From positions 248,001-312,000 of the IMG/VR virus record IMGVR_UViG_3300038463_000730: DNA of 64,000 bases; one strand, given 5' to 3'. The notes beneath the pieces are model-generated. The model ran no database searches. It saw nothing but the letters and a program-made list of their open reading frames with translations, and was not told the origin of the DNA. Below are positions 1 through 64,000 of the stretch, in pieces; the first letter of the stretch is position 1; every line of letters begins with the position of its first letter. Origin of the DNA: a virus. Made by a program: the position numbers and the translations under genes.

Positions 1-1609
1 TAGAAAACGGTTTGTAGAAATCAATCATGACCGTGTCATAATCTGCACTGCCCGAAGCAATCTTATCCAAGTTGGACTCCATCGCCGCGGAGTAATCGTA
101 GTTAAGGAACGTAAAGTTCTTTCTGAGAAGGTCTGTAATCTCCACGCCAAGATCCGTCGCATGGTATGTATTCCCGTTCTTCACAACATAGTTACGAGCC
201 ATGATATTCTTGAGAATGGTCGCCATCGTGCTCGGGCGCCCAATCTGACGAGCATCAAGATCCTTGATCAAATTCGACTCAGAATATCGAGCCGGAGGCT
301 GCGTAAACTTCTGCTCCGATGTCACCCCCACTTGCCCAAGCGCATCTCCCTTTGTAAGGTTCGGTATGTCGATCGAAGTAGCCTTCGGGAGACCCAATAC
401 CTCCAAATAACCCTTAACCGATAGAGCTTTCCCCGAGGCTTTGAGCTCATGTCCGCCACACTCGATCGTTACAGTCAATGTATCGTAGACAGCCGGTTCC
501 ATCTGACTCGCGACAGAATAACGCCAGACTGTATCGTACAGGTCGTGATCATCTCCGGTTAGCATGCACGCTTTCGGATCGGTCGTCGGATTGGTACAAC
601 GAATGCACTCATGGCTGTCTGCCGCCGTGGCCTTCGCCTCGAACACGTTCGGCTTCGGGAGCAACGTGTACCCGACAGCTTGGATATACGTTCGCAGTGA
701 CTTGATCGCATCGTCACCCATCCGAACGGAGTCGGTTCGGATGTACGTCGTGTAGCCTGACTCATAACAAGACTGAGCCGCAGTCATGGTCTGCTCGGCA
801 CTGAACCCGAACTTCTTCGACATGACTTGCTGGAGCATGAGCGTTGTCAACGGAGGTGGCGCGGCTTCCTTCTTCGGCTTCCGCACAACCGATTTCACTA
901 CGAAGTGACCTGCCTTCAACTCGGCGACAACTTTGTCCGCATCGGCCTTGTTACCAACCTGCTCATCAAGTTTGACTTGGAACTTCTCTTTGTTGGCCGT
1001 TTCGAGGGTCGCCGTGACGTTCCAAAACTCTTTCGGCTTGAAAGCCTTGATTTCCTTTTCACGATCCACAATCATTCGGACCGCGACCGACTGAACTCGT
1101 CCAGCGGACAACTTCTGCTCCGGATAGATATTCATCAATACGGGCGACACCATAAATCCCACCACTCGGTCCAAGATCCTCCGTGCCTGCTGCGCCGCAA
1201 ATAGCTTTGTGTCAAATTCACGAGGATTCGCAATCTCTGCCAGAATCGCCGTTTTAGTAATCTCATGAAACATGACTCGCTTGATCGGCAAGCCTGTTGA
1301 CTGCAACCGGTCCCGCAAATGGATACCGATCGCTTCTCCTTCGCGATCAGGGTCGGAAGCAATTAGGATCTTGTCACATCCTTCAGATGCGTTTACGATC
1401 GAGTCGAATGCCGATTTCTTCTCTTCCATCAAATGATAAATGGGCTTAAGATTGTTGTTCAACTCAACCCCGATGCCGAACTTACCGCCCTTCGCAAGAT
1501 CAACGCAGTGACCGAAACAAGGTACGACAACATAGTTTGTCCCGAGATATTTCTGAATTGTTTTGCCTTTGGCGGGCGACTCGACAATGACTAGTGTTTT
1601 TTTGCTCAT
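1..1609 (-). CDS. topA: DNA topoisomerase I (type IA), C-terminus cut by window edge
   Basis: Type IA topoisomerase: relaxes negative supercoils through a 5'-phosphotyrosine intermediate. About 536 N-terminal residues are visible. The protein opens with VIVESPAKGKTI, the first TOPRIM motif. The metal-binding motif ASDPDREGE follows, then the catalytic-tyrosine motif TYIRTDSVRM, then GRPSTMATI. These are all core landmarks of the family in the expected order. The ATG at 1609 overlaps the TGA of the upstream zinc-ribbon gene as ATGA, indicating translational coupling. The frame stays open to base 1, so the end of the core and any C-terminal zinc ribbons lie outside the window. Probably serves phage replication or transcription of a large genome. 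Confidence 0.96.
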   Translation of the reverse strand, partial: MSKKTLVIVESPAKGKTIQKYLGTNYVVVPCFGHCVDLAKGGKFGIGVELNNNLKPIYHLMEEKKSAFDSIVNASEGCDKILIASDPDREGEAIGIHLRDRLQSTGLPIKRVMFHEITKTAILAEIANPREFDTKLFAAQQARRILDRVVGFMVSPVLMNIYPEQKLSAGRVQSVAVRMIVDREKEIKAFKPKEFWNVTATLETANKEKFQVKLDEQVGNKADADKVVAELKAGHFVVKSVVRKPKKEAAPPPLTTLMLQQVMSKKFGFSAEQTMTAAQSCYESGYTTYIRTDSVRMGDDAIKSLRTYIQAVGYTLLPKPNVFEAKATAADSHECIRCTNPTTDPKACMLTGDDHDLYDTVWRYSVASQMEPAVYDTLTVTIECGGHELKASGKALSVKGYLEVLGLPKATSIDIPNLTKGDALGQVGVTSEQKFTQPPARYSESNLIKDLDARQIGRPSTMATILKNIMARNYVVKNGNTYHATDLGVEITDLLRKNFTFLNYDYSAAMESNLDKIASGSADYDTVMIDFYKPFS

Positions 1610-2058
1610 TTGGTTCTTCTATGTTTGTTAGTTTTTAGGTCAGCTTCTAAATGATCCATGTCATGAACTGTCGAATAGTCAGTCCCTCGCAAATACTGTA
1701 CGATCGCATCTCGTTCTTCATCAACTCTTGATTGAACAAGCTTCAACATCCGATCCCAGTTCGACTCACCATTACCACCGATATCGAGTAGAATCTCTTC
1801 GATTTCCCATTTTCGTTTGTCGATGTATCGCTGTTCCTCAGATACGCACACGTGCGGACCCTTGCTAGAGTAGAGGGCGTACGTGCATATTGGGCACCAC
1901 CTCGCGTCATAACATGATTTGCATGTATATGAGCCGTGCCCGCCGTGTTTCGAAGGTCGAACGCCGCATCCATCGCACGGTTCATCGTCCAGGTCGGTCG
2001 TCCAGAATTCATCATCTAGCATGACTACTGATGAATCGGCCCGAACCGGTGTCGTCAT
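1606..2058 (-). CDS. zinc-ribbon protein of unknown function
   Basis: 150 residues. The N-terminal half has at least two CxxC-type pairs: CDGC, CKSC, then CPIC, with a further Cys and His, compatible with two zinc sites. The C-terminal half is charged and helical with no recognisable domain. It ends in a four-base overlap with topA, so the two are probably co-translated. The start at 2058 has only a weak purine stretch upstream, and an internal ATG at 2022 is possible. It is divergent from the plus-strand gene at 2100. Topoisomerase IA enzymes often carry C-terminal zinc ribbons, so a partner role is conceivable, but this is only a guess. Confidence 0.75.
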   Translation of the reverse strand: MTTPVRADSSVVMLDDEFWTTDLDDEPCDGCGVRPSKHGGHGSYTCKSCYDARWCPICTYALYSSKGPHVCVSEEQRYIDKRKWEIEEILLDIGGNGESNWDRMLKLVQSRVDEERDAIVQYLRGTDYSTVHDMDHLEADLKTNKHRRTK

Positions 2059-2099
2059 GCCGCGATCCAGGTAATATGCCGCTACTACGGCATAGCATT

Positions 2100-2501
2100 A
2101 TGTTCATCACCAAATCAAACCTGACTGACTATTTTGATGAAAAGATTCGTAATATCGACTGCCAAGAATCCACCCGTGCTTATATTTCGAGCATTTTTCA
2201 GAAGTACAAAAGCGCAGAGTATGACTTCTCCAGAGATAGTGTAACTATTTTGTATTGCAACGCCAAGGACTCGCAGAACTTTGCCAAATTTCAGAACCTA
2301 GGAGATTGGCTTTTCTTTTCCGAGACTATGTTCCCGGAAGTTCTGAACGCCGCGACTCCAGACTATTACAAAACAATAGCTCGACTTTCTTATTATTCCT
2401 GCTATCGCTTGATCAACCGTCAATGGAAATTATTTGAGGAACTCGCTGATAACTACGACTGTCTTGTTGACGAGACGAAACATTGTGTTCGGCTTATTTA
2501 G
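2100..2501 (+). CDS. hypothetical protein
   Basis: 133 residues from the ATG at 2100. The frame opens upstream at 2031, but that would overlap the divergent gene, so 2100 is preferred. The product is mixed alpha/beta and rich in Tyr, Phe and Asp, with no motif I recognise. It is an isolated plus-strand gene among minus-strand neighbours. Its stop overlaps the stop of a tiny convergent membrane-protein gene (2494-2607) by eight bases. No clear ribosome-binding site is seen. Confidence 0.65.
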   Translation: MFITKSNLTDYFDEKIRNIDCQESTRAYISSIFQKYKSAEYDFSRDSVTILYCNAKDSQNFAKFQNLGDWLFFSETMFPEVLNAATPDYYKTIARLSYYSCYRLINRQWKLFEELADNYDCLVDETKHCVRLI

Positions 2502-2607
2502 CGCACGCCAGAAATGTAATCGTACACGCGACGAATACGACAACGACCAGCGCCGCGACGAATCCGACAAATCCTAATGCATACTTTACTTTTGGATTGA
2601 GTTTCAT
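2494..2607 (-). CDS. 37-residue single-pass membrane protein
   Basis: A very short gene with good start evidence: AGGAG lies eight bases upstream of the ATG at 2607. The product has a basic N-terminus, about 24 hydrophobic residues (Leu, Val, Ala, Phe) and a short tail ending CAK, typical of a one-helix inner-membrane peptide. Two Cys lie in or near the hydrophobic stretch, but there is no clean lipobox. It sits just downstream of the gene at 2610-3035 and probably shares its transcript. The role is unknown; holin accessory or membrane-protein modulator are possibilities only. Confidence 0.7.
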   Translation of the reverse strand: MKLNPKVKYALGFVGFVAALVVVVFVACTITFLACAK

Positions 2608-2609
2608 AT

Positions 2610-3035
2610 CTAGAACTCCTGAAGCCCCGGAGTAAGCCGGGCCGGATACGCAACGAGCGCGCTACGTTTACGAGCGACTAAATTAGTATCGCCTGATTTC
2701 AGCCATATCGTCTCCCCACAGCTACAAATGAAAACGCGAACGCTCCCATCATCCGGGAAGGTTCGCAGGCTTTCGACCGAGACCCGATTCTCCCTCATTA
2801 CGAACGAACTGCGGCTACACACGTGCATATGCGCGCGACGCTGCGGATTGATCGGGAGGCCCTTCCTGACCGGAGACTCGGCTCGCATATCAGGGAACGA
2901 CTTAGCTTTGTAGTTGTAGTCCTTGTAGACATAGAGCGGACCGCTCTGGCACATTCGGCATCGAGCACGAGCTACAAGCGTTGTAGATAGACCAAGTACG
3001 GCGTTCTTGTTCACACCGGATCTATATCCAGCCAC
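2610..3035 (-). CDS. hypothetical zinc-binding protein
   Basis: About 141 residues from a GTG at 3035, two bases after the preceding stop. A longer form from a TTG at 3077 is possible. A CRMC pair near the N-terminus and a CSC group near the C-terminus could form a split zinc ribbon. The remainder is basic, with many Arg. No family recognised. It lies in a run of very short overlapping genes between the large zinc-finger gene (3783-5240) and the tiny membrane gene at 2494. Confidence 0.6.
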   Translation of the reverse strand: MAGYRSGVNKNAVLGLSTTLVARARCRMCQSGPLYVYKDYNYKAKSFPDMRAESPVRKGLPINPQRRAHMHVCSRSSFVMRENRVSVESLRTFPDDGSVRVFICSCGETIWLKSGDTNLVARKRSALVAYPARLTPGLQEF

Positions 3036-3037
3036 AC

Positions 3038-3244
3038 TCAGTCGTAGATGCTTTTCTTTCGCTTCAATACTATGCAATGACGGTTATTGGCGTTGGGTGG
3101 CCAATTCATATTCTCAACCATCGAATGCATCACAAACCGCTGTAAGTTCCGTTTTCGTTTGCACAATATATTGCGATAAACGAAAAGGCAAAACCGGTAA
3201 CAGAACCGGAACGGGCGAAGGAAAGGTCTACGCCTGACGTACAT
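3038..3244 (-). CDS. possible small basic protein (uncertain)
   Basis: 68 codons starting at an ATG that shares one base with the preceding stop (TAATG). This coupling pattern recurs throughout the window and is the main support. The predicted product is strongly basic with an aromatic, possibly membrane-associated stretch near the N-terminus. No motif and no independent ribosome site are seen. The alternative is that 3078-3243 is untranslated leader for the following gene. Confidence 0.35.
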   Translation of the reverse strand: MYVRRRPFLRPFRFCYRFCLFVYRNILCKRKRNLQRFVMHSMVENMNWPPNANNRHCIVLKRKKSIYD

Positions 3245-3375
3245 TACTGCTCATCCGATTCTAATTCTTTGAAGAAAACCCGATTGTTTCGCCACAACAC
3301 ATACCAATGCCAGAATATCATCAACCGGTCACTAAGCAATCGAGCCGGGTTGAAGACCGTATTACACTTTCTCAC
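3244..3375 (-). CDS. possible 43-residue protein, GTG start
   Basis: A GTG at 3375 overlaps the last codons of the upstream membrane-protein gene, whose stop is at 3362. The product is short, with an aromatic segment (IFWHWYVLW) flanked by basic residues, suggesting membrane-interface association. It continues the chain of overlapping mini-genes. Start choice is uncertain, as the open frame extends upstream to 3471 inside the previous gene. Confidence 0.4.
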   Translation of the reverse strand: MRKCNTVFNPARLLSDRLMIFWHWYVLWRNNRVFFKELESDEQ

Positions 3376-3643
3376 GATTCCGTTCGGCCTCACGGAATTT
3401 GATTCTAGCCATCCAACAATAGTTGGAAAAAAGCAGAACGTACAATCCAATAATAGAAACGTGCAGACCAATGCTGCCGTGCCGTGTGATCATCTGAATA
3501 CCGTGGATGATGGTATTGAATCCCCAACAACAAGCGCAAAACACGTTCATCTTGGCCATCCGCCGAGCAGCCAAACCAACTGCGGTATAACCAGGCTTTG
3601 GTTTAGGCGGAATCGGTGCCGCTTCACGATAAGGAGCATTCAT
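3362..3643 (-). CDS. small membrane protein
   Basis: 93 residues from the ATG at 3643, which overlaps the TGA of the preceding 48-residue gene (ATGA). The N-terminus is Pro-rich (PIPPKPKP) and likely cytoplasmic. Two hydrophobic stretches follow, around residues 33-45 and 55-75, separated by a short charged loop, and the tail is basic and charged. This fits a two-helix hairpin in the inner membrane. No named family recognised; holin-like topology is possible, but there is no adjacent lysis gene. Confidence 0.65.
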   Translation of the reverse strand: MNAPYREAAPIPPKPKPGYTAVGLAARRMAKMNVFCACCWGFNTIIHGIQMITRHGSIGLHVSIIGLYVLLFSNYCWMARIKFREAERNREKV

Positions 3644-3786
3644 ACTTTGAATCCAAGTTCCCGAAGCCAAATCACCGGAACATTGATCCCGGTCCAACTA
3701 ACCAGCACACCGAGGTCAGCGCACGGACCTGACCAAGTCAGTATCTTTGCGAATTTGATGAACATTCGAAACTGGAAATTGCTCAT
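3640..3786 (-). CDS. 48-residue protein with ATGA overlaps on both sides
   Basis: A clean 48-codon frame whose ATG overlaps the stop of the 485-residue gene and whose TGA overlaps the ATG of the next membrane gene. The exact double coupling argues that it is translated. The product has an amphipathic N-terminus and a hydrophobic C-terminal half with Trp residues, so it may be membrane-associated. No homologue recognised. Confidence 0.65.
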   Translation of the reverse strand: MSNFQFRMFIKFAKILTWSGPCADLGVLVSWTGINVPVIWLRELGFKV

Positions 3787-5240
3787 CGTTTCGGTTCGCG
3801 CTTCTTTCCGTTCATCACGAAGAAGATGCGATCGACAATCTTTCGACGAATCCGATTCAGGTAGACCATACCGCCCATCTGATAATGCGGAGGGATGCGA
3901 AGATGACGGACCCGAACCTGTGTTCCGATGGCAACAGCCGGTCCCATCTGTACCTTGAAAAAGGTGTACTCTTGGACACTTGAGAGAAGGCTATCACCGC
4001 TCGGCAAAGCCTGTACGTCGAGTAGCTTCCCGATGTAGAACGGCCTGCAATAGAACCCCTTGCGGCCCCCGACATAAAGCTCCTCAGTCTTATTTTCAAT
4101 CTCGTGGTCTCCGGTCACGGTCGTAATGAACGTGCTCTCTCCATCGAAGATACAGAGGTTCTTGTCGAGCAATGTCGTGATGTCGTATCGCTTCCCGTTC
4201 TTAACGAACGTGTGCGGCAAACTAGCTTCCAAGAGTCGTGTATACTCCTGGAAGATTTTGTGTTGGAGACCGCCATTTCGGTTCTCGTGAACCAAATACG
4301 AGATCATCTCCTGCGGATACTTTTCGATAATGTTGATGTACGCATCGTACATCAACGTCTTATGTCGCAAGGTCGAATCGTTGCTGTTCCAACCTAGCGA
4401 AGCTTTTTGCTCGCGAATCGTCTTCATCAGGATCTCGTAATGTTCCCTGATGCTCTGCTGAACCGTCATGGCAGTCGCGGTAGACGAATCGTTAAAGACC
4501 AGCGCGGGCCGGTCTCCGTACGTCACCATGTGACCCGAGACGTTGTCTGCGAGCCTGTTCTGCATCTGCAAATCGCCACCTTGGCTGCCCGCGACACTTG
4601 AGCGCGCGGTCGCATCGATGATCGCGATCTCGGCCGTTCCCTTGACCGAAGGATGCCGCATCGGTTCCAAGTCTGAGAGTTTCCCGGAGAAGAAACAATC
4701 AGGGAACGGACAGGAGGTTACAGCTCCTTCTTTGGTAGGATGCGGGATGAACCGCTCACAATCGGCGCAACGGTAACCCCGCTTAGCGTGTTGCGCGAAG
4801 ACCGAGTAAAGATTAAGTCGTGGCGAGTCTTCACCCGAGACCAAATCGTTCTGACAATTCGAGCAAATGAAGTACTTATCTCTATACTCCAGAACAGTAT
4901 ACCGATCGATATACCGACAACCAGGGCAGACAAAGACCGTCTTTTTGTTATCATTAGCCAGTCTTGTGGCAACCGTCCTGAGTGAAGTGAGCAGATAAGG
5001 CTTAAGTCCATCATATGAATGACCGTTGTTGACGAACGTGATCATGGCGTTCTTCAACTCCTCCGCAGCCGTAGCTTTGAAGGCGCCGAGACTTACCTCG
5101 TTCACATCCCCGTAAGCCTTATGACAAAAGAAACTCATACGATCCGCAACTTCCAATAGGAAGGCCCGGACCGCTTCGTCGATATCCCCGAGAGATATCC
5201 CGGTTCCTTTTGTTTTCAACGACTCAATAAGTTCTTTCAT
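3783..5240 (-). CDS. zinc-finger protein, possibly with a sigma-like N-terminus
   Basis: 485 residues with a good start (AAAGGA upstream of ATG 5240). Residues about 20-95 are helical. One segment (YLLTSLRTVATRLANDN) resembles the region 2 helix of sigma-70 family factors, which I treat as weak. A four-Cys ribbon (CPGC, CSNC) and a second Cys cluster (CADC, CPFPDC) follow. The C-terminal 250 residues match nothing I know. It lies directly downstream of the FtsK-like ATPase gene with a nine-base gap. A nucleic-acid-binding or transcription role is plausible but inferred only from the zinc ribbons and the helix resemblance. Confidence 0.7.
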   Translation of the reverse strand: MKELIESLKTKGTGISLGDIDEAVRAFLLEVADRMSFFCHKAYGDVNEVSLGAFKATAAEELKNAMITFVNNGHSYDGLKPYLLTSLRTVATRLANDNKKTVFVCPGCRYIDRYTVLEYRDKYFICSNCQNDLVSGEDSPRLNLYSVFAQHAKRGYRCADCERFIPHPTKEGAVTSCPFPDCFFSGKLSDLEPMRHPSVKGTAEIAIIDATARSSVAGSQGGDLQMQNRLADNVSGHMVTYGDRPALVFNDSSTATAMTVQQSIREHYEILMKTIREQKASLGWNSNDSTLRHKTLMYDAYINIIEKYPQEMISYLVHENRNGGLQHKIFQEYTRLLEASLPHTFVKNGKRYDITTLLDKNLCIFDGESTFITTVTGDHEIENKTEELYVGGRKGFYCRPFYIGKLLDVQALPSGDSLLSSVQEYTFFKVQMGPAVAIGTQVRVRHLRIPPHYQMGGMVYLNRIRRKIVDRIFFVMNGKKREPKR

Positions 5241-5249
5241 CCGAATCCT

Positions 5250-6281
5250 TTACGGATGATTGCGCAGATTCGTCTCCGCCGAAGAGAAAGCGACTTGGAA
5301 TCGCAAAAGGTCATGGTTGGCTGATTTCATCAGCGCATCGCCCATTCCAAGAAGAGAGTTGGCATCCGGGGAGTCGAGAATCACCTGCGAATCGGTCCGT
5401 GAGCTAACCCGACACGAAATACGTGCCGGGAAATTGGCTTTGATCGTGCCAGAGATGATCTCGACAGAAGGACGTTGTGTCGCGACAACAAAGTGGATCC
5501 CGGCAGCGCGGCCCTTTTGCGCAATTCGGCAAACCAATTCGTAGAGCACATGATCCTGGTCCTGCATGATCAGATCGGCGAATTCATCGATCACGAGTAA
5601 CGTGTACGGTAGTTCACACTCGGGCTTGGCGAAGTAATCGCCAGGCAATTCGTTTTCCGCCATCGTCTTGTAGACGTACGGCATCCACTCGTCTTGAATC
5701 CATTGCAGCTGTTTGACAGTATCGGCGTACGTCGTTTCAATCCGGATATCTCGGTTGAGTTTTTCATACGGAGCGAATTCAACGTTCTTCGTATCGAAGA
5801 GAAACAGATTCAGATTCGGATGCCGCAGCGCGTTACCGATGATCGTATGGAGCAAGGTAGATTTACCTGATCCGGACGCCCCGGCAATCAGAAGATGCGG
5901 GTTAGTATGGAAGTCGAGCCACAATGCCTTGTCGTCTACCGTTTCGCCCAGATAAAACGGCACGACTCCGCTCGGAGGTGCGTAACTCTGGAGGTTTTCA
6001 TGCAAGTCGATTTTGCCCGGCATATCCGAAACGATTTGGATCCGGACAAGACCCTCCGACATCAGAGGCCGCACGATCGGCGGAGCCTTGGCTCGTAGCT
6101 TGAGCCCGATGTCGAGCGCGTTGCGCTCGACATCCTTGAGACGTCCACCGTCACTGAGCAGCACGTCGTAGTTCGAGATGTTCCTAACCTGCTTGAATCC
6201 CTTGCATTCGGCCTTGATGCGCAAAGTGTGGAAGACTTGGTTGAGCGTCAAGATGCGCGCTGCGTTATCGGCGACGTCCAT
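5250..6281 (-). CDS. FtsK/SpoIIIE-like DNA translocase ATPase
   Basis: 343 residues, essentially one FtsK motor domain. Walker A GASGSGKST is at residues 134-142, Walker B LLVIDEFADL at about 228-237, and the FtsK hallmark VVATQRPS follows. It lacks both the membrane domain and the gamma DNA-reading domain of cellular FtsK, so it is a stand-alone soluble motor of the HerA/FtsK class. An ATP-driven role in DNA movement (packaging, segregation or genome ejection) follows from the family. GAGG lies about nine bases before the ATG. It probably shares a transcript with the zinc-finger gene downstream. Confidence 0.92.
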   Translation of the reverse strand: MDVADNAARILTLNQVFHTLRIKAECKGFKQVRNISNYDVLLSDGGRLKDVERNALDIGLKLRAKAPPIVRPLMSEGLVRIQIVSDMPGKIDLHENLQSYAPPSGVVPFYLGETVDDKALWLDFHTNPHLLIAGASGSGKSTLLHTIIGNALRHPNLNLFLFDTKNVEFAPYEKLNRDIRIETTYADTVKQLQWIQDEWMPYVYKTMAENELPGDYFAKPECELPYTLLVIDEFADLIMQDQDHVLYELVCRIAQKGRAAGIHFVVATQRPSVEIISGTIKANFPARISCRVSSRTDSQVILDSPDANSLLGMGDALMKSANHDLLRFQVAFSSAETNLRNHP

Positions 6282-6360
6282 GAAAAGCCTCGTTTCTAGC
6301 TGACCTGGATAACTTAGCGCCTAGACACGCACTCCGCAAGTGCTCGAAACAACAATCAGT

Positions 6361-6750
6361 TTAGCCAAGATGCGGCATTTTGAGCTTCAACCGCTTGGCC
6401 ATTGACACGGAGTCTAGCTGAATCTCCACGCTTTGACCAGCGACGATCCCTAAGTGCTCCGCGCTACCACGAGGCATCTCGATAACCAGATCCGATTGAA
6501 TCGGTAGTCCGATAAGTTTCTCTGACATTGGCACACCTTGTGCTACATCCAACACCCGGCCTTCGGCACAAAAGATGATATCGAGCGGAACGTAAGTATC
6601 TTTCATCCAAAAATAACGAACTTCGGGTTTCGAAAATACGAATGCCATGACTGGTGCCGAACGAACATTCTTCAGTCCAGTTTCGTGTTCCAATTCGGTC
6701 AGCGCTACTTGCGCCGGTAGAATAACATCGCCAATCGTTACGAGATTCAT
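6361..6750 (-). CDS. DUF192 family protein
   Basis: 129 residues matching the DUF192 pattern: a GL motif near residue 25, then FVFSKPEVRYFWMKDTYVPL, IIF, and a C-terminal IEMPRGSAEHLGI segment. The family is small, often secreted in bacteria and of unknown biochemical role; no signal peptide is seen here. The start has a strong AAGAAGG site and overlaps the stop of the upstream 513-residue gene (ATGA). The 79 bases after it (6282-6360) hold no gene. Confidence 0.85.
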   Translation of the reverse strand: MNLVTIGDVILPAQVALTELEHETGLKNVRSAPVMAFVFSKPEVRYFWMKDTYVPLDIIFCAEGRVLDVAQGVPMSEKLIGLPIQSDLVIEMPRGSAEHLGIVAGQSVEIQLDSVSMAKRLKLKMPHLG

Positions 6751-8288
6751 TTGACCTTCTTTGGTTTCTCTGGTTGACGATCCGACAATAGGAATGCCGT
6801 GTCACGCTGTACTTCATCGAAGTCAGTCTTTAGCGATGACAAAAACTGGTACAAATCTTCGAACGTATTTCCCTGCTCGATAGCTTTCATGAAAGCTTTG
6901 ACCGTTTGTCTAGTCTGGGCCAGACGATCAAACAGTTTCGACCTCGTACTCGCTGACCAATCTCCGAACGGTAGATTCATCCGCTTTCGTTTTAACATTC
7001 GAGTCAAAACGTTATGTGCCTCGGTTACCAATTCGGCATTGTTTCTGTCCGTCAGAAACTCTGGATCCGGCTCTGGTCCCGGATCCTCCGGTTCCGAATC
7101 CGAAAGCGGAGCTGGTGGCGGATTCGGAACATCATCCTTCGCTAGTTCACGCGGCATATCGTACAATTCAGTGATCGTACTCCATGGCTGCGTCGTACGG
7201 TATATTTTACGTAATAGTCTTACAAGTTCATCGTACTTCATCTTCATCTTACTGATGATATCACGACGTTCAATATCATCTTTGGATGCTTTGAAGATAG
7301 TCGCCAGAGAATGGAACTCTTGCTTATAGTGCTTGAGGTTCACCTCGCGCAGTGCCGAAGCTACACTAAATTCACGTTGATACCATTGAAAATCAGACGT
7401 GTATTTGCTCTGTTCATTAAATAGAACGTTTCTATTGAGTACGAAGTCTCCTTTACCGAGTTCCTTAGCGTACTGTTGAAACAACTTGTGCAGCGAAAAA
7501 ACTTTTGATGAGTAGGCTTGAAAGGCTTGTGACAACCGTTCCGTATCTGATCCACTCAATGACACAGAGGCATCCTGCATCTCTTCAATGTCATGCTTCA
7601 GATCAACAAGGCGAAGCAACATATCGACGCGCGTCTTTCGCCCGGTCTCGTTCGAGAACGGAGACTTGAGTCGATACATCGTGCGTGAGAGCGGCCCGGC
7701 TTTCTTTTCAGCAAGCTCTTGACGTGCAAGTTTCGACAGAGCAATGGTAGATTCGAAATCGTTTGCAATGCCGAACATGTCAGTTCCAGCTTCACGTGCA
7801 GCCCGAATGAACTCGGCTGCCTTCGGCATGGCCTCGGGAAACTTCGGCGCCAACGGATTCTCTTGTTTTGGCTCGGGCTTCTTCTCTGGCTGCGGAGCGG
7901 GACGATTCGATACGGGACGATTCATACGTTGTCTCTGTTTGTTCTCGCGACGGTCATGATGCTCGCGGCTAATTTCGTTCTGACGCTGAATGATTTCTAG
8001 AGCCTGCTGAGCAACGGACTGGTACTCCGTCGCCATCTCGGTCAATAGCTCGGTGTACGACCCGTCAAAAGGCTGCGTGACCTTTGTGGGCATCAAACTA
8101 TGTTCTGAGTCTCCATGGCCGTTCAAACCGCGTTTAAACGCAATCAAGTCCCATATTAGAGTGCTGACCTGGTCTTTCCAGCTATCCTTCATCTGGAGCA
8201 GTTGTTCAACAACTGGATCCCGCGCTGGTTTTCTGGTCTTTTTTCTCGTTGGAGGCGGCATAGCTATATACGGAGATATGGATATCAC
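6747..8288 (-). CDS. large hypothetical protein, charged with Pro-rich linkers
   Basis: About 513 residues, highly charged and mostly helical. There is a Pro-rich N-terminus, a linker rich in Pro, Gln and Lys near residue 135, and a second linker (PPPAPLSDSEPEDPGPEPDP) near residue 400. Helical blocks between the linkers suggest coiled coil. No catalytic motif is seen. A GTG at 8288 makes a GTGA overlap with the preceding stop; a GTG at 8303 or an ATG at 8261 are alternatives. A structural or scaffold role is conceivable, but nothing identifies it. Confidence 0.75.
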   Translation of the reverse strand: MISISPYIAMPPPTRKKTRKPARDPVVEQLLQMKDSWKDQVSTLIWDLIAFKRGLNGHGDSEHSLMPTKVTQPFDGSYTELLTEMATEYQSVAQQALEIIQRQNEISREHHDRRENKQRQRMNRPVSNRPAPQPEKKPEPKQENPLAPKFPEAMPKAAEFIRAAREAGTDMFGIANDFESTIALSKLARQELAEKKAGPLSRTMYRLKSPFSNETGRKTRVDMLLRLVDLKHDIEEMQDASVSLSGSDTERLSQAFQAYSSKVFSLHKLFQQYAKELGKGDFVLNRNVLFNEQSKYTSDFQWYQREFSVASALREVNLKHYKQEFHSLATIFKASKDDIERRDIISKMKMKYDELVRLLRKIYRTTQPWSTITELYDMPRELAKDDVPNPPPAPLSDSEPEDPGPEPDPEFLTDRNNAELVTEAHNVLTRMLKRKRMNLPFGDWSASTRSKLFDRLAQTRQTVKAFMKAIEQGNTFEDLYQFLSSLKTDFDEVQRDTAFLLSDRQPEKPKKVK

Positions 8289-8560
8289 TCCATCAGATCC
8301 CACTTCACTTCTATTTCTTTAGCTTTAATACCTAGCTCTTCTAATCTAGCTACAATCTTCCTTGCTCGTTCCAAATCTATCTCGGCATGTTTAGCCTCTG
8401 ATCGAAATACCACAACTGGCTTATACGCCAGATTATGGATTACGGGATGGATCCGACTGACCCCAAGGGTAGGAAACTCTTTTCGTAGAAAACGAATAGC
8501 TCGACGTCGGATAGCCGTAGTCTTCGAGGCTTCCGTCGCGTACAGACGTATATGGTACAT
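8285..8560 (-). CDS. small basic protein
   Basis: 91 residues from ATG 8560, supported by AGAGG seven bases upstream, just after the lipoprotein stop. The first half is strongly basic (RRRAIRFLRKEFP), then a beta-like segment and a C-terminal helix rich in Glu, Lys and Arg. No family recognised; nucleic-acid binding is plausible from charge alone. Confidence 0.7.
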   Translation of the reverse strand: MYHIRLYATEASKTTAIRRRAIRFLRKEFPTLGVSRIHPVIHNLAYKPVVVFRSEAKHAEIDLERARKIVARLEELGIKAKEIEVKWDLME

Positions 8561-8561
8561 C

Positions 8562-8747
8562 TTACCTCTGGCGGCTCGGGTCTGCCCGAACAATCTTCGG
8601 GCGAAAAACATAGATAACTTTTTCACTACGGAACTCACCATATCCACCCTCTACGTAGAACGTCGGTGGCGTATTCGGTACCGCATATGACGCACATCCT
8701 AGTAAAGTAATACAAGCCAACAAAATAAACAACATTCTATTAAGCAT
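8562..8747 (-). CDS. small lipoprotein
   Basis: 61 residues. The signal peptide ends in a lipobox (LLGC) around residue 18, so the mature protein should be a lipid-anchored peptide of about 44 residues starting with Cys. The start has GAGAGG at good spacing. It lies ten bases from the ClpP gene. Small phage lipoproteins can act in superinfection exclusion or as spanin outer-membrane partners; no spanin partner is evident here. Confidence 0.8.
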   Translation of the reverse strand: MLNRMLFILLACITLLGCASYAVPNTPPTFYVEGGYGEFRSEKVIYVFRPKIVRADPSRQR

Positions 8748-8757
8748 CGCAAACCTC

Positions 8758-9405
8758 TCATAGTATATGGTCTATCATGCCGTACTCCAAGGCCTGGTTA
8801 GCATCCATATAAAAGTCGCGTTTGCAGTCTTCAGCTACAGTAGCATAGTCTCGTCCAGTATGACGAGATAATATCTTCATCACTAACTCGTTGTGACTCT
8901 CTAGCATGTCAAGGTCAATTTCAGTATCGATTCGATCAGCGTTCTCACTCTGCGGGAACAATGCCTGCAACCCGTGAATCATTATGTCACAATGCTTTGT
9001 TCCAAAACGACGCCCAGCTGTCCCGGCTGCTAACAACACGGCTCCAGCAGAATAGGCCTTTCCAATGCAATACGTGCTGATCGGAGCCCGGATCATCTGC
9101 ATGACGTCATACATATGCGAAAGAGCCGTGGCGTCCCCGCCGTTCGAGTTGATGAAGATCTTGATTTCTTCCTTGTCGTTTTCGTGGTCATAGTGAATGA
9201 GCAGGGCAGATAGGGCACATCCTACTTCTTTCGTCACGTCCTCAGATAGAAAAATAATGCGATTTTTTGCCAGGCGCGAATATATCTCCTGACTGCGACC
9301 AATATCAGATGAGCCTTCACTTTCATACCTCCCCCTTTTTGGGCGTACCATTTGTAAAGACTCATGTAACTTCCGTAGCGAGGCATTGGTTCGGAGCGAA
9401 GACAC
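8758..9405 (-). CDS. clpP: ClpP-like serine protease, complete triad
   Basis: 215 residues with the ClpP fold signature. Ser119 (AYSAGAVLLAAG), His144 (IMIHG) and Asp193 have spacings of 25 and 49, the same as in bacterial ClpP, so it should be proteolytically active in a barrel working with a Clp ATPase. INSNGGD and the C-terminal ALEYGMIDHIL also match the family. The N-terminus has about 35 extra residues. The start is GTG with AGGAAAC upstream. It follows directly the second ClpP-like gene, which lacks catalytic residues. The partner unfoldase could be host ClpX or ClpA; none is seen in the window. Confidence 0.93.
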   Translation of the reverse strand: MSSLRTNASLRKLHESLQMVRPKRGRYESEGSSDIGRSQEIYSRLAKNRIIFLSEDVTKEVGCALSALLIHYDHENDKEEIKIFINSNGGDATALSHMYDVMQMIRAPISTYCIGKAYSAGAVLLAAGTAGRRFGTKHCDIMIHGLQALFPQSENADRIDTEIDLDMLESHNELVMKILSRHTGRDYATVAEDCKRDFYMDANQALEYGMIDHIL

Positions 9406-9414
9406 TTCAGTTTC

Positions 9415-9999
9415 CTATCTAGTCCATTCCAGAACATGATCGATTAATCCGTATCGTTTGGCTTGTCCGGGATTCAAGAATAACTTACGTTCCGAATCCT
9501 TCGTTACTTGCACGACCTTCTTGCCCGTCAGCTTTGCTAGCGTCTCGATGTACTTCTTGTTGTCTCGCTTCAATTGGGAGAACGCAATCTTGGCATCGGT
9601 CATATCAACATACATTGCTGAGTCAGCCTGGAGCTGACTTACGCAGAGGAACGAACTCTTTGTCGCCGAACGAAAACCTGGAGCCCCGGCTGCCAATAGC
9701 AACGCAGGAGCGCCGGTTGCAGCCCCGAGACATATCGTTTGGATCGGAGACTTGATCAGGGTCATGACGTCGTAAATCATGAACACCGAGCGAATGTTCC
9801 CGCCCTCCGAGTTGATGTAGAGGTTGATCTGAGTATCAGAGTCTTGCGAATCCAAATACAAAAGGGCTGCCACCGTATCGGTAGCAACCCTATCGTCTAC
9901 GTAATCGTAGAGGAACAGAATACGATCATTTACTAATCTAGAAAAGACGTCGTACTGTACATCCCCGTTTGGTGTCTTTTCCGTTATGACTGTGTTCAA
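9415..9999 (-). CDS. ClpP-like protein without catalytic Ser and His (ClpR-like)
   Basis: 194 residues, clearly ClpP-fold: INSEGGN, LGAATGAPALLLAAG and the C-terminal RYGLIDHVL. When aligned with its neighbour, the nucleophile position is Gly96 instead of Ser and the histidine position is Ser121; the Asp region (TKDSERK) is partly kept. This matches the inactive ClpR type that forms mixed rings with ClpP in cyanobacteria and plastids. It starts with TTG preceded by GAGAGG, right after the DksA stop, and shares a transcript with the active copy. Confidence 0.9.
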   Translation of the reverse strand: MNTVITEKTPNGDVQYDVFSRLVNDRILFLYDYVDDRVATDTVAALLYLDSQDSDTQINLYINSEGGNIRSVFMIYDVMTLIKSPIQTICLGAATGAPALLLAAGAPGFRSATKSSFLCVSQLQADSAMYVDMTDAKIAFSQLKRDNKKYIETLAKLTGKKVVQVTKDSERKLFLNPGQAKRYGLIDHVLEWTR

Positions 10000-10001
10000 T
10001 C

Positions 10002-10355
10002 TTATCCTCTCAATCGTCTTTGTTTCGCCTCCTGCTCGTTCTGGTCAGCGCACTCGAAGCAATTATGAAACTCAGGGTTGAATTCTAATCGCTTCTCACC
10101 AATCTTCTCTGAACATTCTTCGCAGGTTCCGAATGTCCCGTCCTTTATCTTCGTTAGTGCTTTATCTATCCGAGCTACCTGTTCTTTGTTTCTGGCAGTT
10201 ATCTGCCCTAGAACATTCGCTATGGCTTTTCCTTGGATTTCATCTGTTTCATCACCATCGATATCTATATCGAGTTCGCGGGCGCTTTTGGCGATGATTT
10301 CGGTTCGGCGGTCATTAAGTAGCTTTTCAAGCTTTTTGATTAAGGTCTTTTTCAT
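10002..10355 (-). CDS. DksA/TraR family zinc-finger protein
   Basis: 117 residues. A long N-terminal coiled-coil hairpin is followed by a four-Cys zinc finger (Cys78, Cys81, Cys99, Cys102) in the DksA arrangement CEEC ... CFEC. Members enter the RNA polymerase secondary channel and alter initiation. The acidic tip around residues 28-39 (DIDIDGDETDE) sits where DksA carries functional Asp residues. It probably redirects host transcription. It overlaps the upstream 63-residue gene by 29 bases and is followed after two bases by the ClpR-like gene. Confidence 0.93.
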   Translation of the reverse strand: MKKTLIKKLEKLLNDRRTEIIAKSARELDIDIDGDETDEIQGKAIANVLGQITARNKEQVARIDKALTKIKDGTFGTCEECSEKIGEKRLEFNPEFHNCFECADQNEQEAKQRRLRG

Positions 10356-10518
10356 TGTATCTCTTTAAGGCCTGAAGAATAGTAGTATGAATGAATTTAA
10401 TCGACTCGATCGATTCGGCACTCATCCCATTTTCGTATCGCAAATCATCAAGATCGAACATAGCGTCGAGAAGTAATTCGTCTATTTCTTCGGGACGATC
10501 ATTATTCTGATAGCCCAT
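10327..10518 (-). CDS. small acidic protein
   Basis: 63 residues, acidic N-terminal half (DELLLDAMFDLDDL) and helical C-terminus. GGATGAAG precedes the ATG at 10518. Its end overlaps the DksA gene start by 29 bases in another frame, so both are compact members of the same operon. No family recognised. Confidence 0.6.
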   Translation of the reverse strand: MGYQNNDRPEEIDELLLDAMFDLDDLRYENGMSAESIESIKFIHTTILQALKRYNEKDLNQKA

Positions 10519-10521
10519 TCT

Positions 10522-11136
10522 TCATCCGTACCGAGGATACATCAGGAGCTTACGGATAGCCGGTTCGGTTTCGAGACGCATGTCTCGATCGAATGTATCG
10601 AAATCTCCGCTCATACTGATTATCCAGTTGATGATACCGAGTACATTGTCCATCTCGGGAAGCTCATCCATCTCTTCCATAATCAGTCGTTCGAGTCCGA
10701 TGAACGACCGCAGGACACTCAACGTCATTCCGGGGTCGGTATGTTCTAACAAGTAGGCAACGAGTTTGAGTACAGCCTCTTTTTGATCACCGGTCTTTTC
10801 GACAACCGGAACGATCAGCTTATAAAGCTTCTTATCTTTGATCTGGTCTAGTGTTAGCTCGGTCTTCGGCGTAACCGTACCGATCCGCTGAAGCAGTCCG
10901 AGGCTGATCGTAAATTCCGTCGCGCGAGCATGGTGTCCGCGCTGGAACAACCAGTTCTTCCTATATTCACGATAGCCACGAGCCATTTCGGCTTTGTCTT
11001 CCCGCTGAGAAAGTAGCTCGCGCTTTGCTTTCGCGCGCTCTTTTGCGGTAGAAGCAGTCGCGACCATCTTTCTCAGATCATTGATCGATACTGCTCGATC
11101 CTGACGTTTCCACGCAGTTCTTTTGTGAGTGCTCAT
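10522..11136 (-). CDS. hypothetical protein
   Basis: 204 residues. The N-terminal 60 residues are very basic with many Arg and Lys (RAKAKRELLSQRE); the remainder is helical and more acidic. No motif recognised. AAAGAAG lies before the ATG at 11136. It is in tight operon order with the gene upstream at 11147. Confidence 0.75.
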   Translation of the reverse strand: MSTHKRTAWKRQDRAVSINDLRKMVATASTAKERAKAKRELLSQREDKAEMARGYREYRKNWLFQRGHHARATEFTISLGLLQRIGTVTPKTELTLDQIKDKKLYKLIVPVVEKTGDQKEAVLKLVAYLLEHTDPGMTLSVLRSFIGLERLIMEEMDELPEMDNVLGIINWIISMSGDFDTFDRDMRLETEPAIRKLLMYPRYG

Positions 11137-11146
11137 TGTTCTTCTT

Positions 11147-11569
11147 TCACGACGCCGGAGGCGGACTGGAGGACATTGCCTTTTCCTGTTCCGGAGAAAG
11201 GAATTGAACTTCCTCCTCCTTAACGATCAGGTTCTCGGGTTTCGGCATCTTACGCCCGTCAACGCGAGTGTTGAAGAATATCCAAACGCATTTCTCCGGC
11301 TTCATCAAAAGCATGGCATTGACGTACCAGTCGTTAAAGATAGCCTTTTTCGACGGGCCCGCGAAGCGAACCTCGGTCTGGCTGTTCAGCACGCCCATGC
11401 GCTTGCGGTAGAACGGACCCAGCACGGCCTCAGGTTGTTGATCGTATTTCGCCTTAAAGGCCTTCTGCGCCTCGTCTGAGACGTTCTTCTCGACAACCTC
11501 CGACACGAGCTTGCCTTTCACCAGAGCGCAGCACACGAAAACTATCTGTCGCGGTCCTTTGCGTCCCAT
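11147..11569 (-). CDS. hypothetical protein
   Basis: 140 residues, alpha/beta, starting MGRKGPRQIVFVCC with GAGG upstream of ATG 11569. The C-terminus is low complexity (Glu-rich, then SSSPPPAS). No family recognised. Flanked by the HU-like gene and another orphan, suggesting a DNA-related operon by context only. Confidence 0.75.
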   Translation of the reverse strand: MGRKGPRQIVFVCCALVKGKLVSEVVEKNVSDEAQKAFKAKYDQQPEAVLGPFYRKRMGVLNSQTEVRFAGPSKKAIFNDWYVNAMLLMKPEKCVWIFFNTRVDGRKMPKPENLIVKEEEVQFLSPEQEKAMSSSPPPAS

Positions 11570-11576
11570 GTCGTCC

Positions 11577-11909
11577 TCAATTCTTTCGTAAACGTCGTAA
11601 GAGAAAAGCCCTCAAGGCTCGTTTGATTCGAAACTTCAAAAGCGGCTTAATCGAAACAACCTCCGACTCACCCGAAACAACGTTCTGAATGCGCCGTGGT
11701 TTTGGCTCGATCATTTCGAAACGACCGAAATTGCCGATGACTACCGAGCGTCGATTGACGATTTCTTTCCTCATCTCGCTCAGTAAGAGATGCACTATCG
11801 CTAGGACGTGCTCCAGTGCAATACCTGTTTCCTGATGGACCGCGCGACAAAACAACTCTTTGTCAACATTCGCGTTCTTCGATTTGTTTCCCCCGGATTT
11901 ACGTTTCAT
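11577..11909 (-). CDS. HU/IHF-like DNA-binding protein
   Basis: 110 residues. The C-terminal 90 follow the bacterial HU pattern: helices matching ELFCRAVHQETGI, then the IGNFGRFE motif at the start of the beta arm, a basic arm (PKPRR) and a final FRIKRALR helix, where HU has FKPGKALR. HU-type proteins bend and compact DNA as dimers. It starts in a four-base ATGA overlap with the upstream coiled-coil gene. Confidence 0.88.
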   Translation of the reverse strand: MKRKSGGNKSKNANVDKELFCRAVHQETGIALEHVLAIVHLLLSEMRKEIVNRRSVVIGNFGRFEMIEPKPRRIQNVVSGESEVVSIKPLLKFRIKRALRAFLLRRLRKN

Positions 11910-12088
11910 TTCGAAGAATATCCACGCTTGATTCGACGCTGATACAGAATCTCTTTCCTCGCAACTAAATCACTATCCAAGTTCCAAAGTTGGCGAACCA
12001 ACTCTTTTCGCTTCGCAGTAAGTTCGTTGATTTCGGATTGAAGCTCCTCGTCAGGCTTCGCTAGCAGTTCTGGTGGACCTTTATCCAT
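11906..12088 (-). CDS. small coiled-coil protein
   Basis: 60 residues from ATG 12088, chosen because GGGA lies just upstream and the start overlaps the preceding stop by eight bases. The product is one long charged helix (EELQSEINELTAKRKELVRQ) with a basic tail. It overlaps the HU-like gene by four bases, so the two may be made together. No family recognised. Confidence 0.65.
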   Translation of the reverse strand: MDKGPPELLAKPDEELQSEINELTAKRKELVRQLWNLDSDLVARKEILYQRRIKRGYSSK

Positions 12089-12587
12089 TCGTTCCCGTTT
12101 CTTCTTCTTCGTCATCATCCGAATCATCGGCGTCGAGTGACTCGCCCTTTGTCTTCGGACCGGGAACGAACTTCTTATCCTCGTCACGAGCCAAGAGGCC
12201 AGCTTCAGCCAACTGCTTGATGCCGAGGAAAATCTTGTTCTTGTTTCCCTCGCCAAACTTTTTCATGATGTCTCCGATCGATACTGATCGAAGCTCCATA
12301 ACCATGGAAAAGATTTCGTTGTTGATAGGTTCTGAAAGACAGGCGTTCGTCGCGAACGTACCACTCTCGGCAACTTCGGTCTCCTCATTGGAATCGAACG
12401 AGTTGACAACATCGATCAACTTAGATCGTTGACCCTTCAGACTTTCGATCTGACGAATCTGGTCGTCGATGTTCGAGATTTTGATCCTGGCTTCCGAAGC
12501 AATATCTTTCGGAGAGGCCTTGCCTTGCTGAACACATTCACCAACGAACTCGGAAATGAAATCGACGTCTACGCTTTTCCCTCTCAT
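12081..12587 (-). CDS. putative winged-helix protein with acidic tail
   Basis: 168 residues. An N-terminal helical part is followed by a segment that looks like a winged helix (residues about 93-145: IGDIMKKFGEGNKNKIFLGI and then ALL/LLAR wing). It ends in an acidic run of Asp and Glu. AGGAGAAT precedes the ATG, and the start overlaps the upstream stop (TAATG). DNA binding is inferred only from helix pattern and position beside the HU-like gene. Confidence 0.7.
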   Translation of the reverse strand: MRGKSVDVDFISEFVGECVQQGKASPKDIASEARIKISNIDDQIRQIESLKGQRSKLIDVVNSFDSNEETEVAESGTFATNACLSEPINNEIFSMVMELRSVSIGDIMKKFGEGNKNKIFLGIKQLAEAGLLARDEDKKFVPGPKTKGESLDADDSDDDEEEETGTNG

Positions 12588-13087
12588 TACGATTCTCCTG
12601 CCTTTAGAAATTCCACCAAATACCCATATAGTTCATCTGAACTCTGATTCTTTTGCCAGTTCAGAGAAACTACAGCCAATTTTTCGATGCCGGTCAAACA
12701 CGTCGCTTGCAAGAGCGTCGGAACCGGATTCCATCTTCCGCCAGCGCCACGAACGAGAAAGTCACCTACGTCTAATGGGTCGGTCGAAAGCCTCATCCCG
12801 TAAGGAGGGTTATCTCCAACCCGAAACACAGCCGCGTGCTCCCGAATGTCACCATCCGTTAGATCGGTTACGATAGCCCGTACAGCTAGGCTCGCAACCG
12901 GTAACTCTGCGCACCAGCAGCCTTTTTTGGTGGGAGTTCCGTCTACCTCAACCTTCAACGTCTGCGGAATCTGTGTAGATGCATTCTGCATCAATCGTGA
13001 CACGATCTTTTCTGAGTCGAACCAAAAACCCATCGTTTCCATCACGTATCGAATGATCGCCGTTTGAAGCTGCTCTTTCGAATTCAT
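12587..13087 (-). CDS. hypothetical protein
   Basis: 166 residues, alpha/beta with Gly-rich loops and two nearby Cys (CWC). No known motif. The ATG at 13087 overlaps the preceding TGA (ATGA) and its stop overlaps the next ATG (TAATG), placing it firmly within a coupled operon. Confidence 0.75.
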   Translation of the reverse strand: MNSKEQLQTAIIRYVMETMGFWFDSEKIVSRLMQNASTQIPQTLKVEVDGTPTKKGCWCAELPVASLAVRAIVTDLTDGDIREHAAVFRVGDNPPYGMRLSTDPLDVGDFLVRGAGGRWNPVPTLLQATCLTGIEKLAVVSLNWQKNQSSDELYGYLVEFLKAGES

Positions 13088-13377
13088 CTGAAAGCTTTGA
13101 TCGCCAGGTCAATCACCGGGAGGTTTTTGACAGTTTCTTCAATGTACTTTTCGAAATCGAAAGTATCTCCGATCGTTCGACGACGTGCCAATTCTTCCAT
13201 GCATTGGACTGCCCTCTCCCGAAACACTCCAAGGTAACGAAACGCCACAACAACATCGCAAAGTTCCTGCGCGGAGAGATCGTCAAGGCGGACTGCATTG
13301 ATAAGCCTTTCATCCATCATCTCCATTTCGATGTCTCCGATGTCGTCCGAAATATCTAGGTCATCTTCATTTGGCAT
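13084..13377 (-). CDS. small acidic protein
   Basis: 97 residues. A very acidic N-terminus (DDLDISDDIGDIEMEMMDE) precedes helices. GAGAGAAG lies before the ATG at 13377, inside the end of the upstream gene (11-base overlap). No family recognised. Confidence 0.7.
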   Translation of the reverse strand: MPNEDDLDISDDIGDIEMEMMDERLINAVRLDDLSAQELCDVVVAFRYLGVFRERAVQCMEELARRRTIGDTFDFEKYIEETVKNLPVIDLAIKAFR

Positions 13378-13774
13378 AATCTTCTCTCAATCTAGGCGGA
13401 GTACGTAGTCGCACACGAATTTGTAACAACGGTTCAACACTGCTCCCGGCTTCCCGATTGGGCGACCGTTTCGAAACAACGAAATGAAAACTCTTGACAA
13501 GAAGACCGAAGCTAATTGCTTCACCATTCAGTAGCTTCCTGCGCAAGACCGAAAAGAATCCCTTCACAACCCATGCTATTTCCGTTCGATCAACCAGAGG
13601 ATATTGTTCATGAATTCGCTCAAGCAAAGATTCGATCTGAGTAATCTTAATCGGAAAGAACTGATCTATTTCAGCCTGTACATTCGTGACATCTTCCAGA
13701 TCAAACTTTCGTATCGCCATGATTTCGCTAGACCGTTGTAACTTCAAGATCTCATCCGTTACGGCACTCGTCAT
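13367..13774 (-). CDS. hypothetical protein, weak HU-like C-terminus
   Basis: 135 residues. The segment from residue 66 (VVKGFFSVLRRKLLNGEAIS) through the basic region and the final VRLRTPPRLRE resembles the body and arm of HU-like proteins, but the GF motif is replaced by FGLLVKSF, so this is tentative. First gene of the leftward operon beginning near 13.8 kb. The ATG at 13774 lacks a clear ribosome site, and an ATG at 13720 is an alternative. Confidence 0.65.
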   Translation of the reverse strand: MTSAVTDEILKLQRSSEIMAIRKFDLEDVTNVQAEIDQFFPIKITQIESLLERIHEQYPLVDRTEIAWVVKGFFSVLRRKLLNGEAISFGLLVKSFHFVVSKRSPNREAGSSVEPLLQIRVRLRTPPRLREDYAK

Positions 13775-13821
13775 TCGGGGAAAGTCATGTGCCGGAACTT
13801 AATCGGAGAGCATAATTCTCC

Positions 13822-14076
13822 CTAAGAGATCTCTCTGATCTTAAGATCTCTATATCTGAGATCTGATCTTAATCTGATCTCTTTCCCAAAAGGGTTTTCA
13901 ACGATTGACGATACGAACGGCTTGATTCGATCGAGAAGTCGATCTCGACGAAAACACAAGTGGATCAATAAACCAGGACTGGTACCGAAAGTTGAATGGA
14001 CGAGGGAGTATTTCTTGGCTTCATAATCAATCCACGTTGCCCTAGGGCTGTCTTGGATATTCCGGACGGGTGCCAC
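13822..14076 (-). CDS. possible small protein spanning a GATC repeat cluster (uncertain)
   Basis: An 84-codon frame from GTG 14076. The middle part reads like ordinary protein, but the C-terminal residues (RLRSDLRYRDLKIREIS) are encoded by imperfect AGATC repeats, which casts doubt on it as a gene. GAAGAATGAA precedes the start. It could be real and expressed with the leftward operon, or this could be a non-coding control region. Confidence 0.35.
   Translation of the reverse strand: MAPVRNIQDSPRATWIDYEAKKYSLVHSTFGTSPGLLIHLCFRRDRLLDRIKPFVSSIVENPFGKEIRLRSDLRYRDLKIREIS
13826..13881. repeat. cluster of AGATC/GATCT repeats
   Basis: Six GATC tetramers occur at 13828, 13837, 13845, 13860, 13865 and 13876, within 52 bases. 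They include the perfect 12-base palindrome GATCTTAAGATC (13837-13848) and overlapping direct copies of AGATCAGA on the minus strand. It lies upstream of the leftward operon. Candidate operator, replication site or methylation-sensitive element. Confidence 0.6.
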
Positions 14077-14180
14077 TTCATTCTTCGAAACCGGAAAATC
14101 TGAATCGATCTAATGAGCCGTACAGTTGAGGAATCGATTCCGCTGTCGAGTATCTCGGTCTGGAGATCTTGAATTAAGAT
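14077..14180. promoter_or_regulatory. divergent intergenic region with 12-base palindrome
   Basis: This is the non-coding stretch before the plus-strand trio. It holds a perfect palindrome GGAATCGATTCC (14130-14141) and a related half-site near 14103. No GATATAT element or good sigma-70 promoter is visible. Probably a control region for the rightward genes; the palindrome could be an operator. Confidence 0.4.
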
Positions 14181-14768
14181 ATGAAGGTATTCGAAACAGA
14201 AATGGTAACGGACCGAATTACGGTGGTATGGAACTACAAGCCAGCATGCGACGAACATATTGATCGCAACGACCATCTTGTCATAATCGGACACCCGGGT
14301 TACAGCAAAGTTCCAGCCCGAACCATACTCGATTACGAAAATGCAGTGAAGCAGGTAACACGGCCTCCAATCTACGTTGTCTCTGGCAGAGATATGACTT
14401 TCGTTGAGCAGAACTCTTTAGATTCTGAACTATGGCATACGGTAAGCTGGTTCCAGAGCCAATATATTTCAGCCTCGTTCCAGCTAGCAAACTTCAATAA
14501 GTATGTAGTGACTTCTGGAGGCTTCCAATCTAACTGGCATAGTTGGGATCGCGCCCGATCCAACATGCAACAAGCTTTTGTTGCTTGGTATCGTGGCAAG
14601 AATTGGCATGACACATATGACGGTAGATTCGGATATGTCATCTCTGGTTCTTACAGCGAGAAACAGATGCACCAACACTCAGTGTCGTTATATGTAGCGG
14701 AACCGAATTCCGCTTCCACAGTCTGTCATGTCGGGCCTCGCGGCGTCAATCTAACCAAAGTAGCGTAA
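14181..14768 (+). CDS. hypothetical protein
   Basis: 195 residues, first of three rightward genes. Mixed alpha/beta with many aromatics (Trp, Tyr) and His. A repeated W-rich central part (SNWHSWDRARS, WYRGKNWHDTYDG) does not match a family I know. The start has no strong ribosome site; GGAG lies about 18 bases upstream. Its stop directly precedes the Dps-like start, so the two are cotranscribed. Confidence 0.7.
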   Translation: MKVFETEMVTDRITVVWNYKPACDEHIDRNDHLVIIGHPGYSKVPARTILDYENAVKQVTRPPIYVVSGRDMTFVEQNSLDSELWHTVSWFQSQYISASFQLANFNKYVVTSGGFQSNWHSWDRARSNMQQAFVAWYRGKNWHDTYDGRFGYVISGSYSEKQMHQHSVSLYVAEPNSASTVCHVGPRGVNLTKVA

Positions 14769-15251
14769 ATGGACAAATTTCAGAAATCATGTTGCATCTT
14801 CGTAGCGTACCTACGATCGCTTTATACACTTCATCAGAATAATCACTGGACAGCTCGGGGTCCGTCGTTCTACCAGGACCACTTGATGTATGAGCGGATC
14901 TATCTATCTGCGCAGAAGAACGCAGACCAAGCCGCAGAGGAGCTTGTAGGTCTTTTCGGCGATGCGTGTCTGCCGTTGTCTGGTCAGGTCGAGTGCATGA
15001 CTCAGATTCTCTCTAAACTAAAAGGAGAGGCAGCGGGCGTGATCGGGGCAGTAGGCCTGTACAATAACTCTCTTCAGCTTGAAGAGGAATTCCTAGAGTA
15101 TGCATCGAAGTTCTACAAGGTGCTCAAGACCGAGCACACCAAGGAGATGTCCCTTGGACTTGATAACTTGATCATGGGAATTTGCACGGATCGCGAAACA
15201 GCTGCGTATTTGCTTCGTCGTTCTCTGCTCAACTCGCGAGATGCCAAATGA
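14769..15251 (+). CDS. Dps-like ferritin-fold protein
   Basis: 160 residues, four-helix ferritin-like. The dinuclear iron signature of Dps is present with correct spacing: His26 (NHWTARGPSF), His38, Glu42, Asp53 and Glu57, equivalent to His51, His63, Asp67 (here Glu), Asp78 and Glu82 of E. coli Dps. Dps proteins store iron, detoxify peroxide and can bind DNA. The basic DNA-binding tail of E. coli Dps is not obvious here. The ATG follows the previous TAA immediately; the stop overlaps the next ATG. Confidence 0.8.
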   Translation: MDKFQKSCCIFVAYLRSLYTLHQNNHWTARGPSFYQDHLMYERIYLSAQKNADQAAEELVGLFGDACLPLSGQVECMTQILSKLKGEAAGVIGAVGLYNNSLQLEEEFLEYASKFYKVLKTEHTKEMSLGLDNLIMGICTDRETAAYLLRRSLLNSRDAK

Positions 15252-15547
15252 GAGAATGGCTTACTAGCGAGGAGCTTACGAAGATGGCGAAGAACGCTGC
15301 TGAATTCGAGAAACGAACGGATCCGTTCGGATTTTGTGTTGCCGGTCGAGGACCACGCTCCATTGTCGGAGCGTTACGCCCCGGCCGAATGATCACGGTT
15401 CATGAGAACGACTTTTTCATTCAGCCGGGTTACGGTGCTTCGCTCGATACGCTTCTGAAACGGGTGTCCTACGGAGGCCGCAAGGGTAGACGTGCAGCGA
15501 TTCGAATCGATCGAAATACTCGACGATTGAATCCGCGAACTACTTGA
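15248..15547 (+). CDS. small basic protein
   Basis: 99 residues from ATG 15248 (ATGA overlap with the Dps-like gene). The C-terminal half is very basic with many Arg (RKGRRAAIRIDRNTRRLNPR), suggesting nucleic-acid or phosphate binding. It converges with the zincin gene, overlapping by eight bases at the 3' ends. No family recognised. Confidence 0.65.
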   Translation: MREWLTSEELTKMAKNAAEFEKRTDPFGFCVAGRGPRSIVGALRPGRMITVHENDFFIQPGYGASLDTLLKRVSYGGRKGRRAAIRIDRNTRRLNPRTT

Positions 15548-16283
15548 TGCAAACGTCGTCGCCGAAACCTTTGCGGTAACAGTCGTCGAAGCTCGAATCA
15601 TCTCGAAACCCGTAACCAATCCAACTGGTCCACTCTTCGACGAGTTTCTCATCCTGATTCTTGTCGCCGGGGAAATAGCGGGCCTGAACTCCCCATTTAT
15701 CATTCAGAGCATGCGCCATTTCGTGCAAGAAGATTCGAGTGAAGTAGCGGTTCTCATGTCCGCCCTTCATAACCGGATCGTTCCGTACGAAAACGATTCC
15801 CGTTTCCATGTCGTAGACGCCCCAGATGACGTAGCGCTTTCCGTCTTGGCCATGAGGCGTAACGGTGTTGAATCGCCCCTCTCCGTCGTTCATCGCACGA
15901 GGCCGAGAGCCATCGAGCAGGGTATTGGCCGGAAGCAGTGAAATGGAAATGTTAACCGGCTGCTGGTTAGCCTCGTATCCTTTGGATGTGAGAAACTCTG
16001 AATAGCGTCGCATCAGCGCGCAAGCCTGATCTATTCTCTGTACGGACTCGGGGGTCGATCGAGTCCAAGGCACATGGTTGTCCGGCCTCCACTCTGAGAT
16101 GACCACATTTCCAGGACAGCTCGGCAGCGGAATCGCTTCAGAAAGCTTTTCGCTGGGCAATGGTACCGACCCAAGCATATCCTGTGCCACAGCCATCCCG
16201 TGAAGTGCGAGTACAGCTGGAATGGCAAGACTAGACCGTAGGCTTGACCATAGGTACGACCGGAGGCATTTGGTGAGTCGCAT
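15540..16283 (-). CDS. secreted zinc metallopeptidase-like protein (HExxH)
   Basis: 247 residues. The N-terminal signal peptide has a hydrophobic core (LAIPAVLALHGMAVAQ) and an AQ-type cleavage site near residue 34. The zincin motif HEMAH is at 187-191, with a third ligand probably among the downstream Glu residues (EKLVEEWTSW, typical ExxxW gluzincin spacing). Four downstream Cys may form disulfides. It likely acts in the periplasm or envelope. The start lies within the preceding gene (52-base overlap) and has no clear ribosome site. Confidence 0.75.
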   Translation of the reverse strand: MRLTKCLRSYLWSSLRSSLAIPAVLALHGMAVAQDMLGSVPLPSEKLSEAIPLPSCPGNVVISEWRPDNHVPWTRSTPESVQRIDQACALMRRYSEFLTSKGYEANQQPVNISISLLPANTLLDGSRPRAMNDGEGRFNTVTPHGQDGKRYVIWGVYDMETGIVFVRNDPVMKGGHENRYFTRIFLHEMAHALNDKWGVQARYFPGDKNQDEKLVEEWTSWIGYGFRDDSSFDDCYRKGFGDDVCIK

Positions 16284-16572
16284 TTGCGGCGTGCTTTCGT
16301 ATACTTACGCTCTCCATTGCTTGCTGGAGCGCGGCGTATACATCTACATTAGCCACACCTGAAAGATGTGCAACATGTAACAACATGTCTCCGATTACTT
16401 TTCGCTTGCCGTTCTCGACGTAACCCGCAGGAGCATTCTCGGCGAATCCGTCAACGATCCGGTAATTGTTGATGTCCATCAACAAGTCGGTGATCGCTCC
16501 TTTCGGATCAGCCTGTTGTTCCATGGCAAATTGCTCTGCTTCAACCCAAAGGTCTTCGAAATGCTTATTCAT
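16231..16572 (-). CDS. MazG-like or related all-alpha protein
   Basis: 113 residues from ATG 16572, which overlaps the upstream stop (TAATG). The segment GDMLLHVAHLSGVANVDVYA followed by ALQQAMES resembles the C-terminal helices of MazG-type NTP pyrophosphohydrolases, but the acidic EExxE site is not clearly present, so function is tentative. The tail is Pro-rich. A four-base overlap on another strand is absent; context is downstream of sugar-nucleotide genes. Confidence 0.6.
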   Translation of the reverse strand: MNKHFEDLWVEAEQFAMEQQADPKGAITDLLMDINNYRIVDGFAENAPAGYVENGKRKVIGDMLLHVAHLSGVANVDVYAALQQAMESVSIRKHAANATHQMPPVVPMVKPTV

Positions 16573-17450
16573 TAGTGGTTCCATTTAGAGTTAATGTCAC
16601 GATTGTCCGGATCATCGTTCCATACTTGTCGAACACAGTAACGAACGGCTTCCTCCGATGGTGTCATGTGAAACCCGGCGTCGAGAAGCTTGTCCGTGTT
16701 GAGCAGACAGTTTGAACGTTTCGCGATGGTCATCGCGTCAAGCTCGGCGCCGGTAATGATTTCGAATTTGTGATCCGTCTTGTACTTCTGCCATTCACGC
16801 ATGACCTGGGCCGCAGTGATCGGTTCGGGATTGGTGACATGCCAGATGCCAACCTTCTGTTTTTGGATCATCCAATCAACGCAACGAACTAGATCGTCAA
16901 TCATTGTCATGGAGTTCGGAATATCAATTACCTTACTGTACTTGATAATCTTGTTGATGAAATTGCGGGGCTCGGAGCGACTCGTCATCGGCATGCGCAA
17001 TCGCAGTGTCGTAACGTTCGGAAGCTGACCGATAATTAGGTCACAAGCATATTTCGTTTTGGAATAGTGCGACTGCGGATTGGCATGGTCGTCTTCTTTC
17101 CATCCGAGGTCAGTCACGGTCGTTCGCTCGCCGTACTGGATCTCGCACCGAGGCGAGCTACCGAAGAAGATACAGCCAGATCCAAAATGTACGAGATGAA
17201 AATTATGGTGCTCGGCTCGTCTAGCTAACAGACTCGGAATCGTCACGTTCGCAGTGTACGTGTCGGTTTTGCGATTCTCACACTCATCAACGTTCGGAGT
17301 CCCGCAAAAACCGATACCATTCACCAGAACATCAGGCTTGTACTTCTCGATAATCTTATCGATGTCATGAACAGTTTCGATTCGATCGGTGATCTTAGGG
17401 TAGGGTAAGTGACTCGCGATCAATCCTTTACCAAGCGTGAATATTCTCAT
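16572..17450 (-). CDS. RmlD-like NAD(P)-dependent sugar nucleotide reductase/epimerase
   Basis: 292 residues, extended SDR fold of the RmlD type. The Rossmann start MRIFTLGKGLIASHL is a degenerate GxxGxxG, and the catalytic YSKTK motif (YxxxK) is near residue 138. It resembles dTDP-4-dehydrorhamnose reductase and bifunctional epimerase-reductases. ATG 17450 is chosen because the fold starts there and because GATATAT sits exactly eight bases upstream. A GTG at 17471 overlapping the RmlA stop is an alternative. Acts after RmlA-type activation; RmlB and RmlC are not in the window. Confidence 0.85.
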   Translation of the reverse strand: MRIFTLGKGLIASHLPYPKITDRIETVHDIDKIIEKYKPDVLVNGIGFCGTPNVDECENRKTDTYTANVTIPSLLARRAEHHNFHLVHFGSGCIFFGSSPRCEIQYGERTTVTDLGWKEDDHANPQSHYSKTKYACDLIIGQLPNVTTLRLRMPMTSRSEPRNFINKIIKYSKVIDIPNSMTMIDDLVRCVDWMIQKQKVGIWHVTNPEPITAAQVMREWQKYKTDHKFEIITGAELDAMTIAKRSNCLLNTDKLLDAGFHMTPSEEAVRYCVRQVWNDDPDNRDINSKWNH

Positions 17451-17458
17451 GCCTGGAC

Positions 17459-17465
17459 ATATATC
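17459..17465 (-). promoter_or_regulatory. GATATAT element, eight bases before ATG 17450
   Basis: Exact GATATAT followed by eight bases and ATG, with no useful Shine-Dalgarno. It is one of six instances at this fixed spacing, read as a phage promoter -10 box giving a leaderless transcript. Confidence 0.6.
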
Positions 17466-17467
17466 GA

Positions 17468-18205
17468 TCACCGTTTAAGTTCGGCATCATGAATCAAATT
17501 CGACACGTGATGTAACGATTCGAATGTTCCTGTATCGGACCACCAGCCGTTCGACATTACGTAGTACAGTTCATCATCGTCGTGGTATTTACGGATGATG
17601 TCGGTGATCTCGTATTCACCACGTGCGCTAGGCACTAAGTCCTTAAAGTAGCCAAAATACTTTTGATCAAAGAGATAGAAACCAGTGATGGCAAAATTAT
17701 CCATAGATTCGTCAAGCGACTCCGGTTTCTCTTCAATCTTTTTGATATGTCCGTTAAGAATCGATGCAACACCAAACCGCTGTAAATCAGAATGGTGGCA
17801 CAGCACAATTTGAGCGCTAGGATCAGGATTCGTAAACTTAAGGGGTTTTTCGAAGACATTATCGCCAAGTACAACGTAGAACTTGTCCGCCTTAATATAA
17901 TCTTGGCAAAGGTTAATTGCGTGTGCGATCCCAGTTGGCTTGGGCTGGTAGACATAGTTGATCTTCAATCCTAGATGCGAACCATCTTTGAGATACGAAA
18001 CGATTTGACCGAACCCAGTCTGGTCACCACCGATCACGATCGTTACGAGGGTACAACCGAGCTGACGTAACGTGTCGATCGGATACTCGATCATATGACG
18101 GTTGTAGACCGGGATCATATGTTTGTTCATCGAGAGCGTCAACGGCAGCAACCGTGAGCCCGTCCCGGCTGCTAGTAGCAAACCGTGATTACTTATTGAA
18201 TTCAT
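17468..18205 (-). CDS. RmlA-like glucose-1-phosphate nucleotidylyltransferase
   Basis: 245 residues. The NTP-transferase start LLLAAGTGSRLLPLT is followed by the sugar-phosphate signature and EEKPES, and later the GWWSDTGTFESL segment typical of RmlA and related enzymes. The reaction is NTP plus hexose-1-phosphate giving NDP-hexose and pyrophosphate. It is shorter than bacterial RmlA (about 290), lacking the C-terminal regulatory helices. ATG 18205 has AGGGATTG upstream and overlaps the end of the lipoprotein gene by 17 bases. Confidence 0.9.
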   Translation of the reverse strand: MNSISNHGLLLAAGTGSRLLPLTLSMNKHMIPVYNRHMIEYPIDTLRQLGCTLVTIVIGGDQTGFGQIVSYLKDGSHLGLKINYVYQPKPTGIAHAINLCQDYIKADKFYVVLGDNVFEKPLKFTNPDPSAQIVLCHHSDLQRFGVASILNGHIKKIEEKPESLDESMDNFAITGFYLFDQKYFGYFKDLVPSARGEYEITDIIRKYHDDDELYYVMSNGWWSDTGTFESLHHVSNLIHDAELKR

Positions 18206-18779
18206 CAATCCCTTTCGAATGCAATCCGGCAATTAGTTTCTGACATTGGTCTACCATATATGACACTTGATCAGGATATACAGCGGTACACCGAAGAGTA
18301 AATGCTTGTTCGTCTTTGACGAAGAAATAATTGACGAACCAGTTTTCCTTATCATCGGTCAGCATCCATATTGCCGGAACACCATCGATGTATGCATAGC
18401 CGGTTGTTTTCATCTTCTCTGCGTACATAGGCATGTTGTGTGTATACCCAATTGCATAATCCAACACACCTTTGTCGTACGGCTCATACGTAATCGACCC
18501 ATAGAAACGTTGTTCCGGTTCGTTGAACGAGAGCGGAGGGTCAGTAGGATTGTCTCGGAACTTTACGATGTAGTCCGATGGCAACTGGATCATCACAGAC
18601 TGGTCTTGCAGGACTTGTGTCCTGTCTGGAATAGATTCCGGAATCACGACTCGGATAAACGGAACAGGAGACGCGGCAACGTGAAGTTGCGGTCTTGGTA
18701 CGGGCTCGGGCCGGGTGACGCCGTGATTAGGTAAACAACATGCCAACAGAACAATGATGCTTAAAAAGAAAAACCGCAC
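18189..18779 (-). CDS. putative lipoprotein
   Basis: 196 residues with a short signal (FFFLSIIVLLACC) ending in a lipobox-like LLAC, followed by a Pro-rich spacer (RPEPVPRPQ) and a beta-rich domain with no family I recognise. Probably anchored in the periplasm or outer membrane. It starts with GTG; TATAT lies seven bases upstream, a close variant of the leaderless promoter element. The tRNA gene lies just upstream. Confidence 0.7.
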   Translation of the reverse strand: MRFFFLSIIVLLACCLPNHGVTRPEPVPRPQLHVAASPVPFIRVVIPESIPDRTQVLQDQSVMIQLPSDYIVKFRDNPTDPPLSFNEPEQRFYGSITYEPYDKGVLDYAIGYTHNMPMYAEKMKTTGYAYIDGVPAIWMLTDDKENWFVNYFFVKDEQAFTLRCTAVYPDQVSYMVDQCQKLIAGLHSKGIDEFNK

Positions 18780-18786
18780 GCTATGT

Positions 18787-18791
18787 ATATA
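18787..18791 (-). promoter_or_regulatory. TATAT element, seven bases before GTG 18779
   Basis: GCTATAT followed by seven bases and GTG. A one-base spacing variant of the GATATAT-N8-start element, with no Shine-Dalgarno between it and the start. Confidence 0.4.
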
Positions 18792-18844
18792 GCGGCGGAT
18801 ATAGACGGTTTATGCTACTTTGTTCCAACTGCCACAGAATTAGG

Positions 18845-18919
18845 CACGCCCGGAGGGACTCGAACCCCCGACCTGAAGGTTAGAAACCTCCTGCTACTAT
18901 CCAGCTGAGCTACGGGCGC
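18845..18919 (-). tRNA. tRNA-Arg (anticodon TCT)
   Basis: A full cloverleaf folds by eye. The acceptor stem GCGCCCG pairs with CGGGCGT (one G-U), and there is a three-pair D stem with a GGATAG loop. The anticodon stem GGAGG/CCTTC carries loop TTTCTAA (anticodon TCT, reads AGA), and the T arm GGGGG/CCCTC carries loop TTCGAGT. Discriminator G; only CC then T follows, so the CCA end is not encoded. Phages often carry this tRNA to read AGA. The 5' end overlaps the stop codon of the upstream HNH gene. Confidence 0.95.
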
Positions 18920-19371
18920 GTACGACCACTCCAGCTAATAGCACAGTGCTTTAGCCGGTGTCCAAGGGAAAGTGGTCGAATCAATCGACCCAGTACTGAA
19001 AGAGCAGCTTTGAATTGCTCGTTCGTGAAAAGATCTCGGTTAGATTTAATCTGCGCAATAGTCGAATGAATCTTATACACATGATAATAATTCCCTAAGA
19101 TCGCATTGTAATAATGGATTTTCTTTTGATCGGCTCCATAAAAACGTAGAGTTTCGAAGAAATCGGCGTTACCTCGCTCGTTATTGCAGCGACGACAGGC
19201 AACGGCAAAATTCCAGATGTTCGCCGTGCCTCCAGCCGAACTCGGGATGATGTGGTCGAGCGTCGCGGTAACGAAAGTCAATTCGCTTGTACAGTAGCAA
19301 CAATCGAATCCATCTCGATCTAGCAGCAGCCTCATTATGATTTTGCGACGTGCCGGGTGCATCTTGGCCAC
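18910..19371 (-). CDS. HNH endonuclease, stop codon inside tRNA-Arg
   Basis: 153 residues. HNH core: CCYC, then LDHIIPSSAGG, NIWNFAVACRRCNN, a classic zinc-bound beta-beta-alpha-metal nuclease (residues about 25-66). Likely a free-standing homing endonuclease. Its TAG consists of bases 8-10 of the tRNA-Arg, so its last codons overlap the tRNA by ten bases. The start is GTG 19371 or ATG 19362. A perfect palindrome AACTAGCTAGTT lies just upstream. Confidence 0.88.
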   Translation of the reverse strand: MAKMHPARRKIIMRLLLDRDGFDCCYCTSELTFVTATLDHIIPSSAGGTANIWNFAVACRRCNNERGNADFFETLRFYGADQKKIHYYNAILGNYYHVYKIHSTIAQIKSNRDLFTNEQFKAALSVLGRLIRPLSLGHRLKHCAISWSGRTRP

Positions 19372-19408
19372 TAACTAGCTAGTTGCCCACAGTACCGGTC
19401 TCGACGGA

Positions 19409-20080
19409 TCACTTCAGGAGTAGATACTTTCTAACTTCCGGTACTGTATTTGCGAAATGTTCGACATTTTTGTTGTCTTTCATTTTCACAAAGGTCCGAA
19501 AGACTGGCATCATATCCATGTCTTGAAACTTCTCAGCCAACGAAATCATACCATTAGCGTAAAAATCCATATCACGCGAGCGCCAACTATTGGTCTTTTT
19601 CGTCATCTCGTTATTGTACGTCTCCATCCTTGTAGTGTATTCGATCATCAATGTCTGGGCGACGTTGTCAGCCGTTTTACCATTGACAGCCAACAGCATC
19701 ATATCCGGAAATGTCATGTGAGGGACTTTTGGTACCCGCTGAAAGTCGAGAAAATTCAGAATCATTTTTTCCCGTCTCTGCGTCAATGTTTCCTGAAGAC
19801 GAAGCCGCAGTTCCGTTTCGCGGATGATACTCGTGATGATTGAACTGTTCGTACTGATGATTTTATGGATACCAGAATGATTGTCCGTTCGAAGGATACG
19901 GTTTGAAAAGAACCATAGTAATCCGTACAAAATCGGCACTTTTGCATCAAATCCTACCTTCTGCATATTAATGCATTTCGGTAAGGCGACTACCAGTCGA
20001 ATCTGATCGTCGTCCGAATAGGATTCGAAATTATCAAAAGCAAAGGTGATTTCTTTTTCTATCGTTACTACATCAGACAT
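19409..20080 (-). CDS. hypothetical helical protein, KY-tail family
   Basis: 223 residues, all-helical in appearance. The C-terminus (NTVPEVRKYLLLK) matches the end of three other proteins in the window (genes ending at 35759, 50289 and 60175) in a pattern PExxKYxxxx. Divergent from the endolysin gene with only 19 bases between the starts. No known function. Confidence 0.7.
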   Translation of the reverse strand: MSDVVTIEKEITFAFDNFESYSDDDQIRLVVALPKCINMQKVGFDAKVPILYGLLWFFSNRILRTDNHSGIHKIISTNSSIITSIIRETELRLRLQETLTQRREKMILNFLDFQRVPKVPHMTFPDMMLLAVNGKTADNVAQTLMIEYTTRMETYNNEMTKKTNSWRSRDMDFYANGMISLAEKFQDMDMMPVFRTFVKMKDNKNVEHFANTVPEVRKYLLLK

Positions 20081-20099
20081 CTTGACTCACGGATTAAAA

Positions 20100-20843
20100 A
20101 TGACAGACACAAACGTACCTCTAGTTCGAACCAAATTCACCACTACCGAGTTGATCAAAGCCCTCGTATTGGCTTGGCAAGATCTGTTCGGGAATATACC
20201 AAGCAAAGGCTCGATTGGTGTACTGTGGTCGCAATATTGTCTCGAAACCGGTAGCGGCAACGCCTGTTGGAACTACAACCTCGGCAATATCAAGAAAATC
20301 CGCAACGCTTCGCCTGAAAAGTACTGCATGCTTCCAGGAACGTGGGAAATGGTCGGTGGCGTCAAGAAGCAGTTCTTTCCACCAGATCCGACGACATGGT
20401 TCCGCGCCTACGATACGCTCGCTGACGGAGCGAAAGATTACCTTATTCAACTTTCGCAAACGCACTTCAAACGCGCGTGGCCTGCCGTAGTTGCCGGTTC
20501 TCCGGCCGAGTTTGCCCACCTTTTGAAGGTTGAGGACTACTACACCGCTCCAGAAAGCGAATACGTTGCTGGGGTCAACCGTTACTTCAACGAATTCATG
20601 AAGACGAACGATTACGAATTGGCCGTTCCGCCAGTCGTACCGCCTCCGCTGCCACCGGTCGTACCACCTGTTCCGAACCCCGAACCATTGCCGGTCGAGC
20701 CGGAACTCATCATCACCGATCCGCCGCCAAGCGTCATCACACCCGACACTCCGATTCCAGGACCGGCTCCGGTTCCAAAGATCAGTGGTACAAACTGGCT
20801 TCAGACGATCCTCGATATTTTCACGGGTCTGTTCAAGAAGTAA
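20100..20843 (+). CDS. endolysin: glucosaminidase-like peptidoglycan hydrolase
   Basis: 247 residues from ATG 20100. The N-terminal 175 residues match the FlgJ/AcmA-type glucosaminidase fold, with catalytic Glu49 in SQYCLETGSG and the NLGNIKK motif that follows it. A long Pro-rich linker (about residues 178-222) precedes a hydrophobic C-terminal segment (NWLQTILDIFTGLFKK) that may bind membrane or be a signal-anchor-like tail. There is no N-terminal signal peptide, so holin-dependent export is expected. GGATT precedes the start. Confidence 0.82.
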   Translation: MTDTNVPLVRTKFTTTELIKALVLAWQDLFGNIPSKGSIGVLWSQYCLETGSGNACWNYNLGNIKKIRNASPEKYCMLPGTWEMVGGVKKQFFPPDPTTWFRAYDTLADGAKDYLIQLSQTHFKRAWPAVVAGSPAEFAHLLKVEDYYTAPESEYVAGVNRYFNEFMKTNDYELAVPPVVPPPLPPVVPPVPNPEPLPVEPELIITDPPPSVITPDTPIPGPAPVPKISGTNWLQTILDIFTGLFKK

Positions 20844-20858
20844 TGTAGCGAAGCCAGC

Positions 20859-21350
20859 TTACTCCATCAGTTTCAGATTCTTAAGATTGAAATCCTTGCG
20901 GTACGCACGGAATGCTTCACCTGGCATTTTGAAGTTGCATATTGTTTCGGTATCGACTTCTTGTAGCGTCGTGTTGATCAGAACACCATCGGGCATCGTT
21001 GCCGTATAGACAGCTTTACCGCAATGGTTTGGAAACAAAACTTGCTGTCTGCCGTGGACTACTTTTGCATCGTACGTCTCATCGTATCCGATGAAGATGA
21101 GGCAAGTTTCCTCGGCGCCAGCCGCAACATACCGGTATGCCAACGACACGGTCGCTTTCTTGTTGTTCATGAACAGGTATTTCGCAAATATCTTGTACAG
21201 GTCATCATTTAGATGAGTATGAGCATTCATGATTAGCTCGGAGATGTTCGAAAAGTTATCGAACGATCCATCCTTATGAGCTACTCGGAACCATTGGACA
21301 TTTACGCTCTCGTACGACGAGTCTAGTTTATCTGCTTTTCTCCAGCTCAT
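20859..21350 (-). CDS. hypothetical protein
   Basis: 163 residues, alpha/beta, with no motif I recognise. The start overlaps the end of the Thg1-like gene by 23 bases, suggesting coupled expression. GAG lies close to the ATG. It ends 15 bases from the convergent endolysin stop. Confidence 0.7.
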   Translation of the reverse strand: MSWRKADKLDSSYESVNVQWFRVAHKDGSFDNFSNISELIMNAHTHLNDDLYKIFAKYLFMNNKKATVSLAYRYVAAGAEETCLIFIGYDETYDAKVVHGRQQVLFPNHCGKAVYTATMPDGVLINTTLQEVDTETICNFKMPGEAFRAYRKDFNLKNLKLME

Positions 21351-22131
21351 TTGCTCTAAATATGTCTGATCCGGTTGTAAGGATGTTCGACAAAAAAACT
21401 TGTTCCTTCGCGAATAAAGGTAGTTCGGTGTTGACCACCCACTTGTTTTTCATCACCTGACCGTCTTTTCCTTGAACAATTGTCTTAGCGCGATAACAGG
21501 CGACCCCACGACGATATGCTTGAGGATAACTGTTAAAGTGAATACCGTACTCCTGAAGCAATTCTTCTTTTTCATCCGCGGTTCGGTTGTGCAAGATATC
21601 GATTGCATCATCGCCATACTTCTTTGTTAGCTCGTGCAGCACGGCCGAGGTCAAGGCACGATGTTGAGCGAGTTGCTGTTTACAGACAACCACATTGGCG
21701 GCTTCAGTAAGGTTTGGAACGGCGAAGACATTCGAAATGAACGTTGGTTCGCCGCCAAGCAGAAGATCACAAGACTTCGCAGCTGAACTGAACTCCAGAG
21801 TAGCAATAGACGCCGAGACCGACACCATTGACTGAATGTCATTCTGGAACCACGCCTGCGTTTCAAGCGACTGGTCGTTACGTACAACCAACGTGATATC
21901 ATCGCCAAATGTATAGGCAAACACCGCTCCTTCGACTTCATGGCACAGTTTGATTGTAGTGGCGCACATCACATTCAAAAAATCGAGAGAAAATGGTTTC
22001 TCGATCTTCGACGTGATTCGGCTGAACGATCTTCCGTTGATCGTGATTACGATCGGGACTCGCGGCAGAATTTTTTGTGAATAGCATGCTTGATAGCTAT
22101 TCATTCTGTCTTTTAGTGTAACGATTGCCAT
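21328..22131 (-). CDS. divergent Thg1-like protein (3'-5' polymerase family), one metal ligand changed
   Basis: 267 residues. The family fold is clear: VITINGRSFSRIT, then YTFGDDITLV, plus the long helical C-terminal half. Thg1 enzymes add nucleotides to tRNA 5' ends in the 3'-5' direction. The first metal ligand, Asp in LDGRGF of the canonical copy at 36360-37154, is Asn32 here; the second, Asp77, is kept. Activity may therefore be altered. AGAGAAG precedes the ATG. It lies among unrelated small genes, 14 kb from the main RNA-repair region. Confidence 0.85.
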   Translation of the reverse strand: MAIVTLKDRMNSYQACYSQKILPRVPIVITINGRSFSRITSKIEKPFSLDFLNVMCATTIKLCHEVEGAVFAYTFGDDITLVVRNDQSLETQAWFQNDIQSMVSVSASIATLEFSSAAKSCDLLLGGEPTFISNVFAVPNLTEAANVVVCKQQLAQHRALTSAVLHELTKKYGDDAIDILHNRTADEKEELLQEYGIHFNSYPQAYRRGVACYRAKTIVQGKDGQVMKNKWVVNTELPLFAKEQVFLSNILTTGSDIFRANELEKSR

Positions 22132-22138
22132 TGCTTCT

Positions 22139-22423
22139 CTATATCATGACGCGGAATTTTTGTGGAATGACGAGATAGCCATGTTCTTTTAACGCAACAT
22201 CACAAGCTGCCATAGCTTCTTTCTTGTTACGAAATCCATCGGTTGGCTCGATCGGGATGCAAAGCCCTTGGAACTTATCGATGATCTCGGCTGTCCAAAA
22301 ACATTTATCACGAATGTGAATCTCTTTGATCATTGCGACATAGAGTTTGTCCTCAGCCAGCCTGGCATACGCAATACCAGACTTGACCCATGGAAAAGCA
22401 TATTTTACTTTTCGAATGTTCAT
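22139..22423 (-). CDS. small paralog, tandem family copy 3
   Basis: 94 residues. Pattern: AFPWVKSGIAY near the start, then a Lys-rich loop, and a C-terminal helix NKKEAMAACDVALKEHGYLV. Matches the next two upstream genes in both segments. Starts in a four-base overlap with copy 2. Cytoplasmic, function unknown. Confidence 0.75.
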   Translation of the reverse strand: MNIRKVKYAFPWVKSGIAYARLAEDKLYVAMIKEIHIRDKCFWTAEIIDKFQGLCIPIEPTDGFRNKKEAMAACDVALKEHGYLVIPQKFRVMI

Positions 22424-22713
22424 GCCAGCACCATGACCTTGTCCAAAACCAACCGGTAACCCAGCTCCTTCAAATGACGATCGGATGCGTTTTGCGCACC
22501 TTTCTTAGTTCGATATCTACCGATCTCATGGAGAGACATGTTCGCTTCTCGATCAAGGTAGCGCGCTACCCAATGATGCGGCGTGAGAGCCAAGATATGG
22601 ACTATCCAACAGCTAATAGCTGCCAAATTACTTTTCCCAGGAAAAGAAGAAGAACAGCGAATGAAACTAGTTTTGTTGATTTCAATCCAAGGGAAGGCGA
22701 TCTTCTGGCTCAT
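22420..22713 (-). CDS. small paralog, tandem family copy 2
   Basis: 97 residues. It shares IAFPWIEINKTSFIR and the C-terminal TKKGAQNASDRHLKELGY with its neighbours. The middle is more divergent and contains WIVHILALTPHHW. Four-base overlaps at both ends tie it to copies 1 and 3. Confidence 0.75.
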   Translation of the reverse strand: MSQKIAFPWIEINKTSFIRCSSSFPGKSNLAAISCWIVHILALTPHHWVARYLDREANMSLHEIGRYRTKKGAQNASDRHLKELGYRLVLDKVMVLA

Positions 22714-23024
22714 AGAAATGAGTAGTGCCGTGGTTTCAACAGCAGCACACGCTCCTGTTTCAACGCCTCATCACAAGCACGGATCGCGTCCCGCTTGTTC
22801 GTACACGTTCCGGTGGTCGTCGAAACGTAGCGATGCATCGTCATGACGGACCATGTCCAGCCCGCAATTCCCTTCTTCGTTTTACCAATGACTCGGCCCA
22901 TCGGAATCTTATCCCGGCTCTCGTCGTGTTCCTTATCAATCCGATAACGAAGGAAGTGTTGCGGGGATATTTCAACCCACGGACCTGCGTACGTGATTTC
23001 CTGAACTGTCTCTTGATTCTGCAT
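22710..23024 (-). CDS. small paralog, tandem family copy 1
   Basis: 104 residues from ATG 23024 (a TTG at 23036 is possible). It shares YAGPWVEISPQHFLRY and NKRDAIRACDEALKQ with the two following genes. First gene of the triplet; the 66 bases upstream (23025-23090) contain no clear promoter. Confidence 0.75.
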   Translation of the reverse strand: MQNQETVQEITYAGPWVEISPQHFLRYRIDKEHDESRDKIPMGRVIGKTKKGIAGWTWSVMTMHRYVSTTTGTCTNKRDAIRACDEALKQERVLLLKPRHYSFL

Positions 23025-23090
23025 GGTCGCACCCAAAAACCAGTGGTCGTTCTGGAGCCGGTCTCGTCTTTCGAATCAAGTCTCGTGAAT

Positions 23091-23909
23091 TTAGATCTTA
23101 GTCAAATATCCAACGAATTGATCTGGATCTTTTGTTAGCAACGTACTGGGATAATCTATGTTGATCGAAAGCCTTTCTAATTCAGTATCAGCTCGTAATC
23201 CTACGGTTCTGGCTACGCTCGTGGCAATCCAAAAATTACCGCCCATTCCAAAAGTCACGACTGCCCGCGCTTCCTTCATGATCAGACAATCTTGCTGAAA
23301 CTGCGACATCGTCGATGGAATGATACCGAGCGCTGGGATGGTTAAATCTACAATTCTGTCTGGCGGAAGGATACTGGTAAAATAATCATAAATGCCGAAG
23401 ACCCGCTGACGATTGCATTCTGCTTCGTATTCTTTTGTTCGTTGAACATCACGCTCTCCAAGAATCACGATCTTATAGCGACCGGCTAAATTCTGTAGCG
23501 CTGGAGTCAGCTTGGTCTTCATCTCCTCAAATAGTTCCTTAGGGAACTCTCGAACTTTTGTTGTCAGGACAACGTAACTATCGACGTCGATCGATTTGCC
23601 CACGCACAATTGATCGAAGTTTGGTCGTACCGGTTTGTTGTTCAGTTCTTTGACAATTCGTTCGTTCGGGTAGAACGGGAACCGTGCATTCGGAACTAGA
23701 ACATACGGAGGTTCATTGAATACCAGTGCGCCGAGCTGGAGGTTGAAAGCCCACCGCGCTTGATTGTTGTTGTGCCAAAACTCCATCCCTGGTTTAGAAT
23801 GAGTAATCGCGATCCGTTCGTATTGGTCTCGTACACCATCTAAGAATATACGTAAGAATAAATGATCACCAATTCCAACATTGATGTCCATCGCTAAGCT
23901 TTTCTTCAT
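23091..23909 (-). CDS. GT-B-like glycosyltransferase, paralog A
   Basis: 272 residues with strong similarity to the genes at 26653 and 27492. Shared blocks are an N-terminal GIGDHLFLRIFLDG, a central YKIVILGERDVQ, DRIVDLTIPALG, and QQDCLIMKEARAVVTFGMGG. The layout resembles heptosyltransferase-type GT9 enzymes, though this is inference. It overlaps the stop of gmd by one base (TAATG), so it belongs to the glycan cluster. Confidence 0.7.
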   Translation of the reverse strand: MKKSLAMDINVGIGDHLFLRIFLDGVRDQYERIAITHSKPGMEFWHNNNQARWAFNLQLGALVFNEPPYVLVPNARFPFYPNERIVKELNNKPVRPNFDQLCVGKSIDVDSYVVLTTKVREFPKELFEEMKTKLTPALQNLAGRYKIVILGERDVQRTKEYEAECNRQRVFGIYDYFTSILPPDRIVDLTIPALGIIPSTMSQFQQDCLIMKEARAVVTFGMGGNFWIATSVARTVGLRADTELERLSINIDYPSTLLTKDPDQFVGYLTKI

Positions 23910-24982
23910 TAGTCATGATCCCGCAACATCTTCTCTTTTTTGGCCAGTTCCATATCGGCACACACCATCTCGTCAATCAGTTGCTCAAAATTGAATTGCG
24001 GTTCCCATCCTAGATTTGCTTTTAGTTTGGACGAGTCGCCGCAGAGCGCATCGACTTCGGATGGGCGTAAATACTGTTGATCAAACTCAACGTAATCAAG
24101 ATAGTTCAGCCCAAGCTTGTCGAACACCAGCATGGCGAATTCCTGCACGGAGTGCATCTCACCGCTTGCGACAACGTAGTCATCTGGGTTGGGCGCCGTG
24201 ATGATCCGGAACATTGCCTCGGCGACATCCGCCGCATGCGACCAGTCACGCTTGGCGTCGAGGTTGCCGAGGTAAAGCTTGTTCTGCAAGCCTAGCTTGA
24301 TCCGTGTCGCAGCCCTCGTAATCTTTCGTGTAACGAATGTTTCACCACGACGACTCGACTCGTGGTTGAACGAGATCGCGTTGCTTGCATGCAAGCCGTA
24401 GGCTTCCCGGTAGTTGACGGTCATGTGGTAGCCAGCGACCTTCGCAACGCCGTATGGTGACCTAGGATGAAAGGCTGTCTGTTCATTCTGCGGCGGAGGA
24501 GTAGAACCGAACATCTCCGAGCTGCTAGCCGTGAGGAACCGTGTTCGGGGACTGTACTGGCGGATTGCTTCCAGCACTCTCAGGACGCCGGTACCGGTCA
24601 CATCCATCGTGTACTCCGGAATGTCGAAGCTGACTCGAACGTGGCTTTGCGCAGCCATGTTGAAAAACAGGTCTGGCTTTACAGATGAGATCCAAGTTGA
24701 CAACGACGAGTAATCGGTCAGGTCTCCGAACATCATTTCAAGTTTGCCATGCCGAGTCGGATCTTCGTAGATATGATCGATACGTCCCGTGTTCAACGAC
24801 GAACTACGACGTTTCATCCCGTAGACTTTGTAGCCTTTCGCAATCAACAAGTCACACAGGTACGAACCGGTCTGCCCAGTAATTCCGGTGATACACGCGG
24901 TAGGATGCGTCACAGGTATTTCTTCACCTGGAGGAGCATGTGAACTTGCTTCTAAAGGATCATGGAAATTGTGTGGCATCAT
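23909..24982 (-). CDS. gmd: GDP-mannose 4,6-dehydratase
   Basis: 357 residues. Extended SDR: ITGITGQTGSYL NAD site at 31-42, TASSSEMFGS at 151-160, catalytic Tyr177 and Lys181 in YGVAK, NHESSRRGETFVTRKITRA, and RDWSHAADVAEAM. All are diagnostic of Gmd. It converts GDP-mannose to GDP-4-keto-6-deoxymannose, the substrate for perosamine or fucose branches. AGAGAG precedes the ATG. It is followed by paralog A and preceded by the aminotransferase gene with overlapping ends. Confidence 0.96.
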   Translation of the reverse strand: MMPHNFHDPLEASSHAPPGEEIPVTHPTACITGITGQTGSYLCDLLIAKGYKVYGMKRRSSSLNTGRIDHIYEDPTRHGKLEMMFGDLTDYSSLSTWISSVKPDLFFNMAAQSHVRVSFDIPEYTMDVTGTGVLRVLEAIRQYSPRTRFLTASSSEMFGSTPPPQNEQTAFHPRSPYGVAKVAGYHMTVNYREAYGLHASNAISFNHESSRRGETFVTRKITRAATRIKLGLQNKLYLGNLDAKRDWSHAADVAEAMFRIITAPNPDDYVVASGEMHSVQEFAMLVFDKLGLNYLDYVEFDQQYLRPSEVDALCGDSSKLKANLGWEPQFNFEQLIDEMVCADMELAKKEKMLRDHD

Positions 24983-26090
24983 AGCTCTCTATGTAATCGT
25001 TAAGCGTAGTAAGAATGTGGGACTGTTCGTCTTCTGTTAGCTCTGGATAACTTGGTAATATGAAGCATTCTTTACTCAGAATTTCTGCATTGGTGCAATC
25101 ATCCCACTTGACATGGAAATTCTTCTTAAGGTAGCCGTGCTCATGAATCGGATAGAACATCGGGCGAATTTCTACACCATTCTGTTTGAAAAATAACTCA
25201 GCACGTTCGTAACTCAATTGCTTAGGCACTCGTAAACCGAACATCCAGTTCGAATGCTCGGTAGTCGGATCAGACAGTTGCATCAAGACATCTTCACGGT
25301 CTGCCAATGCGGTCCGGTACGTTGTGAACACTTGACGTTTCATTTCAAGGATGGTTGGCAACAACTCAAGTTGACCTGCCAGGATAGCTGCCTGGATGTT
25401 GGTCATTCGGTAGTTGTATCCAAGGTAATCGTGAACGAATCGCTTCTTCGACTGACCTTGTGACTGAATACACTTGGCATGTTCGTAAGCGTCATCGTCA
25501 TTGGTGATGAAAGCTCCGCCTTCGCCACTCGTGATATTCTTGTTACCGAAGAACGAGATTGCTGATGCAAAGCTGCTCGTGCCTGACTGAAGGCCTTCGT
25601 ACTTTCCAAGAAATCCTTCACAGTTGTCTTCTACGAAAACTGTATTGGGGTATGCACGTTGTAACTCGGGAACATTGATGATGTTACCGACATTGTGTAC
25701 AATCAAAACCGTGGCATGAGGATGGGCATGGATAGCAAGATCCAAGTCCAGCAAATCGTAGTTCCATGTATCGAGATCGGCATCTACACTGTAGAGTGTG
25801 TAGTTCGTATCGAACAAGAAGGCGTTCCAGGCTGCGGCATACACGTTGTTCGGAACAATGACCTCGGCAACTTCCTGAGTCTGAAGGGCTCCGGCAGCCT
25901 TGGCTAACAGGTGGCAAGCGACTGTTCCGTTAAAAACAAGCTGGACATGTTTAACGCCTAATAACTCTTGTAATTTTTCAGAAGCAATCTGAAGATACTT
26001 GCCTTGCGAAGATATCCATGTGGAATCAAGTGCCTCATGCGCTAAATCAAGCGAACCTTTTGGCAGATACGGTTTATATATTGGTATCAT
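24960..26090 (-). CDS. DegT-family aminotransferase, perosamine-synthase-like
   Basis: 376 residues from ATG 26090 (AGGAAAG upstream, ATGA overlap with the HNH stop). PLP aminotransferase of the DegT/DnrJ/EryC1/StrS family, with the PLP lysine at Lys184 in SFFGNKNITSGEGGAF. This motif context is like GDP-perosamine synthases. With Gmd next to it, the likely product is GDP-perosamine, an O-antigen sugar. The end overlaps the gmd start by 23 bases. Confidence 0.93.
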   Translation of the reverse strand: MIPIYKPYLPKGSLDLAHEALDSTWISSQGKYLQIASEKLQELLGVKHVQLVFNGTVACHLLAKAAGALQTQEVAEVIVPNNVYAAAWNAFLFDTNYTLYSVDADLDTWNYDLLDLDLAIHAHPHATVLIVHNVGNIINVPELQRAYPNTVFVEDNCEGFLGKYEGLQSGTSSFASAISFFGNKNITSGEGGAFITNDDDAYEHAKCIQSQGQSKKRFVHDYLGYNYRMTNIQAAILAGQLELLPTILEMKRQVFTTYRTALADREDVLMQLSDPTTEHSNWMFGLRVPKQLSYERAELFFKQNGVEIRPMFYPIHEHGYLKKNFHVKWDDCTNAEILSKECFILPSYPELTEDEQSHILTTLNDYIESYDATQFP

Positions 26091-26656
26091 TTCTTTCCTA
26101 ACTTGAACCACAGTCTAGACTGTTCTCGAAATTTGATATGTCTGATGAAGTCAGGTTCATACATTGTCAGTATGTTCTTAGCCCACTCAACCTTATCTTC
26201 AACGCGCTGTCCTGGTGGTTGATTGTGGCTCCACAGTTCAAGGTTATCTATACGGTTATCTTTCCTGTCACCATTGATATGATGAACGGTCTCTTGTGGC
26301 AGCAATGCTCGGCCTAGATGCTCTTCCATCACTATTCTATGCTGGAATTTTCTTATCCCGCCTTTACTGTTTACATGGATGTAGCCTTGGCCGCTAATAT
26401 GACCGGTGCCGTTCTCTCTACGTAATGGGGCATTTACATCGCCATATCTTCTTTTCCGGTATTTATGACTGTCACAAACACCAGCTCCATTTGAAGAAGT
26501 GGGCGGGTTTTGGCAGCTAGCAATGCTACAGACGAGCCCGGTTGTTTTTATACACGATTTACGTTTTTGTTCGTAATGCGATTTGCACAGTCCTTTAGAA
26601 TGTGCTGCGCCTTTACATTCATCTATGTTGCATATTTTACCTTTATTGCTGATCAT
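26087..26656 (-). CDS. HNH endonuclease with N-terminal zinc clusters
   Basis: 189 residues from ATG 26656 (GGAG upstream, ATGA overlap with paralog B). N-terminal Cys/His clusters (CNIDEC, CKSHY; CSIASC, CDSHKYRKR) act as DNA-binding zinc knuckles. The C-terminal HNH core is HRIVMEEHLGRALLP, HHINGDRKDNRIDNLELW. Same family as the gene at 40478. It sits inside the glycan operon between paralog B and the aminotransferase, so it is probably a mobile insert. Confidence 0.9.
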   Translation of the reverse strand: MISNKGKICNIDECKGAAHSKGLCKSHYEQKRKSCIKTTGLVCSIASCQNPPTSSNGAGVCDSHKYRKRRYGDVNAPLRRENGTGHISGQGYIHVNSKGGIRKFQHRIVMEEHLGRALLPQETVHHINGDRKDNRIDNLELWSHNQPPGQRVEDKVEWAKNILTMYEPDFIRHIKFREQSRLWFKLGKK

Positions 26657-27495
26657 AAATACTTCTCCAACGTTCTTATGAAGTATGCCCAATCTTTAGT
26701 AATAATGGCGTTAGGATAATCTCGATTGAAGATGCGATTTGTCATAGCTAAATTATCAGTTCGAAAGCCGATAGCCATCTTCGATACCGACGTAGCCATA
26801 CAGAAATTACCACCAACTCCAAGAGTGACTGTGAATTTTGCTTCGTTCATAATCAAACAGTCTTGCTGAATCTGTTTCAAGTCACTAACCGTCTCGCCAA
26901 GAGCCGGAACAGTCAAATCAACAATGCGTTCCGCAGGCAAGTTGGCGATGATCTGGTCATAGATACCAAAGATTTGGTTCTCGTAGACATCGTATTCTTT
27001 CCTCATTTCAACTTCGCGTTCGCCCAAGACAACAATTTTGTATTTGGTTGAAAGCTTTCGTAATACGTCCCACATACGAATAGAAGGACCAAAGAAAGCC
27101 TTTTTGTCTAATTGTCGAGCCTTGGTTGTAATAACGATGTAATCGCCGATATTCAACGATGTGCCTTTGCAAAGCAAATGAGCCATCTCGGCTTTTCTAT
27201 GAGTCAGCCGGTGTATACGAATAAAATCGCCACAATCATAGAATGTAAACTCTCTCTGATCCAACACGTAGGGCGGTTCAGAGAAAAACAATTGACCGAT
27301 GTCATTCAGATATTTATCCCATAAGACTTTCTTCTGCGGCCAATCTTTGGCCTCGGTATGAAGGCAGGAATTCCATAACGACTTCTTGAAATTCAGACGA
27401 ATCTCAGAGTATTCGTGTTTTACATCTTCAAGATGAGCCTTGATGTTAATTATCTCTCCCAAAGACGTCGGGATACTTACCGCTATTTTCTTCAT
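26653..27495 (-). CDS. GT-B-like glycosyltransferase, paralog B
   Basis: 280 residues. It shares YKIVVLGEREVE, RIVDLTVPALG and QQDCLIMNEAKFTVTLGVGG with paralogs A and C. The start overlaps the paralog C stop (ATGA); its own stop overlaps the HNH start. The HNH gene now separates B from the downstream aminotransferase. GT9-like heptosyltransferase resemblance is tentative. Confidence 0.7.
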   Translation of the reverse strand: MKKIAVSIPTSLGEIINIKAHLEDVKHEYSEIRLNFKKSLWNSCLHTEAKDWPQKKVLWDKYLNDIGQLFFSEPPYVLDQREFTFYDCGDFIRIHRLTHRKAEMAHLLCKGTSLNIGDYIVITTKARQLDKKAFFGPSIRMWDVLRKLSTKYKIVVLGEREVEMRKEYDVYENQIFGIYDQIIANLPAERIVDLTVPALGETVSDLKQIQQDCLIMNEAKFTVTLGVGGNFCMATSVSKMAIGFRTDNLAMTNRIFNRDYPNAIITKDWAYFIRTLEKYL

Positions 27496-28316
27496 TTGTA
27501 TTCTTGTAATTTAGACATGAACAATGACCAATCCCTAGTAGTAAATACTGTTGGATAATTTGGATTGGTAATGTAATCCGTCACTTTGTCAACATCATCA
27601 CGAAATCCCAGTGTATTTGCAACGGCAGCAGATAACCAGAAATTACCTCCGATACCGAGTGTGATGACCAGTTTAGCATTCTTCATAATCAAACAATCTT
27701 GCTGAATATTAGCCATGTTAGGGATAGTGATCCCTAAGGCCGGAATCGTTTTATCTACTAACCGATCTTGTGGGACGTTGGCGATGATCTGCTCGTAAAT
27801 ACCAAAAATGCTATTTTCCGAGCCTTTGTATTCTTTGCTTATCTCGACCACACGTTCACCCATGACGACGATCTTGTACTTCTTAGACAACTCTCGCAAC
27901 ATGGCCCAGAACTGAACGGACAAAGGCAAGAAGGTCGAACGATTCAGGCAACGTACTTTTGTTGTCAGAACGATGTATTCTTCTCCCACATCGAGCGGCG
28001 TGCCTTTGCACAAGACCTTGTCCAGGTTTGTCAACTTAGGCTTACTGGCTAGTTCGGTAATGACCTTCTCTGTATGGATTGGAGGGAACTTGCCTCTCGG
28101 ATCAAAAAAGAATGGAGGCTCGGAGAATATCAGTTTCGAAAGTTCACTGAGGAAATTGTAATACTTTTGGTCTCCGCCTCTGTAGTAATTGATAACTGAC
28201 CGACTGTGAGCAATACTAATTCGGTTATAGTTGTGTTTGATGCTATCAAGAAAAATTCTGATAACTAAGTTGTCGCCAATTCCAGCGCATATTTCAAATT
28301 CAAGAGTTTTAACCAT
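27492..28316 (-). CDS. GT-B-like glycosyltransferase, paralog C
   Basis: 274 residues. N-terminal GIGDNLVIRIFLDSIKHNY, then YKIVVMGERVVE, QDRLVDKTIPALG and QQDCLIMKNAKLVITLGIGG. Its start overlaps the FkbM gene stop (TAATG). Three copies in 5 kb point to local duplication and possibly different acceptor or donor preferences. Confidence 0.7.
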   Translation of the reverse strand: MVKTLEFEICAGIGDNLVIRIFLDSIKHNYNRISIAHSRSVINYYRGGDQKYYNFLSELSKLIFSEPPFFFDPRGKFPPIHTEKVITELASKPKLTNLDKVLCKGTPLDVGEEYIVLTTKVRCLNRSTFLPLSVQFWAMLRELSKKYKIVVMGERVVEISKEYKGSENSIFGIYEQIIANVPQDRLVDKTIPALGITIPNMANIQQDCLIMKNAKLVITLGIGGNFWLSAAVANTLGFRDDVDKVTDYITNPNYPTVFTTRDWSLFMSKLQEYK

Positions 28317-28933
28317 TAACGTTTCACAAAAAATACATTGTGGAAACTTGTGCTATGGTAGTCATACCAGGGTTTCAACATTGCAGAGATCGGATCATCC
28401 GCTATGATTTTGTGTTCAATGCAAAATACTTTTGGCAAAGCATTGGTTGGAATGGTCAAGATATCGGGAAGAACTGTCTCCTCATGTCCTTCCACGTCCA
28501 GCACGAACAAATCGATGTCGGGCAAGGAGTGCTTTAGATACAAGTCGGAGAACTTAACCGTCTCAACTTCGAAATCGTCCATCTGGTATCCAACGATACC
28601 TTTTTTGTGCTCTTCCGAGTGAGCCAGCGAGCCGCACCCGAAGAACTTACCAAGTTCGGGATGGATCGGGTTATGGAAGATAGCTTTACCATTGGTAGAA
28701 GAGAGCGCGGCGTTGACATTGATACTGTCTGGTCGGTTCTTGACCAGCCGCTCAAATGTATACGGAACGGGCTCGATATTCAATCCCTTCCATCCCATCG
28801 ATTCTTCGAAGAACTTACAAGTTGACTCACCGAGTCCATCGTACGCGCCACATTCAACAAAGAATCCATTTCGTTTTTCTTTGAAGAATGTTTCATGCAA
28901 CACCTTGTCTAAATCGAGTTGACCGTAATACAT
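28316..28933 (-). CDS. FkbM-family methyltransferase
   Basis: 205 residues. FkbM features: GFFVECGAYDG (SAM-binding motif I), NIEPVPYTFERLVKNRP, NVNAALSS, and IDLFVLDVEGHEETVL. These enzymes O-methylate sugars in surface glycans and natural products. AAGGAACG precedes ATG 28933. It lies in the glycan operon between the paralog C gene and a small helical protein. Confidence 0.9.
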   Translation of the reverse strand: MYYGQLDLDKVLHETFFKEKRNGFFVECGAYDGLGESTCKFFEESMGWKGLNIEPVPYTFERLVKNRPDSINVNAALSSTNGKAIFHNPIHPELGKFFGCGSLAHSEEHKKGIVGYQMDDFEVETVKFSDLYLKHSLPDIDLFVLDVEGHEETVLPDILTIPTNALPKVFCIEHKIIADDPISAMLKPWYDYHSTSFHNVFFVKR

Positions 28934-28941
28934 AGCGTTCC

Positions 28942-29250
28942 TTAGTAAGTTTTGTGTTTACGCTGAATAAACTTGCCTTCATCCAAGCTCTGACCGTCAG
29001 CCTTTGCTTCGATCATTTCGATAATCTTCTGATCGATTTCATCGATTAGCTGATTTCGTTGGACGTTAAGGTCACAAGCTTTCTTGAGACAGTCCCAAAG
29101 GGCTTGAGCACCCTCTTCGGAATTGAAGTATTTAGCCTTATATTCTTCGAAAGACATTCTACGAATTTCGTAGATCAAGTCTTGATTGACCCACATTTTC
29201 GTATCGATTGTAAAGAGTTTGTCGATGATTCCGCCTAGTGTATCGCTCAT
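28942..29250 (-). CDS. small helical protein, DUF4254-like
   Basis: 102 residues. The layout IDKLFTIDTKMW ... LWDCLKKACDLNVQRNQLID resembles DUF4254 proteins found in glycan clusters, but I cannot confirm it. ATGA overlap with the upstream HAD gene. Cytoplasmic, function unknown. Confidence 0.65.
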   Translation of the reverse strand: MSDTLGGIIDKLFTIDTKMWVNQDLIYEIRRMSFEEYKAKYFNSEEGAQALWDCLKKACDLNVQRNQLIDEIDQKIIEMIEAKADGQSLDEGKFIQRKHKTY

Positions 29251-29549
29251 TTTTTCTCCAGGTCTTCAACGTTTTTCACGTTTATCGCACGATCATCGAT
29301 CCAATGATCGTAGTATACTTTCCCACACATTAGCATGTGGTACTTAACATTATGCTCTTTTAGCCAATGTTCAGTAATAGTATATTCTGCCCAGCTGCGA
29401 CCGGTATAAACGATAATCCGGTGCCCGGCATCGAATAGCTTATTCGCGATGTCAATGACATCCTGCTTGGGAGCGGCAAAGAACTTTTCGAAAGTCTTAC
29501 GTTCTTCACACAACGTTCCGTCAACATCAAATACAAAAGTCTTACTCAT
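29247..29549 (-). CDS. HAD-superfamily phosphatase
   Basis: 100 residues from ATG 29549, which has AGGAG upstream. HAD motif I FVFDVDGTLCEE (Asp8, Asp10), motif II VYTGRS, and motif IV DHWIDDRA. The compact size without a cap fits sugar- or capsule-related HAD phosphatases. The start lies in the end of the ATP-grasp gene (eight-base overlap). Confidence 0.85.
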   Translation of the reverse strand: MSKTFVFDVDGTLCEERKTFEKFFAAPKQDVIDIANKLFDAGHRIIVYTGRSWAEYTITEHWLKEHNVKYHMLMCGKVYYDHWIDDRAINVKNVEDLEKK

Positions 29550-30444
29550 AGAAATGCTCCTGGAAATATCTAACCATCCCAAAATCTTTCTTCCAAGGAA
29601 AGGGCATCGGAATGATTCTTCGATGATTAATGTACTCACGTTTGATCAAATCGACAATATTGAATCCCGCTTCTAAACTTAGAATAACGCCTCCGCCGAA
29701 CCTGGCGTTGATCTCCATGATAAACGCCCGATCACGATCAACAATATACTGAGAGCAAGTTGGACCGATAAGACCAAGTTTTTCTCCGATTGTCCTAGTA
29801 ATCTCGACAACATTGAAGGCGTCACGATCCAGCGTGATACTACGACTAACTTCACCGCCTTGGATTTCCAATCGTCGTCTTGGAACAGCATCAATCATTT
29901 TGGATTCTTTGTTGAAGTAGGCATCGACCGAGATCTCGAATCCACCTTCAACGTATCGTTGCACGACGTAGTTCTCACTGATCGTTTCGCCTGTTCCAAA
30001 CTCAGAGCGCGGAAGAATCGAGATGCCCTTCGATGCAAACCCAAACGTTGGTTTGACAATGATCTTTTCGCAATCATCTGTTACGTTAGGATAGAAATCA
30101 AATCCTTTAAGGTTATCTTCGAATACCTTTTTGTTTAAGCAAACGTTATTGATGCTTTCGGTAGCTGTCGGGATTGCCGTTTTCGTTTGCGGAGCCAGGC
30201 GCGACAAAACAACTGTCGCATGGTCTTGTAAAGGAATCGCTACATCAATCGAATACGCGGAGAAGGTATCGAGGATGTGTTGTTCGACATCCTTGTCGGT
30301 CCATTTTTTTCCAACCACGACGGTCGCAACTTCACTTATTGGACAGTTCTCATCCGTTTCATAAGCAAAGACATCAAATCCTGTATCGATAAAACGCCTT
30401 GCCAAGGATACTCTTCTGCCGCCGCCAACAAACATTACTTTCAT
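29542..30444 (-). CDS. ATP-grasp ligase
   Basis: 300 residues. N-terminal VMFVGGGRRV, then an ATP-grasp body (IIVKPTFGFASKGI, YVVQRYVEGGFEISVDA) and the magnesium-binding end FIMEINARFGGG. Similar to carbamoyl-phosphate-synthase-like ATP-grasp proteins that appear in surface-glycan clusters. Substrate not predictable. It precedes the HAD phosphatase in a short overlap. Confidence 0.9.
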   Translation of the reverse strand: MKVMFVGGGRRVSLARRFIDTGFDVFAYETDENCPISEVATVVVGKKWTDKDVEQHILDTFSAYSIDVAIPLQDHATVVLSRLAPQTKTAIPTATESINNVCLNKKVFEDNLKGFDFYPNVTDDCEKIIVKPTFGFASKGISILPRSEFGTGETISENYVVQRYVEGGFEISVDAYFNKESKMIDAVPRRRLEIQGGEVSRSITLDRDAFNVVEITRTIGEKLGLIGPTCSQYIVDRDRAFIMEINARFGGGVILSLEAGFNIVDLIKREYINHRRIIPMPFPWKKDFGMVRYFQEHFYE

Positions 30445-30455
30445 TGTGATTCTTT

Positions 30456-31880
30456 CTAGAGATTACATGGGTTGACAATCAAGATCGGGCCTTCGATTGT
30501 TTCTTCTTTTGTATACGTTCGAATTCCTGAATCGTGATAATGGAAAGTCTTTATGGATGAGCATGGGTTAGTTACGCTGTAACCAGCTTTATCAAATTCA
30601 TAAGCGATTCTCCCTGAAGAATTTGGTTTGCCAATTTTGAAATCACCATCGACATTTTTAACATGACCACGTACAATCCAAGTATCATGTTTATTGTTCG
30701 GAGCAATAAACTCGGTACGATTCTGATGCCAATCCCAGCGTGACAAACTATACACCGACTGATGTGGTATATTCTTTGTTAACGTAATCGAGTTATCAAA
30801 GAAAATATCAGCGTAGCAAATGATACTGATGTCATCAGGTGCAACTATCAAATTGATCTTTTCGAAAAACAAGCTGAATGTCGGATTCTTTTCTGATTCA
30901 ACCACTACGAGTTCATAGTTCTGACTATCGATATGCTTTTGAATACACTGGTCGATTTCATGTCTTCTTGTCGGGTTTTTGTCAACATAGTAGTTATAGA
31001 ACAATCTTATCCGTTGCTTTGGAGCAACGAATGAACGAATAGGTTGAATCTGTTCTGGTCCGGCCGATGGAGTCGGTACTTCAGTAGCAGGAAGTGATGC
31101 ATCGATAGGTTTTGCTGCTGGAACGGGTGTTGGTAGCACGGTTGGTAATACATGTTCCTGGAGAACATGATGCGGGTGAATGAATTTCGGTCTGTCAAAA
31201 ACAATAGGATGTGAATGTTTTCCTGGAATCGTCTCAAGGTTCATTAGTGAATGTCGTTTTGCGAACCACATTCGTGATAAGCCATCACGAATCATTCCAT
31301 TGTTTTTTGGAAACCAATCGTAGACAAACCCTTTGCTATTGCAATTCATGTCATCGACTCGCTCGTAAACAAGACCGTTCTTGTTGAACTGTTCCTCAAT
31401 GTACCCGACCGATGGACGACACCCGACTCCACTGTAGCTGTGAAGCACGTTCAGTTTACTTTCTTTGACTAAAGGTATTTTGGCAGGGTCCAACGAATCG
31501 CAAACCTGAGTATCGAGCACAAGATAGTTTGAAGAGATTAGAATGTTCTCTAAATGTTGATCAATGTTGTTCATATGATCTAACGTGCTGAGATGCAGTA
31601 TTAGATCGAAATACTCTCCAGCAAATGGCCACTCACGTTCTAGATCGGCAACGACACCACGTATCGTATGGTTCTGGGCCCGGATTTTAGTTATATGCGC
31701 GTGCCTGGCATCAACGCAGGTAACGCTCGCTCCAAGCCCTGCGAGCGCGGAAGCAATCTCACCATATCCAGATCCAACATCTAGGATTTTCTTCTTCAAG
31801 AAGAAATTGGCCCCGTAAAAGGTGATTATCGCATCCAGTCTCTTTTTTACCCAGGCCTGATTATACATGTGCTTCCTCAT
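30456..31880 (-). CDS. SAM methyltransferase fused to a glycosyltransferase-like domain
   Basis: 474 residues in three parts. Residues 1-230 are a class I methyltransferase (ILDVGSGYGE at 32-41, CVDA, DLILHLSTLDHM). Residues about 245-285 are a Pro-rich linker. Residues about 290-474 are an alpha/beta domain ending WIVRGHVKN ... AYEFDKAGYSVTNPCSSIKT ... HYHDSGIR, the signature of a GT-A-like domain in glycan loci. The start has an imperfect hairpin (CCTCAT-ATAG-ATGAGG) that overlaps the ATG. Confidence 0.82.
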   Translation of the reverse strand: MRKHMYNQAWVKKRLDAIITFYGANFFLKKKILDVGSGYGEIASALAGLGASVTCVDARHAHITKIRAQNHTIRGVVADLEREWPFAGEYFDLILHLSTLDHMNNIDQHLENILISSNYLVLDTQVCDSLDPAKIPLVKESKLNVLHSYSGVGCRPSVGYIEEQFNKNGLVYERVDDMNCNSKGFVYDWFPKNNGMIRDGLSRMWFAKRHSLMNLETIPGKHSHPIVFDRPKFIHPHHVLQEHVLPTVLPTPVPAAKPIDASLPATEVPTPSAGPEQIQPIRSFVAPKQRIRLFYNYYVDKNPTRRHEIDQCIQKHIDSQNYELVVVESEKNPTFSLFFEKINLIVAPDDISIICYADIFFDNSITLTKNIPHQSVYSLSRWDWHQNRTEFIAPNNKHDTWIVRGHVKNVDGDFKIGKPNSSGRIAYEFDKAGYSVTNPCSSIKTFHYHDSGIRTYTKEETIEGPILIVNPCNL

Positions 31881-31907
31881 CTATATGAGGTTTCTTTGAT
31901 ATACGAA

Positions 31908-32684
31908 TCACTCTTGATCCAATAGCTTCAGAATCTCACGGTCCTCCACGATATTGGCTATCTTATCCATCTCAACGAACTCTTCCCATCTGCGAGGTGG
32001 AACGCCATCAGCGCGACCTCCCTGAACGAGCCTAGCCATCTTCTCCCGCCATTCCGCTTCCGAACGGAGGTAATAGTGGTTCAATTGAACTCGCTCGGTT
32101 GAATTTGGAGACCATGCCTGGCGTACCAACTGATTCTTTTCGTTTACGCAGAAGAATCCTTTTTTGTAGATGAAATGGTGTGGGTCGGGCCCGGTCGAAG
32201 AAACATGTTCAGGTTGAACGAAACTTTTGATGTGACGATTGTCAGTCGCAGAGTTTTCGGTCCGCTTCACAAAAGATCGGAGTTGACTTTCTGGTCTAGT
32301 CAAAAGTCCTGAAGAGCCGAAAATTAGCCAGTTGACACCGAGACCGCCGAATTGCTCAAACTTTGCCAACAGCTGACGTAAATCTCTCGTTTCTTTCGGA
32401 ACAACAAATTCATCCATATCGATGAAGCCGATCCATTTGGATTGTTTTCCAAAATGCTCCAAGCAATGTCTGTAAGCCGGAAATTGCTGGGCCCTTCCAG
32501 TTACTCGTGTGACACTGACCACACCTTCCGCAATTTCCCGGGCTAACGTATGAGCAAGCGGGACAGCACTTTCGTGGTCGTAGATGAAAAAATGCTCGAC
32601 ACCAACCTTCCGGTGATAAGCGATCCATTCGGGCAAATAGCAATTTTCATCTTTGTTGATGCAACACAGGGATAACTCTTTCAT
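31908..32684 (-). CDS. glycosyltransferase family 92-like protein
   Basis: 258 residues. ENCYLPEWIAYHRKVGVEHF, FIYDHES and the DMDEF metal-binding motif (89-93) match GT92/glyco_transf_2_4 enzymes, GT-A fold retaining or inverting type not clear. First gene of the leftward glycan operon; a GATATAT element lies 12 bases before its ATG and is shared with the rightward dehydrogenase-like gene. Confidence 0.88.
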   Translation of the reverse strand: MKELSLCCINKDENCYLPEWIAYHRKVGVEHFFIYDHESAVPLAHTLAREIAEGVVSVTRVTGRAQQFPAYRHCLEHFGKQSKWIGFIDMDEFVVPKETRDLRQLLAKFEQFGGLGVNWLIFGSSGLLTRPESQLRSFVKRTENSATDNRHIKSFVQPEHVSSTGPDPHHFIYKKGFFCVNEKNQLVRQAWSPNSTERVQLNHYYLRSEAEWREKMARLVQGGRADGVPPRRWEEFVEMDKIANIVEDREILKLLDQE

Positions 32685-32695
32685 CTCAATAATCC

Positions 32696-32703
32696 CATAT
32701 ATC
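32696..32703. promoter_or_regulatory. CATATATC element between divergent starts
   Basis: ATATAT core between ATG 32684 (minus, 12-base spacing from GATATAT) and ATG 32709 (plus, six-base spacing from CATATAT). The short shared spacer (24 bases) could drive both directions. Related to the fixed-spacing element but with different spacings. Confidence 0.35.
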
Positions 32704-32708
32704 TTAAG

Positions 32709-34022
32709 ATGAACATCGCTGTAATAGGGACGGATGAAATTGGATTATCTACAGCGATTTTACTCGCTTATATGAACCATTTTGTCGTCGTGGTCGATGA
32801 TAACCAGGGAAAAGTAGACCTTCTGAAGAAAAACTCCCTGCATTTCTACGAGCCGCATCTAAACGAGGCCATAAAGGTCGTGAATTCAGGCCTGTCGTTT
32901 ACTACCAACCTTACGAAAGCCATCGAAACAAGCGATATCGTCTATTACACGTCGAACCTTGGCTACTCCAAAATGGAGCTTTGCCAGATCTTCGCCGGGT
33001 CACTCAAAGATAAGTTTCGTGTCCTGGTGAATAAAACTCAGGACAAGCTCGGCACAACCGCCGAAATGGACGGGATCATCCGTCAGAAAAGCTCAAGTTT
33101 CTCGATTGCGTACGAAGTACCGTTCGCCAATACCGGCACGCTGGTCTCGGACACCTTCTTCCCAGAGAAGATGGCGATCGGTACTCGGGACATCATGGCT
33201 CTCCAGACACTCAAGACAATCTACCAGCCGATGGTCTCCCAAACCGTATTACTTCCAGACTTCATCGAACGCCCGGCTCGTCCGCCTGGGAAAGTCATCT
33301 GGACCGACATTCCTTCTGCCGAACTGGCCTACCATGGTGAACAGGTCTTCAAGGGATTGAAGACAAGCTTCGTCAACGAGATTAACAATCTGGCAGAGAA
33401 GTACGGTGCCAACACGGAGGACATCTTGAGCGTCTTCCGGGCTTCAGGTGTCAACAATCTACAGTTGAAGTACGGACTCGGCTGGAGCCGGAAAGAATAC
33501 GGCGACAACTTCACGTTGCTGACTGAGGCTGCGAGTCAAGCTGGGATCGAGGTCCCGCTTATCAAGAATGCCCTCGTCTCCAACTATGCCCAGCGAGACG
33601 TCCTAATTGACAAGATTTCGCACGCACTGAAGGGGCTGGAGGGGAAGACCATCGGCATCCTTGGGCTCGCCTACAAGCCGATGACGGACTCCATCGTTGA
33701 TTCTCCAGCGATCGACATCGTGCATGTGCTGTTGGAGCACAAGGCACGGGTTCGCGTACATGACCCGGTATGCTCGATAAAGATGTCGATGCGGTATCCA
33801 GAGCTAGCCGTAGAGTACCCGCCGCATGTCTCGGATATCTTCGATGGCACGGATATCGTGATCCTCTGTACCGAGTGGTCAGAGTATCTAACGATGGATT
33901 GGCGTCAGCTAAGCCAATACATGAACAAGGCAATCGTGTTCGACGCACGAAACTGTTTGCCACACAAGAGCTTGGTCGGAATGGGCTTTGAAGTTCTGAC
34001 GTTCAGCGGTGAAGCTGATTAA
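32709..34022 (+). CDS. UDP-glucose/GDP-mannose dehydrogenase homologue, catalytic motifs lost
   Basis: 437 residues covering all three family domains: Rossmann N-terminus, central helical domain and C-terminal domain (LGLAYKPMTDSIVDSPA, CTEWSEY, FDARN). Key residues are changed. The catalytic motif GFGGxCxPKD reads GLGWSRKEYGDN (Cys replaced by Glu263), and the NAD loop GTGYVG reads GTDEIG. Oxidation of UDP-sugars is therefore unlikely; a binding or structural role, or another activity, is possible. First of two rightward genes. Confidence 0.88.
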   Translation: MNIAVIGTDEIGLSTAILLAYMNHFVVVVDDNQGKVDLLKKNSLHFYEPHLNEAIKVVNSGLSFTTNLTKAIETSDIVYYTSNLGYSKMELCQIFAGSLKDKFRVLVNKTQDKLGTTAEMDGIIRQKSSSFSIAYEVPFANTGTLVSDTFFPEKMAIGTRDIMALQTLKTIYQPMVSQTVLLPDFIERPARPPGKVIWTDIPSAELAYHGEQVFKGLKTSFVNEINNLAEKYGANTEDILSVFRASGVNNLQLKYGLGWSRKEYGDNFTLLTEAASQAGIEVPLIKNALVSNYAQRDVLIDKISHALKGLEGKTIGILGLAYKPMTDSIVDSPAIDIVHVLLEHKARVRVHDPVCSIKMSMRYPELAVEYPPHVSDIFDGTDIVILCTEWSEYLTMDWRQLSQYMNKAIVFDARNCLPHKSLVGMGFEVLTFSGEAD

Positions 34023-34036
34023 TCTGGCATCAGGAT

Positions 34037-34465
34037 ATGCCATCAGAGCTTTTGTTCAAGTCCGCCTATTTTCATGCGTTAGCGTCTGAGAAAAACGATT
34101 TCTTCTCTGCTATCTTGAAAATATTCGAAGGTTTCCGCACTCACATGGAGGAAATGATCTCCGAGATGCTAGGAACCGACGAAGGCAAAGTTATTGTTCA
34201 CCATCCCGATATGGTTCAGTTGTTCAAACTTCTCACGGATTTATTCGTTGGATTCGATCCGGAAATGTCTACACTGAAGAAAGCTGTATTCTTTGCAGGC
34301 GAACTCCAGCGGATCATGGAAGTAAACGAAGCGGTGCGAGACAGGTTCGGAACGAAACATGGCGATGTCGAGAACTTCACGGGAGCACTACGAGGTGCGA
34401 TTCGCGGGGTCGTACCGATCCTGACCGAGTATTACGAGAAGAACCTCAAACAGGTTGCCATTTAG
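34037..34465 (+). CDS. hypothetical helical protein
   Basis: 142 residues, mostly helical, no motif recognised. Cotranscribed with the dehydrogenase-like gene 14 bases upstream. It converges with the zinc-ribbon gene, overlapping it by 20 bases at the 3' end. Confidence 0.7.
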   Translation: MPSELLFKSAYFHALASEKNDFFSAILKIFEGFRTHMEEMISEMLGTDEGKVIVHHPDMVQLFKLLTDLFVGFDPEMSTLKKAVFFAGELQRIMEVNEAVRDRFGTKHGDVENFTGALRGAIRGVVPILTEYYEKNLKQVAI

Positions 34466-34646
34466 CCACCTTTACGCTGATAAATACTTCGCGTTTGCAG
34501 GTCGGGCAAGTGTACTTGACACAGTTTCCATCACGATCATCCGGCACGAAAGTTACGTCCGAGCGATCAAGTTGAACTCTTGTTTTGCAATGCATGCAGC
34601 TTGATTTGTAACTCCACGGCTTTTTCGACTTGTTAAGTATCTTCAA
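34446..34646 (-). CDS. small zinc-ribbon protein
   Basis: 66 residues from TTG 34646, favoured by AAGGAG eight bases upstream; a GTG at 34655 is an alternative. CMHC and CPTC pairs separated by about 27 residues form one zinc ribbon. Its start lies within the end of the upstream gene. The function is unknown. Confidence 0.65.
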   Translation of the reverse strand: MKILNKSKKPWSYKSSCMHCKTRVQLDRSDVTFVPDDRDGNCVKYTCPTCKREVFISVKVAKWQPV

Positions 34647-34914
34647 TGGGTTCACTCCTTACAAAATACCCGTACGCTAGTAGCTGGTCGATTACGCGGT
34701 CAATAAATTCTGGATCTCGTGCGAAGGTGACTCGCTGCTTTCGTTTGCCGGGCTTCCCAACCAATTCAATAAGCCCATGGTCGATCCATTTTTGGACGTC
34801 ATTTGCACCAGGCGATCCTCGATAAGAGAGACGGTAGGGTTCCAGCACGCTTCCAGCATCGATTGAGAAAGCGTGGTTTCCGCGTTTAGTAAAAACAAGG
34901 AATCGCGTTTGCAT
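34633..34914 (-). CDS. hypothetical protein, largely overlapped by an HNH gene
   Basis: 93 residues. The sequence looks like a regular small domain (FLVFTKRGNHAFSIDAGSVL ... WIDHGLIELVGKPGKRKQRV). The first 223 bases are also read in another frame by the HNH gene at 34692-35261. No ribosome site is visible before ATG 34914, so it may depend on translation from the HNH frame. No family recognised. Confidence 0.6.
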   Translation of the reverse strand: MQTRFLVFTKRGNHAFSIDAGSVLEPYRLSYRGSPGANDVQKWIDHGLIELVGKPGKRKQRVTFARDPEFIDRVIDQLLAYGYFVRSEPIEDT

Positions 34915-35261
34915 AAATTACTGTTGATATGTTTGATGTAAGCGACGAATTCGTCGTAGGACATTTTGCCCTTCATGTTGTTGCACGGCCAACAACAAGT
35001 GACGACGTTATCAACGGCATGGTTTCGTGAATTGTCTTTGCGATCCAATCCATTGTAAGTAAAAGCGCCATACTTGATTTGATGCGCGCTTATCTTCTTG
35101 CCATTATGTTTCTCAATCTTCCACGTTCGAGAAGGAGGGCAATTACAATAGTGACAGTTCTGCTGCGAAAGCCTTAGGAAGTCATCGAAAGGACATTCTT
35201 TGTACTGCTTTCGGTGTACTTCTTTGGCTGAACTTATTCTTGGCTCATGCTTTCGTGGCAT
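34692..35261 (-). CDS. HNH endonuclease with C-terminus overlapping the next gene
   Basis: 189 residues. CHYC, then a central GLDRKDNSRNHAVDNVVTCC and CNNMKGKMSYDEF core give an HNH-type nuclease. The nuclease homology ends near residue 115; the last 75 residues are out-of-frame translation through the downstream gene and look unlike a domain. This pattern fits a homing gene inserted upstream of a host gene. Stop codons have not closed the frame. Confidence 0.85.
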   Translation of the reverse strand: MPRKHEPRISSAKEVHRKQYKECPFDDFLRLSQQNCHYCNCPPSRTWKIEKHNGKKISAHQIKYGAFTYNGLDRKDNSRNHAVDNVVTCCWPCNNMKGKMSYDEFVAYIKHINSNLCKRDSLFLLNAETTLSQSMLEACWNPTVSLIEDRLVQMTSKNGSTMGLLNWLGSPANESSESPSHEIQNLLTA

Positions 35262-35274
35262 CCGTCTCCAAACG

Positions 35275-35721
35275 TTAATTAAGCTGGTGCTTTTTTAAGG
35301 CTGCTTGCTGATCCTTCACCAACTCGTCAACTGTCTTTGGTTCAGGTTCGGCTTCGGCCTCTTCGTCGATTTCTTCATTATCCTGAATACGCTCGGCCAG
35401 AGCAGCCATCGTGATCGTTAGCTCATCATCAGTGTGATAGAACGAGCTATGCGCCATCTCGGAGGCTAGCTCAAAAATCGTATCGGCGAAAGCTTGGTCG
35501 TTCATTAGGAACTCGATCTTCTGCTCGCGGGACTTCAGGTCTTTTCTCTCCGTGAGTTCCTCCAGCATCGAGTCAAGGCGCTGCTTCAATTCTTGTCCCG
35601 CTTCGTCGTCCGACACTTCAATCCTCAATCCTTTTTCCAATGCATTGTTCGCTACTAAATCAGCGCAGTGTTCAATGGCGGCTTCTTGTTCGTCACGCGA
35701 AAGCTGATAGAAGAGTTTCAT
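35275..35721 (-). CDS. hypothetical acidic helical protein
   Basis: 148 residues, charged helices and an acidic stretch (EEIDEEAEAEPEP) near the C-terminus. GGAGCG lies well placed before ATG 35721. A TATAT box lies 27 bases upstream in the gap to the next gene. No family recognised. Confidence 0.75.
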   Translation of the reverse strand: MKLFYQLSRDEQEAAIEHCADLVANNALEKGLRIEVSDDEAGQELKQRLDSMLEELTERKDLKSREQKIEFLMNDQAFADTIFELASEMAHSSFYHTDDELTITMAALAERIQDNEEIDEEAEAEPEPKTVDELVKDQQAALKKHQLN

Positions 35722-35758
35722 GATCGCTCCGTAAAACAGGGTCTACCAATATAGCGTT

Positions 35759-36355
35759 TTATTCCAGAACCATGTACTTTTTGTACTCTGGATTCATTCC
35801 AAAGAAAATGCCGAGCAACTCTCCTCCGTACGTATCTTTGATCGCTTTGTGGCGTACACAATGTCGGAACAATTTAGATTTGTCGTAGAACGGAATCTCG
35901 CTGAAGAACACCTGTAGAAATCTTGCATCAATTCGATCATTTTGATTCGGTGACAAGTAACGTTCGATGTATATATCCTGTAATCTGTTCGTATCTCCGT
36001 CTAGCCTGTTTTTCACTTTGAGCAATGTGATCAGAAACCACTGTGAATCGTATTTGTTCTCTCGAACAGCTTTCAGAACGATGTCCTGGAAATAGTAATA
36101 CAGCTCGGGTGTCTCGTAGATGCGGAAGATCTCCAACAACGAATAGAACGTTGTGTAAGCCATTCGCATCTGACGAACGCGAAAATATAGACTGCGGATT
36201 ACCTTTTTCCCAACAATGATAAGCTGGCTTTTACGAAGGTCTTTCGCGACCGTGCGTATCTCTTCTATCTTTTCATCACGCTTTTTGTAGGCTCGGTAGA
36301 ATTCTTGCGAAGATACTTCGTCAATCAGCTTCTCTAAAGCTTTCATATCGGCCAT
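35759..36355 (-). CDS. hypothetical helical protein, KY-tail family
   Basis: 198 residues, all-helical with many aromatics. It ends NPEYKKYMVLE, the shared PExxKYxxxx tail. Located directly after the canonical Thg1 gene with a four-base gap. Function unknown; it may belong with virion or host-takeover protein families in this phage. Confidence 0.72.
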   Translation of the reverse strand: MADMKALEKLIDEVSSQEFYRAYKKRDEKIEEIRTVAKDLRKSQLIIVGKKVIRSLYFRVRQMRMAYTTFYSLLEIFRIYETPELYYYFQDIVLKAVRENKYDSQWFLITLLKVKNRLDGDTNRLQDIYIERYLSPNQNDRIDARFLQVFFSEIPFYDKSKLFRHCVRHKAIKDTYGGELLGIFFGMNPEYKKYMVLE

Positions 36356-36359
36356 ATTC

Positions 36360-37154
36360 TTATGCCGGATCTTTAGCCTTTTCTAGTTTTTGCGGCTGGG
36401 CTTCGATCGTGGTGATGAGGTTCAAAATAAACGTACCATAGTCATCTCCCGTGACCAACGGATCAACAGGGCTGACACGACGACGATCAGTCATTACTTT
36501 TTCGTTCTTCTTCGGATCAAATCCCTCTTTGACATAATGCTCCCAGACAAAACCGACCCCGTAACGAAACTTGCTCGGAACTGAGAAGTAGTCGAGTTTC
36601 ATGTCGAACATCCTGTTCAACTTCTGCTTGAAGTTGCAGTGCTCCAACTCCGACGAGGCTTTTCCTTCGGTTAGCCCGCTCTTCACCAAATTCCAATGCG
36701 CATACGTGTTCAGTCCATTTCGGTTTGCATCTTCTTGTCTCCAGCGGAAGTAATCCACTAAAGATGCATGCGAAGGGATGACAACGATCCGCCCGTCGAA
36801 CTGCGCCTTGATACCTGACTTCGAAACGAACGTCGAAGTCGCACCAGAAGCCATGAGCGAGATGATTTTCTCAACGCGCCGTTCGTACATGTTCCAAGAC
36901 GGTCGAAACAACAAAGAGATCTCGTCGCTCTCTGTGTAACCGTAATCCGCCTGAAAATCCATGACGAGACTTGATGTTACACCGGTCATCAGCGTAGTCA
37001 TTTTCTCATCGAACGGTTTTTCGAAGTACTTCTTTGTTAGCTTACTGAACCCGCGGCCATCCAAACGAACGACAAACCAACTATCCTGCAATACAGTCTG
37101 AGTGTGGTAAAACTCAAACTTCCGCATCTTATCTTCAAGCTCGTTGAATTTCAT
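36360..37154 (-). CDS. Thg1-like 3'-5' polymerase (tRNA 5'-end repair)
   Basis: 264 residues. Thg1 features: VVRLDGRGFSKLT with Asp32, GYTESDEISLLF with Asp77, and FRWRQEDANRNGLNTYAHW, the conserved block after the palm. Metal ligands are intact, so nucleotide addition at tRNA 5' ends or 5'-end repair is expected. The start overlaps the upstream membrane gene (ATGA). It lies 200 bases from the macro-domain gene and 1.6 kb from the first RNA ligase. Confidence 0.93.
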   Translation of the reverse strand: MKFNELEDKMRKFEFYHTQTVLQDSWFVVRLDGRGFSKLTKKYFEKPFDEKMTTLMTGVTSSLVMDFQADYGYTESDEISLLFRPSWNMYERRVEKIISLMASGATSTFVSKSGIKAQFDGRIVVIPSHASLVDYFRWRQEDANRNGLNTYAHWNLVKSGLTEGKASSELEHCNFKQKLNRMFDMKLDYFSVPSKFRYGVGFVWEHYVKEGFDPKKNEKVMTDRRRVSPVDPLVTGDDYGTFILNLITTIEAQPQKLEKAKDPA

Positions 37155-37348
37155 TTTTTCTTACCAGACTGCCAATGCAATTTGCCTTTTTCAATGTACG
37201 TCCAGACCAACTGATCAAGCGGATCTTCTTTTCTAGGACTCCGCAGGATATCTTCCACAATGGCAAAAATTACAATACCAACAACGATTACTAACTCGAT
37301 AAGTAGCAACGTAAAGAAGCCCTGCCAAAATGGAGATTGCGGCCACAT
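37151..37348 (-). CDS. small single-pass membrane protein
   Basis: 65 residues with one strong N-terminal transmembrane helix (residues 10-32, FFTLLLIELVIVVGIVIFAI) and a basic, charged C-terminus. ATG overlaps the macro-domain stop (TAATG). Function unknown. Confidence 0.7.
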   Translation of the reverse strand: MWPQSPFWQGFFTLLLIELVIVVGIVIFAIVEDILRSPRKEDPLDQLVWTYIEKGKLHWQSGKKK

Positions 37349-37842
37349 TAGTTTTTTGCTGTACTGACGATGTAGAATCGGTCATCGAGAATCTTCGACA
37401 GAACCGGGCGAACGTCTTTCTCCCAGGACAAACCACCGTTCTGACAACCTGGCTGACTCATGGCGATCATTTCGAGCTTTAGTTCATTCGCATAACGAAC
37501 CATGTACTGACTAGACTGCTTGATTAGATCGAGGTCCGATTTGTCACGCCAATCGTGTTTGGTAGGAAAGCTGAATATGCGACACATGAACCCGGACTCG
37601 ACAATGACGTTTGTCTGAAACTCTCCAGCCTTGTTCACATAGCCAAGCTGGTACGGGATGTTTCCGTAAGGCAGCAGACTACCGAGGATACGCGGAGTCT
37701 CGGGCCAGAGCTTCTTGCATTGAAGCGCTACACCTTTCCCCATCACCGCCATCCCGTCGTCTCGAACGATTCCGTTGGTCGTGATGCATAAAGCGTCGAA
37801 CTCTTTCATCAACGCAAACAGTTCTTCTTTAATCTCTTTCAA
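37348..37842 (-). CDS. macro-domain protein (ADP-ribose-related)
   Basis: 164 residues from TTG 37842, chosen for GGAG at good spacing; longer or shorter starts are possible. The macro-domain pattern is ITTNGIVR and MGKGVALQCKKLWP, then LPYG and MSQPGCQNGGLSW. Such domains bind or hydrolyse ADP-ribose derivatives, including ADP-ribose 1''-phosphate formed in some RNA-repair pathways. Its position next to Thg1 and RNA ligases suggests RNA-end processing or reversal of ADP-ribosylation. Confidence 0.82.
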   Translation of the reverse strand: MKEIKEELFALMKEFDALCITTNGIVRDDGMAVMGKGVALQCKKLWPETPRILGSLLPYGNIPYQLGYVNKAGEFQTNVIVESGFMCRIFSFPTKHDWRDKSDLDLIKQSSQYMVRYANELKLEMIAMSQPGCQNGGLSWEKDVRPVLSKILDDRFYIVSTAKN

Positions 37843-37974
37843 AGTAGCGACTCCATTTGTCAGCTGACCAGTTGTGAAACGAATCAGCAAGTTTCGAATC
37901 GAAAGTAATGAACAGTAACGGGTGGGCGATACAGTTGTGGACAAACGACCAGTAATAGTATTTGAGAGTGAACT

Positions 37975-38331
37975 TCATCTCATTATATTGTATCGCCCGC
38001 AAAGAAAGTTTCTCTTAAGTTCCATAACTAAATCAGGATGAGCGTTGTATTCTCCGGTCGTCTCATTGATGTAACTAATAATCAGCGATTGAGGACCATA
38101 GTAAGAATCGAAAGATACTGGATAATTGAAAACCAATCTTATTGCGTAGTCTCGATCGGGACTCTCCCCACGTTGCCATGTGATCTCGAATTTTCGAGTA
38201 CAACCACGTCTCTGACACATTAAGAAACCAGGCTGGATAGGCCTCTTGAAACAAACGAGATGGCCCAGGTGTTCAAGTATTCGAACCCGTTCATATTCCT
38301 GCATTATGATATGTTCGGATTCGTTATTCAT
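37975..38331 (-). CDS. hypothetical protein with Cys pair
   Basis: 118 residues. CQRRGC and a later Cys suggest a small zinc site. The start is ATG 38331 or 38304 and overlaps the divergent HNH start by about 20 bases. No family recognised. The 132 bases to the macro-domain gene start (37843-37974) may be its extended N-terminus or untranslated. Confidence 0.65.
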   Translation of the reverse strand: MNNESEHIIMQEYERVRILEHLGHLVCFKRPIQPGFLMCQRRGCTRKFEITWQRGESPDRDYAIRLVFNYPVSFDSYYGPQSLIISYINETTGEYNAHPDLVMELKRNFLCGRYNIMR

Positions 38332-38778
38332 TTGGCTGTAGAGTTGTTTCGATATGTTTTTCTTGAGTTAGCGAAACATTACTGTTACAACCTTGTTCGC
38401 CATTATTTTCGTGATACGAATCTGCCTAAATTCGGAGCCCGGCGAGGAGCGCCTGAACCAAAACGTTCTGGTCATTGGCCTACCGTCGAGAAGCATTATC
38501 GAGCCCAGCACCCGACATGCGAGATATGTGGGTCCGGCACAAGGCTAAACGTCCATCATTGTCGTCCATTCCATTTGGCGCCAGAATTAGAACTCGACCC
38601 GGACAATTTGATTACCCTTTGCATGAGCCGCAAAGAATGCCATTTGCTCATCGGCCACGGTGACAATTTCAAAGCCTACAATCCCAAAATAAAAGAGGAT
38701 GCTGTCTACTTGAGACAGCATCCTCAGGAATTCGAGTCGGTCGCGGCTCGGGCAAAAGAAACTCGCCTAATGGCTTAA
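38311..38778 (+). CDS. HNH endonuclease (only plus-strand homing gene)
   Basis: 155 residues. HNH core: CEICGSG, LNVHHCRPFHLAP, DNLITLCMSRKECHLLIGH, a family known from phages and other mobile elements. An N-terminal hydrophobic 25-residue segment is unusual. Start at ATG 38311 is chosen over 38260 because the shorter form still holds the core. Bases 38695-38725 inside it form a strong terminator on the other strand. Confidence 0.82.
   Translation: MFGFVIHLAVELFRYVFLELAKHYCYNLVRHYFRDTNLPKFGARRGAPEPKRSGHWPTVEKHYRAQHPTCEICGSGTRLNVHHCRPFHLAPELELDPDNLITLCMSRKECHLLIGHGDNFKAYNPKIKEDAVYLRQHPQEFESVAARAKETRLMA
38695..38725 (-). terminator. intrinsic terminator inside the plus-strand HNH gene
   Basis: A perfect 13-base-pair hairpin GAGGATGCTGTCT/AGACAGCATCCTC with a five-base loop. 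Read on the minus strand it is followed by TTTTATTTT, so it terminates the leftward RNA-ligase transcript 62 bases past that gene's stop, while lying in the coding frame of a convergent gene. Confidence 0.8.
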
Positions 38779-38786
38779 TCCCAGAC

Positions 38787-39437
38787 TTACGCTAATCCAT
38801 TCCGCACGATCGTTTTCTTGGTCCAATGATCATCCGTTTGAACGTGGCCCTTTCGGACCCACTTCTGAACGAACTTCGGGAAGTCCTGATCCGTAAAGGA
38901 ATGAACGGCCCGGACCACGACACCCTCCCGCTTCCCTCCACACCGTGAAGGCTCGGCGGCAAGCTCCTCGGTCAATTTACGAAGCTCCTTCTCGGTCTCT
39001 ACCTTGCCCCGGAACAGGACCGGCACAGTGACGAGTCCGATCAGCTTGAGCCCCGAGACAACCTGATCCCAGTTATGCCAGCTCTTCGTCAGGACATCAC
39101 GAACACCAAACCCTAGAAAGTAGGCCGGGAGCGAGGTGTAGTGGATTGAATGTTCGGCGTACGCCCACTCTCCGAAGAACTCTTGGTTGTGTCCCATGAC
39201 GAATTTGTATTGAGCATGCAACGCCTTCAGAGCGTCGAAGCTTTCATGCTTCGGAGCATGCGCATGAGTTCGCGCAAAGCATGCCTTGTTGGTCATGCAT
39301 ACGTTCGACCCATCGATCTTCTCCGTGATCACGATGTCTCGTTCCAGCAACGGAATGACCGACTTCGAGACTTTGTCATCGGAAGACCCACCCGGTGACC
39401 AAGGTAGATGAAACGTACGGGGATATTTGTCCGACAT
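38787..39437 (-). CDS. RNA ligase, small type
   Basis: 216 residues. Nucleotidyltransferase motifs: I EKIDGSN with adenylated Lys40, III-type FGEWAY, IV EGVVVR, V KWVRKGH. Seals 3'-OH and 5'-phosphate RNA ends. A short ligase without a C-terminal domain. It has a weak TAGG site and a TATAG element upstream of the ATG. The transcript ends at the terminator inside the HNH gene. Confidence 0.93.
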   Translation of the reverse strand: MSDKYPRTFHLPWSPGGSSDDKVSKSVIPLLERDIVITEKIDGSNVCMTNKACFARTHAHAPKHESFDALKALHAQYKFVMGHNQEFFGEWAYAEHSIHYTSLPAYFLGFGVRDVLTKSWHNWDQVVSGLKLIGLVTVPVLFRGKVETEKELRKLTEELAAEPSRCGGKREGVVVRAVHSFTDQDFPKFVQKWVRKGHVQTDDHWTKKTIVRNGLA

Positions 39438-39469
39438 GATAACCTACTATAACACACCAGGTTCGGATG

Positions 39470-39802
39470 TCAATGGCGACGCCACCGTACATTCGGGATA
39501 TACAGCTCGCCTGCAACAGTCTCATTCATAATTGTCGCGACCAATTCGAACAGATCCCAATTACCATCGGTCTGCTGACATCCACGACTCATCCGATTGT
39601 AGTAGTATTGCTGATTCATCCGTTGCTCATGATTCAGAGGCAACGTTTTGAGTTCGGTAGCAAACCACTCCATGATGCAAATCATATCACGAGTTCGACT
39701 GTCACACTTCCAGTTTTCCGGTCTATTCGCACTATACTTCTCAAACAACTTCTCTCGATCGGCCTCTATGTTAGACCAAATCATTTCTGCATTATACTTC
39801 AC
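39470..39802 (-). CDS. hypothetical protein
   Basis: 110 residues, charged, helical. GTG start preceded by AGAGG at good spacing. Lies between the two small RNA ligase genes, so it may work with them, but no family is recognised. Confidence 0.72.
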   Translation of the reverse strand: MKYNAEMIWSNIEADREKLFEKYSANRPENWKCDSRTRDMICIMEWFATELKTLPLNHEQRMNQQYYYNRMSRGCQQTDGNWDLFELVATIMNETVAGELYIPNVRWRRH

Positions 39803-39830
39803 TTAATTTCCTCTGGGACGGGCGGAGCCT

Positions 39831-40475
39831 CTATTCCCAATGATCTTTCCAGTTTTCTTTGAATTTGAATTGTAACGAGCGCATATACTGATCTGTCTTT
39901 ACTTTTGCCATATGAAGCGTGGCGAAATTTCCTACAGTGTGCATGCCTTTTAAAACGGCGCCTTCGCCTTTTGTGTATTTGCCTCTTCGAATATCTTCGA
40001 CAAGTTGACCGGAGTATTTCCCTTCATACAACAGCTTGGCTTGTGGTAAATAGTAGAATCGCTCACGAATGAACTTCGGATCAATCATGACCCCTTCGAC
40101 CTGTAAATCGATAACTTTCAGTTCATGTTTCTCGTTTGGTTTATGTTCTCCAGCAAAGGAAGAAGGCCCGAAATACTCGGTGAAAACTATTGCCTCTTTC
40201 CATGAGAATACGTTCCAGACTTCACGTTTTATATCGCTTGATACTTTGGACCACGCATGTTCCAGATCTTCCAATCCAGGATGCGCTTTATTGAAAGCCA
40301 ACCAGCCTTCTTTGTTAGCATCGAACCGATCTCGGCGTGTACCGAACTGAACTGAGTTATTCGTTTTGAGAACCCAATGAATATTGGTTCCATCGTACTT
40401 CTCAAAAGCCATGCATTGTTTCGGAAGAAATCCGGTCGTATCGGGTATCTTAGGATAAGCTAACGCAATTTTCAT
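39831..40475 (-). CDS. RNA ligase, small type (second copy)
   Basis: 214 residues. Motif I EKYDGTN with Lys26, FTEYFGPSSF as motif III-type, EGAVLKG as motif IV, and MAKVKTDQYM as motif V. Belongs to the RNA/DNA ligase superfamily, different from its neighbour at 38787, so the two may act on different ends. It sits directly before the gap to the HNH gene and shares the RNA-repair region. Confidence 0.93.
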   Translation of the reverse strand: MKIALAYPKIPDTTGFLPKQCMAFEKYDGTNIHWVLKTNNSVQFGTRRDRFDANKEGWLAFNKAHPGLEDLEHAWSKVSSDIKREVWNVFSWKEAIVFTEYFGPSSFAGEHKPNEKHELKVIDLQVEGVMIDPKFIRERFYYLPQAKLLYEGKYSGQLVEDIRRGKYTKGEGAVLKGMHTVGNFATLHMAKVKTDQYMRSLQFKFKENWKDHWE

Positions 40476-40477
40476 TG

Positions 40478-41029
40478 CTACGATGTGATTATCGCGTTGG
40501 GCCGGTCGTCATCGTAAAGACGAAGAATCTCTTTGGCGTAAGCGACTAAATCTTCCGGCCTTTTACCGCACGGTTGAGCCGTTATCCATAACTCTAGGTT
40601 TTCAACCCTGTTGTCTAACCGATTACCGTTTTTATGATGGACATTTTCGGTTCGCAAAAGTTTCCTGCCTAAATGTTTTTCCATCACCAATCTGTGTACA
40701 AAAGTGTTACGGCCATTGGATTTCATTAACCTATAACCGCCAGCGTTTATCCAACCTGTTCCGTTTTCTGCTGTCAGCCTAACGTTTGGGTTGCCATGGA
40801 TTTTCACACGTCGGTCATGCTTGGAACAATATCCTAGACGTGTATTGGGACGATTGCAATTAGCCACCTTGCAAAGTAGGACTTTCCCAGGTCCTTTTAT
40901 CGGTTCAATTGAGCCCACTTCACCGTGTGTTTGTAAACGTTTGTAATGCATTCTACAAACGCCTTTAGCCAAATATGGTTTGGTGCAACCAGGAACAGTG
41001 CATATCTCCGGGCAAATCTTCTTACTCAT
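40478..41029 (-). CDS. HNH endonuclease, zinc-knuckle type
   Basis: 183 residues. Four Cys/His knuckles (CTVPGC, CRMHYKRL; CKVANC, CSKHDRR) precede the HNH core HRLVMEKHLGRKLL, HHKNGNRLDNRVENLELW. Close relative of the HNH gene at 26087 in the glycan operon. It has its own GTTATAT-N8-ATG element, suggesting autonomous expression. Confidence 0.9.
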   Translation of the reverse strand: MSKKICPEICTVPGCTKPYLAKGVCRMHYKRLQTHGEVGSIEPIKGPGKVLLCKVANCNRPNTRLGYCSKHDRRVKIHGNPNVRLTAENGTGWINAGGYRLMKSNGRNTFVHRLVMEKHLGRKLLRTENVHHKNGNRLDNRVENLELWITAQPCGKRPEDLVAYAKEILRLYDDDRPNAIITS

Positions 41030-41037
41030 GCCGTAGC

Positions 41038-41044
41038 ATATAAC
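41038..41044 (-). promoter_or_regulatory. GTTATAT element, eight bases before ATG 41029
   Basis: One-base variant of the element with the same eight-base spacing to the ATG of the HNH gene. No Shine-Dalgarno. It lies immediately after the stop codon region of the preceding gene. Confidence 0.5.
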
Positions 41045-41805
41045 TACTTGTCTTTCTCTTGTTTGATACCCGGATGTTTAGAATGAACAGCTCGCGAGAT
41101 AGCTGATCTAAGTCCCTCAAGTGATCCAGAATACCAAGATGGAACTTTTTTGTATTTTGCCATCTCTTGTAATGCGCTTCGACCATGACGCTCATCTGAA
41201 ATCGGAAAGTGGTCTTTGTTGTCCGTAACCTTCGGATGCGTCTTGGGGAAAACGAAGCCGGTATGGCCCTTATCTTTCTTAGCAAGCTTGCTTAGGGCCT
41301 GCTCGGCACGATTGGCAGCTTTGACCAAGCGGCTCGACATGCTCTGGTTAACAACCATAGCTGGCAAATTACAGTCACAAACCTCTTCAGGTGAATGGCA
41401 ACCATTACAACGGCCCTCGGCATCCATCGACATTCCGCAAGCCTGACACATGGGCTCGTCGTCCCATTGCATAGGGTCGTTATCTACGGAGTCTGCCAAT
41501 TCGGCATCCCACTCTTCTTTCGAGACTGGCGTGTGAGCAGGTCCAATTTCCGGGTCATTACCAGGGTAATGCATTCGATCTTTATGGAAGATTTCACCAT
41601 TGCATTCATAACAACGACGCAAGTCTGGATTTGCTGCCAAACGAGCGTCCTCTTTTGCGCGTTCTTCGTCGCGTTCCAGATCCATCCGGGCCATTTCCCG
41701 ACCTTCATGTTGGTATGCGGCTCGCTCATCTTCCTCTGTACCCTCGATAGTAGCGGCGGTTTTTACAATGTTAGCCCGGATTATCGCTTTTAGTATGTTT
41801 GACAT
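41044..41805 (-). CDS. zinc-ribbon protein of unknown function
   Basis: 253 residues. Very charged N-terminal helix, CYEC, CQACG and CNGC/CDC pairs in the middle (two potential zinc sites), then a C-terminal domain with HFPISDERHGRSALQEMA and SWYSGSLEGLRSAI. The last part may be a conserved helical domain but I cannot name it. The start lies inside the HNH gene (35-base overlap). Confidence 0.75.
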   Translation of the reverse strand: MSNILKAIIRANIVKTAATIEGTEEDERAAYQHEGREMARMDLERDEERAKEDARLAANPDLRRCYECNGEIFHKDRMHYPGNDPEIGPAHTPVSKEEWDAELADSVDNDPMQWDDEPMCQACGMSMDAEGRCNGCHSPEEVCDCNLPAMVVNQSMSSRLVKAANRAEQALSKLAKKDKGHTGFVFPKTHPKVTDNKDHFPISDERHGRSALQEMAKYKKVPSWYSGSLEGLRSAISRAVHSKHPGIKQEKDK

Positions 41806-42334
41806 TCTTTTTAGATGGCTTCTTAGTAGTAGCCCGAGTAACCCGAACCTTCGGTTTCGCAGCTTTCTTGATAGCTCGGCGCTTCGCTAAGAGGGTGTTC
41901 GTTACCCCGCGGTGACACGCCCAGCACAGCGTACGGATATTCTCCAGGCCACACAGCCCTCCACCCTCGCAGACCGGCTTAATGTGATCCGCATCCCAAA
42001 GTGAACGGAACCGACGATGCTTCGGTATCTTCAAATCTTCGATGCGTTTGGCCCAAACAATTTTGTCTGTATGATACAGTTGGCGGAGTTCGACACGAAG
42101 CTTCTTACAATCTAGTTTGCAGAAAGCGCAGATCTCACGATCCCGCTTACGAACACAACTGCGAACATAACTACCGCTCGTGCGTAGTCTCCATTCATGG
42201 ACGCAGTCAGGACCACAAAATGTGATCTTAGGTGGTGGCACAGGTTTCTCGCACCAGCGACACAGGTTCCGGCCTTCAGAATCCTTCTTGATCGGACGTC
42301 CCCAAGCACCCTTCATCCTCCGCTTCACACTCAT
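41771..42334 (-). CDS. HNH endonuclease (C-terminal basic tail)
   Basis: 187 residues. Two zinc pairs (CRWC, CAFC), core ADHIKPVCEGGGLCGLENIR, then CWACHR. The C-terminal 35 residues are Lys-rich and may bind DNA. Start ATG 42334. It overlaps the following gene by 35 bases, like several homing genes here that intrude into neighbours. Confidence 0.88.
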   Translation of the reverse strand: MSVKRRMKGAWGRPIKKDSEGRNLCRWCEKPVPPPKITFCGPDCVHEWRLRTSGSYVRSCVRKRDREICAFCKLDCKKLRVELRQLYHTDKIVWAKRIEDLKIPKHRRFRSLWDADHIKPVCEGGGLCGLENIRTLCWACHRGVTNTLLAKRRAIKKAAKPKVRVTRATTKKPSKKNVKHTKSDNPG

Positions 42335-42343
42335 GTAAATATG

Positions 42344-43063
42344 CTAGAATAGCGGCACGAGACGTTTGCATTTCGAGCCCGGAACCTTGTCAGCAAACTT
42401 CGTTATCTGATCAGCATTTCTAGTTCGGACAATACGTCGTTCCAGTTTCTTCTTGTCAGCTCCCGGCACCTTCTGAGCGAACAACCTGACATACATATTA
42501 CTCTTGTTGGCGACGATCATGTCCTCTAATGCTTTACGCTCTTTGAGCGGTAGGTGCTTGGCAAGCTCGTAGACGTATCGTGACTTGCCTGATTTGATCA
42601 GAATGTCCTTGACCTTCCTCGGGTTCGTACCCTTTACATACTTCAACATCAGGTAAGCTGCTTTCGGATGGCGAGCTTCTACTACGAGATTTTCGAATTT
42701 TCGAACGTTGATACCGGGTATCTTGACAGCAAACTTAGCTACCCATTCGTAATCCCAACGTACAAATAGATTTGAGGCCAAAATTGCATCTTCTAGTTTC
42801 CGAAGATCAGCACCCGGAATATGAACAGCAAATTGGAATATGTACTTTGCTTCTTTCGAATTGATAACTCGATCTTGGAAAGCGTTGATATCGATCCGTA
42901 TCTTGTCTTTGAACTCGTTACAGAAAGTAAACCAAGTGTACGCCGTACCTTTGTCAAGTAGGTCTTGCTGTACTTTTGTTACGGTGTCGTTGTGAAGTAA
43001 ATGTGTCGGGTCACCAAGGATATTCTTCTGTTCATTCGAGATATTAGGGTTCCACCAGATCAT
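42344..43063 (-). CDS. helical-repeat protein with six or more repeats
   Basis: 239 residues. From about residue 40 onward, units of about 31-33 residues recur. Each has the pattern YxxxFAxxxPGxxxxKLExxI (for example FAVHIPGADLRKLEDAI, FAQKVPGADKKKLERRI), in six or more imperfect copies. This resembles a solenoid of helix pairs. A GATATAT element eight bases before ATG 43063 follows a strong terminator. The function is unknown; solenoids often bind protein or nucleic acid. Confidence 0.8.
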   Translation of the reverse strand: MIWWNPNISNEQKNILGDPTHLLHNDTVTKVQQDLLDKGTAYTWFTFCNEFKDKIRIDINAFQDRVINSKEAKYIFQFAVHIPGADLRKLEDAILASNLFVRWDYEWVAKFAVKIPGINVRKFENLVVEARHPKAAYLMLKYVKGTNPRKVKDILIKSGKSRYVYELAKHLPLKERKALEDMIVANKSNMYVRLFAQKVPGADKKKLERRIVRTRNADQITKFADKVPGSKCKRLVPLF

Positions 43064-43071
43064 ACAGATCT

Positions 43072-43078
43072 ATATATC
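43072..43078 (-). promoter_or_regulatory. GATATAT element, eight bases before ATG 43063
   Basis: Exact GATATAT with eight-base spacing, located just downstream of terminator 43091-43118. The terminator-promoter pair marks a transcription-unit boundary. Confidence 0.65.
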
Positions 43079-43090
43079 GGTTTAAACAAA

Positions 43091-43118
43091 AAGGGCCGGG
43101 TGACAACACCCGGCCCTT
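43091..43118 (-). terminator. intrinsic terminator
   Basis: Perfect 12-base-pair GC-rich hairpin AAGGGCCGGGTG/CACCCGGCCCTT, loop of four, followed on the minus strand by TTTTTGTTT. Ends the RNA ligase transcript. Confidence 0.9.
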
Positions 43119-43138
43119 GAATTCTAAGTTAGCAATCG

Positions 43139-44440
43139 TTAGATCGACTTGGTTTTACCGTTAGCCCAAATGCTTTCCCAACCTATCTGTTCCAAAACCG
43201 AGTCAAGAAAAGAATTCGACCACGTTCCTTCTACCACTCCCTCACTATTCACGAAACGAGCCTTCTTAATGTAATCCTGAAGGTTCGTGCATTTCCCAGA
43301 AAAGATTTTGAAGCAAGGAGGAGACCATATCTTTGCGTCCTTTACGGTCAACGCAAAAAGTTTTTGTTCAGGCCAATCCTGAGCTGCCGGATCATTCTCG
43401 CGACGGAACGCGGTCGTGATCAAAACGTTTTTGAAATCCTGTTCGAAGTTCGACATCAATGAAGATACTTTCGCCTTCATTTTCTTGATGTTGGCTTGGA
43501 TATCCTCCGGCATGTACGGCATGACATCGTCATCCTTCTCGTTCAGGATGAGTTCAAGAATGCCACGAGGAGAACTACTGAGTGAATCTCGTGCTTTACT
43601 GTAAGCAACATAACCAGGGTTCTTGACCTTCTGGCGATTCCATTTTGAATCACGAACAACAATTCCTTCGTGATCCATCGGACTCCGTGAGTTGACGTAG
43701 TCCATCGCAGCTTGTAGGTCTGCGATATTGTACGAACCAACGACCGGAACATACTTCGTACAAGCTTCGTTCTCCGGCAATAACTCTATCCCAGTGAACT
43801 TATCACGAACCGCTAGAAGCGCGATGGTTGATTCTTTGTAATCGACCACGACCCGATTGTATGGCGTAGTAAGTTCAAAACAGTATGTGTTGTGCGGATT
43901 CAGAATTTTACATAGTTCTTGGAATGTCGTTCCGCCCGCGGTGAACGCCAAGGCCTTCTCGAACAACGTACGAAACGTATAGAGCTGGCATTCGAGCGGA
44001 ATATCCGCTTCCGGCACAGACCGGGTCGCGACATGCCACTCATGGATGATCTGATCGAAGTGAACAATGCACAACGTTCCGTCGAGCTTCTCGAACACCT
44101 TAAGCTGCGGATCGGACCAATTGATCGGCGCCGCGCACCCTTGACCGGCATTGAAGAACCGATTCATCGGGTGAGCTAGAACCTGCGTCGAACCTGGACA
44201 AATATGGTCGTAGTTTTTTCGACCATTCTTCATCCTCGCTTGAGGGAAAAGCGAAGATCCGTTACTCAAGATCAATCCTCGGCATTGTTGCGCCAGCGGA
44301 TCAGAATCTATCGAACGGATCTGATTGTAGTTTAGACTGAACTTATGGCCGTTTCGTGAATCGACAGAGATTTCAACTCCGTGAACTTCATCGAGTTGGC
44401 CGAACGTGTGATTGAGTAGAAACTGTTGGACTAGGAGCAT
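43139..44440 (-). CDS. T4 Rnl1-like RNA ligase
   Basis: 433 residues. Motif I FEKLDGTLC with Lys118, the EGIVVRDSKWNRQKVK segment near residue 255 (motif IV to V), and YVAYSKARD; size and order match T4 Rnl1. Repairs cleaved tRNA anticodon loops when paired with Pnkp, as T4 does against PrrC-type nucleases. The ATG lies in the loop of a perfect hairpin (44430-44447) whose stem also holds the AGGA, so translation may need the stem to open. Confidence 0.92.
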   Translation of the reverse strand: MLLVQQFLLNHTFGQLDEVHGVEISVDSRNGHKFSLNYNQIRSIDSDPLAQQCRGLILSNGSSLFPQARMKNGRKNYDHICPGSTQVLAHPMNRFFNAGQGCAAPINWSDPQLKVFEKLDGTLCIVHFDQIIHEWHVATRSVPEADIPLECQLYTFRTLFEKALAFTAGGTTFQELCKILNPHNTYCFELTTPYNRVVVDYKESTIALLAVRDKFTGIELLPENEACTKYVPVVGSYNIADLQAAMDYVNSRSPMDHEGIVVRDSKWNRQKVKNPGYVAYSKARDSLSSSPRGILELILNEKDDDVMPYMPEDIQANIKKMKAKVSSLMSNFEQDFKNVLITTAFRRENDPAAQDWPEQKLFALTVKDAKIWSPPCFKIFSGKCTNLQDYIKKARFVNSEGVVEGTWSNSFLDSVLEQIGWESIWANGKTKSI

Positions 44441-44447
44441 TCCTAGT
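44430..44447 (-). promoter_or_regulatory. hairpin with the start codon in its loop
   Basis: Read on the minus strand: ACTAGGA, loop ATGC, TCCTAGT, a perfect seven-base-pair stem. The loop holds the ATG of the Rnl1-like gene and the stem holds its AGGA. Candidate translational control element for the ligase. Confidence 0.5.
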
Positions 44448-44475
44448 GATCATGTCGCCCGAACCCGTATCGACA

Positions 44476-45048
44476 TCAGTGATCATCATCGCAACAACCA
44501 CCGTGACAACAATCGTCCTCATCTTTATCTGACTTCGGCATAACCAACGGTTTCAATTCCTCGACATGGTACGGATCGAAACACTCAGGTACAGGAACGT
44601 TCGGATTAGTCAGTGTCATAACCGAATAATCACGAACTCCTTCCAACAAATCGTTGGCCAGTTCTTCGCGTTCATCAGCATCGGAACAGTTGTACCATTT
44701 CTCAAGCAAATTGTACATACCTTGATCGGTATAAGCTAGGTTTTCAACGCTAGCTATGAACGTTGCTCCATACGGACCAGGATCACGAATATCGTCACGC
44801 ATTGCCTTGATGAAGGTAGGAACATTCAATTGCTCAGCATCCGTTGTAGGAAACGGAATCTGAACGCGAATATCCGGATCTGTCGGTTCTGAATCGGAAT
44901 CACAATTCGTTTCGATTCCGGTGGCGTGACAATGTTCCTGATGCTTCGGGAATTTCTTACTGTACCAGGCGTGAAACTTTCGGAAGTACCAGCCAACGAA
45001 CGGGACAGAAGACATGACCATCATCGTTTCATCTTGACACCAATGCAT
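44476..45048 (-). CDS. hypothetical protein with Cys/His-rich tail
   Basis: 190 residues. Hydrophobic, aromatic N-terminus (VPFVGWYFRKFHAWY) that may touch the membrane. The middle is acidic. The last residues (DEDDCCHGGCCDDDH) form a dense metal-binding tail. AGGAG precedes ATG 45048 at good spacing. No family recognised. Confidence 0.75.
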   Translation of the reverse strand: MHWCQDETMMVMSSVPFVGWYFRKFHAWYSKKFPKHQEHCHATGIETNCDSDSEPTDPDIRVQIPFPTTDAEQLNVPTFIKAMRDDIRDPGPYGATFIASVENLAYTDQGMYNLLEKWYNCSDADEREELANDLLEGVRDYSVMTLTNPNVPVPECFDPYHVEELKPLVMPKSDKDEDDCCHGGCCDDDH

Positions 45049-45049
45049 G

Positions 45050-45565
45050 TTAGACTCCTGCCGGTTTGATCGGCCCAGTATATGTAACGATTACTTTGTT
45101 ACCGTCGTAACCATGTTCAATCAAGTCAAGAAGAAGCGTACCGAACATACCTGTAAAGGCCCGTTGTTTTTTAAGATAGATCACGATTTCGTTCGAAATT
45201 TCACGAACTCCAATAGATGATATTTCGGTTGTATAGTTAACGCGGGAACGAAGCAAATTCCCGAGATCGTTGGCAGATTTTTGTAGTTTCGTTGGTTCGC
45301 GAGTCACGACGATATCGACGCCCTCGCGCGAGAACTCATCTGCCAATCGTTCTTCACGTTCTGTAAACTTAGCTCGGTTGACTCGATTCGTAGAGAATTT
45401 ATCCGCTACGATTGCTTTAAGGATACTCTCAAGCGTTTTCTTTTCATTATCTGACAGAACAACAAAATCATGAGATAGAAAAATGGCATCCAAATCCGCC
45501 TCAAAGTGAGAAACAAATTCGCGACCATCTTCCGTCAATCGACCCGATTCATTTATTAGTTTCAT
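45050..45565 (-). CDS. hypothetical protein
   Basis: 171 residues, mixed fold. It begins MKLINESGRLTEDGREFVSHFEADLD, which looks like an N-terminal helix. No known motif. Its start overlaps the end of the next upstream gene by 17 bases. Confidence 0.7.
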   Translation of the reverse strand: MKLINESGRLTEDGREFVSHFEADLDAIFLSHDFVVLSDNEKKTLESILKAIVADKFSTNRVNRAKFTEREERLADEFSREGVDIVVTREPTKLQKSANDLGNLLRSRVNYTTEISSIGVREISNEIVIYLKKQRAFTGMFGTLLLDLIEHGYDGNKVIVTYTGPIKPAGV

Positions 45566-45872
45566 TTTTTAGCAGTTTCTTTATGTCGTTAGGAAGGATG
45601 TTGTGAGCCGTGGCCTCGGGCCACCTACCTATTTCCCACGCAATGCATTGATCTAGGTTAAGCCGAATTTCGACTTTCACTTCCGACAGCACAAGATGAA
45701 GCATTTTGTACTGTTTGGATTTTGCTACGACGTTATCGTAGGCCAATCTTTCTTCGAGATAATCGCGTGGAAGCTCGCCGAAGAACGCAACGTACTTCTC
45801 TTGAGAAATCATCCATGGATGTTTCTTTCGAACGTTATCCGTAATGGCAGCCAGCAATTCTTGCTTGTTCAT
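45549..45872 (-). CDS. hypothetical protein
   Basis: 107 residues with helices and an amphipathic centre; no family. ATGA overlap with the LAGLIDADG gene indicates coupling. It may be the gene that lay directly after pnkp before the homing gene inserted. Confidence 0.7.
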   Translation of the reverse strand: MNKQELLAAITDNVRKKHPWMISQEKYVAFFGELPRDYLEERLAYDNVVAKSKQYKMLHLVLSEVKVEIRLNLDQCIAWEIGRWPEATAHNILPNDIKKLLKNETNK

Positions 45873-46519
45873 TTTAACAACCTTGAATCAATCCATGGTA
45901 TTTTCTTCCTTGGCATCGAGTCTGGTATATATTGATGGATATCACTCATAAGTGTGTCACATGCTTTTGTAGCGGCTTTTATGATTGGCTTGCCATCAGA
46001 AAAATATACATTGAAAGACTCATTGTATCGCCAGCTTAGTAAACTTGCTAAACGCTCTACCTCTTCTACTGTGAAGCAATTAGTTGCGAACTTAACGGTG
46101 AAGTTATTATCGTTAGTTTTGATTAGACAACCATCATCACAAAACCAAATAGCTACTGTTAGTGATGTTAGCATAAGATCATGTGGAATGATTTTCTTTT
46201 TTACATCATACCAACGTAAGCGTTCTGCTGCAAACACAGGATTCATTCCAGTATAGAAATAACACCCATAATACGTCTTGTTGGTTCTACGATCGAATGT
46301 AGAACACTTTTTAACACCACTTATGCAGAATGCTTTGAATTTTTCGTATTGCCAATTTAGGTATCCAATGTCTTCAGTTTTCCGCTGTATTTTAAGTCGA
46401 GGTAATTTACTGTTAGGTCGCGCCAACTGCAAACAACCATCTCCAAGCATGCTGCCAGTAAGTATTTCTTGTTGTTCGTTCGTGAAGCAACTAATACTCG
46501 TAAGTAATTTTCTGCCCAT
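45869..46519 (-). CDS. LAGLIDADG homing endonuclease
   Basis: 216 residues. Two LAGLIDADG-type helices: ILTGSMLGDGCL near the N-terminus and VAIWFCDDGCL in the middle, with acidic residues at both ends. This indicates a single-chain homing endonuclease. The pnkp stop (TGA) abuts its ATG directly. It lies between Pnkp and an unknown gene; as a mobile gene its position probably follows insertion beside a target. Confidence 0.9.
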   Translation of the reverse strand: MGRKLLTSISCFTNEQQEILTGSMLGDGCLQLARPNSKLPRLKIQRKTEDIGYLNWQYEKFKAFCISGVKKCSTFDRRTNKTYYGCYFYTGMNPVFAAERLRWYDVKKKIIPHDLMLTSLTVAIWFCDDGCLIKTNDNNFTVKFATNCFTVEEVERLASLLSWRYNESFNVYFSDGKPIIKAATKACDTLMSDIHQYIPDSMPRKKIPWIDSRLLK

Positions 46520-47437
46520 TCAAAATGAACCGGGCGCAACTTGAAAACATGTTAATCCAATCGACCGCCAAAATTCTACCACTTGATCGCGATCGTCCAT
46601 TATAAAGAAAGGATTATATTTATTACGGATATGCGTATCATATATTTCACTTTTGATGATAGAATCTTTTCTGTCATCGTCTGATTTTCGCATATACAAT
46701 TGATATTGAAAATTTTGGCCTAGATGCTTCACAATAAATTTACGGGTTGGAGCTTCGTACGTATCTTTGCGACCTGATACAAAGATAATTTTGTAACCAT
46801 TTGCGTCATATAGTTCTGCTGTGCGGGCGACAGGTTCGTTAATTATATCGATTTCATCACAGTTTGTCGCATCATATACATTTCTATTGCCGATTTTCGC
46901 CAATGTACCATCGAGATCGATAAGTATAGCGTAGGGTAGCGCAGGGTTAAATTGGTATTGTTGAGTTTGATTTGCAGCTTTCGTGATCGTTTCAGACCGA
47001 CAACTCCAATTTTTGACATGGTTCAACCCGAATTTCTTGTACGTATCCCGAATAACTTGCTCACCGACCGGGCGAGTCCGCCCGGCATCTCGCTTGATCG
47101 CCTCCTCCAATTCAACAGGAAAGAACTTCTCCATCACATGAACGTCGAGATTCGTTCTGCGGATAACCTCGACGATGTCGTCGAAATTCCGACGTTTCAG
47201 ATTGGTATCATCGATGATGATGTTGAAGCCTTTCTTCAAAGACTCACACATCAACATATCTCGGGTTCGAACGATGAATCGCTCATTCTCCGGAGTCCAA
47301 ACCGAATCATCAAGTAGCTCGCGAAGCAGATCTCGATTGATCCGCTTCCATTTACCCGGTTCCTTTTTTAGAAGGTCCCGAGCCCACGTTGATTTCCCGC
47401 TCGCCTGCAATCCAACTGTTACGTAAGCCTTAAGCAT
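46520..47437 (-). CDS. polynucleotide kinase-phosphatase (T4 Pnkp-like)
   Basis: 305 residues, bifunctional like T4 PseT. Kinase P-loop GLQASGKST at 9-17, RINRD and a lid with DTNLKRRN; phosphatase AILIDLDGTLA with Asp174 and Asp176, FVSGRKDTY, and MDDRDQVVEFWR. It heals RNA ends by adding 5'-phosphate and removing 2',3' cyclic or 3' phosphate, preparing ends for RNA ligase. The C-terminal end FQVAPGSF resembles T4. Probably cooperates with the three ligases in the window. Confidence 0.96.
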   Translation of the reverse strand: MLKAYVTVGLQASGKSTWARDLLKKEPGKWKRINRDLLRELLDDSVWTPENERFIVRTRDMLMCESLKKGFNIIIDDTNLKRRNFDDIVEVIRRTNLDVHVMEKFFPVELEEAIKRDAGRTRPVGEQVIRDTYKKFGLNHVKNWSCRSETITKAANQTQQYQFNPALPYAILIDLDGTLAKIGNRNVYDATNCDEIDIINEPVARTAELYDANGYKIIFVSGRKDTYEAPTRKFIVKHLGQNFQYQLYMRKSDDDRKDSIIKSEIYDTHIRNKYNPFFIMDDRDQVVEFWRSIGLTCFQVAPGSF

Positions 47438-47453
47438 TCCGACCGAGACACGT

Positions 47454-47909
47454 TCAGATACGAGTCTCGACTTTCGGAACGAATCGCCTCTTTCGTTGGA
47501 ACGGCTGAAAGAATTTGGTTGCGTTGAGCCGTTTCAATGGTTTAATTTTCTCATCGATATAATCATCGTCAAATACGATTACTCCGTATTTGTACTCGTC
47601 AATCGTGTAGTAGCAACGCTTGACGTAATGATTTCGCATCAACGTGAAACATCCTCCGCAAGGTCTAGCCATTGTGAAAAGTCCAGTCTTTCGCGAGATA
47701 CGTACAACGTACAGAATTGGCTCACGCCCGGCCTTCCTCAGGACCCGAGCTTCGGCGTGCGCCGAGCCACACTGAGCCATGCTCGGGCCGTTCGCAGCAC
47801 GCACGATCACCTGATCGCGGTCACGGACCGCCACCGCTCCCAGGAGATAAGCCCTGGAATCATTGGTCGAGACCGCAGCCTCGGCCGCGAGTCGAAACAT
47901 TTCGTACAT
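47454..47909 (-). CDS. cytidine/deoxycytidylate deaminase-like protein
   Basis: 151 residues with zinc ligands of the CDA fold: HAE at 51-53 and PCGGC with Cys84 and Cys87. It lacks clear nucleotide-specific motifs, so free nucleotide or RNA substrates cannot be separated. Seventeen bases from Pnkp. Context allows a role in nucleotide supply or RNA editing. Confidence 0.82.
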   Translation of the reverse strand: MYEMFRLAAEAAVSTNDSRAYLLGAVAVRDRDQVIVRAANGPSMAQCGSAHAEARVLRKAGREPILYVVRISRKTGLFTMARPCGGCFTLMRNHYVKRCYYTIDEYKYGVIVFDDDYIDEKIKPLKRLNATKFFQPFQRKRRFVPKVETRI

Positions 47910-47913
47910 TGTT

Positions 47914-49119
47914 TTACTTCATGTTGCGAAGTGCTTCGGCCCACTTCTCTTTTGATTCGTCGATCATCTTTGTAGCCAACTCAATCTTTCCCAGTTGGCG
48001 AACTCGACGATACAAGTTCTGCTTGTTTGTTTCGACCGGAGCGATGAACAACGAATAAAGAATGTTCTCATTATCCGAGAGACACATGACCTTTTCGAAA
48101 TCCTGGTATTTTGCGCCGTACATATGACGGAATGTTTTTTCCGAGTACGGCGTTGGCTGCGGCATTACGTTGCTAACGTTGTATACGCCGTTAATGTAGT
48201 TGTTGTTCACAAAGTTACCGTTACTGTATCCGTAGATTCCACCGAGCAAATTGCTGATGATCGCGTTCAACAGTTTATGAGACTTCTGCTGAATACCGAA
48301 TCGTACGTACTCTTTCACGTTAAACCGATACAAGAACGAACTAACATATGACGACAACGTATCTTCTTTGTTGTCTTCTGAAGACTCCTGGAAAGCTCGG
48401 AGCATCTTCCCGGTGTAGTGCTTCATATCAACATTGGTTGTTCGCAGAATGAAATTGGCAATATGTCCGAAGCTGTTCGAAGCAACGATTGCTTTGGCAA
48501 TCTTGTTGAACAGGCGACGATCAACCATCATGGCCGAGTTTCCCATGGTAGCTAGACTGTTGTAATCACCGGCTTTGATCGCCGTATCAACGCTAAGATC
48601 CGTAGCAGGAATACTGTACTGATATGTATTACTGTACTGGCTACCATAAATGCCCACCAGGTCGCCACCAGCTGTCCAGCCACCACCAACTACTCCGACA
48701 GTCTGAGTGTAAGGATAACCAGTTGTCCCAATCGTGAGACCTCCACCAACTACACCATATCCCGACGTGCCGATCGCCGTACCAATACTTGTCTGACCGC
48801 CGATAACGATCGACCCGCTAGAAATACTTGTCTGACCATTTAGGCCACCATAAGTCTGATCGTTCAAGTAGTTACCGTTGTAGTAACCTCCCGCGATAGA
48901 ACAGTTACCCGAGGCAGTCGGATAGTTTCCTGAAATATCACCTGACAATACCTGATAGCTCTGTTGAGCCTGACTCTGCTGGATTGCCTGGTTCCCAATA
49001 CACGTTCCAGCTGTTAGACTCTGCTGACCGTTCCAGGCTACCTGATTGTTCGAATTTATCGTTAGAGAAGCGTTGGCCGGGATATTGATCGTGATACTGT
49101 TGCTATTGTTCTGGCTCAT
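47914..49119 (-). CDS. Gly/Ser/Tyr-rich protein with helical C-terminus
   Basis: 401 residues. The first 175 or so are low complexity, rich in Gly, Ser, Thr, Tyr, Asn and Gln (repeats such as VVGGGLTIGTTGYPY, VVGGGWTAGGD). The second half is helical with no known domain. The composition suggests a structural or phase-separating protein. GATATAT lies eight bases before ATG 49119, giving a leaderless transcript. Confidence 0.8.
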   Translation of the reverse strand: MSQNNSNSITINIPANASLTINSNNQVAWNGQQSLTAGTCIGNQAIQQSQAQQSYQVLSGDISGNYPTASGNCSIAGGYYNGNYLNDQTYGGLNGQTSISSGSIVIGGQTSIGTAIGTSGYGVVGGGLTIGTTGYPYTQTVGVVGGGWTAGGDLVGIYGSQYSNTYQYSIPATDLSVDTAIKAGDYNSLATMGNSAMMVDRRLFNKIAKAIVASNSFGHIANFILRTTNVDMKHYTGKMLRAFQESSEDNKEDTLSSYVSSFLYRFNVKEYVRFGIQQKSHKLLNAIISNLLGGIYGYSNGNFVNNNYINGVYNVSNVMPQPTPYSEKTFRHMYGAKYQDFEKVMCLSDNENILYSLFIAPVETNKQNLYRRVRQLGKIELATKMIDESKEKWAEALRNMK

Positions 49120-49127
49120 GTTACCAG

Positions 49128-49134
49128 ATATATC
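49128..49134 (-). promoter_or_regulatory. GATATAT element, eight bases before ATG 49119
   Basis: Exact match with eight-base spacing and no Shine-Dalgarno; lies across the end of the patatin gene. Confidence 0.6.
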
Positions 49135-50278
49135 AAACGAGCCCTAGAAATTTTGCTATCTCGATCTCGTTGTTCGCAGCGTCTTGGAAACCAAGGTCAA
49201 TTAGCAACCTGGAGAACGAACCGTCAAACAACAAATAGCTGGCCAAATCGGCTTCAAACGTGCCGATATCGATAAGCTTGAGCAGGTTCCGATAGACTCG
49301 ATTTTGTTTGTATTTCTTGTTGGTTAGATAGTCACCAGCCATCCTGCCGATGTCACGAGACGGGGAAATGGCGCACGACTCAATATAGCGAAACGGCTTC
49401 TCCATATTCGCAAGATGATCGGCGAACTCTTCTCCGTATAGTTCGGTTCCGGCCCGGATAACTTGGTTCAATGTATCGAGATTGTGAATGTCTGATTGGG
49501 CGTGATCGATGAAGAACGAATTGAAAATCTTACCAATCAATCGGCCCGCGCTCGGAGCCGGGTCGTTCTGGTACGTCGAGAACTGTTTTCGCTCATGCCA
49601 CAAACCAATCGAAAAAACATGAGTAGCCTGAAACGCAACGGCTGGAGCAATTGGGGTATTCTGCCGGATGCCTCCATCGCTAAACCATTCACCACCAATT
49701 TGTACAGGAGGAAACAATATCGGAATCGAGGCGGAGGCCAAAGCATGTTCGATACTTATCTTGGTTGGTTTGAAGTTGGTCCGGAATGCATCGTCAGGAA
49801 ATGGTTGGTTAGTCTCGGTAAACACAACCGTCTTGCCCGAGCGCGCGCTTGTTGTCGAGACACACAATGTTTCGAGCAGTCCGTTATCTATATTCTTACG
49901 AATCTCAGACCAATTCCCCTCTTGCGTCAAAAGAATTTTCAACGGCGTGATGTCAAGCAAGCTGCCGCTCTTCCCACCCGTAACGATATTCTTCCAGCTT
50001 GCAACTTGGTCCCAGCCGAGCTGGACGACAGCCGTTGGTTTTAGGGTCGTCCAGATTTGATCAAGCCTCGATATCGACGAGGCGATTGTTTTCTGGTGTG
50101 CTGCGAGCCAACAGGCGTGAAAAGCTCCGACCGACGTACCGCAGATGATATCGAATTTAGGGAGCGTACCGTAATGTTTAGGAATCTCCTGGAACAGATA
50201 TTTTAGAACTCCGACCTCGTAAGCTCCTCTGGCCGAGCCACCCGACAAAATCATCGCGTATTTTTTACTGCTCGCCAT
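49133..50278 (-). CDS. patatin-like phospholipase
   Basis: 381 residues. Oxyanion loop SGGSARGAYEVG at 12-23, nucleophile Ser49 in GTSVG, and catalytic Asp201 in DGGIRQNTPI. Cleaves acyl esters of membrane lipids. Good AGGAACGG site before the ATG. Phage patatins are uncommon; lysis, membrane remodelling or exclusion roles are possible. No signal peptide seen, so likely cytoplasmic at first. Confidence 0.9.
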   Translation of the reverse strand: MASSKKYAMILSGGSARGAYEVGVLKYLFQEIPKHYGTLPKFDIICGTSVGAFHACWLAAHQKTIASSISRLDQIWTTLKPTAVVQLGWDQVASWKNIVTGGKSGSLLDITPLKILLTQEGNWSEIRKNIDNGLLETLCVSTTSARSGKTVVFTETNQPFPDDAFRTNFKPTKISIEHALASASIPILFPPVQIGGEWFSDGGIRQNTPIAPAVAFQATHVFSIGLWHERKQFSTYQNDPAPSAGRLIGKIFNSFFIDHAQSDIHNLDTLNQVIRAGTELYGEEFADHLANMEKPFRYIESCAISPSRDIGRMAGDYLTNKKYKQNRVYRNLLKLIDIGTFEADLASYLLFDGSFSRLLIDLGFQDAANNEIEIAKFLGLV

Positions 50279-50288
50279 GTAACCGTTC

Positions 50289-50990
50289 CTACTTCATAAT
50301 GAAATACTTTTGTAACTCCGGATGTTTCTGTAAACGCTCGATCGCCATTTTTGCGCTGAAATATGTTTTGTGTTTGAATATTTCTACGAAGAACTTTCGT
50401 TTGTCCGCTTTAGGGAAGTTATCCATGTACTGAACTAGATTGTAGAAGTTCTTGTAACGTCGTGCCTTCATCAACATGTGCGCTTCTAATGCTGCGGCCA
50501 ATTCATCGTTCAGATCGGCCATGAAGAGAAGGTTTTTATTGTGAATGAAATCGGCATAGATGTCGTGCATCCCGAGGTGTCGAATCATTTCGCCCATGCA
50601 TTTGACATGCTCCGGGAGGATCGTCTCTGGCTTCAGCAGGTTCATCGGGATATTCGTACGAGTTGTCACGAGAGTAGATACGGTATCTAGATTCTGACGG
50701 ATTATGATTGCTCTTGAAACAAGCTTATGAATCATCGTATCATCTATGACCAAACTCAATCCAACCAATAATGCGAGTAGTTTATCAGCACCGACCCGAT
50801 TACGATATCGGTTGATCAGATACTTGAACTTATGGCGCCCAGCATATTTATTGAGCTTGTAAAGCTCAACAATCTTGTCTACTAAGAGTTTTGATTCCTC
50901 TTCCGACATTTTACCTGGAACGGTAGACCAATAGATATTATCGATCGTGCTTGATACTTCCCTAATTTCGGCTAGTTGCTCACTTGTCAC
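50289..50990 (-). CDS. hypothetical helical protein, KY-tail family
   Basis: 233 residues from GTG 50990. A longer frame to 51026 (TTG) would run into the promoter. TATAT lies seven bases upstream. All-helical, ending HPELQKYFIMK, the shared tail. The transcript begins just after the terminator at 51032-51060. Confidence 0.7.
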   Translation of the reverse strand: MTSEQLAEIREVSSTIDNIYWSTVPGKMSEEESKLLVDKIVELYKLNKYAGRHKFKYLINRYRNRVGADKLLALLVGLSLVIDDTMIHKLVSRAIIIRQNLDTVSTLVTTRTNIPMNLLKPETILPEHVKCMGEMIRHLGMHDIYADFIHNKNLLFMADLNDELAAALEAHMLMKARRYKNFYNLVQYMDNFPKADKRKFFVEIFKHKTYFSAKMAIERLQKHPELQKYFIMK

Positions 50991-50997
50991 ATACTGT

Positions 50998-51002
50998 ATA
51001 TA
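50998..51002 (-). promoter_or_regulatory. TATAT element, seven bases before GTG 50990
   Basis: GGTATAT followed by seven bases and GTG. Just downstream of terminator 51032-51060. A one-base spacing variant of the leaderless element. Confidence 0.45.
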
Positions 51003-51031
51003 CCGTCGAACTTGGCGAATCGACAAAACAA

Positions 51032-51060
51032 AGCCCTCATTCGGTAGACGAATGAGGGCT
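51032..51060 (-). terminator. intrinsic terminator
   Basis: Twelve-base-pair hairpin AGCCCTCATTCG/CGAATGAGGGCT, loop of five, then TTTGTTTTG on the minus strand. Ends the transcript of the small GRxGGI gene. Confidence 0.85.
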
Positions 51061-51086
51061 CGACCTCCCCAGGTCAGCTTGTTTTG

Positions 51087-51332
51087 TTAGGCTACTTTAG
51101 TGTCTGTTTCGAGCTTCCGGCGAATCCCTCCCGTGCGCCCTTTCTTAATGGCGTAGTCGCTCCGGTTCTTCACGTACATTTGAACCACCGGAGTGACGAC
51201 GGAGATTGATAATCCGGTCTTTTCAGAAACAGATTGCGAAAGGATCTTTAATGTCGTACGTTCGTTGTCCGGCAAAACATCTAAGATCAAATCGGTTGCT
51301 TGAAAGATTCGTTGAACGGTTTCGGGTGACAT
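51087..51332 (-). CDS. small GRxGGI-family protein (member 1)
   Basis: 81 residues. Core: LSQSVSEKTGLSISVVTPVV then KKGRTGGIRRK. Matches members at 51485, 62596 and 63309 (see there). This copy lacks the C-terminal Cys pair. GGAG precedes the ATG at good spacing. It could be a small DNA-binding protein, but only the family resemblance within the phage supports it. Confidence 0.75.
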   Translation of the reverse strand: MSPETVQRIFQATDLILDVLPDNERTTLKILSQSVSEKTGLSISVVTPVVQMYVKNRSDYAIKKGRTGGIRRKLETDTKVA

Positions 51333-51432
51333 AAGCTACTCCATCGGTCCAACGGGACCATTACAGACTCATCATAACTCCTTTCATGTGTCCCGGAAGC
51401 CGATCTCGAAATCTCATACAGTATAAATGGAA

Positions 51433-51460
51433 AAGGCCCGGTGGAAAACCACCGAGCCTT
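51433..51460 (-). terminator. intrinsic terminator
   Basis: Twelve-pair hairpin with one G-U pair, loop AAAA/TTTT, then TTTTCC on the minus strand. Ends transcription of the gene at 51485. Confidence 0.8.
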
Positions 51461-51484
51461 TGTGCTCCAGAGAAAAGATTCGGA

Positions 51485-51898
51485 CTAGTTCTTGAACCGC
51501 CCCGGCCGATCTTCTCCATCGACGACGACGAAACCCGCTTTCGTTTTCACGATCAGGTCCTTCTTTCCCATACAGTCGGTCGATGTCATCGCATGGGTTT
51601 GATGACAGTTGCCGCAAAGCCTGGTGAATTTCCGGTCTGACATGGCAATGAATGCCGTTACGTAGACCTCGACGAAGGGCTCGACCAATTCGGCCGGAAG
51701 ATTAAGCTGCTTCGCAATAGCAGCCAGAAGCTCATCGTAATCGATGGTCTTCTTGCGTTTGACGTTCTTGTTGAAGGTGGCGAGCAATTGCTCAACCACT
51801 ACCGGATTGATGCGCGGCTCCTTCTTCAACCTCGGGTTCAGCATCAGTACAGTGTCATAGAACTTTTCCACTTCCGTCCCACCTTTCCCTCGGTTCAT
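51485..51898 (-). CDS. GRxGGI-family protein, divergent (member 2)
   Basis: 137 residues. Helix-hinge core (LLAAIAKQLNLPAELVEPFVEVYV) matches the other members, but GRxGGI itself is replaced by SDRKFTRL. A zinc cluster (CGNCHQTHAMTSTDC) lies near the C-terminus. The N-terminal 25 residues are basic. The start at 51898 has weak signals, and a GTG further in is possible. Confidence 0.7.
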   Translation of the reverse strand: MNRGKGGTEVEKFYDTVLMLNPRLKKEPRINPVVVEQLLATFNKNVKRKKTIDYDELLAAIAKQLNLPAELVEPFVEVYVTAFIAMSDRKFTRLCGNCHQTHAMTSTDCMGKKDLIVKTKAGFVVVDGEDRPGRFKN

Positions 51899-51981
51899 GC
51901 ACCCCGCCTTTGACCCGTGGGGCTCCGTGACCGTGTGATCACGATAGCTTGACGAGCCCGTTAGTCAACTTGTCGAAATCT

Positions 51982-52302
51982 TTATCTAAATGCGCCCGAC
52001 TCAGCGGTTTTCCCGGTCAACCCAGGCGCATCTTCGAATTTCACTCGGAACGGAACCCCGTTCAGCTCTCGCGGAAAGGAACGCTCGTCCGACTCGTCTA
52101 TGCCCGCCCCCGCGCCTCCAGTGCCCGTTTCCCGGGCGAACGTCACCTGAACCGCCCAACCCTGCTCCTCATCGGGCAGAATCACAACTTTTCGACAAAC
52201 GAATCCTTTGGGGCAACCGGTAGCTCCTACATCATCGCTGATGCAGAGAGAACGTACGTAATCGTACGCTTGCTCAGCCTCGTGAAAAGAAACGGCTTTC
52301 AT
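51982..52302 (-). CDS. hypothetical protein
   Basis: 106 residues, Cys pair (CPKGFVC) in the middle. Gly-rich loop then beta-like region. GAGGG lies close before ATG 52302. No family. The 136-base gap upstream (52303-52438) holds an eight-base-pair inverted repeat (52347-52375) and no gene I can support. Confidence 0.65.
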   Translation of the reverse strand: MKAVSFHEAEQAYDYVRSLCISDDVGATGCPKGFVCRKVVILPDEEQGWAVQVTFARETGTGGAGAGIDESDERSFPRELNGVPFRVKFEDAPGLTGKTAESGAFR

Positions 52303-52346
52303 TCCCTCACCCCTCGTAACACCGTCGCTACCGACCCACCGTCTAC

Positions 52347-52375
52347 TTGACGCGCTACGTTGAAAGTCGCGTCAA
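52347..52375. promoter_or_regulatory. inverted repeat TTGACGCG/CGCGTCAA
   Basis: Perfect eight-base arms with a 13-base loop, 45 bases before ATG 52302. No T-run follows on either strand, so it is not a typical terminator. It may be an operator or RNA element. Confidence 0.35.
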
Positions 52376-52438
52376 TGCGGGTTGATTGGTGTAGTGCCTC
52401 GCCGAAAAAATGCCAAACGAAAAGAGCATTTCCATCAA

Positions 52439-52663
52439 TTAATTCATTCGCACTGGCTCATCTTTGATGGAACGAATGTACTCGGGGATTTCTTCCACCT
52501 TTTCGAAGGTCTTAATCTTTACATCAGCTTTCTCAAAGCCTTTGAACAACGCGGCCTTTTTCAATTCTTCGGCTTTTTCCTGAGCCGATAGCGGAGAGCG
52601 ATACGCTTCGCTCAGCTGCCAAAATCTTTTCGGTGTCGTGCGAAGATAAATAGCGTGAAACAT
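52439..52663 (-). CDS. small hypothetical protein
   Basis: 74 residues, helical, basic, no family. AGGAG before ATG 52663. GATATATC (52681-52688) lies 18-25 bases upstream, so this gene has both a promoter-like box and a ribosome site. Confidence 0.7.
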   Translation of the reverse strand: MFHAIYLRTTPKRFWQLSEAYRSPLSAQEKAEELKKAALFKGFEKADVKIKTFEKVEEIPEYIRSIKDEPVRMN

Positions 52664-52680
52664 AACGGTCTCCTAAGAAA

Positions 52681-52688
52681 GATATATC
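52681..52688 (-). promoter_or_regulatory. GATATATC box with leader
   Basis: Same eight-base palindrome as in the leaderless promoters, but 18-25 bases before ATG 52663 and followed by AGGAG, so it should give a short leader with a ribosome site. Confidence 0.45.
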
Positions 52689-52707
52689 GATGCCAAGTCC
52701 CGACTCG

Positions 52708-53808
52708 TCACACCCATGCGACGTCACGTAACGTAAAGCTCTCCTTAATCAGCGAAATACAAAGCTGATCAATCGCCTCCTGATCGGGCTTCGCTCTAAG
52801 CAACGAAGTTGCATAAGCTGCCTCAATCTCTTTTTGAATCTGCTCAACGTACGCAATCAAGAAATCAAACGACCACGCTCCATTTCGAATCGAAAGGAGC
52901 TCGATCGCATCGGGACGCTTTACGTTGACCTGGCCGTACAACAAAATCTCTTTCGCCATCCTGGTCAATCGCACAAGATGCATCCCGTGTTTCGTATCAT
53001 AGAGATATTTCTCTTCTAGAGCGGCACGCTTCGGATTACGAGTCTTCTTCCAATTGAGATAGTTATCCCAGTCTGTTTTCTTTCCATCGTACTCGCGCTC
53101 AAGTTGCAAAATACGAATGAAATTCTCACTCATACCCAGCGTACGAGCCGCAGCAGACCACGTTGAATCCGTGGTGATCGACATCTCAGTAAGAATCTCT
53201 GACATCTTACCCTGTAGGTAAATAGTCTGAGCATCTGTAAAGGGTTCAAAGTCCACATTCCAAGAGTCCACTTTCTTTCGCACAGCCGCCAACACAGCCT
53301 CGAACTGTGGCTTCGGAATGGAGACATTCTCTTGCAACCCGAACTCGGCACGGGTCGGTGGTTGCTTCGGTGGGTTCGTGATCCATCGTTTGTGTGTCTT
53401 GATCCGGTGAGCCTGAGCCCTGGCATAACCGAGGAAGCGCTCCTTAGCCTGACGAGAGATGAACATCTCTTTGTGTTCAAGTAGTCGCTTGCCTAGTTTA
53501 GATACATAGACATGATCCGATGGGTCGGTGAACAGGATCTCCAACACGTTCGGGTTGTTCTGCGCGGCTAGACTCAAGAACTTATGAATACCCCAGATTG
53601 TAACATCAGGAGTCTTACACTCGTATTGCTCGAATTTATGATTGAACCCGAGGAAATAGTTCTCCGGTGGAATCGCGACTCCACGGAAGTCCTCGTCCGA
53701 CTCTGGTGTATTGGTGCCATAAGCATGTGAACCATGCTTAGTAATGAAGATCGAGCGATCCTTAAGCCAAGCAACATTCGGGTTTAGGTTAGGGAATAAG
53801 TCAGTCAT
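52708..53808 (-). CDS. RlaP-type nucleotidyltransferase (RNA repair)
   Basis: 366 residues. Pol-beta-type NTase start: GSHAYG then SDEDFRG with Asp38 and Asp40, at the spacing of this superfamily. The rest is helical. It matches the RlaP family (RNA-ligase-associated polymerase, PF10127-like), which adds nucleotides to RNA ends and is linked to RNA repair. GAGGAAG precedes the ATG. It extends the repair set found at 36-47 kb. Confidence 0.85.
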   Translation of the reverse strand: MTDLFPNLNPNVAWLKDRSIFITKHGSHAYGTNTPESDEDFRGVAIPPENYFLGFNHKFEQYECKTPDVTIWGIHKFLSLAAQNNPNVLEILFTDPSDHVYVSKLGKRLLEHKEMFISRQAKERFLGYARAQAHRIKTHKRWITNPPKQPPTRAEFGLQENVSIPKPQFEAVLAAVRKKVDSWNVDFEPFTDAQTIYLQGKMSEILTEMSITTDSTWSAAARTLGMSENFIRILQLEREYDGKKTDWDNYLNWKKTRNPKRAALEEKYLYDTKHGMHLVRLTRMAKEILLYGQVNVKRPDAIELLSIRNGAWSFDFLIAYVEQIQKEIEAAYATSLLRAKPDQEAIDQLCISLIKESFTLRDVAWV

Positions 53809-53814
53809 ACTTCC

Positions 53815-54465
53815 TCACAAGAAATTCATATACTTAGTGGACTTGATAAGTGCAGCAGCTTTCTCGACAGATACCGGCTGAACCTTCGTACTAACCTGGC
53901 TCTTTATATCGTTCTGAGAACGCGCATCTCGTCTTATATCAGTAGTCTCGGCGTCTACTTCGATTGATGCGAATTGATTGTTAATACGGTTCATCAATCC
54001 GAATTTCATCATACTGACCTTCGTAACCATTGCTAATTCAATATCGATATCAAGCTCGAATAGCTCGTAATAATGTGGATATGTTGCCCATGCAGGGTAC
54101 TCTGCCGTTGCGGTACCAACTTTATTATCACAGTAATTCAACATGATTTCGAACATAAGAGGAAGCGAATCCTTGGCAATAAGTGGAATGGTGATCTTAT
54201 CTACCTTTGCAGTTACTTCGATATCTCCTGTAAGAACATCGATCGCGTAACATTTGATTGCGCCGGGCCCATTGAATTGGTACAGGTTCAGATTCGTTGT
54301 AGTAAGTTCGGCACCCTCTTGATTATGAATACGTGGTATTACATTGACTTTGGCCGTTTTATCGCAGATCGGACAAGTAATAGCAGGTCGTAAATCGTAC
54401 AGGTTTCTTAACGTGTCACCCGGGCTCGGCACGTACACTAATCTAGAATTTTTCGTCAAACTCAA
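53815..54465 (-). CDS. zinc-ribbon protein
   Basis: 216 residues. CPIC near residue 31 is the only clear Cys pair. The middle is beta-rich (PLIAKDSLPLMFEIMLNYCD), the C-terminus basic and helical. TTG start; overlaps the upstream metallophosphoesterase gene by 23 bases. Size and N-terminal CPxC resemble the gene at 58246; relationship uncertain. Confidence 0.7.
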   Translation of the reverse strand: MSLTKNSRLVYVPSPGDTLRNLYDLRPAITCPICDKTAKVNVIPRIHNQEGAELTTTNLNLYQFNGPGAIKCYAIDVLTGDIEVTAKVDKITIPLIAKDSLPLMFEIMLNYCDNKVGTATAEYPAWATYPHYYELFELDIDIELAMVTKVSMMKFGLMNRINNQFASIEVDAETTDIRRDARSQNDIKSQVSTKVQPVSVEKAAALIKSTKYMNFL

Positions 54466-55153
54466 TCTCTACAAGTCTTGATGTTGTGGCAGCCTGAGAG
54501 ATAAGCATTGCTTCAGATGTCTCGGGATGAACCCAAGCAGTCAATCCCTGATTGCCATGAACATGTCCGCATAGATAGGCCTTCGGCATCCGGTAGATCT
54601 CATCATTGAACGCATCACGCATCGCAGTGATCCCGAGCGGAGTATTGTACTGGTTCTTGTCGAGAATCCCGTAGATCGGTGCGTGAGCAACCAGGACATC
54701 GATCTCGCGCGCATTGATCATTCCGATCACCGGAGCAAGTTGGTTTCGCATATCTTGCGGAGTCTTCTCGAAGTTCCAGCGCCCACCACACCATGGAATG
54801 AATGGGAACCCGTAGAACTGGAGACCGTGTGATACGTGCCTACGGTTGCAGATCGAGACCGCATTGATCCCCATCCGACGCATCGCATGGGTCGGATCAA
54901 TGAAGTCATGATTACCAGGACAGAAGATGAACTCTTTGTTCCCGATCCACTTCTTCAGATGCTCCTCGTGATGATAAAGCCAGTTCTCTTGGTACTTGAG
55001 TTCCTCTTGGTAAGCTTCGGCCGAGTTCCTCGTTCCCTGTTTGTTTGGAAGAAAGTCACCCGAGTGAACAATCAAATCCGCTGTCTCGTATCCATCGCAA
55101 AATGGATAGAGAATTGAATGATTGTCACTGACATGTAACAGGCGCAGGAGCAT
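54443..55153 (-). CDS. metallophosphoesterase
   Basis: 236 residues. Calcineurin-like metal motifs in order: Asp10 and His12 (SDNH), GD at 32-33, GNHD near 80, a central His (VAHAP), and GHVH near 195. Two-metal phosphodiesterase or phosphatase. AAGGAAAT before the ATG. Substrate unknown; nucleotide or RNA ends are possible given the surrounding genes. Confidence 0.92.
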   Translation of the reverse strand: MLLRLLHVSDNHSILYPFCDGYETADLIVHSGDFLPNKQGTRNSAEAYQEELKYQENWLYHHEEHLKKWIGNKEFIFCPGNHDFIDPTHAMRRMGINAVSICNRRHVSHGLQFYGFPFIPWCGGRWNFEKTPQDMRNQLAPVIGMINAREIDVLVAHAPIYGILDKNQYNTPLGITAMRDAFNDEIYRMPKAYLCGHVHGNQGLTAWVHPETSEAMLISQAATTSRLVEIEFDEKF

Positions 55154-55577
55154 ATTTCCTTAGATATTCTGTGGCTTTTGTAAGTATAACTATGTTTTCT
55201 TTTAAGAAACCGATTCCTTGATTACAAGGTTTACACAACAGGCCTCGGACATTACCACTGATATGGTCATGATCTACATGAGGCCTTTTCATTGTGACGT
55301 TGCAAATCGCACAACGACCATTTTGCAATATCATCATTTGATGATATTCTAGTAACGTTATCCCGTATTTCTTCTGTAAGGCCCAATTTTTCCGATAATC
55401 TTTCCGCTCTTGTCGTGCGTTTGCGTTTTTACGATTTTCTACAATATGGCGCTGTCTGCACCTTAATTTTGCACGCTCTTTATTGCCTGGTTGGTAGTAG
55501 TAATGTTTACTATAGTGTTTAGCGCAAAGTCCTATGGTTCTTTGTGTCCCGGTACAACCATCAATTTTACACTGCAT
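55125..55577 (-). CDS. endonuclease VII-type HNH nuclease
   Basis: 150 residues from ATG 55577, eight bases after GATATAT; a longer form from 55604 is less likely. Zinc pair CAIC, then HVDHDHISGNVRGLLCKPCN, the recombination endonuclease VII fold; N-terminal Cys/His (CTGTQ, CAKHY). Cleaves branched or double-stranded DNA in the family. The 3' end overlaps the metallophosphoesterase start by 29 bases. Like other homing genes here, it has its own promoter. Confidence 0.9.
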   Translation of the reverse strand: MQCKIDGCTGTQRTIGLCAKHYSKHYYYQPGNKERAKLRCRQRHIVENRKNANARQERKDYRKNWALQKKYGITLLEYHQMMILQNGRCAICNVTMKRPHVDHDHISGNVRGLLCKPCNQGIGFLKENIVILTKATEYLRKYAPAPVTCQ

Positions 55578-55585
55578 GAGTGAGA

Positions 55586-55592
55586 ATATATC
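55586..55592 (-). promoter_or_regulatory. GATATAT element, eight bases before ATG 55577
   Basis: Exact GATATAT at eight-base spacing from the ATG of the endonuclease VII-type gene. It decides that start over the longer frame. Confidence 0.6.
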
Positions 55593-55608
55593 ATGCGAAT
55601 ACACTCAT

Positions 55609-56202
55609 TCAGATTATAGGTGCTTTTCGAAGGGAGACCTTAACCCTCGGACTGGAGATCCATTTATCCGCCTCGACATCCTGATAGATTCGAGGAAGAC
55701 TTTCGAAAATCTTTGTAGCTCCGTCATCCCAGCCGAGTAACTCGTCGAAATTCAAATCCGTAGTAATTCGCAGCGATAGATTACGAGTGTAATAAAACGC
55801 CCGCTTACCAATGAAAATGTCAATACCGTATTTTCGTAACTCTTCCGGAATTGATCCGACTTTATGATTAGCCAAATGCAATCCGAAATACGGATGGAAA
55901 ATGAAATCGGCTACTTCGACTTGGAAATTACTCGTCACGACACACGGCGTGAATACGCAATAATATCCATCCGGGATTCGGCTGGTCTCATCGACAATCT
56001 CTTGATCGCCGTAATCGTTGAGAAGGTTGAACTCCAGGCCTTCGTAACGAAGCTTGGACGTCCCGTAGTGGTCCAGGATGCCTACGATGTGAAACGGTCG
56101 TCTACTGACGAACCTGCGCGTATCTAGGTACCGTTTTGGCTGAGCCCAGAAGCGGCGCGGTATCTTTTGGAACTTATCGTAGATGATCGGGATCAGAGAC
56201 AC
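55609..56202 (-). CDS. hypothetical protein
   Basis: 197 residues, alpha/beta, rich in Tyr, Phe, Arg. No motif I recognise. GTG start; a hairpin (AAGAAT-CTGAT-ATTCTT) lies directly upstream in the 21-base gap to the membrane-protein gene. Confidence 0.72.
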   Translation of the reverse strand: MSLIPIIYDKFQKIPRRFWAQPKRYLDTRRFVSRRPFHIVGILDHYGTSKLRYEGLEFNLLNDYGDQEIVDETSRIPDGYYCVFTPCVVTSNFQVEVADFIFHPYFGLHLANHKVGSIPEELRKYGIDIFIGKRAFYYTRNLSLRITTDLNFDELLGWDDGATKIFESLPRIYQDVEADKWISSPRVKVSLRKAPII

Positions 56203-56223
56203 ATAAGAATATCAGATTCTTAC

Positions 56224-56529
56224 CTACTGGTCAAGCGAGTTACCAACTATCTTCGTTGTCAGATCCTTTACCATTTGCACGAATCCAGCCCCGACCAATG
56301 CCCAGAAGACCATGTGACGCAAATTGATCGGCGTCTCGACCAGGAGCAAATAACAAAGCCAGCCAGCGTGAAATCCCATGCACAAGCTGCACTGGAACAG
56401 CCGAAGGAAGAACGCCGAGATCCAAATCCACGGAGCCTTCTGCGGCAGGTAGGAGATCCAATTCCGAACGATGCTGTACTGCATCAGCATCGCTAGCCCA
56501 AATATCGCAAGAAGAAAGTATAAGTTCAT
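56224..56529 (-). CDS. membrane protein, CxxC motif
   Basis: 101 residues, three hydrophobic helices (residues about 5-22, 35-62, 70-90). CSLCMGFHAGW in the middle resembles the CxxCxGFW pattern in some small membrane proteins (DUF1360-like, uncertain). Start overlaps the previous stop (ATGA). Last gene of the operon that starts at 59285. Confidence 0.78.
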   Translation of the reverse strand: MNLYFLLAIFGLAMLMQYSIVRNWISYLPQKAPWIWISAFFLRLFQCSLCMGFHAGWLCYLLLVETPINLRHMVFWALVGAGFVQMVKDLTTKIVGNSLDQ

Positions 56530-56762
56530 CGTAACGCGACCCCTTTTAAGTATCTCGTAATGTATGTCTTAACATGTACCGGTATCTCCCGATAAGAGTC
56601 TCCCCAATCGATCGGGTCGTTCTGATACTTAGAGGCTACCCAAAAGCTACCTTTGTGCTTTATATAGATAGCAGTTGCGGTTCCTCGATCAGTTTCTCGA
56701 TGAGCTGGATAACAAGCAACTACATATTGATCTCCCAACTTACCAATTTTGAAGTCAATCAA
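56526..56762 (-). CDS. small hypothetical protein
   Basis: 78 residues, beta-rich, no family. Four-base overlaps with both neighbours place it inside the operon between an HNH gene and the membrane protein. Confidence 0.72.
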   Translation of the reverse strand: MIDFKIGKLGDQYVVACYPAHRETDRGTATAIYIKHKGSFWVASKYQNDPIDWGDSYREIPVHVKTYITRYLKGVALR

Positions 56763-57097
56763 TTTTTCATCCTTTGACTTGCAGCAAGAGCCATTTCATA
56801 AGTCGAACCAATTCGAGCATAGAGATCCCCCGGTGCGAAACCAGGACAGGCAAGACCTGTAGAATGAAACTCTTCAGCTTTCTCATGGCACCGGTAACAT
56901 AGAGAGATTCCGTTCTCCAGGACATACCCACCGTTTGGTAAGTCGTGACGATCCGTGATGTGATGAACATCAAGATGATCCTCGGTCTTGCTCGACGCCG
57001 GATTGTTCTTGGCACCGCACATGACACAACGATGCCGGTCCCGTTTGAGACAGACATCGTTGAAGTGCTGACGAATCGCTTGTTTCGCTTTGCTCAT
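56759..57097 (-). CDS. HNH endonuclease
   Basis: 112 residues from ATG 57097 (AAGG upstream, TAATG overlap). CVMCG, then DHLDVHHITDRHDLPNGGYV and CYRCH give a compact HNH domain at residues about 22-80. A longer frame from 57121 is possible. Inserted within the zinc-ribbon operon, keeping the stop/start overlap on both sides. Confidence 0.88.
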   Translation of the reverse strand: MSKAKQAIRQHFNDVCLKRDRHRCVMCGAKNNPASSKTEDHLDVHHITDRHDLPNGGYVLENGISLCYRCHEKAEEFHSTGLACPGFAPGDLYARIGSTYEMALAASQRMKN

Positions 57098-57597
57098 TAC
57101 CTTATCGGCGGGACGCCCCAAACGAGGCCCGTCGCTCCTAGTGACTTCATATCCTGCCAGTACGTGCCTTCACCCTCGACGCCGCCCAGGACATTCTTCG
57201 TGCGCTCTTCCGTCTCACCTCGACGCCGGAACTCCTCGACCGCCTTCGTGTAGGCCAAGGCATGTGCCGGTAGTCTACTACTATACTTGAAGGTCATTGT
57301 CAAGAAGCCACGGATAAGCGAAGTAGTAAGCCTGGTCCAATCCAGTTTGTCATAGATGCGCGTCATGATGTCGAACCGATCTCCGAACTGGAAATAGGCA
57401 TCGAAGACCAAGTCTAGAGCACTAGATCGTTTGTCCGACTCACATAGTTCGTACACCCGAGCCAAGAACGGATCGATCTCGAATGCCATGTCCACATGAC
57501 GTTTCGAACAAGCTGGACAAACCTGAGCTGTCTCGGAAGGAACCCACTTTACTTGGCATTCGCAAATGAGTCTAAAATATTGATCAGCGCTTTCCAT
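57097..57597 (-). CDS. zinc-ribbon protein
   Basis: 166 residues. CEC/CPAC pairs near residues 12-30, then an all-helical domain. It follows two related zinc proteins and may share ligand or DNA specificity. Stop and start overlaps at both ends (TAATG). No named family. Confidence 0.72.
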   Translation of the reverse strand: MESADQYFRLICECQVKWVPSETAQVCPACSKRHVDMAFEIDPFLARVYELCESDKRSSALDLVFDAYFQFGDRFDIMTRIYDKLDWTRLTTSLIRGFLTMTFKYSSRLPAHALAYTKAVEEFRRRGETEERTKNVLGGVEGEGTYWQDMKSLGATGLVWGVPPIR

Positions 57598-57926
57598 TAC
57601 TCGTCCTTTTTCTTCTTCTCTTGAGCAAAGTGTATCTTCAGAGCATCATCACGAGTGATGTTGAAGTGTGTCAGTAGGGCGCCGAGTAAACTCTCTGACG
57701 GAGCATCTTCTTCTCGGCAGAACAAACACGTCACCGTATCGTCGTACTCGACTTCGTCCTGGTCACAATCATCGTCGTCATCGTTCTCTTCCAGGTCGTC
57801 ACTGCCATCTTTTCTTTCACCACACTCGCTAGAACAGAACGTTGCCCCACATTCGCAACGAAAGAAGTCTCCAGCATCACAGAACGTTTCATTACAGTTC
57901 TCACAAGAAAGGAAATCGACGCTCAT
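57597..57926 (-). CDS. zinc-ribbon paralog 2
   Basis: 109 residues. CENCNETFCD, CECGATFCSSECG, then acidic linker and CLFCREED. Shares these blocks with the next upstream gene. The C-terminal helix TRDDALKIHFA matches KKKAVKLYL there. Zinc-binding, function unknown. Confidence 0.78.
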   Translation of the reverse strand: MSVDFLSCENCNETFCDAGDFFRCECGATFCSSECGERKDGSDDLEENDDDDDCDQDEVEYDDTVTCLFCREEDAPSESLLGALLTHFNITRDDALKIHFAQEKKKKDE

Positions 57927-58246
57927 TATTTTTGGTCCTTAAGGTAAAGTTTGACAGCCTTCTTCTTAGTTAACTTGTCTCGCTTCAATAGCCACTTCAA
58001 CAATTCTACATCAGGACAATCTTCATTACGGCAGAATAAACAGGTAGACGATTCGCCTTCGCGATCCGTCTCCTCGATAATGCCACTGGTTGGCTCGGTC
58101 TCATCCGATTCGAAAGAGGATTCTTTGTTGCCGCATTCCTCGGAACAAAAATGGGCGCCACAATCACACCAAAACGAATAGTCGCTGTAGCTATCGAAAC
58201 CGTTACCGCATTCGTTGTTTTGACATTCGTAATAGCTGTTCCCCAT
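57926..58246 (-). CDS. zinc-ribbon paralog 1
   Basis: 106 residues. ECQNNEC, CDCGAHFCSEECG, acidic linker, CLFCRNED, C-terminal helix. Tandem duplicate of the gene at 57597. TAATG overlap. Confidence 0.78.
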   Translation of the reverse strand: MGNSYYECQNNECGNGFDSYSDYSFWCDCGAHFCSEECGNKESSFESDETEPTSGIIEETDREGESSTCLFCRNEDCPDVELLKWLLKRDKLTKKKAVKLYLKDQK

Positions 58247-58848
58247 TATTGTTCCTTGAATACGCGAATAGTCTTTACCTTTCTAAGTAAGCTCTCCCTA
58301 GTCGGTGTCGTCATGTTGGAGAAGTAGGTAATTGGATACTTTTCGATAATGCTTTTCCCTGGATACTCGGCTAATTTCGAAACACTAACCTCGTTCACAG
58401 CATGACGAACCCATATATCGTACTGCGAATATCCATCGAGTAACTTGAACGTTTCGTTCGTTACCGATATTTGCTCGACTCGATTCTTCATGTGATTCAA
58501 CGTGATATCGTAATTGAACGAATACTCGTTGAACTTCGCCGGTTCTCCGTCTTTGAAGTTGACCGGGGTACGGCAAATGGCGTTCAGCGCTCCGAGTTCA
58601 TCACGTGGCCTGGTCAAATTACGGAAAGAAGGTCGGTCCGACTCATCTCGATTGAATGTTCGAGTATACGAGTTGTACGTTACCCAGTTCCGTTCGACAT
58701 CGACGTTCATGAAGATATCACTAGTACGTTGACTGTACTTTATGAACGCTCGACCGTTGACAACCTGGAAACCATAGTTCATCGGTCGTTGACATAGCGG
58801 ACAGAGTCTTCGGAGCTGCATCATCTCTTTCAGCGATGCAAACTTCAT
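58246..58848 (-). CDS. zinc-ribbon-like protein
   Basis: 200 residues. CPLCQ near residue 17, otherwise a beta-rich and aromatic body, ending LLRKVKTIRVFKEQ. GAGGGAA before ATG 58848. Third gene of the operon. Possible distant relative of the gene at 53815, by size and N-terminal CPxC. Confidence 0.7.
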   Translation of the reverse strand: MKFASLKEMMQLRRLCPLCQRPMNYGFQVVNGRAFIKYSQRTSDIFMNVDVERNWVTYNSYTRTFNRDESDRPSFRNLTRPRDELGALNAICRTPVNFKDGEPAKFNEYSFNYDITLNHMKNRVEQISVTNETFKLLDGYSQYDIWVRHAVNEVSVSKLAEYPGKSIIEKYPITYFSNMTTPTRESLLRKVKTIRVFKEQ

Positions 58849-59285
58849 TTTCCCTCAGCGATCATTTTTACTTCGCTCAATGATTCAGACGAATCCGCAT
58901 ACTTGTTGCAGAAGTCAAGAACCATCGGGATTGGGTAACCAAGACATACTCCGAAAACAAAGAAGTACCGCGCTCGGTCACCCGGAACCTCACGACCGAA
59001 GTTGACGAAGTTGGATCGGGCTAGCTCGGCGATGTCCTGGTTGCGAGCCTGAAAGATGTAACGATCAACGACTTCGTCGTTCTTAATAATGTTTATTGTT
59101 CGCAATCGGTACTTACGTACCTGCTTCGTAACGCTGCGATCAGGATAGTGAGAGGCGACCGGTTTTGCGTTCGTTGCAACGGCCTCAATCGACTTCGTAG
59201 CTGGCCAAGTACACGTATAGATTCGAGGCTGCCAAGCTAATGCTTTCTCGAATACGGAATTCCATTCTGGTGGTAAATCAAGCAC
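58845..59285 (-). CDS. hypothetical protein, leaderless GTG start
   Basis: 146 residues from GTG 59285. The open frame runs further upstream through the terminator and into the neighbour, but GATATAT eight bases upstream and the terminator at 59308-59334 define the start. Alpha/beta with many Arg; no family. First gene of the zinc-ribbon operon. Confidence 0.7.
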   Translation of the reverse strand: MLDLPPEWNSVFEKALAWQPRIYTCTWPATKSIEAVATNAKPVASHYPDRSVTKQVRKYRLRTINIIKNDEVVDRYIFQARNQDIAELARSNFVNFGREVPGDRARYFFVFGVCLGYPIPMVLDFCNKYADSSESLSEVKMIAEGK

Positions 59286-59293
59286 ATAGTGGC

Positions 59294-59300
59294 ATATATC
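59294..59300 (-). promoter_or_regulatory. GATATAT element, eight bases before GTG 59285
   Basis: Exact GATATAT at eight-base spacing, directly after a terminator with a UUCG loop. Clearest terminator-promoter pair in the window. Confidence 0.7.
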
Positions 59301-59307
59301 AACGAAA

Positions 59308-59334
59308 AAGGCCGGGTCCGAAGACCCAGCCCTT
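59308..59334 (-). terminator. intrinsic terminator with UUCG loop
   Basis: Hairpin with loop C(UUCG)G on the minus strand, one bulge and one G-U pair, then TTTTTCG. Very stable tetraloop. Ends the transglycosylase transcript. Confidence 0.85.
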
Positions 59335-59370
59335 ATGCGGAACCTGGCAGAGTTGAACTGCGCCGATTGG

Positions 59371-60042
59371 CTACGGTTGGCCCAGCAATGTTTTGGGATG
59401 CATTGCCTCAGGTTCCGATAGATCGATGAACGTGTTGAACAGGAGCTTGTAAGCAATCTTCTCGCGCGCCATTGCCTCCTCTCCGCCTCGATCACACGAG
59501 CCGCTCGTATACTGGTCCAAGTCGCCGCAGCGCATCTGGGAGTCACGTACGAGCATCAGCGCGAGCTTGGTCTGCATGACCGGGTCTTCGAGGAAGCGCT
59601 CGCGATCCTCTTTCTTGATCCATTCGAGCGAGATCTGGTAAGCGCCGATGGCTTTTGCCGGGTCGGATGGTTTCGATTTGGCTTTCAGATCGAAATGCGA
59701 TTCGTGGTACGAAATCGATACGAGCTTTGCTGCCGCTTCCTTTGGAAGAGGGTCGTCGTTGACTACCAGAGCAATCGCATCGGCAAGTGATTGATTCGCT
59801 TTTTTCTTATCGAGCGTTTTCATCCACGCATAGACAAGAGCGGGAGAAATCTGAGGAGTTGGAACAAGCACGATCTTTTGGATCGGCTGGACTTCCACCT
59901 GAATCTCTGGCATTGCTCCGGGCTCGGCGACGTGTGCGAGCATCGTTACGTGGGGAATATCGGAGTTTGCGACCTCGCCCTGGCCCAAGAGAGCCGTAAC
60001 GCACACCGCAACCCCAATCATTACGAGTCTGAGTCTTACCAT
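59371..60042 (-). CDS. lytic-transglycosylase-like protein with signal peptide
   Basis: 223 residues from ATG 60042 (GGAG six bases upstream). Signal peptide (RLRLVMIGVAVCVTALLGQG). A helical domain with Glu114 in SYHESHF and then a Gln motif (AIGAYQIS), the SLT/lysozyme-like pattern of a catalytic Glu and GxxQxS. Probably degrades peptidoglycan in the periplasm. The 132-base gap upstream (60043-60174) has a perfect TTGACA but a poor -10. Confidence 0.8.
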   Translation of the reverse strand: MVRLRLVMIGVAVCVTALLGQGEVANSDIPHVTMLAHVAEPGAMPEIQVEVQPIQKIVLVPTPQISPALVYAWMKTLDKKKANQSLADAIALVVNDDPLPKEAAAKLVSISYHESHFDLKAKSKPSDPAKAIGAYQISLEWIKKEDRERFLEDPVMQTKLALMLVRDSQMRCGDLDQYTSGSCDRGGEEAMAREKIAYKLLFNTFIDLSEPEAMHPKTLLGQP

Positions 60043-60174
60043 CCTTCGCTCCATTGGTTCGATACTGAGTAAGCCGTAAGCGCAAGACGGTCGTTCCGGG
60101 CAACCTCCATGAAATGGATCGTTCCATCTAGAAGGAAAATGGCCTTGCTGTCAAGCAGAACAAACGTTTTCTGA

Positions 60175-61278
60175 TTACGACTCCATCAACTGATACTTTT
60201 GGAAATTCTTTTGACCGAGGCAATGACTCAGCTTTTTCGCCAAATCGTTGAATCTTTTATTATCACGGACCTTTTTGTACAGCGTGGCAATTACGCGCTG
60301 TTTCTCTCTGTCCGTTAGTTTCTCGGTTCCGTTGAACATATCGATGAAATTACGGTCATCGAGATTGAACGGAACTTCTTTCATCGCGTTGAATTGCGTA
60401 TAGAACTCGTCACGCAGAATATTGCGCGTGAGTGGATGGAAATCCCAAAGCCGCATCAATGTATATTTGTCAGCGTTGGATCGCCTTGCAACGATACGCC
60501 TTTTGTTCGCGTCGCAGTATCGCTGGGCAATCGTTTCAATTTCTTCCGGCGAGAACAGTTTCTTGAATTTGTTTCCGTAGAAACTCTGCTCTCCTTCTCT
60601 CGTGTGCCTTGAACGCGAGTCGCAAACAGCCAACGTATCCATAATGAACTCATCGAAGAGCTGCTCCCACTTCTCTTTTGGACAGGCTTCTTTCGATCGT
60701 TCAATGAGACGGTTGAAGTAATGCCTGAAATACATGTCAGGCATGTAATAGAGTAGCGTCTCGGCCAATCTAGTTCGATAACCATCCTTATCGCGCGGAT
60801 GAAGAAGGATCAAATCAATAAATGACTTGTTCTCTTCTGCAATCACGCTGTCTATCACCGCCTGGAGCAATGACTCATCCCAAGCATTCAAGTCAGGTGC
60901 CCAATCAGGTACATAGTGACCAGGGCCAGGCTCTTTTTTGTAATAGAAACCACCAATGTCCATTAGAAAACGAATTTGATTACATGCTTTAAACTGATAG
61001 TTCTCCAGAATATGAGTAAAGATTGAGTTGAGTAGCTCAGGAGCGCCGAGATGAAACATACGAATCAGATGCAGGTAGCCGTTGGTATAGTCCGTTCCAC
61101 CCCGATCATCTTCACGTGGCCAAGCAACGTGAAGCGTTCTCATACGCTCGCGCGCTTTCATGCGCTCTGTCCAGTCATCAGCCATGTAATCATCATGGGT
61201 GTCTCGATATTCGACGTCCTTGTCTAACAGACGGTCGAAGATCACCATGAACGCAGCACGAAAAGCTTCGGTATCCAT
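60175..61278 (-). CDS. large helical protein, KY-tail family
   Basis: 367 residues, all-helical, charged. It ends LGQKNFQKYQLMES, related to the PExxKY tail but less conserved. No known domain. Part of the leftward group with the two hypothetical genes upstream; no promoter element seen. Confidence 0.75.
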   Translation of the reverse strand: MDTEAFRAAFMVIFDRLLDKDVEYRDTHDDYMADDWTERMKARERMRTLHVAWPREDDRGGTDYTNGYLHLIRMFHLGAPELLNSIFTHILENYQFKACNQIRFLMDIGGFYYKKEPGPGHYVPDWAPDLNAWDESLLQAVIDSVIAEENKSFIDLILLHPRDKDGYRTRLAETLLYYMPDMYFRHYFNRLIERSKEACPKEKWEQLFDEFIMDTLAVCDSRSRHTREGEQSFYGNKFKKLFSPEEIETIAQRYCDANKRRIVARRSNADKYTLMRLWDFHPLTRNILRDEFYTQFNAMKEVPFNLDDRNFIDMFNGTEKLTDREKQRVIATLYKKVRDNKRFNDLAKKLSHCLGQKNFQKYQLMES

Positions 61279-61285
61279 AACTAAG

Positions 61286-61873
61286 TTACGGGTTCCTTCG
61301 ATACCCTGCTATGCTTGCGAAATCAGCCGGGGTATGCGCCATGTAGTCATGATAGAAAGCATCGAGTTTCTCATTCGGCTTGATTAGTTTCAGCCAGGGT
61401 AGGAAATCATGGATCACGCTGGCATCGACCTTCACCGGCTTATCATCCTCGCCGTGTATCTTCGCTCCCAAATGCTCAGCCAGAGCATTGCGCATGTAGT
61501 CTTTGGCCCAGTGCGACCATGGATTCATGCTGCCCTTGAACGAAATTCGCTTCCCATCCGAGATGACGCGGAACCCGAAGATATAATCCGGGTCACCCGA
61601 GCCGATGACCCACTGCACATTCGGGTCGTTAGGAACTCGATGCGGCGCCTGGCCTTCCTCGGTTGACTTCTCCATTTTGTAGACGCGCTGCGTGATTCGT
61701 AAGATGGCTCTTGAGTTGCCGCTTGCATCGACGCCACCGCCGCTGAACCGATCATTCAGCACGTGACTGATGTGCTTCTCGATCAATGTCGAGTCTACCT
61801 TGCTCGGCACGACGATGTAGTCATGCGACTTCGGAATCTCTGGAGTTGGAACGGTGCGGATGTCGGTACTCAT
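61286..61873 (-). CDS. hypothetical protein
   Basis: 195 residues, alpha/beta, no motif. ATG 61873 has GGAGGG about 16 bases upstream, far for a ribosome site. The 42-base gap to the upstream gene is empty. Confidence 0.75.
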   Translation of the reverse strand: MSTDIRTVPTPEIPKSHDYIVVPSKVDSTLIEKHISHVLNDRFSGGGVDASGNSRAILRITQRVYKMEKSTEEGQAPHRVPNDPNVQWVIGSGDPDYIFGFRVISDGKRISFKGSMNPWSHWAKDYMRNALAEHLGAKIHGEDDKPVKVDASVIHDFLPWLKLIKPNEKLDAFYHDYMAHTPADFASIAGYRRNP

Positions 61874-61915
61874 GTTGCTATGGTAACCCTCCGTGCGCTA
61901 CGGTGCAAACTTGTG

Positions 61916-62512
61916 TTACAGAAAGGTCTTTATGCCGCCTTCCATGTTCCGAGCTGCATCAGGTAACGTTCGCAGATCCTTCAAGTAGTACTGCCTGGCT
62001 GCCTGTTTCTGTTTCCCCTTGAACAAGTAGCGAAGAAAGTTTAGGTAGTTCTTGAACTTGATATCGTGCGGGATACACCGGGACGTTGTGTTGTGATCGA
62101 CCAACCGAAGATTGAGATGTTCAATCGTCTCGTTTCTAATGAGACATTGAATATAGTAGGCCCAATATGTATCTGGAGTTGGTAGCATAACGGTCTCTTT
62201 CAGAAACGTAATCTTGAATCGATGATCAACAACGGCTGCCGAACGAATCTCCCTGCGTAACAGGAAAATGTGCGACCCTTGTAATTCAGTAGCTTCAAGA
62301 AATCCGGCATACTTCCCATAGTAAGCTGGATACTGATGCTCCGGCCAATACTTCGGGTCTGCCGTTACGTACGTTCCATTGCTCAACTCAACCATCTTGA
62401 CCGGATTGACTAGATCAAGAATGAACTTTTTGGCTTCTGATGCCTTTCGTTCAGTCTGTCCGGCCCTTAGATCACTTGGGTCGTCACAATAGATGATTGA
62501 ACAGTTGACCAT
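61916..62512 (-). CDS. hypothetical protein
   Basis: 198 residues from ATG 62512, at the end of a 12-base direct repeat. Alpha/beta, with many Tyr, Arg, and an acidic-basic mix; no family. It begins just after the terminator at 62534-62565. Longer forms would read into the terminator. Confidence 0.72.
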   Translation of the reverse strand: MVNCSIIYCDDPSDLRAGQTERKASEAKKFILDLVNPVKMVELSNGTYVTADPKYWPEHQYPAYYGKYAGFLEATELQGSHIFLLRREIRSAAVVDHRFKITFLKETVMLPTPDTYWAYYIQCLIRNETIEHLNLRLVDHNTTSRCIPHDIKFKNYLNFLRYLFKGKQKQAARQYYLKDLRTLPDAARNMEGGIKTFL

Positions 62513-62534
62513 TGTTAAACCAATTGTTAAACCA
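62511..62534. repeat. tandem 12-base direct repeat
   Basis: ATTGTTAAACCA occurs twice head-to-tail (62511-62522, 62523-62534). On the minus strand it precedes and includes the ATG at 62512, right after a terminator. Possibly a promoter or regulatory site of a second class. Confidence 0.45.
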
Positions 62535-62565
62535 AAAGCCACGCGATCAGGACCGCGTGGCTTTT
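62534..62565. terminator. intrinsic terminator
   Basis: Hairpin AAAAGCCACGCG/CGCGTGGCTTTT with eight-base loop; T-runs on both sides, so it could work in either direction. On the minus strand it ends the transcript of the gene at 62596. Confidence 0.85.
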
Positions 62566-62595
62566 AATGCCACATTAGGTGGCGGGGGTTTGAGT

Positions 62596-63249
62596 TCAGG
62601 CTTGCGCCGGAGCGCCTTGTTCGAGTGAAGGCGGAGGAGCCGGAGTTGTCGCGCCAGCTTCGGCAGTCGTTCCGGTTGCTCCGTTCGCTGCATCTGCCTC
62701 CCCTTCCTTCTTCTTCTTCTTGCGAGGCCCGGTGGGTTTTGTACGAATGACTTGCTTGCAATGCTGGCATCGCTCACGGTCATCCGGTTTCTTCGCCGTA
62801 ACGGCCCGGCCTCCCTTGTAAATGCCGCCGAAACGGCCCTTCTCTATCGTAATCCCTGGCCATGTCTTCGTGAGAAGACTGATGACCGGAGTAACGATTG
62901 ATCCAACCAAACCGGTCTGGTCAAAAACCTTTTTGGATAGATCCTTCAAGGTGATCTTCTCACCTTCCTTCATGCCGTTCAGATGCGTCTCGACGATCGA
63001 CGCAACCTGATTCATCACGTCCGTTCCATGCGCTCCTGCTGTTGCAGTTGCGGTAGGAACGGCGGCTATCGGAGCCGGTGCCAAAGCCGGTACTGAGCCC
63101 GGAATCGGTGCGGCGAGGACCGGAGCAGGCGCCGGAGGCGCCGCAGCAACGGGCGGAGGCAACGCCAGGGGCTCCGGCGTTGTTGCAGCGGGAACCGTTT
63201 GCTCAGGTTTTGAGCTTTTCGGCTTTTTCGATTGTTTCTTCGGCGCCAT
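62596..63249 (-). CDS. GRxGGI-family protein with Ala/Pro-rich N-terminus (member 3)
   Basis: 217 residues. The N-terminal 75 are Lys-rich then Ala/Pro/Val-rich. Family core at residues about 80-150: TLKDLSKKVFDQTGLVGSIV and KGRFGGIYKGGR, then CQHCKQVIRTK. The C-terminus is Lys- and Ala-rich. Composition suggests an abundant DNA- or RNA-associated protein. Confidence 0.8.
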   Translation of the reverse strand: MAPKKQSKKPKSSKPEQTVPAATTPEPLALPPPVAAAPPAPAPVLAAPIPGSVPALAPAPIAAVPTATATAGAHGTDVMNQVASIVETHLNGMKEGEKITLKDLSKKVFDQTGLVGSIVTPVISLLTKTWPGITIEKGRFGGIYKGGRAVTAKKPDDRERCQHCKQVIRTKPTGPRKKKKKEGEADAANGATGTTAEAGATTPAPPPSLEQGAPAQA

Positions 63250-63308
63250 AACTCAGTCTCCTTTGGAACTCAGGCGTAAGACTTTACGGTTTCAGCGGAA
63301 CGAGCGAA

Positions 63309-63830
63309 TCAGGCCTCTTCCTCGTCCTCATCGTCGTGGTCATCGAGGGACTCATCCTCATTCTCAGCGAGAAAGTTCTCCAACTCGTCTTCGACGTCGG
63401 AATTGCTGTCCTTCTCGTTGACCTCGACCTCCTCCGCAGTCGTGGCATGAACCGTCTCGGATTCGGACGGTGTCGTTGTCGTGCGCTTTGCTCTTATCAC
63501 CTGTTTACAACTAGCACAACGCGGCCGAGTGTCTTCGGCTTTTTTCGTTACGACCACTCCTTTGATAATCCCTCCTTTGCGTCCGCGCAAGACAGTGACA
63601 CCGGAATACTGCTTCACCGCGAGATTGACGAGAGGTTTTACCACCTCCGCCTTCAATCCCAGGCTTTCGGAAACCTTCTCAATGAGGGACTTTTGCGTGA
63701 CACGCTCTTTGTCCGCCATTCCGTTGAAGATTTCGAAAGTTTTGTCCATGACGCGCTGCAAGGCCTGAAGATTGTCGCTCTGCATCACAGTGGCGACAGC
63801 CGGAATCGTTGACGGAGTAGTCGAGTTCAT
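63309..63830 (-). CDS. GRxGGI-family protein with acidic tail (member 4)
   Basis: 173 residues from ATG 63830 (AAGGA at good spacing). Core VTQKSLIEKVSESLGLKAEV and LRGRKGGIIKG, then CASCKQVIRAKR, and a strongly acidic tail (Glu/Asp runs). Matches member 3 in core and zinc pair. First gene after the terminator at 63857. Confidence 0.8.
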   Translation of the reverse strand: MNSTTPSTIPAVATVMQSDNLQALQRVMDKTFEIFNGMADKERVTQKSLIEKVSESLGLKAEVVKPLVNLAVKQYSGVTVLRGRKGGIIKGVVVTKKAEDTRPRCASCKQVIRAKRTTTTPSESETVHATTAEEVEVNEKDSNSDVEDELENFLAENEDESLDDHDDEDEEEA

Positions 63831-63856
63831 TTTAATCATCCTTTGAGTCTAAAAGA

Positions 63857-63903
63857 AAACGTTCGAACAATTCACGCTAATCCTGTGGATTGTTCGAACG
63901 TTT
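63857..63903 (-). terminator. intrinsic terminator
   Basis: Fifteen-base arms AAACGTTCGAACAAT/ATTGTTCGAACGTTT with 17-base loop, then TTTTCTTTT on the minus strand. Ends the transcript of the gene that enters from the right edge. Confidence 0.8.
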
Positions 63904-63949
63904 CAATGTTTCTGAGTTTCCGAAAACTTACGTATCTGAAAAGAAACCG

Positions 63950-64000
63950 TTACTCGTTGCGAAGATCGTAGACTTTTCCGAAAGGCGGCTTGAAGTTGTG
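63950..64000 (-). CDS. C-terminal end of a CDS cut by the window edge
   Basis: Sixteen codons in frame before TAA at 63950-63952, ending GKVYDLRNE. The terminator 47 bases past the stop supports a real gene end. Nothing else can be said. Confidence 0.5.
   Translation of the reverse strand, partial: HNFKPPFGKVYDLRNE

Follow-up and report, generated by a model that had tools for sequence, protein, structure and literature searches.

Catalytically dead ClpP paralogues are found in the mixed Clp cores of cyanobacteria, plastids and apicoplasts; the reason for which cells retain them is, to our knowledge, not settled. The principal precedents are the cyanobacterial ClpP3R core, the P/R rings of plastids and the apicoplast ClpR, which has no prodomain (PMC7966870). 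Other bacteria combine two ClpP types in different ways: in Listeria, ClpP1 and ClpP2 each form a homo-heptameric ring, and the two rings join in a partly inactive heterocomplex that binds ClpX with raised affinity (PMC5361862), and Mycobacterium ClpP1 and ClpP2 each carry a catalytic triad (PMC9035409).

Here we describe a live and a dead ClpP-fold gene lying side by side in a phage, a pair for which a limited literature search found no previous description. The genes were found in a 64,000-nucleotide stretch of DNA (the window) that belongs to a virus record of 434,688 bp (IMGVR_UViG_3300038463_000730). Like cyanobacterial ClpP3/ClpR and the plastid P/R proteins, the pair comprises an active ClpP and a triad-less ClpP-fold partner, adjacent or co-assembled, and by analogy its anatomy fits a mixed ClpP/ClpR core. 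The cyanobacterial or plastid core is one hetero-14-mer (PMC7966870), whereas the phage pair is known here from its genes and from single-chain models. Compared with cyanobacterial ClpR, the phage dead copy is apparently independent in origin, being sister to its own neighbour and scoring below the ClpR cut-off, and it lacks Ser, His and Asp alike, with varied replacements and the His never kept. The cyanobacterial core also has a dedicated ClpC, whereas a Clp unfoldase was not found in the window's phage. The Plasmodium apicoplast ClpR (PMC7966870), a eukaryotic organelle gene that we liken to the phage dead copy by description, is similarly a dead ClpP-fold subunit without a prodomain; the phage copy starts at the mature N-terminus. 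Listeria likewise pairs one impaired with one fully active ClpP, but its impaired subunit (Asp to Asn) is also the one without the N-terminal chaperone-binding motif (PMC5361862). The phage arrangement is the reverse, with the N-terminal hairpin absent from the live subunit and present in the dead one. In Mycobacterium ClpP1P2, both types are needed for an active 14-mer, and the phage differs in that its dead partner has no triad. Finally, the single phage ClpPs that we examined, from jumbo phages including the Lak phages, the PBECO4 group, Agrobacterium phage Atu_ph07 and Bacillus phage G, among others, are present in one copy, have an intact triad and fall outside the clades described below. 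The explanation that best accounts for these observations overall, to which we assign a probability of about two in three, is a tandem duplication followed by a division of labour, with the two products forming one obligate mixed ClpP/ClpR-like core that works with a host unfoldase.

A tandem pair of ClpP-fold genes

The two genes lie 9 nt apart on the minus strand. The upstream gene, P0002 (9415..9999), starts with TTG and encodes the dead ClpP-fold subunit of 194 amino acids; the downstream gene, P0001 (8758..9405), starts with GTG and encodes the live subunit of 215 amino acids, whose translation may instead begin at codon 19, an in-frame ATG (9349-9351). A GAGAGG sequence 6 nt ahead of the P0002 TTG (10006..10011, minus strand) is a putative ribosome-binding site. 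Both open reading frames are present as the original prediction had them, and both proteins score far above the 20.2-bit cut-off of the Pfam CLP_protease model (PF00574; peptidase S14), at 169.4 bits for P0001 and 161.7 bits for P0002. Solved ClpPs were also the top matches of each in a PDB sequence search. Against the equivalog ClpP model TIGR00493, the two proteins reached 148 and 151 bits, below its cut-off of 308.6. Judged by these profile scores, the two proteins are members of the ClpP family but are not orthologous to housekeeping ClpP. The same phage encodes a third ClpP-fold protein of 202 amino acids (L003:1450-2058, about 330.3-330.9 kb of the record), divergent, with Ser-His-Asp intact and outside the pair; this gene is absent from the other 26 related records that were searched whole.

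Active sites were mapped onto E. coli ClpP (mature Ser97/His122/Asp171), using a reference sequence whose triad positions were checked. By this alignment, P0001 has a complete triad, consisting of the nucleophile Ser119 (codon 9049..9051), His144 (8974..8976) and Asp197 (8815..8817), all on the minus strand. The Ser and the His were correctly named in the original prediction, but its choice of Asp193 as the catalytic Asp was wrong, as that residue occupies the position of E. coli Asp167, which is conserved and non-catalytic. P0002, as claimed, has Gly96 (9712..9714) at the Ser position and Ser121 (9637..9639) at the His position, and the alignment adds a loss that had been missed, with Lys172 (9484..9486; all three codons on the minus strand) in place of the Asp. 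All three triad residues are therefore gone, and the dead subunit is ClpR-like in the sense of having a ClpP fold, as read from its sequence, with the triad absent. Nor does the second copy appear to hold an alternative Ser or His: the 20 columns that are invariant across 34 dead copies (see below) include no Ser, His or Lys able to replace the triad. An association between Asp97 and Arg171 within the dead site, which might have marked a compensating pair, was strong in raw counts (16/3/0/15, p = 4e-7), but supported branches gave just 2 independent pairs, and compensation is not established.

The surrounding genes are shared with related phages. A DksA/TraR-type zinc-finger gene (10002..10355, minus strand) lies 2 nt upstream of P0002 and is a neighbour in all 33 other loci, as is a DUF192 gene (6361..6750, minus strand). 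Downstream of the pair, a 518-amino-acid protein with no assigned function (6747..8303, minus strand) has a homologue in 32 of the 33, an FtsK/SpoIIIE-type ATPase gene (5250..6281, minus strand) is likewise conserved in 32, and an HU-like gene is found near the pair in 28. In one relative (L013:4521-5276), a single frame of 251 amino acids joins the start of the 518-amino-acid neighbour to DUF192. Elsewhere, the window carries RNA-repair genes for an RNA ligase, a polynucleotide kinase/phosphatase and an RlaP-type protein (43139-44440, 46520-47437 and 52708-53808), surface-sugar genes between 23909 and 34022 (DegT aminotransferase, GDP-mannose dehydratase, UDP-glucose dehydrogenase and a methyltransferase) and a patatin-like phospholipase gene (49133-50278).

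Conservation and origin of the pair

To assess the conservation of the pair, we searched IMG/VR with dead sequences and, separately, with live ones. These searches yielded 34 distinct dead-live pairs, including that of the window, in related jumbo-phage contigs with the same gene order and neighbourhood; all of the contigs (41-481 kb) are metagenomic and are possibly fragments. In every pair the dead gene comes first and the live gene follows directly behind in one orientation, with gaps of -38 to +40 nt. Each seed recovered pairs, and no orphan dead-clade or live-clade copy was seen in the searches from either. Whole-record searches of 20 further virus records, like those of the six relatives searched first, found exactly two ClpP-family genes in each.

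All three triad residues are missing in 34 of 34 upstream copies, and Ser and His are kept in 34 of 34 downstream copies, a pattern that argues against triad loss by chance; the third residue of the downstream copies is Asp in 25 and Glu in 9. Among the dead copies, the Ser position is occupied by Asp (19), Asn (8) or other residues, the His position by Ser (17), Gly (7), Thr (6), Asn (3) or Asp (1), and the Asp position by Arg (16), Lys (9) or others. Dead copies share a median identity of 55% with one another and of 33% with the live copy of their own genome. Reading frames are open in all 34 pairs. Both genes are under purifying selection: among the 20 least diverged comparisons, dN/dS of the dead gene is 0.05-0.45, and the live gene spans similar values. 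A TTG start is found in 29 of 34 dead genes, many with a Shine-Dalgarno-like sequence ahead of it.

Beyond these contigs, a nucleotide search with the pair against phages gave 0 matches, and no bacterial genome with a dead copy was among the best 80 matches listed. In BFVD, two public phage proteins plainly named ClpP resemble the dead copy (A0A6J5RS39, 46% identity; A0A6J5RRW5, 38%). A tandem ClpP pair in MT835782 was set aside as, by inspection, bacterial sequence of Actinobacteria type beside trigger factor. Four other loci (L052, L072, L077 and L080) encode ClpPs of Actinobacteria (Acidimicrobiales) type in which Ala replaces the catalytic Ser (GQAVAAAAVLL), and no second ClpP was seen within the fetched stretch of each.

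We then built a maximum-likelihood tree to place the pair, using 91 sequences: 20 dead and 20 live copies, 30 bacterial ClpPs, 16 other phage ClpPs (Ser-His-Asp in 16 of 16) and 5 cyanobacterial ClpR proteins. The dead copies (support 100/99) and the live copies (100/99) each formed one clade, and these were sisters (100/94), apart from bacterial ClpP, the other phage ClpPs and cyanobacterial ClpR, which grouped elsewhere (100/100). As each type is a single clade and the two are each other's closest relatives, the sequences indicate one tandem duplication inside the phage lineage. The phylogeny proposed with the original prediction, meant to distinguish a phage duplication from separate acquisitions, thus favours the former.

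Subunit anatomy and a proposed mixed core

Structures were predicted as single chains from alignments of each protein's own homologues. The model of the dead subunit has a mean pLDDT of 88 and a TM-score of about 0.91 to solved ClpP chains, its best structural match being a chain from the Mycobacterium ClpP1P2 complex. The dead copy begins with a mature-type ClpP N-terminus, without a propeptide, and its model includes the axial-loop hairpin (strands 4-9 and 12-17). The N-terminus of the live copy is variable, of low confidence and predicted to be disordered, and its model has no axial hairpin. As modelled, the live subunit combines the ClpP fold with the triad yet, with its axial loop gone, is not a complete standard ClpP subunit.

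The residues described as ring contacts, or the 'oligomerization sensor', of ClpP (PMC9035409) are also unevenly distributed. Dead copies have Asp/Glu169 in 29 of 34 and Arg170 in 31 of 34, compared with an acid at 169 in 3 of 34 and Arg170 in 16 of 34 live copies; the QXT ring-contact motif is altered in dead and live copies alike. The hydrophobic cleft in which unfoldases dock is more canonical in the live copy and altered in the dead copy, where position 114 is Thr in 34 of 34 (Leu in 67 of 67 bacterial sequences) and position 62 is Phe in 29 of 34 (Tyr in 67 of 67). By altering the cleft, Thr114 and, in most copies, Phe62 may weaken the docking of an unfoldase on the dead ring, and this is the main point against such docking. 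The main argument for joint function is that the losses of the dead and live copies are largely complementary.

We propose that an ancestral jumbo-phage ClpP gene was duplicated in tandem and that the copies split the work. The upstream copy would have lost the triad and kept the fold, the axial-loop hairpin (the pore gate and contact for AAA+ unfoldases) and the acidic/Arg ring contacts, and the downstream copy would have kept catalysis but given up both the axial hairpin and the acidic residue of the sensor. P0001 and P0002 would then form one mixed 14-mer, built either of two homo-heptameric rings or of mixed rings, in which cutting would fall to the live subunit, while the dead subunit would supply the gate, the scaffold and perhaps a contact for the unfoldase. 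Substrates would be delivered by a host Clp unfoldase docked at least partly on dead subunits, and the chamber may break down host or phage proteins during infection, presumably with fewer active sites and altered specificity. In its fullest form, the proposal is of an independently evolved viral ClpP/R machine with gate and docking on the dead subunit and cutting on a gateless live subunit, neither of which works alone, that co-opts the host unfoldase and redirects host protein turnover; we hold this version only tentatively.

A host unfoldase is presumed because a Clp-type unfoldase had no strong match in the window's record or in most relatives, which, if fragmentary, could miss one. The only strong Clp-type ATPase found is a 739-amino-acid ClpB/ClpC-like protein in one relative (G005; L028:1210-3429), in which a ClpP-binding loop of the IGF/IGL type was not seen by eye. 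Weak matches elsewhere were rejected as phage Clp unfoldases, as they are MoxR-like AAA+ proteins. A MoxR-like ATPase of ~370 amino acids is conserved in many of these phages (L295, L297, L287-L301), and in two of them it has an intein-like insert after the start of Walker A, with a LAGLIDADG match in one.

Other readings and what the pair would mean

Cyanobacteria encode a dead ClpR beside a live ClpP, which raises the prospect that the phage dead gene had a separate source, such as cyanobacterial ClpR. An AU test of the dead copies and cyanobacterial ClpR as one clade gave p = 0.093, so that grouping is not formally rejected. The best tree nevertheless joins dead with live, and holding the dead copies to ClpR lowers the log-likelihood by 31.8. 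Three phage dead copies scored 96-118 bits against the cyanobacterial ClpR model (NCBIfam NF009204; cut-off 263), to which true ClpR proteins score 376-386, and the replacements differ, as the cyanobacterial ClpR sequences compared have Gly at the Ser position and in some cases keep the His. We consider a separate acquisition improbable. The 34 pairs and the loss of the whole triad lend good support to the original prediction that a dead ClpR-like subunit accompanies an active ClpP, but on the evidence here the dead subunit does not appear to descend from a cyanobacterial or plastid ClpR. That the dead gene is instead a functionless duplicate in decay is scarcely credible: residues at the triad positions do vary freely among phages, but the frames are open throughout, dN/dS is well below 1, 20 columns are invariant, the start codon and ribosome-binding site are conserved and the fold is confidently predicted.

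Two further readings concern what the proteins do. Both match the PHROG family phrog_94, named head maturation protease (E values of 1e-25 and 2e-9), and some phage ClpPs are so annotated in public records, as would suit a prohead protease of ClpP fold whose dead subunit is structural. Scores against the corresponding NCBIfam model (NF045542) are, however, 52.7 and 32.5 bits for a cut-off of 120, and ClpP models fit far better. The portal (about 200.3-202.1 kb of the record), the terminase (about 203.8-205.6 kb) and a separate head-protease-like protein of 1140 amino acids (about 190.7-194.1 kb, about 62 kb from the pair) stand together 51-66 kb away, which makes a head-maturation role unlikely, and the conserved DksA/TraR, HU, DUF192 and FtsK neighbours include no recognised virion gene. 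We therefore give this reading little weight. Neither PF03420 nor PF07068, families of T4-type prohead protease and capsid proteins, gave a match, but nor did the controls, which leaves this result uninformative. Interference with host ClpP was also raised in the original prediction: the dead subunit might poison host ClpP rings, or dead barrels might occupy the host unfoldase, with the live copy working apart. The dead copy retains the axial loop and the acidic/Arg ring contacts, the parts that would serve best in mimicking host ClpP, and a Clp-type unfoldase was not found in the phage. But the dead gene always adjoins the live gene and never stands alone, and a poison would have no need of a linked live copy; dead and live are sister clades with complementary losses; and the dead copy has an altered unfoldase cleft. 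We consider host poisoning unlikely, if worth keeping in mind, and favour the mixed core.

If the mixed-core reading is true, the pair would represent an independent viral origin of a ClpP/R core, in which gate and active site are divided between two small proteins. The role of a dead subunit would then be testable with few parts, and the pair would provide a route by which large phages redirect host proteolysis.
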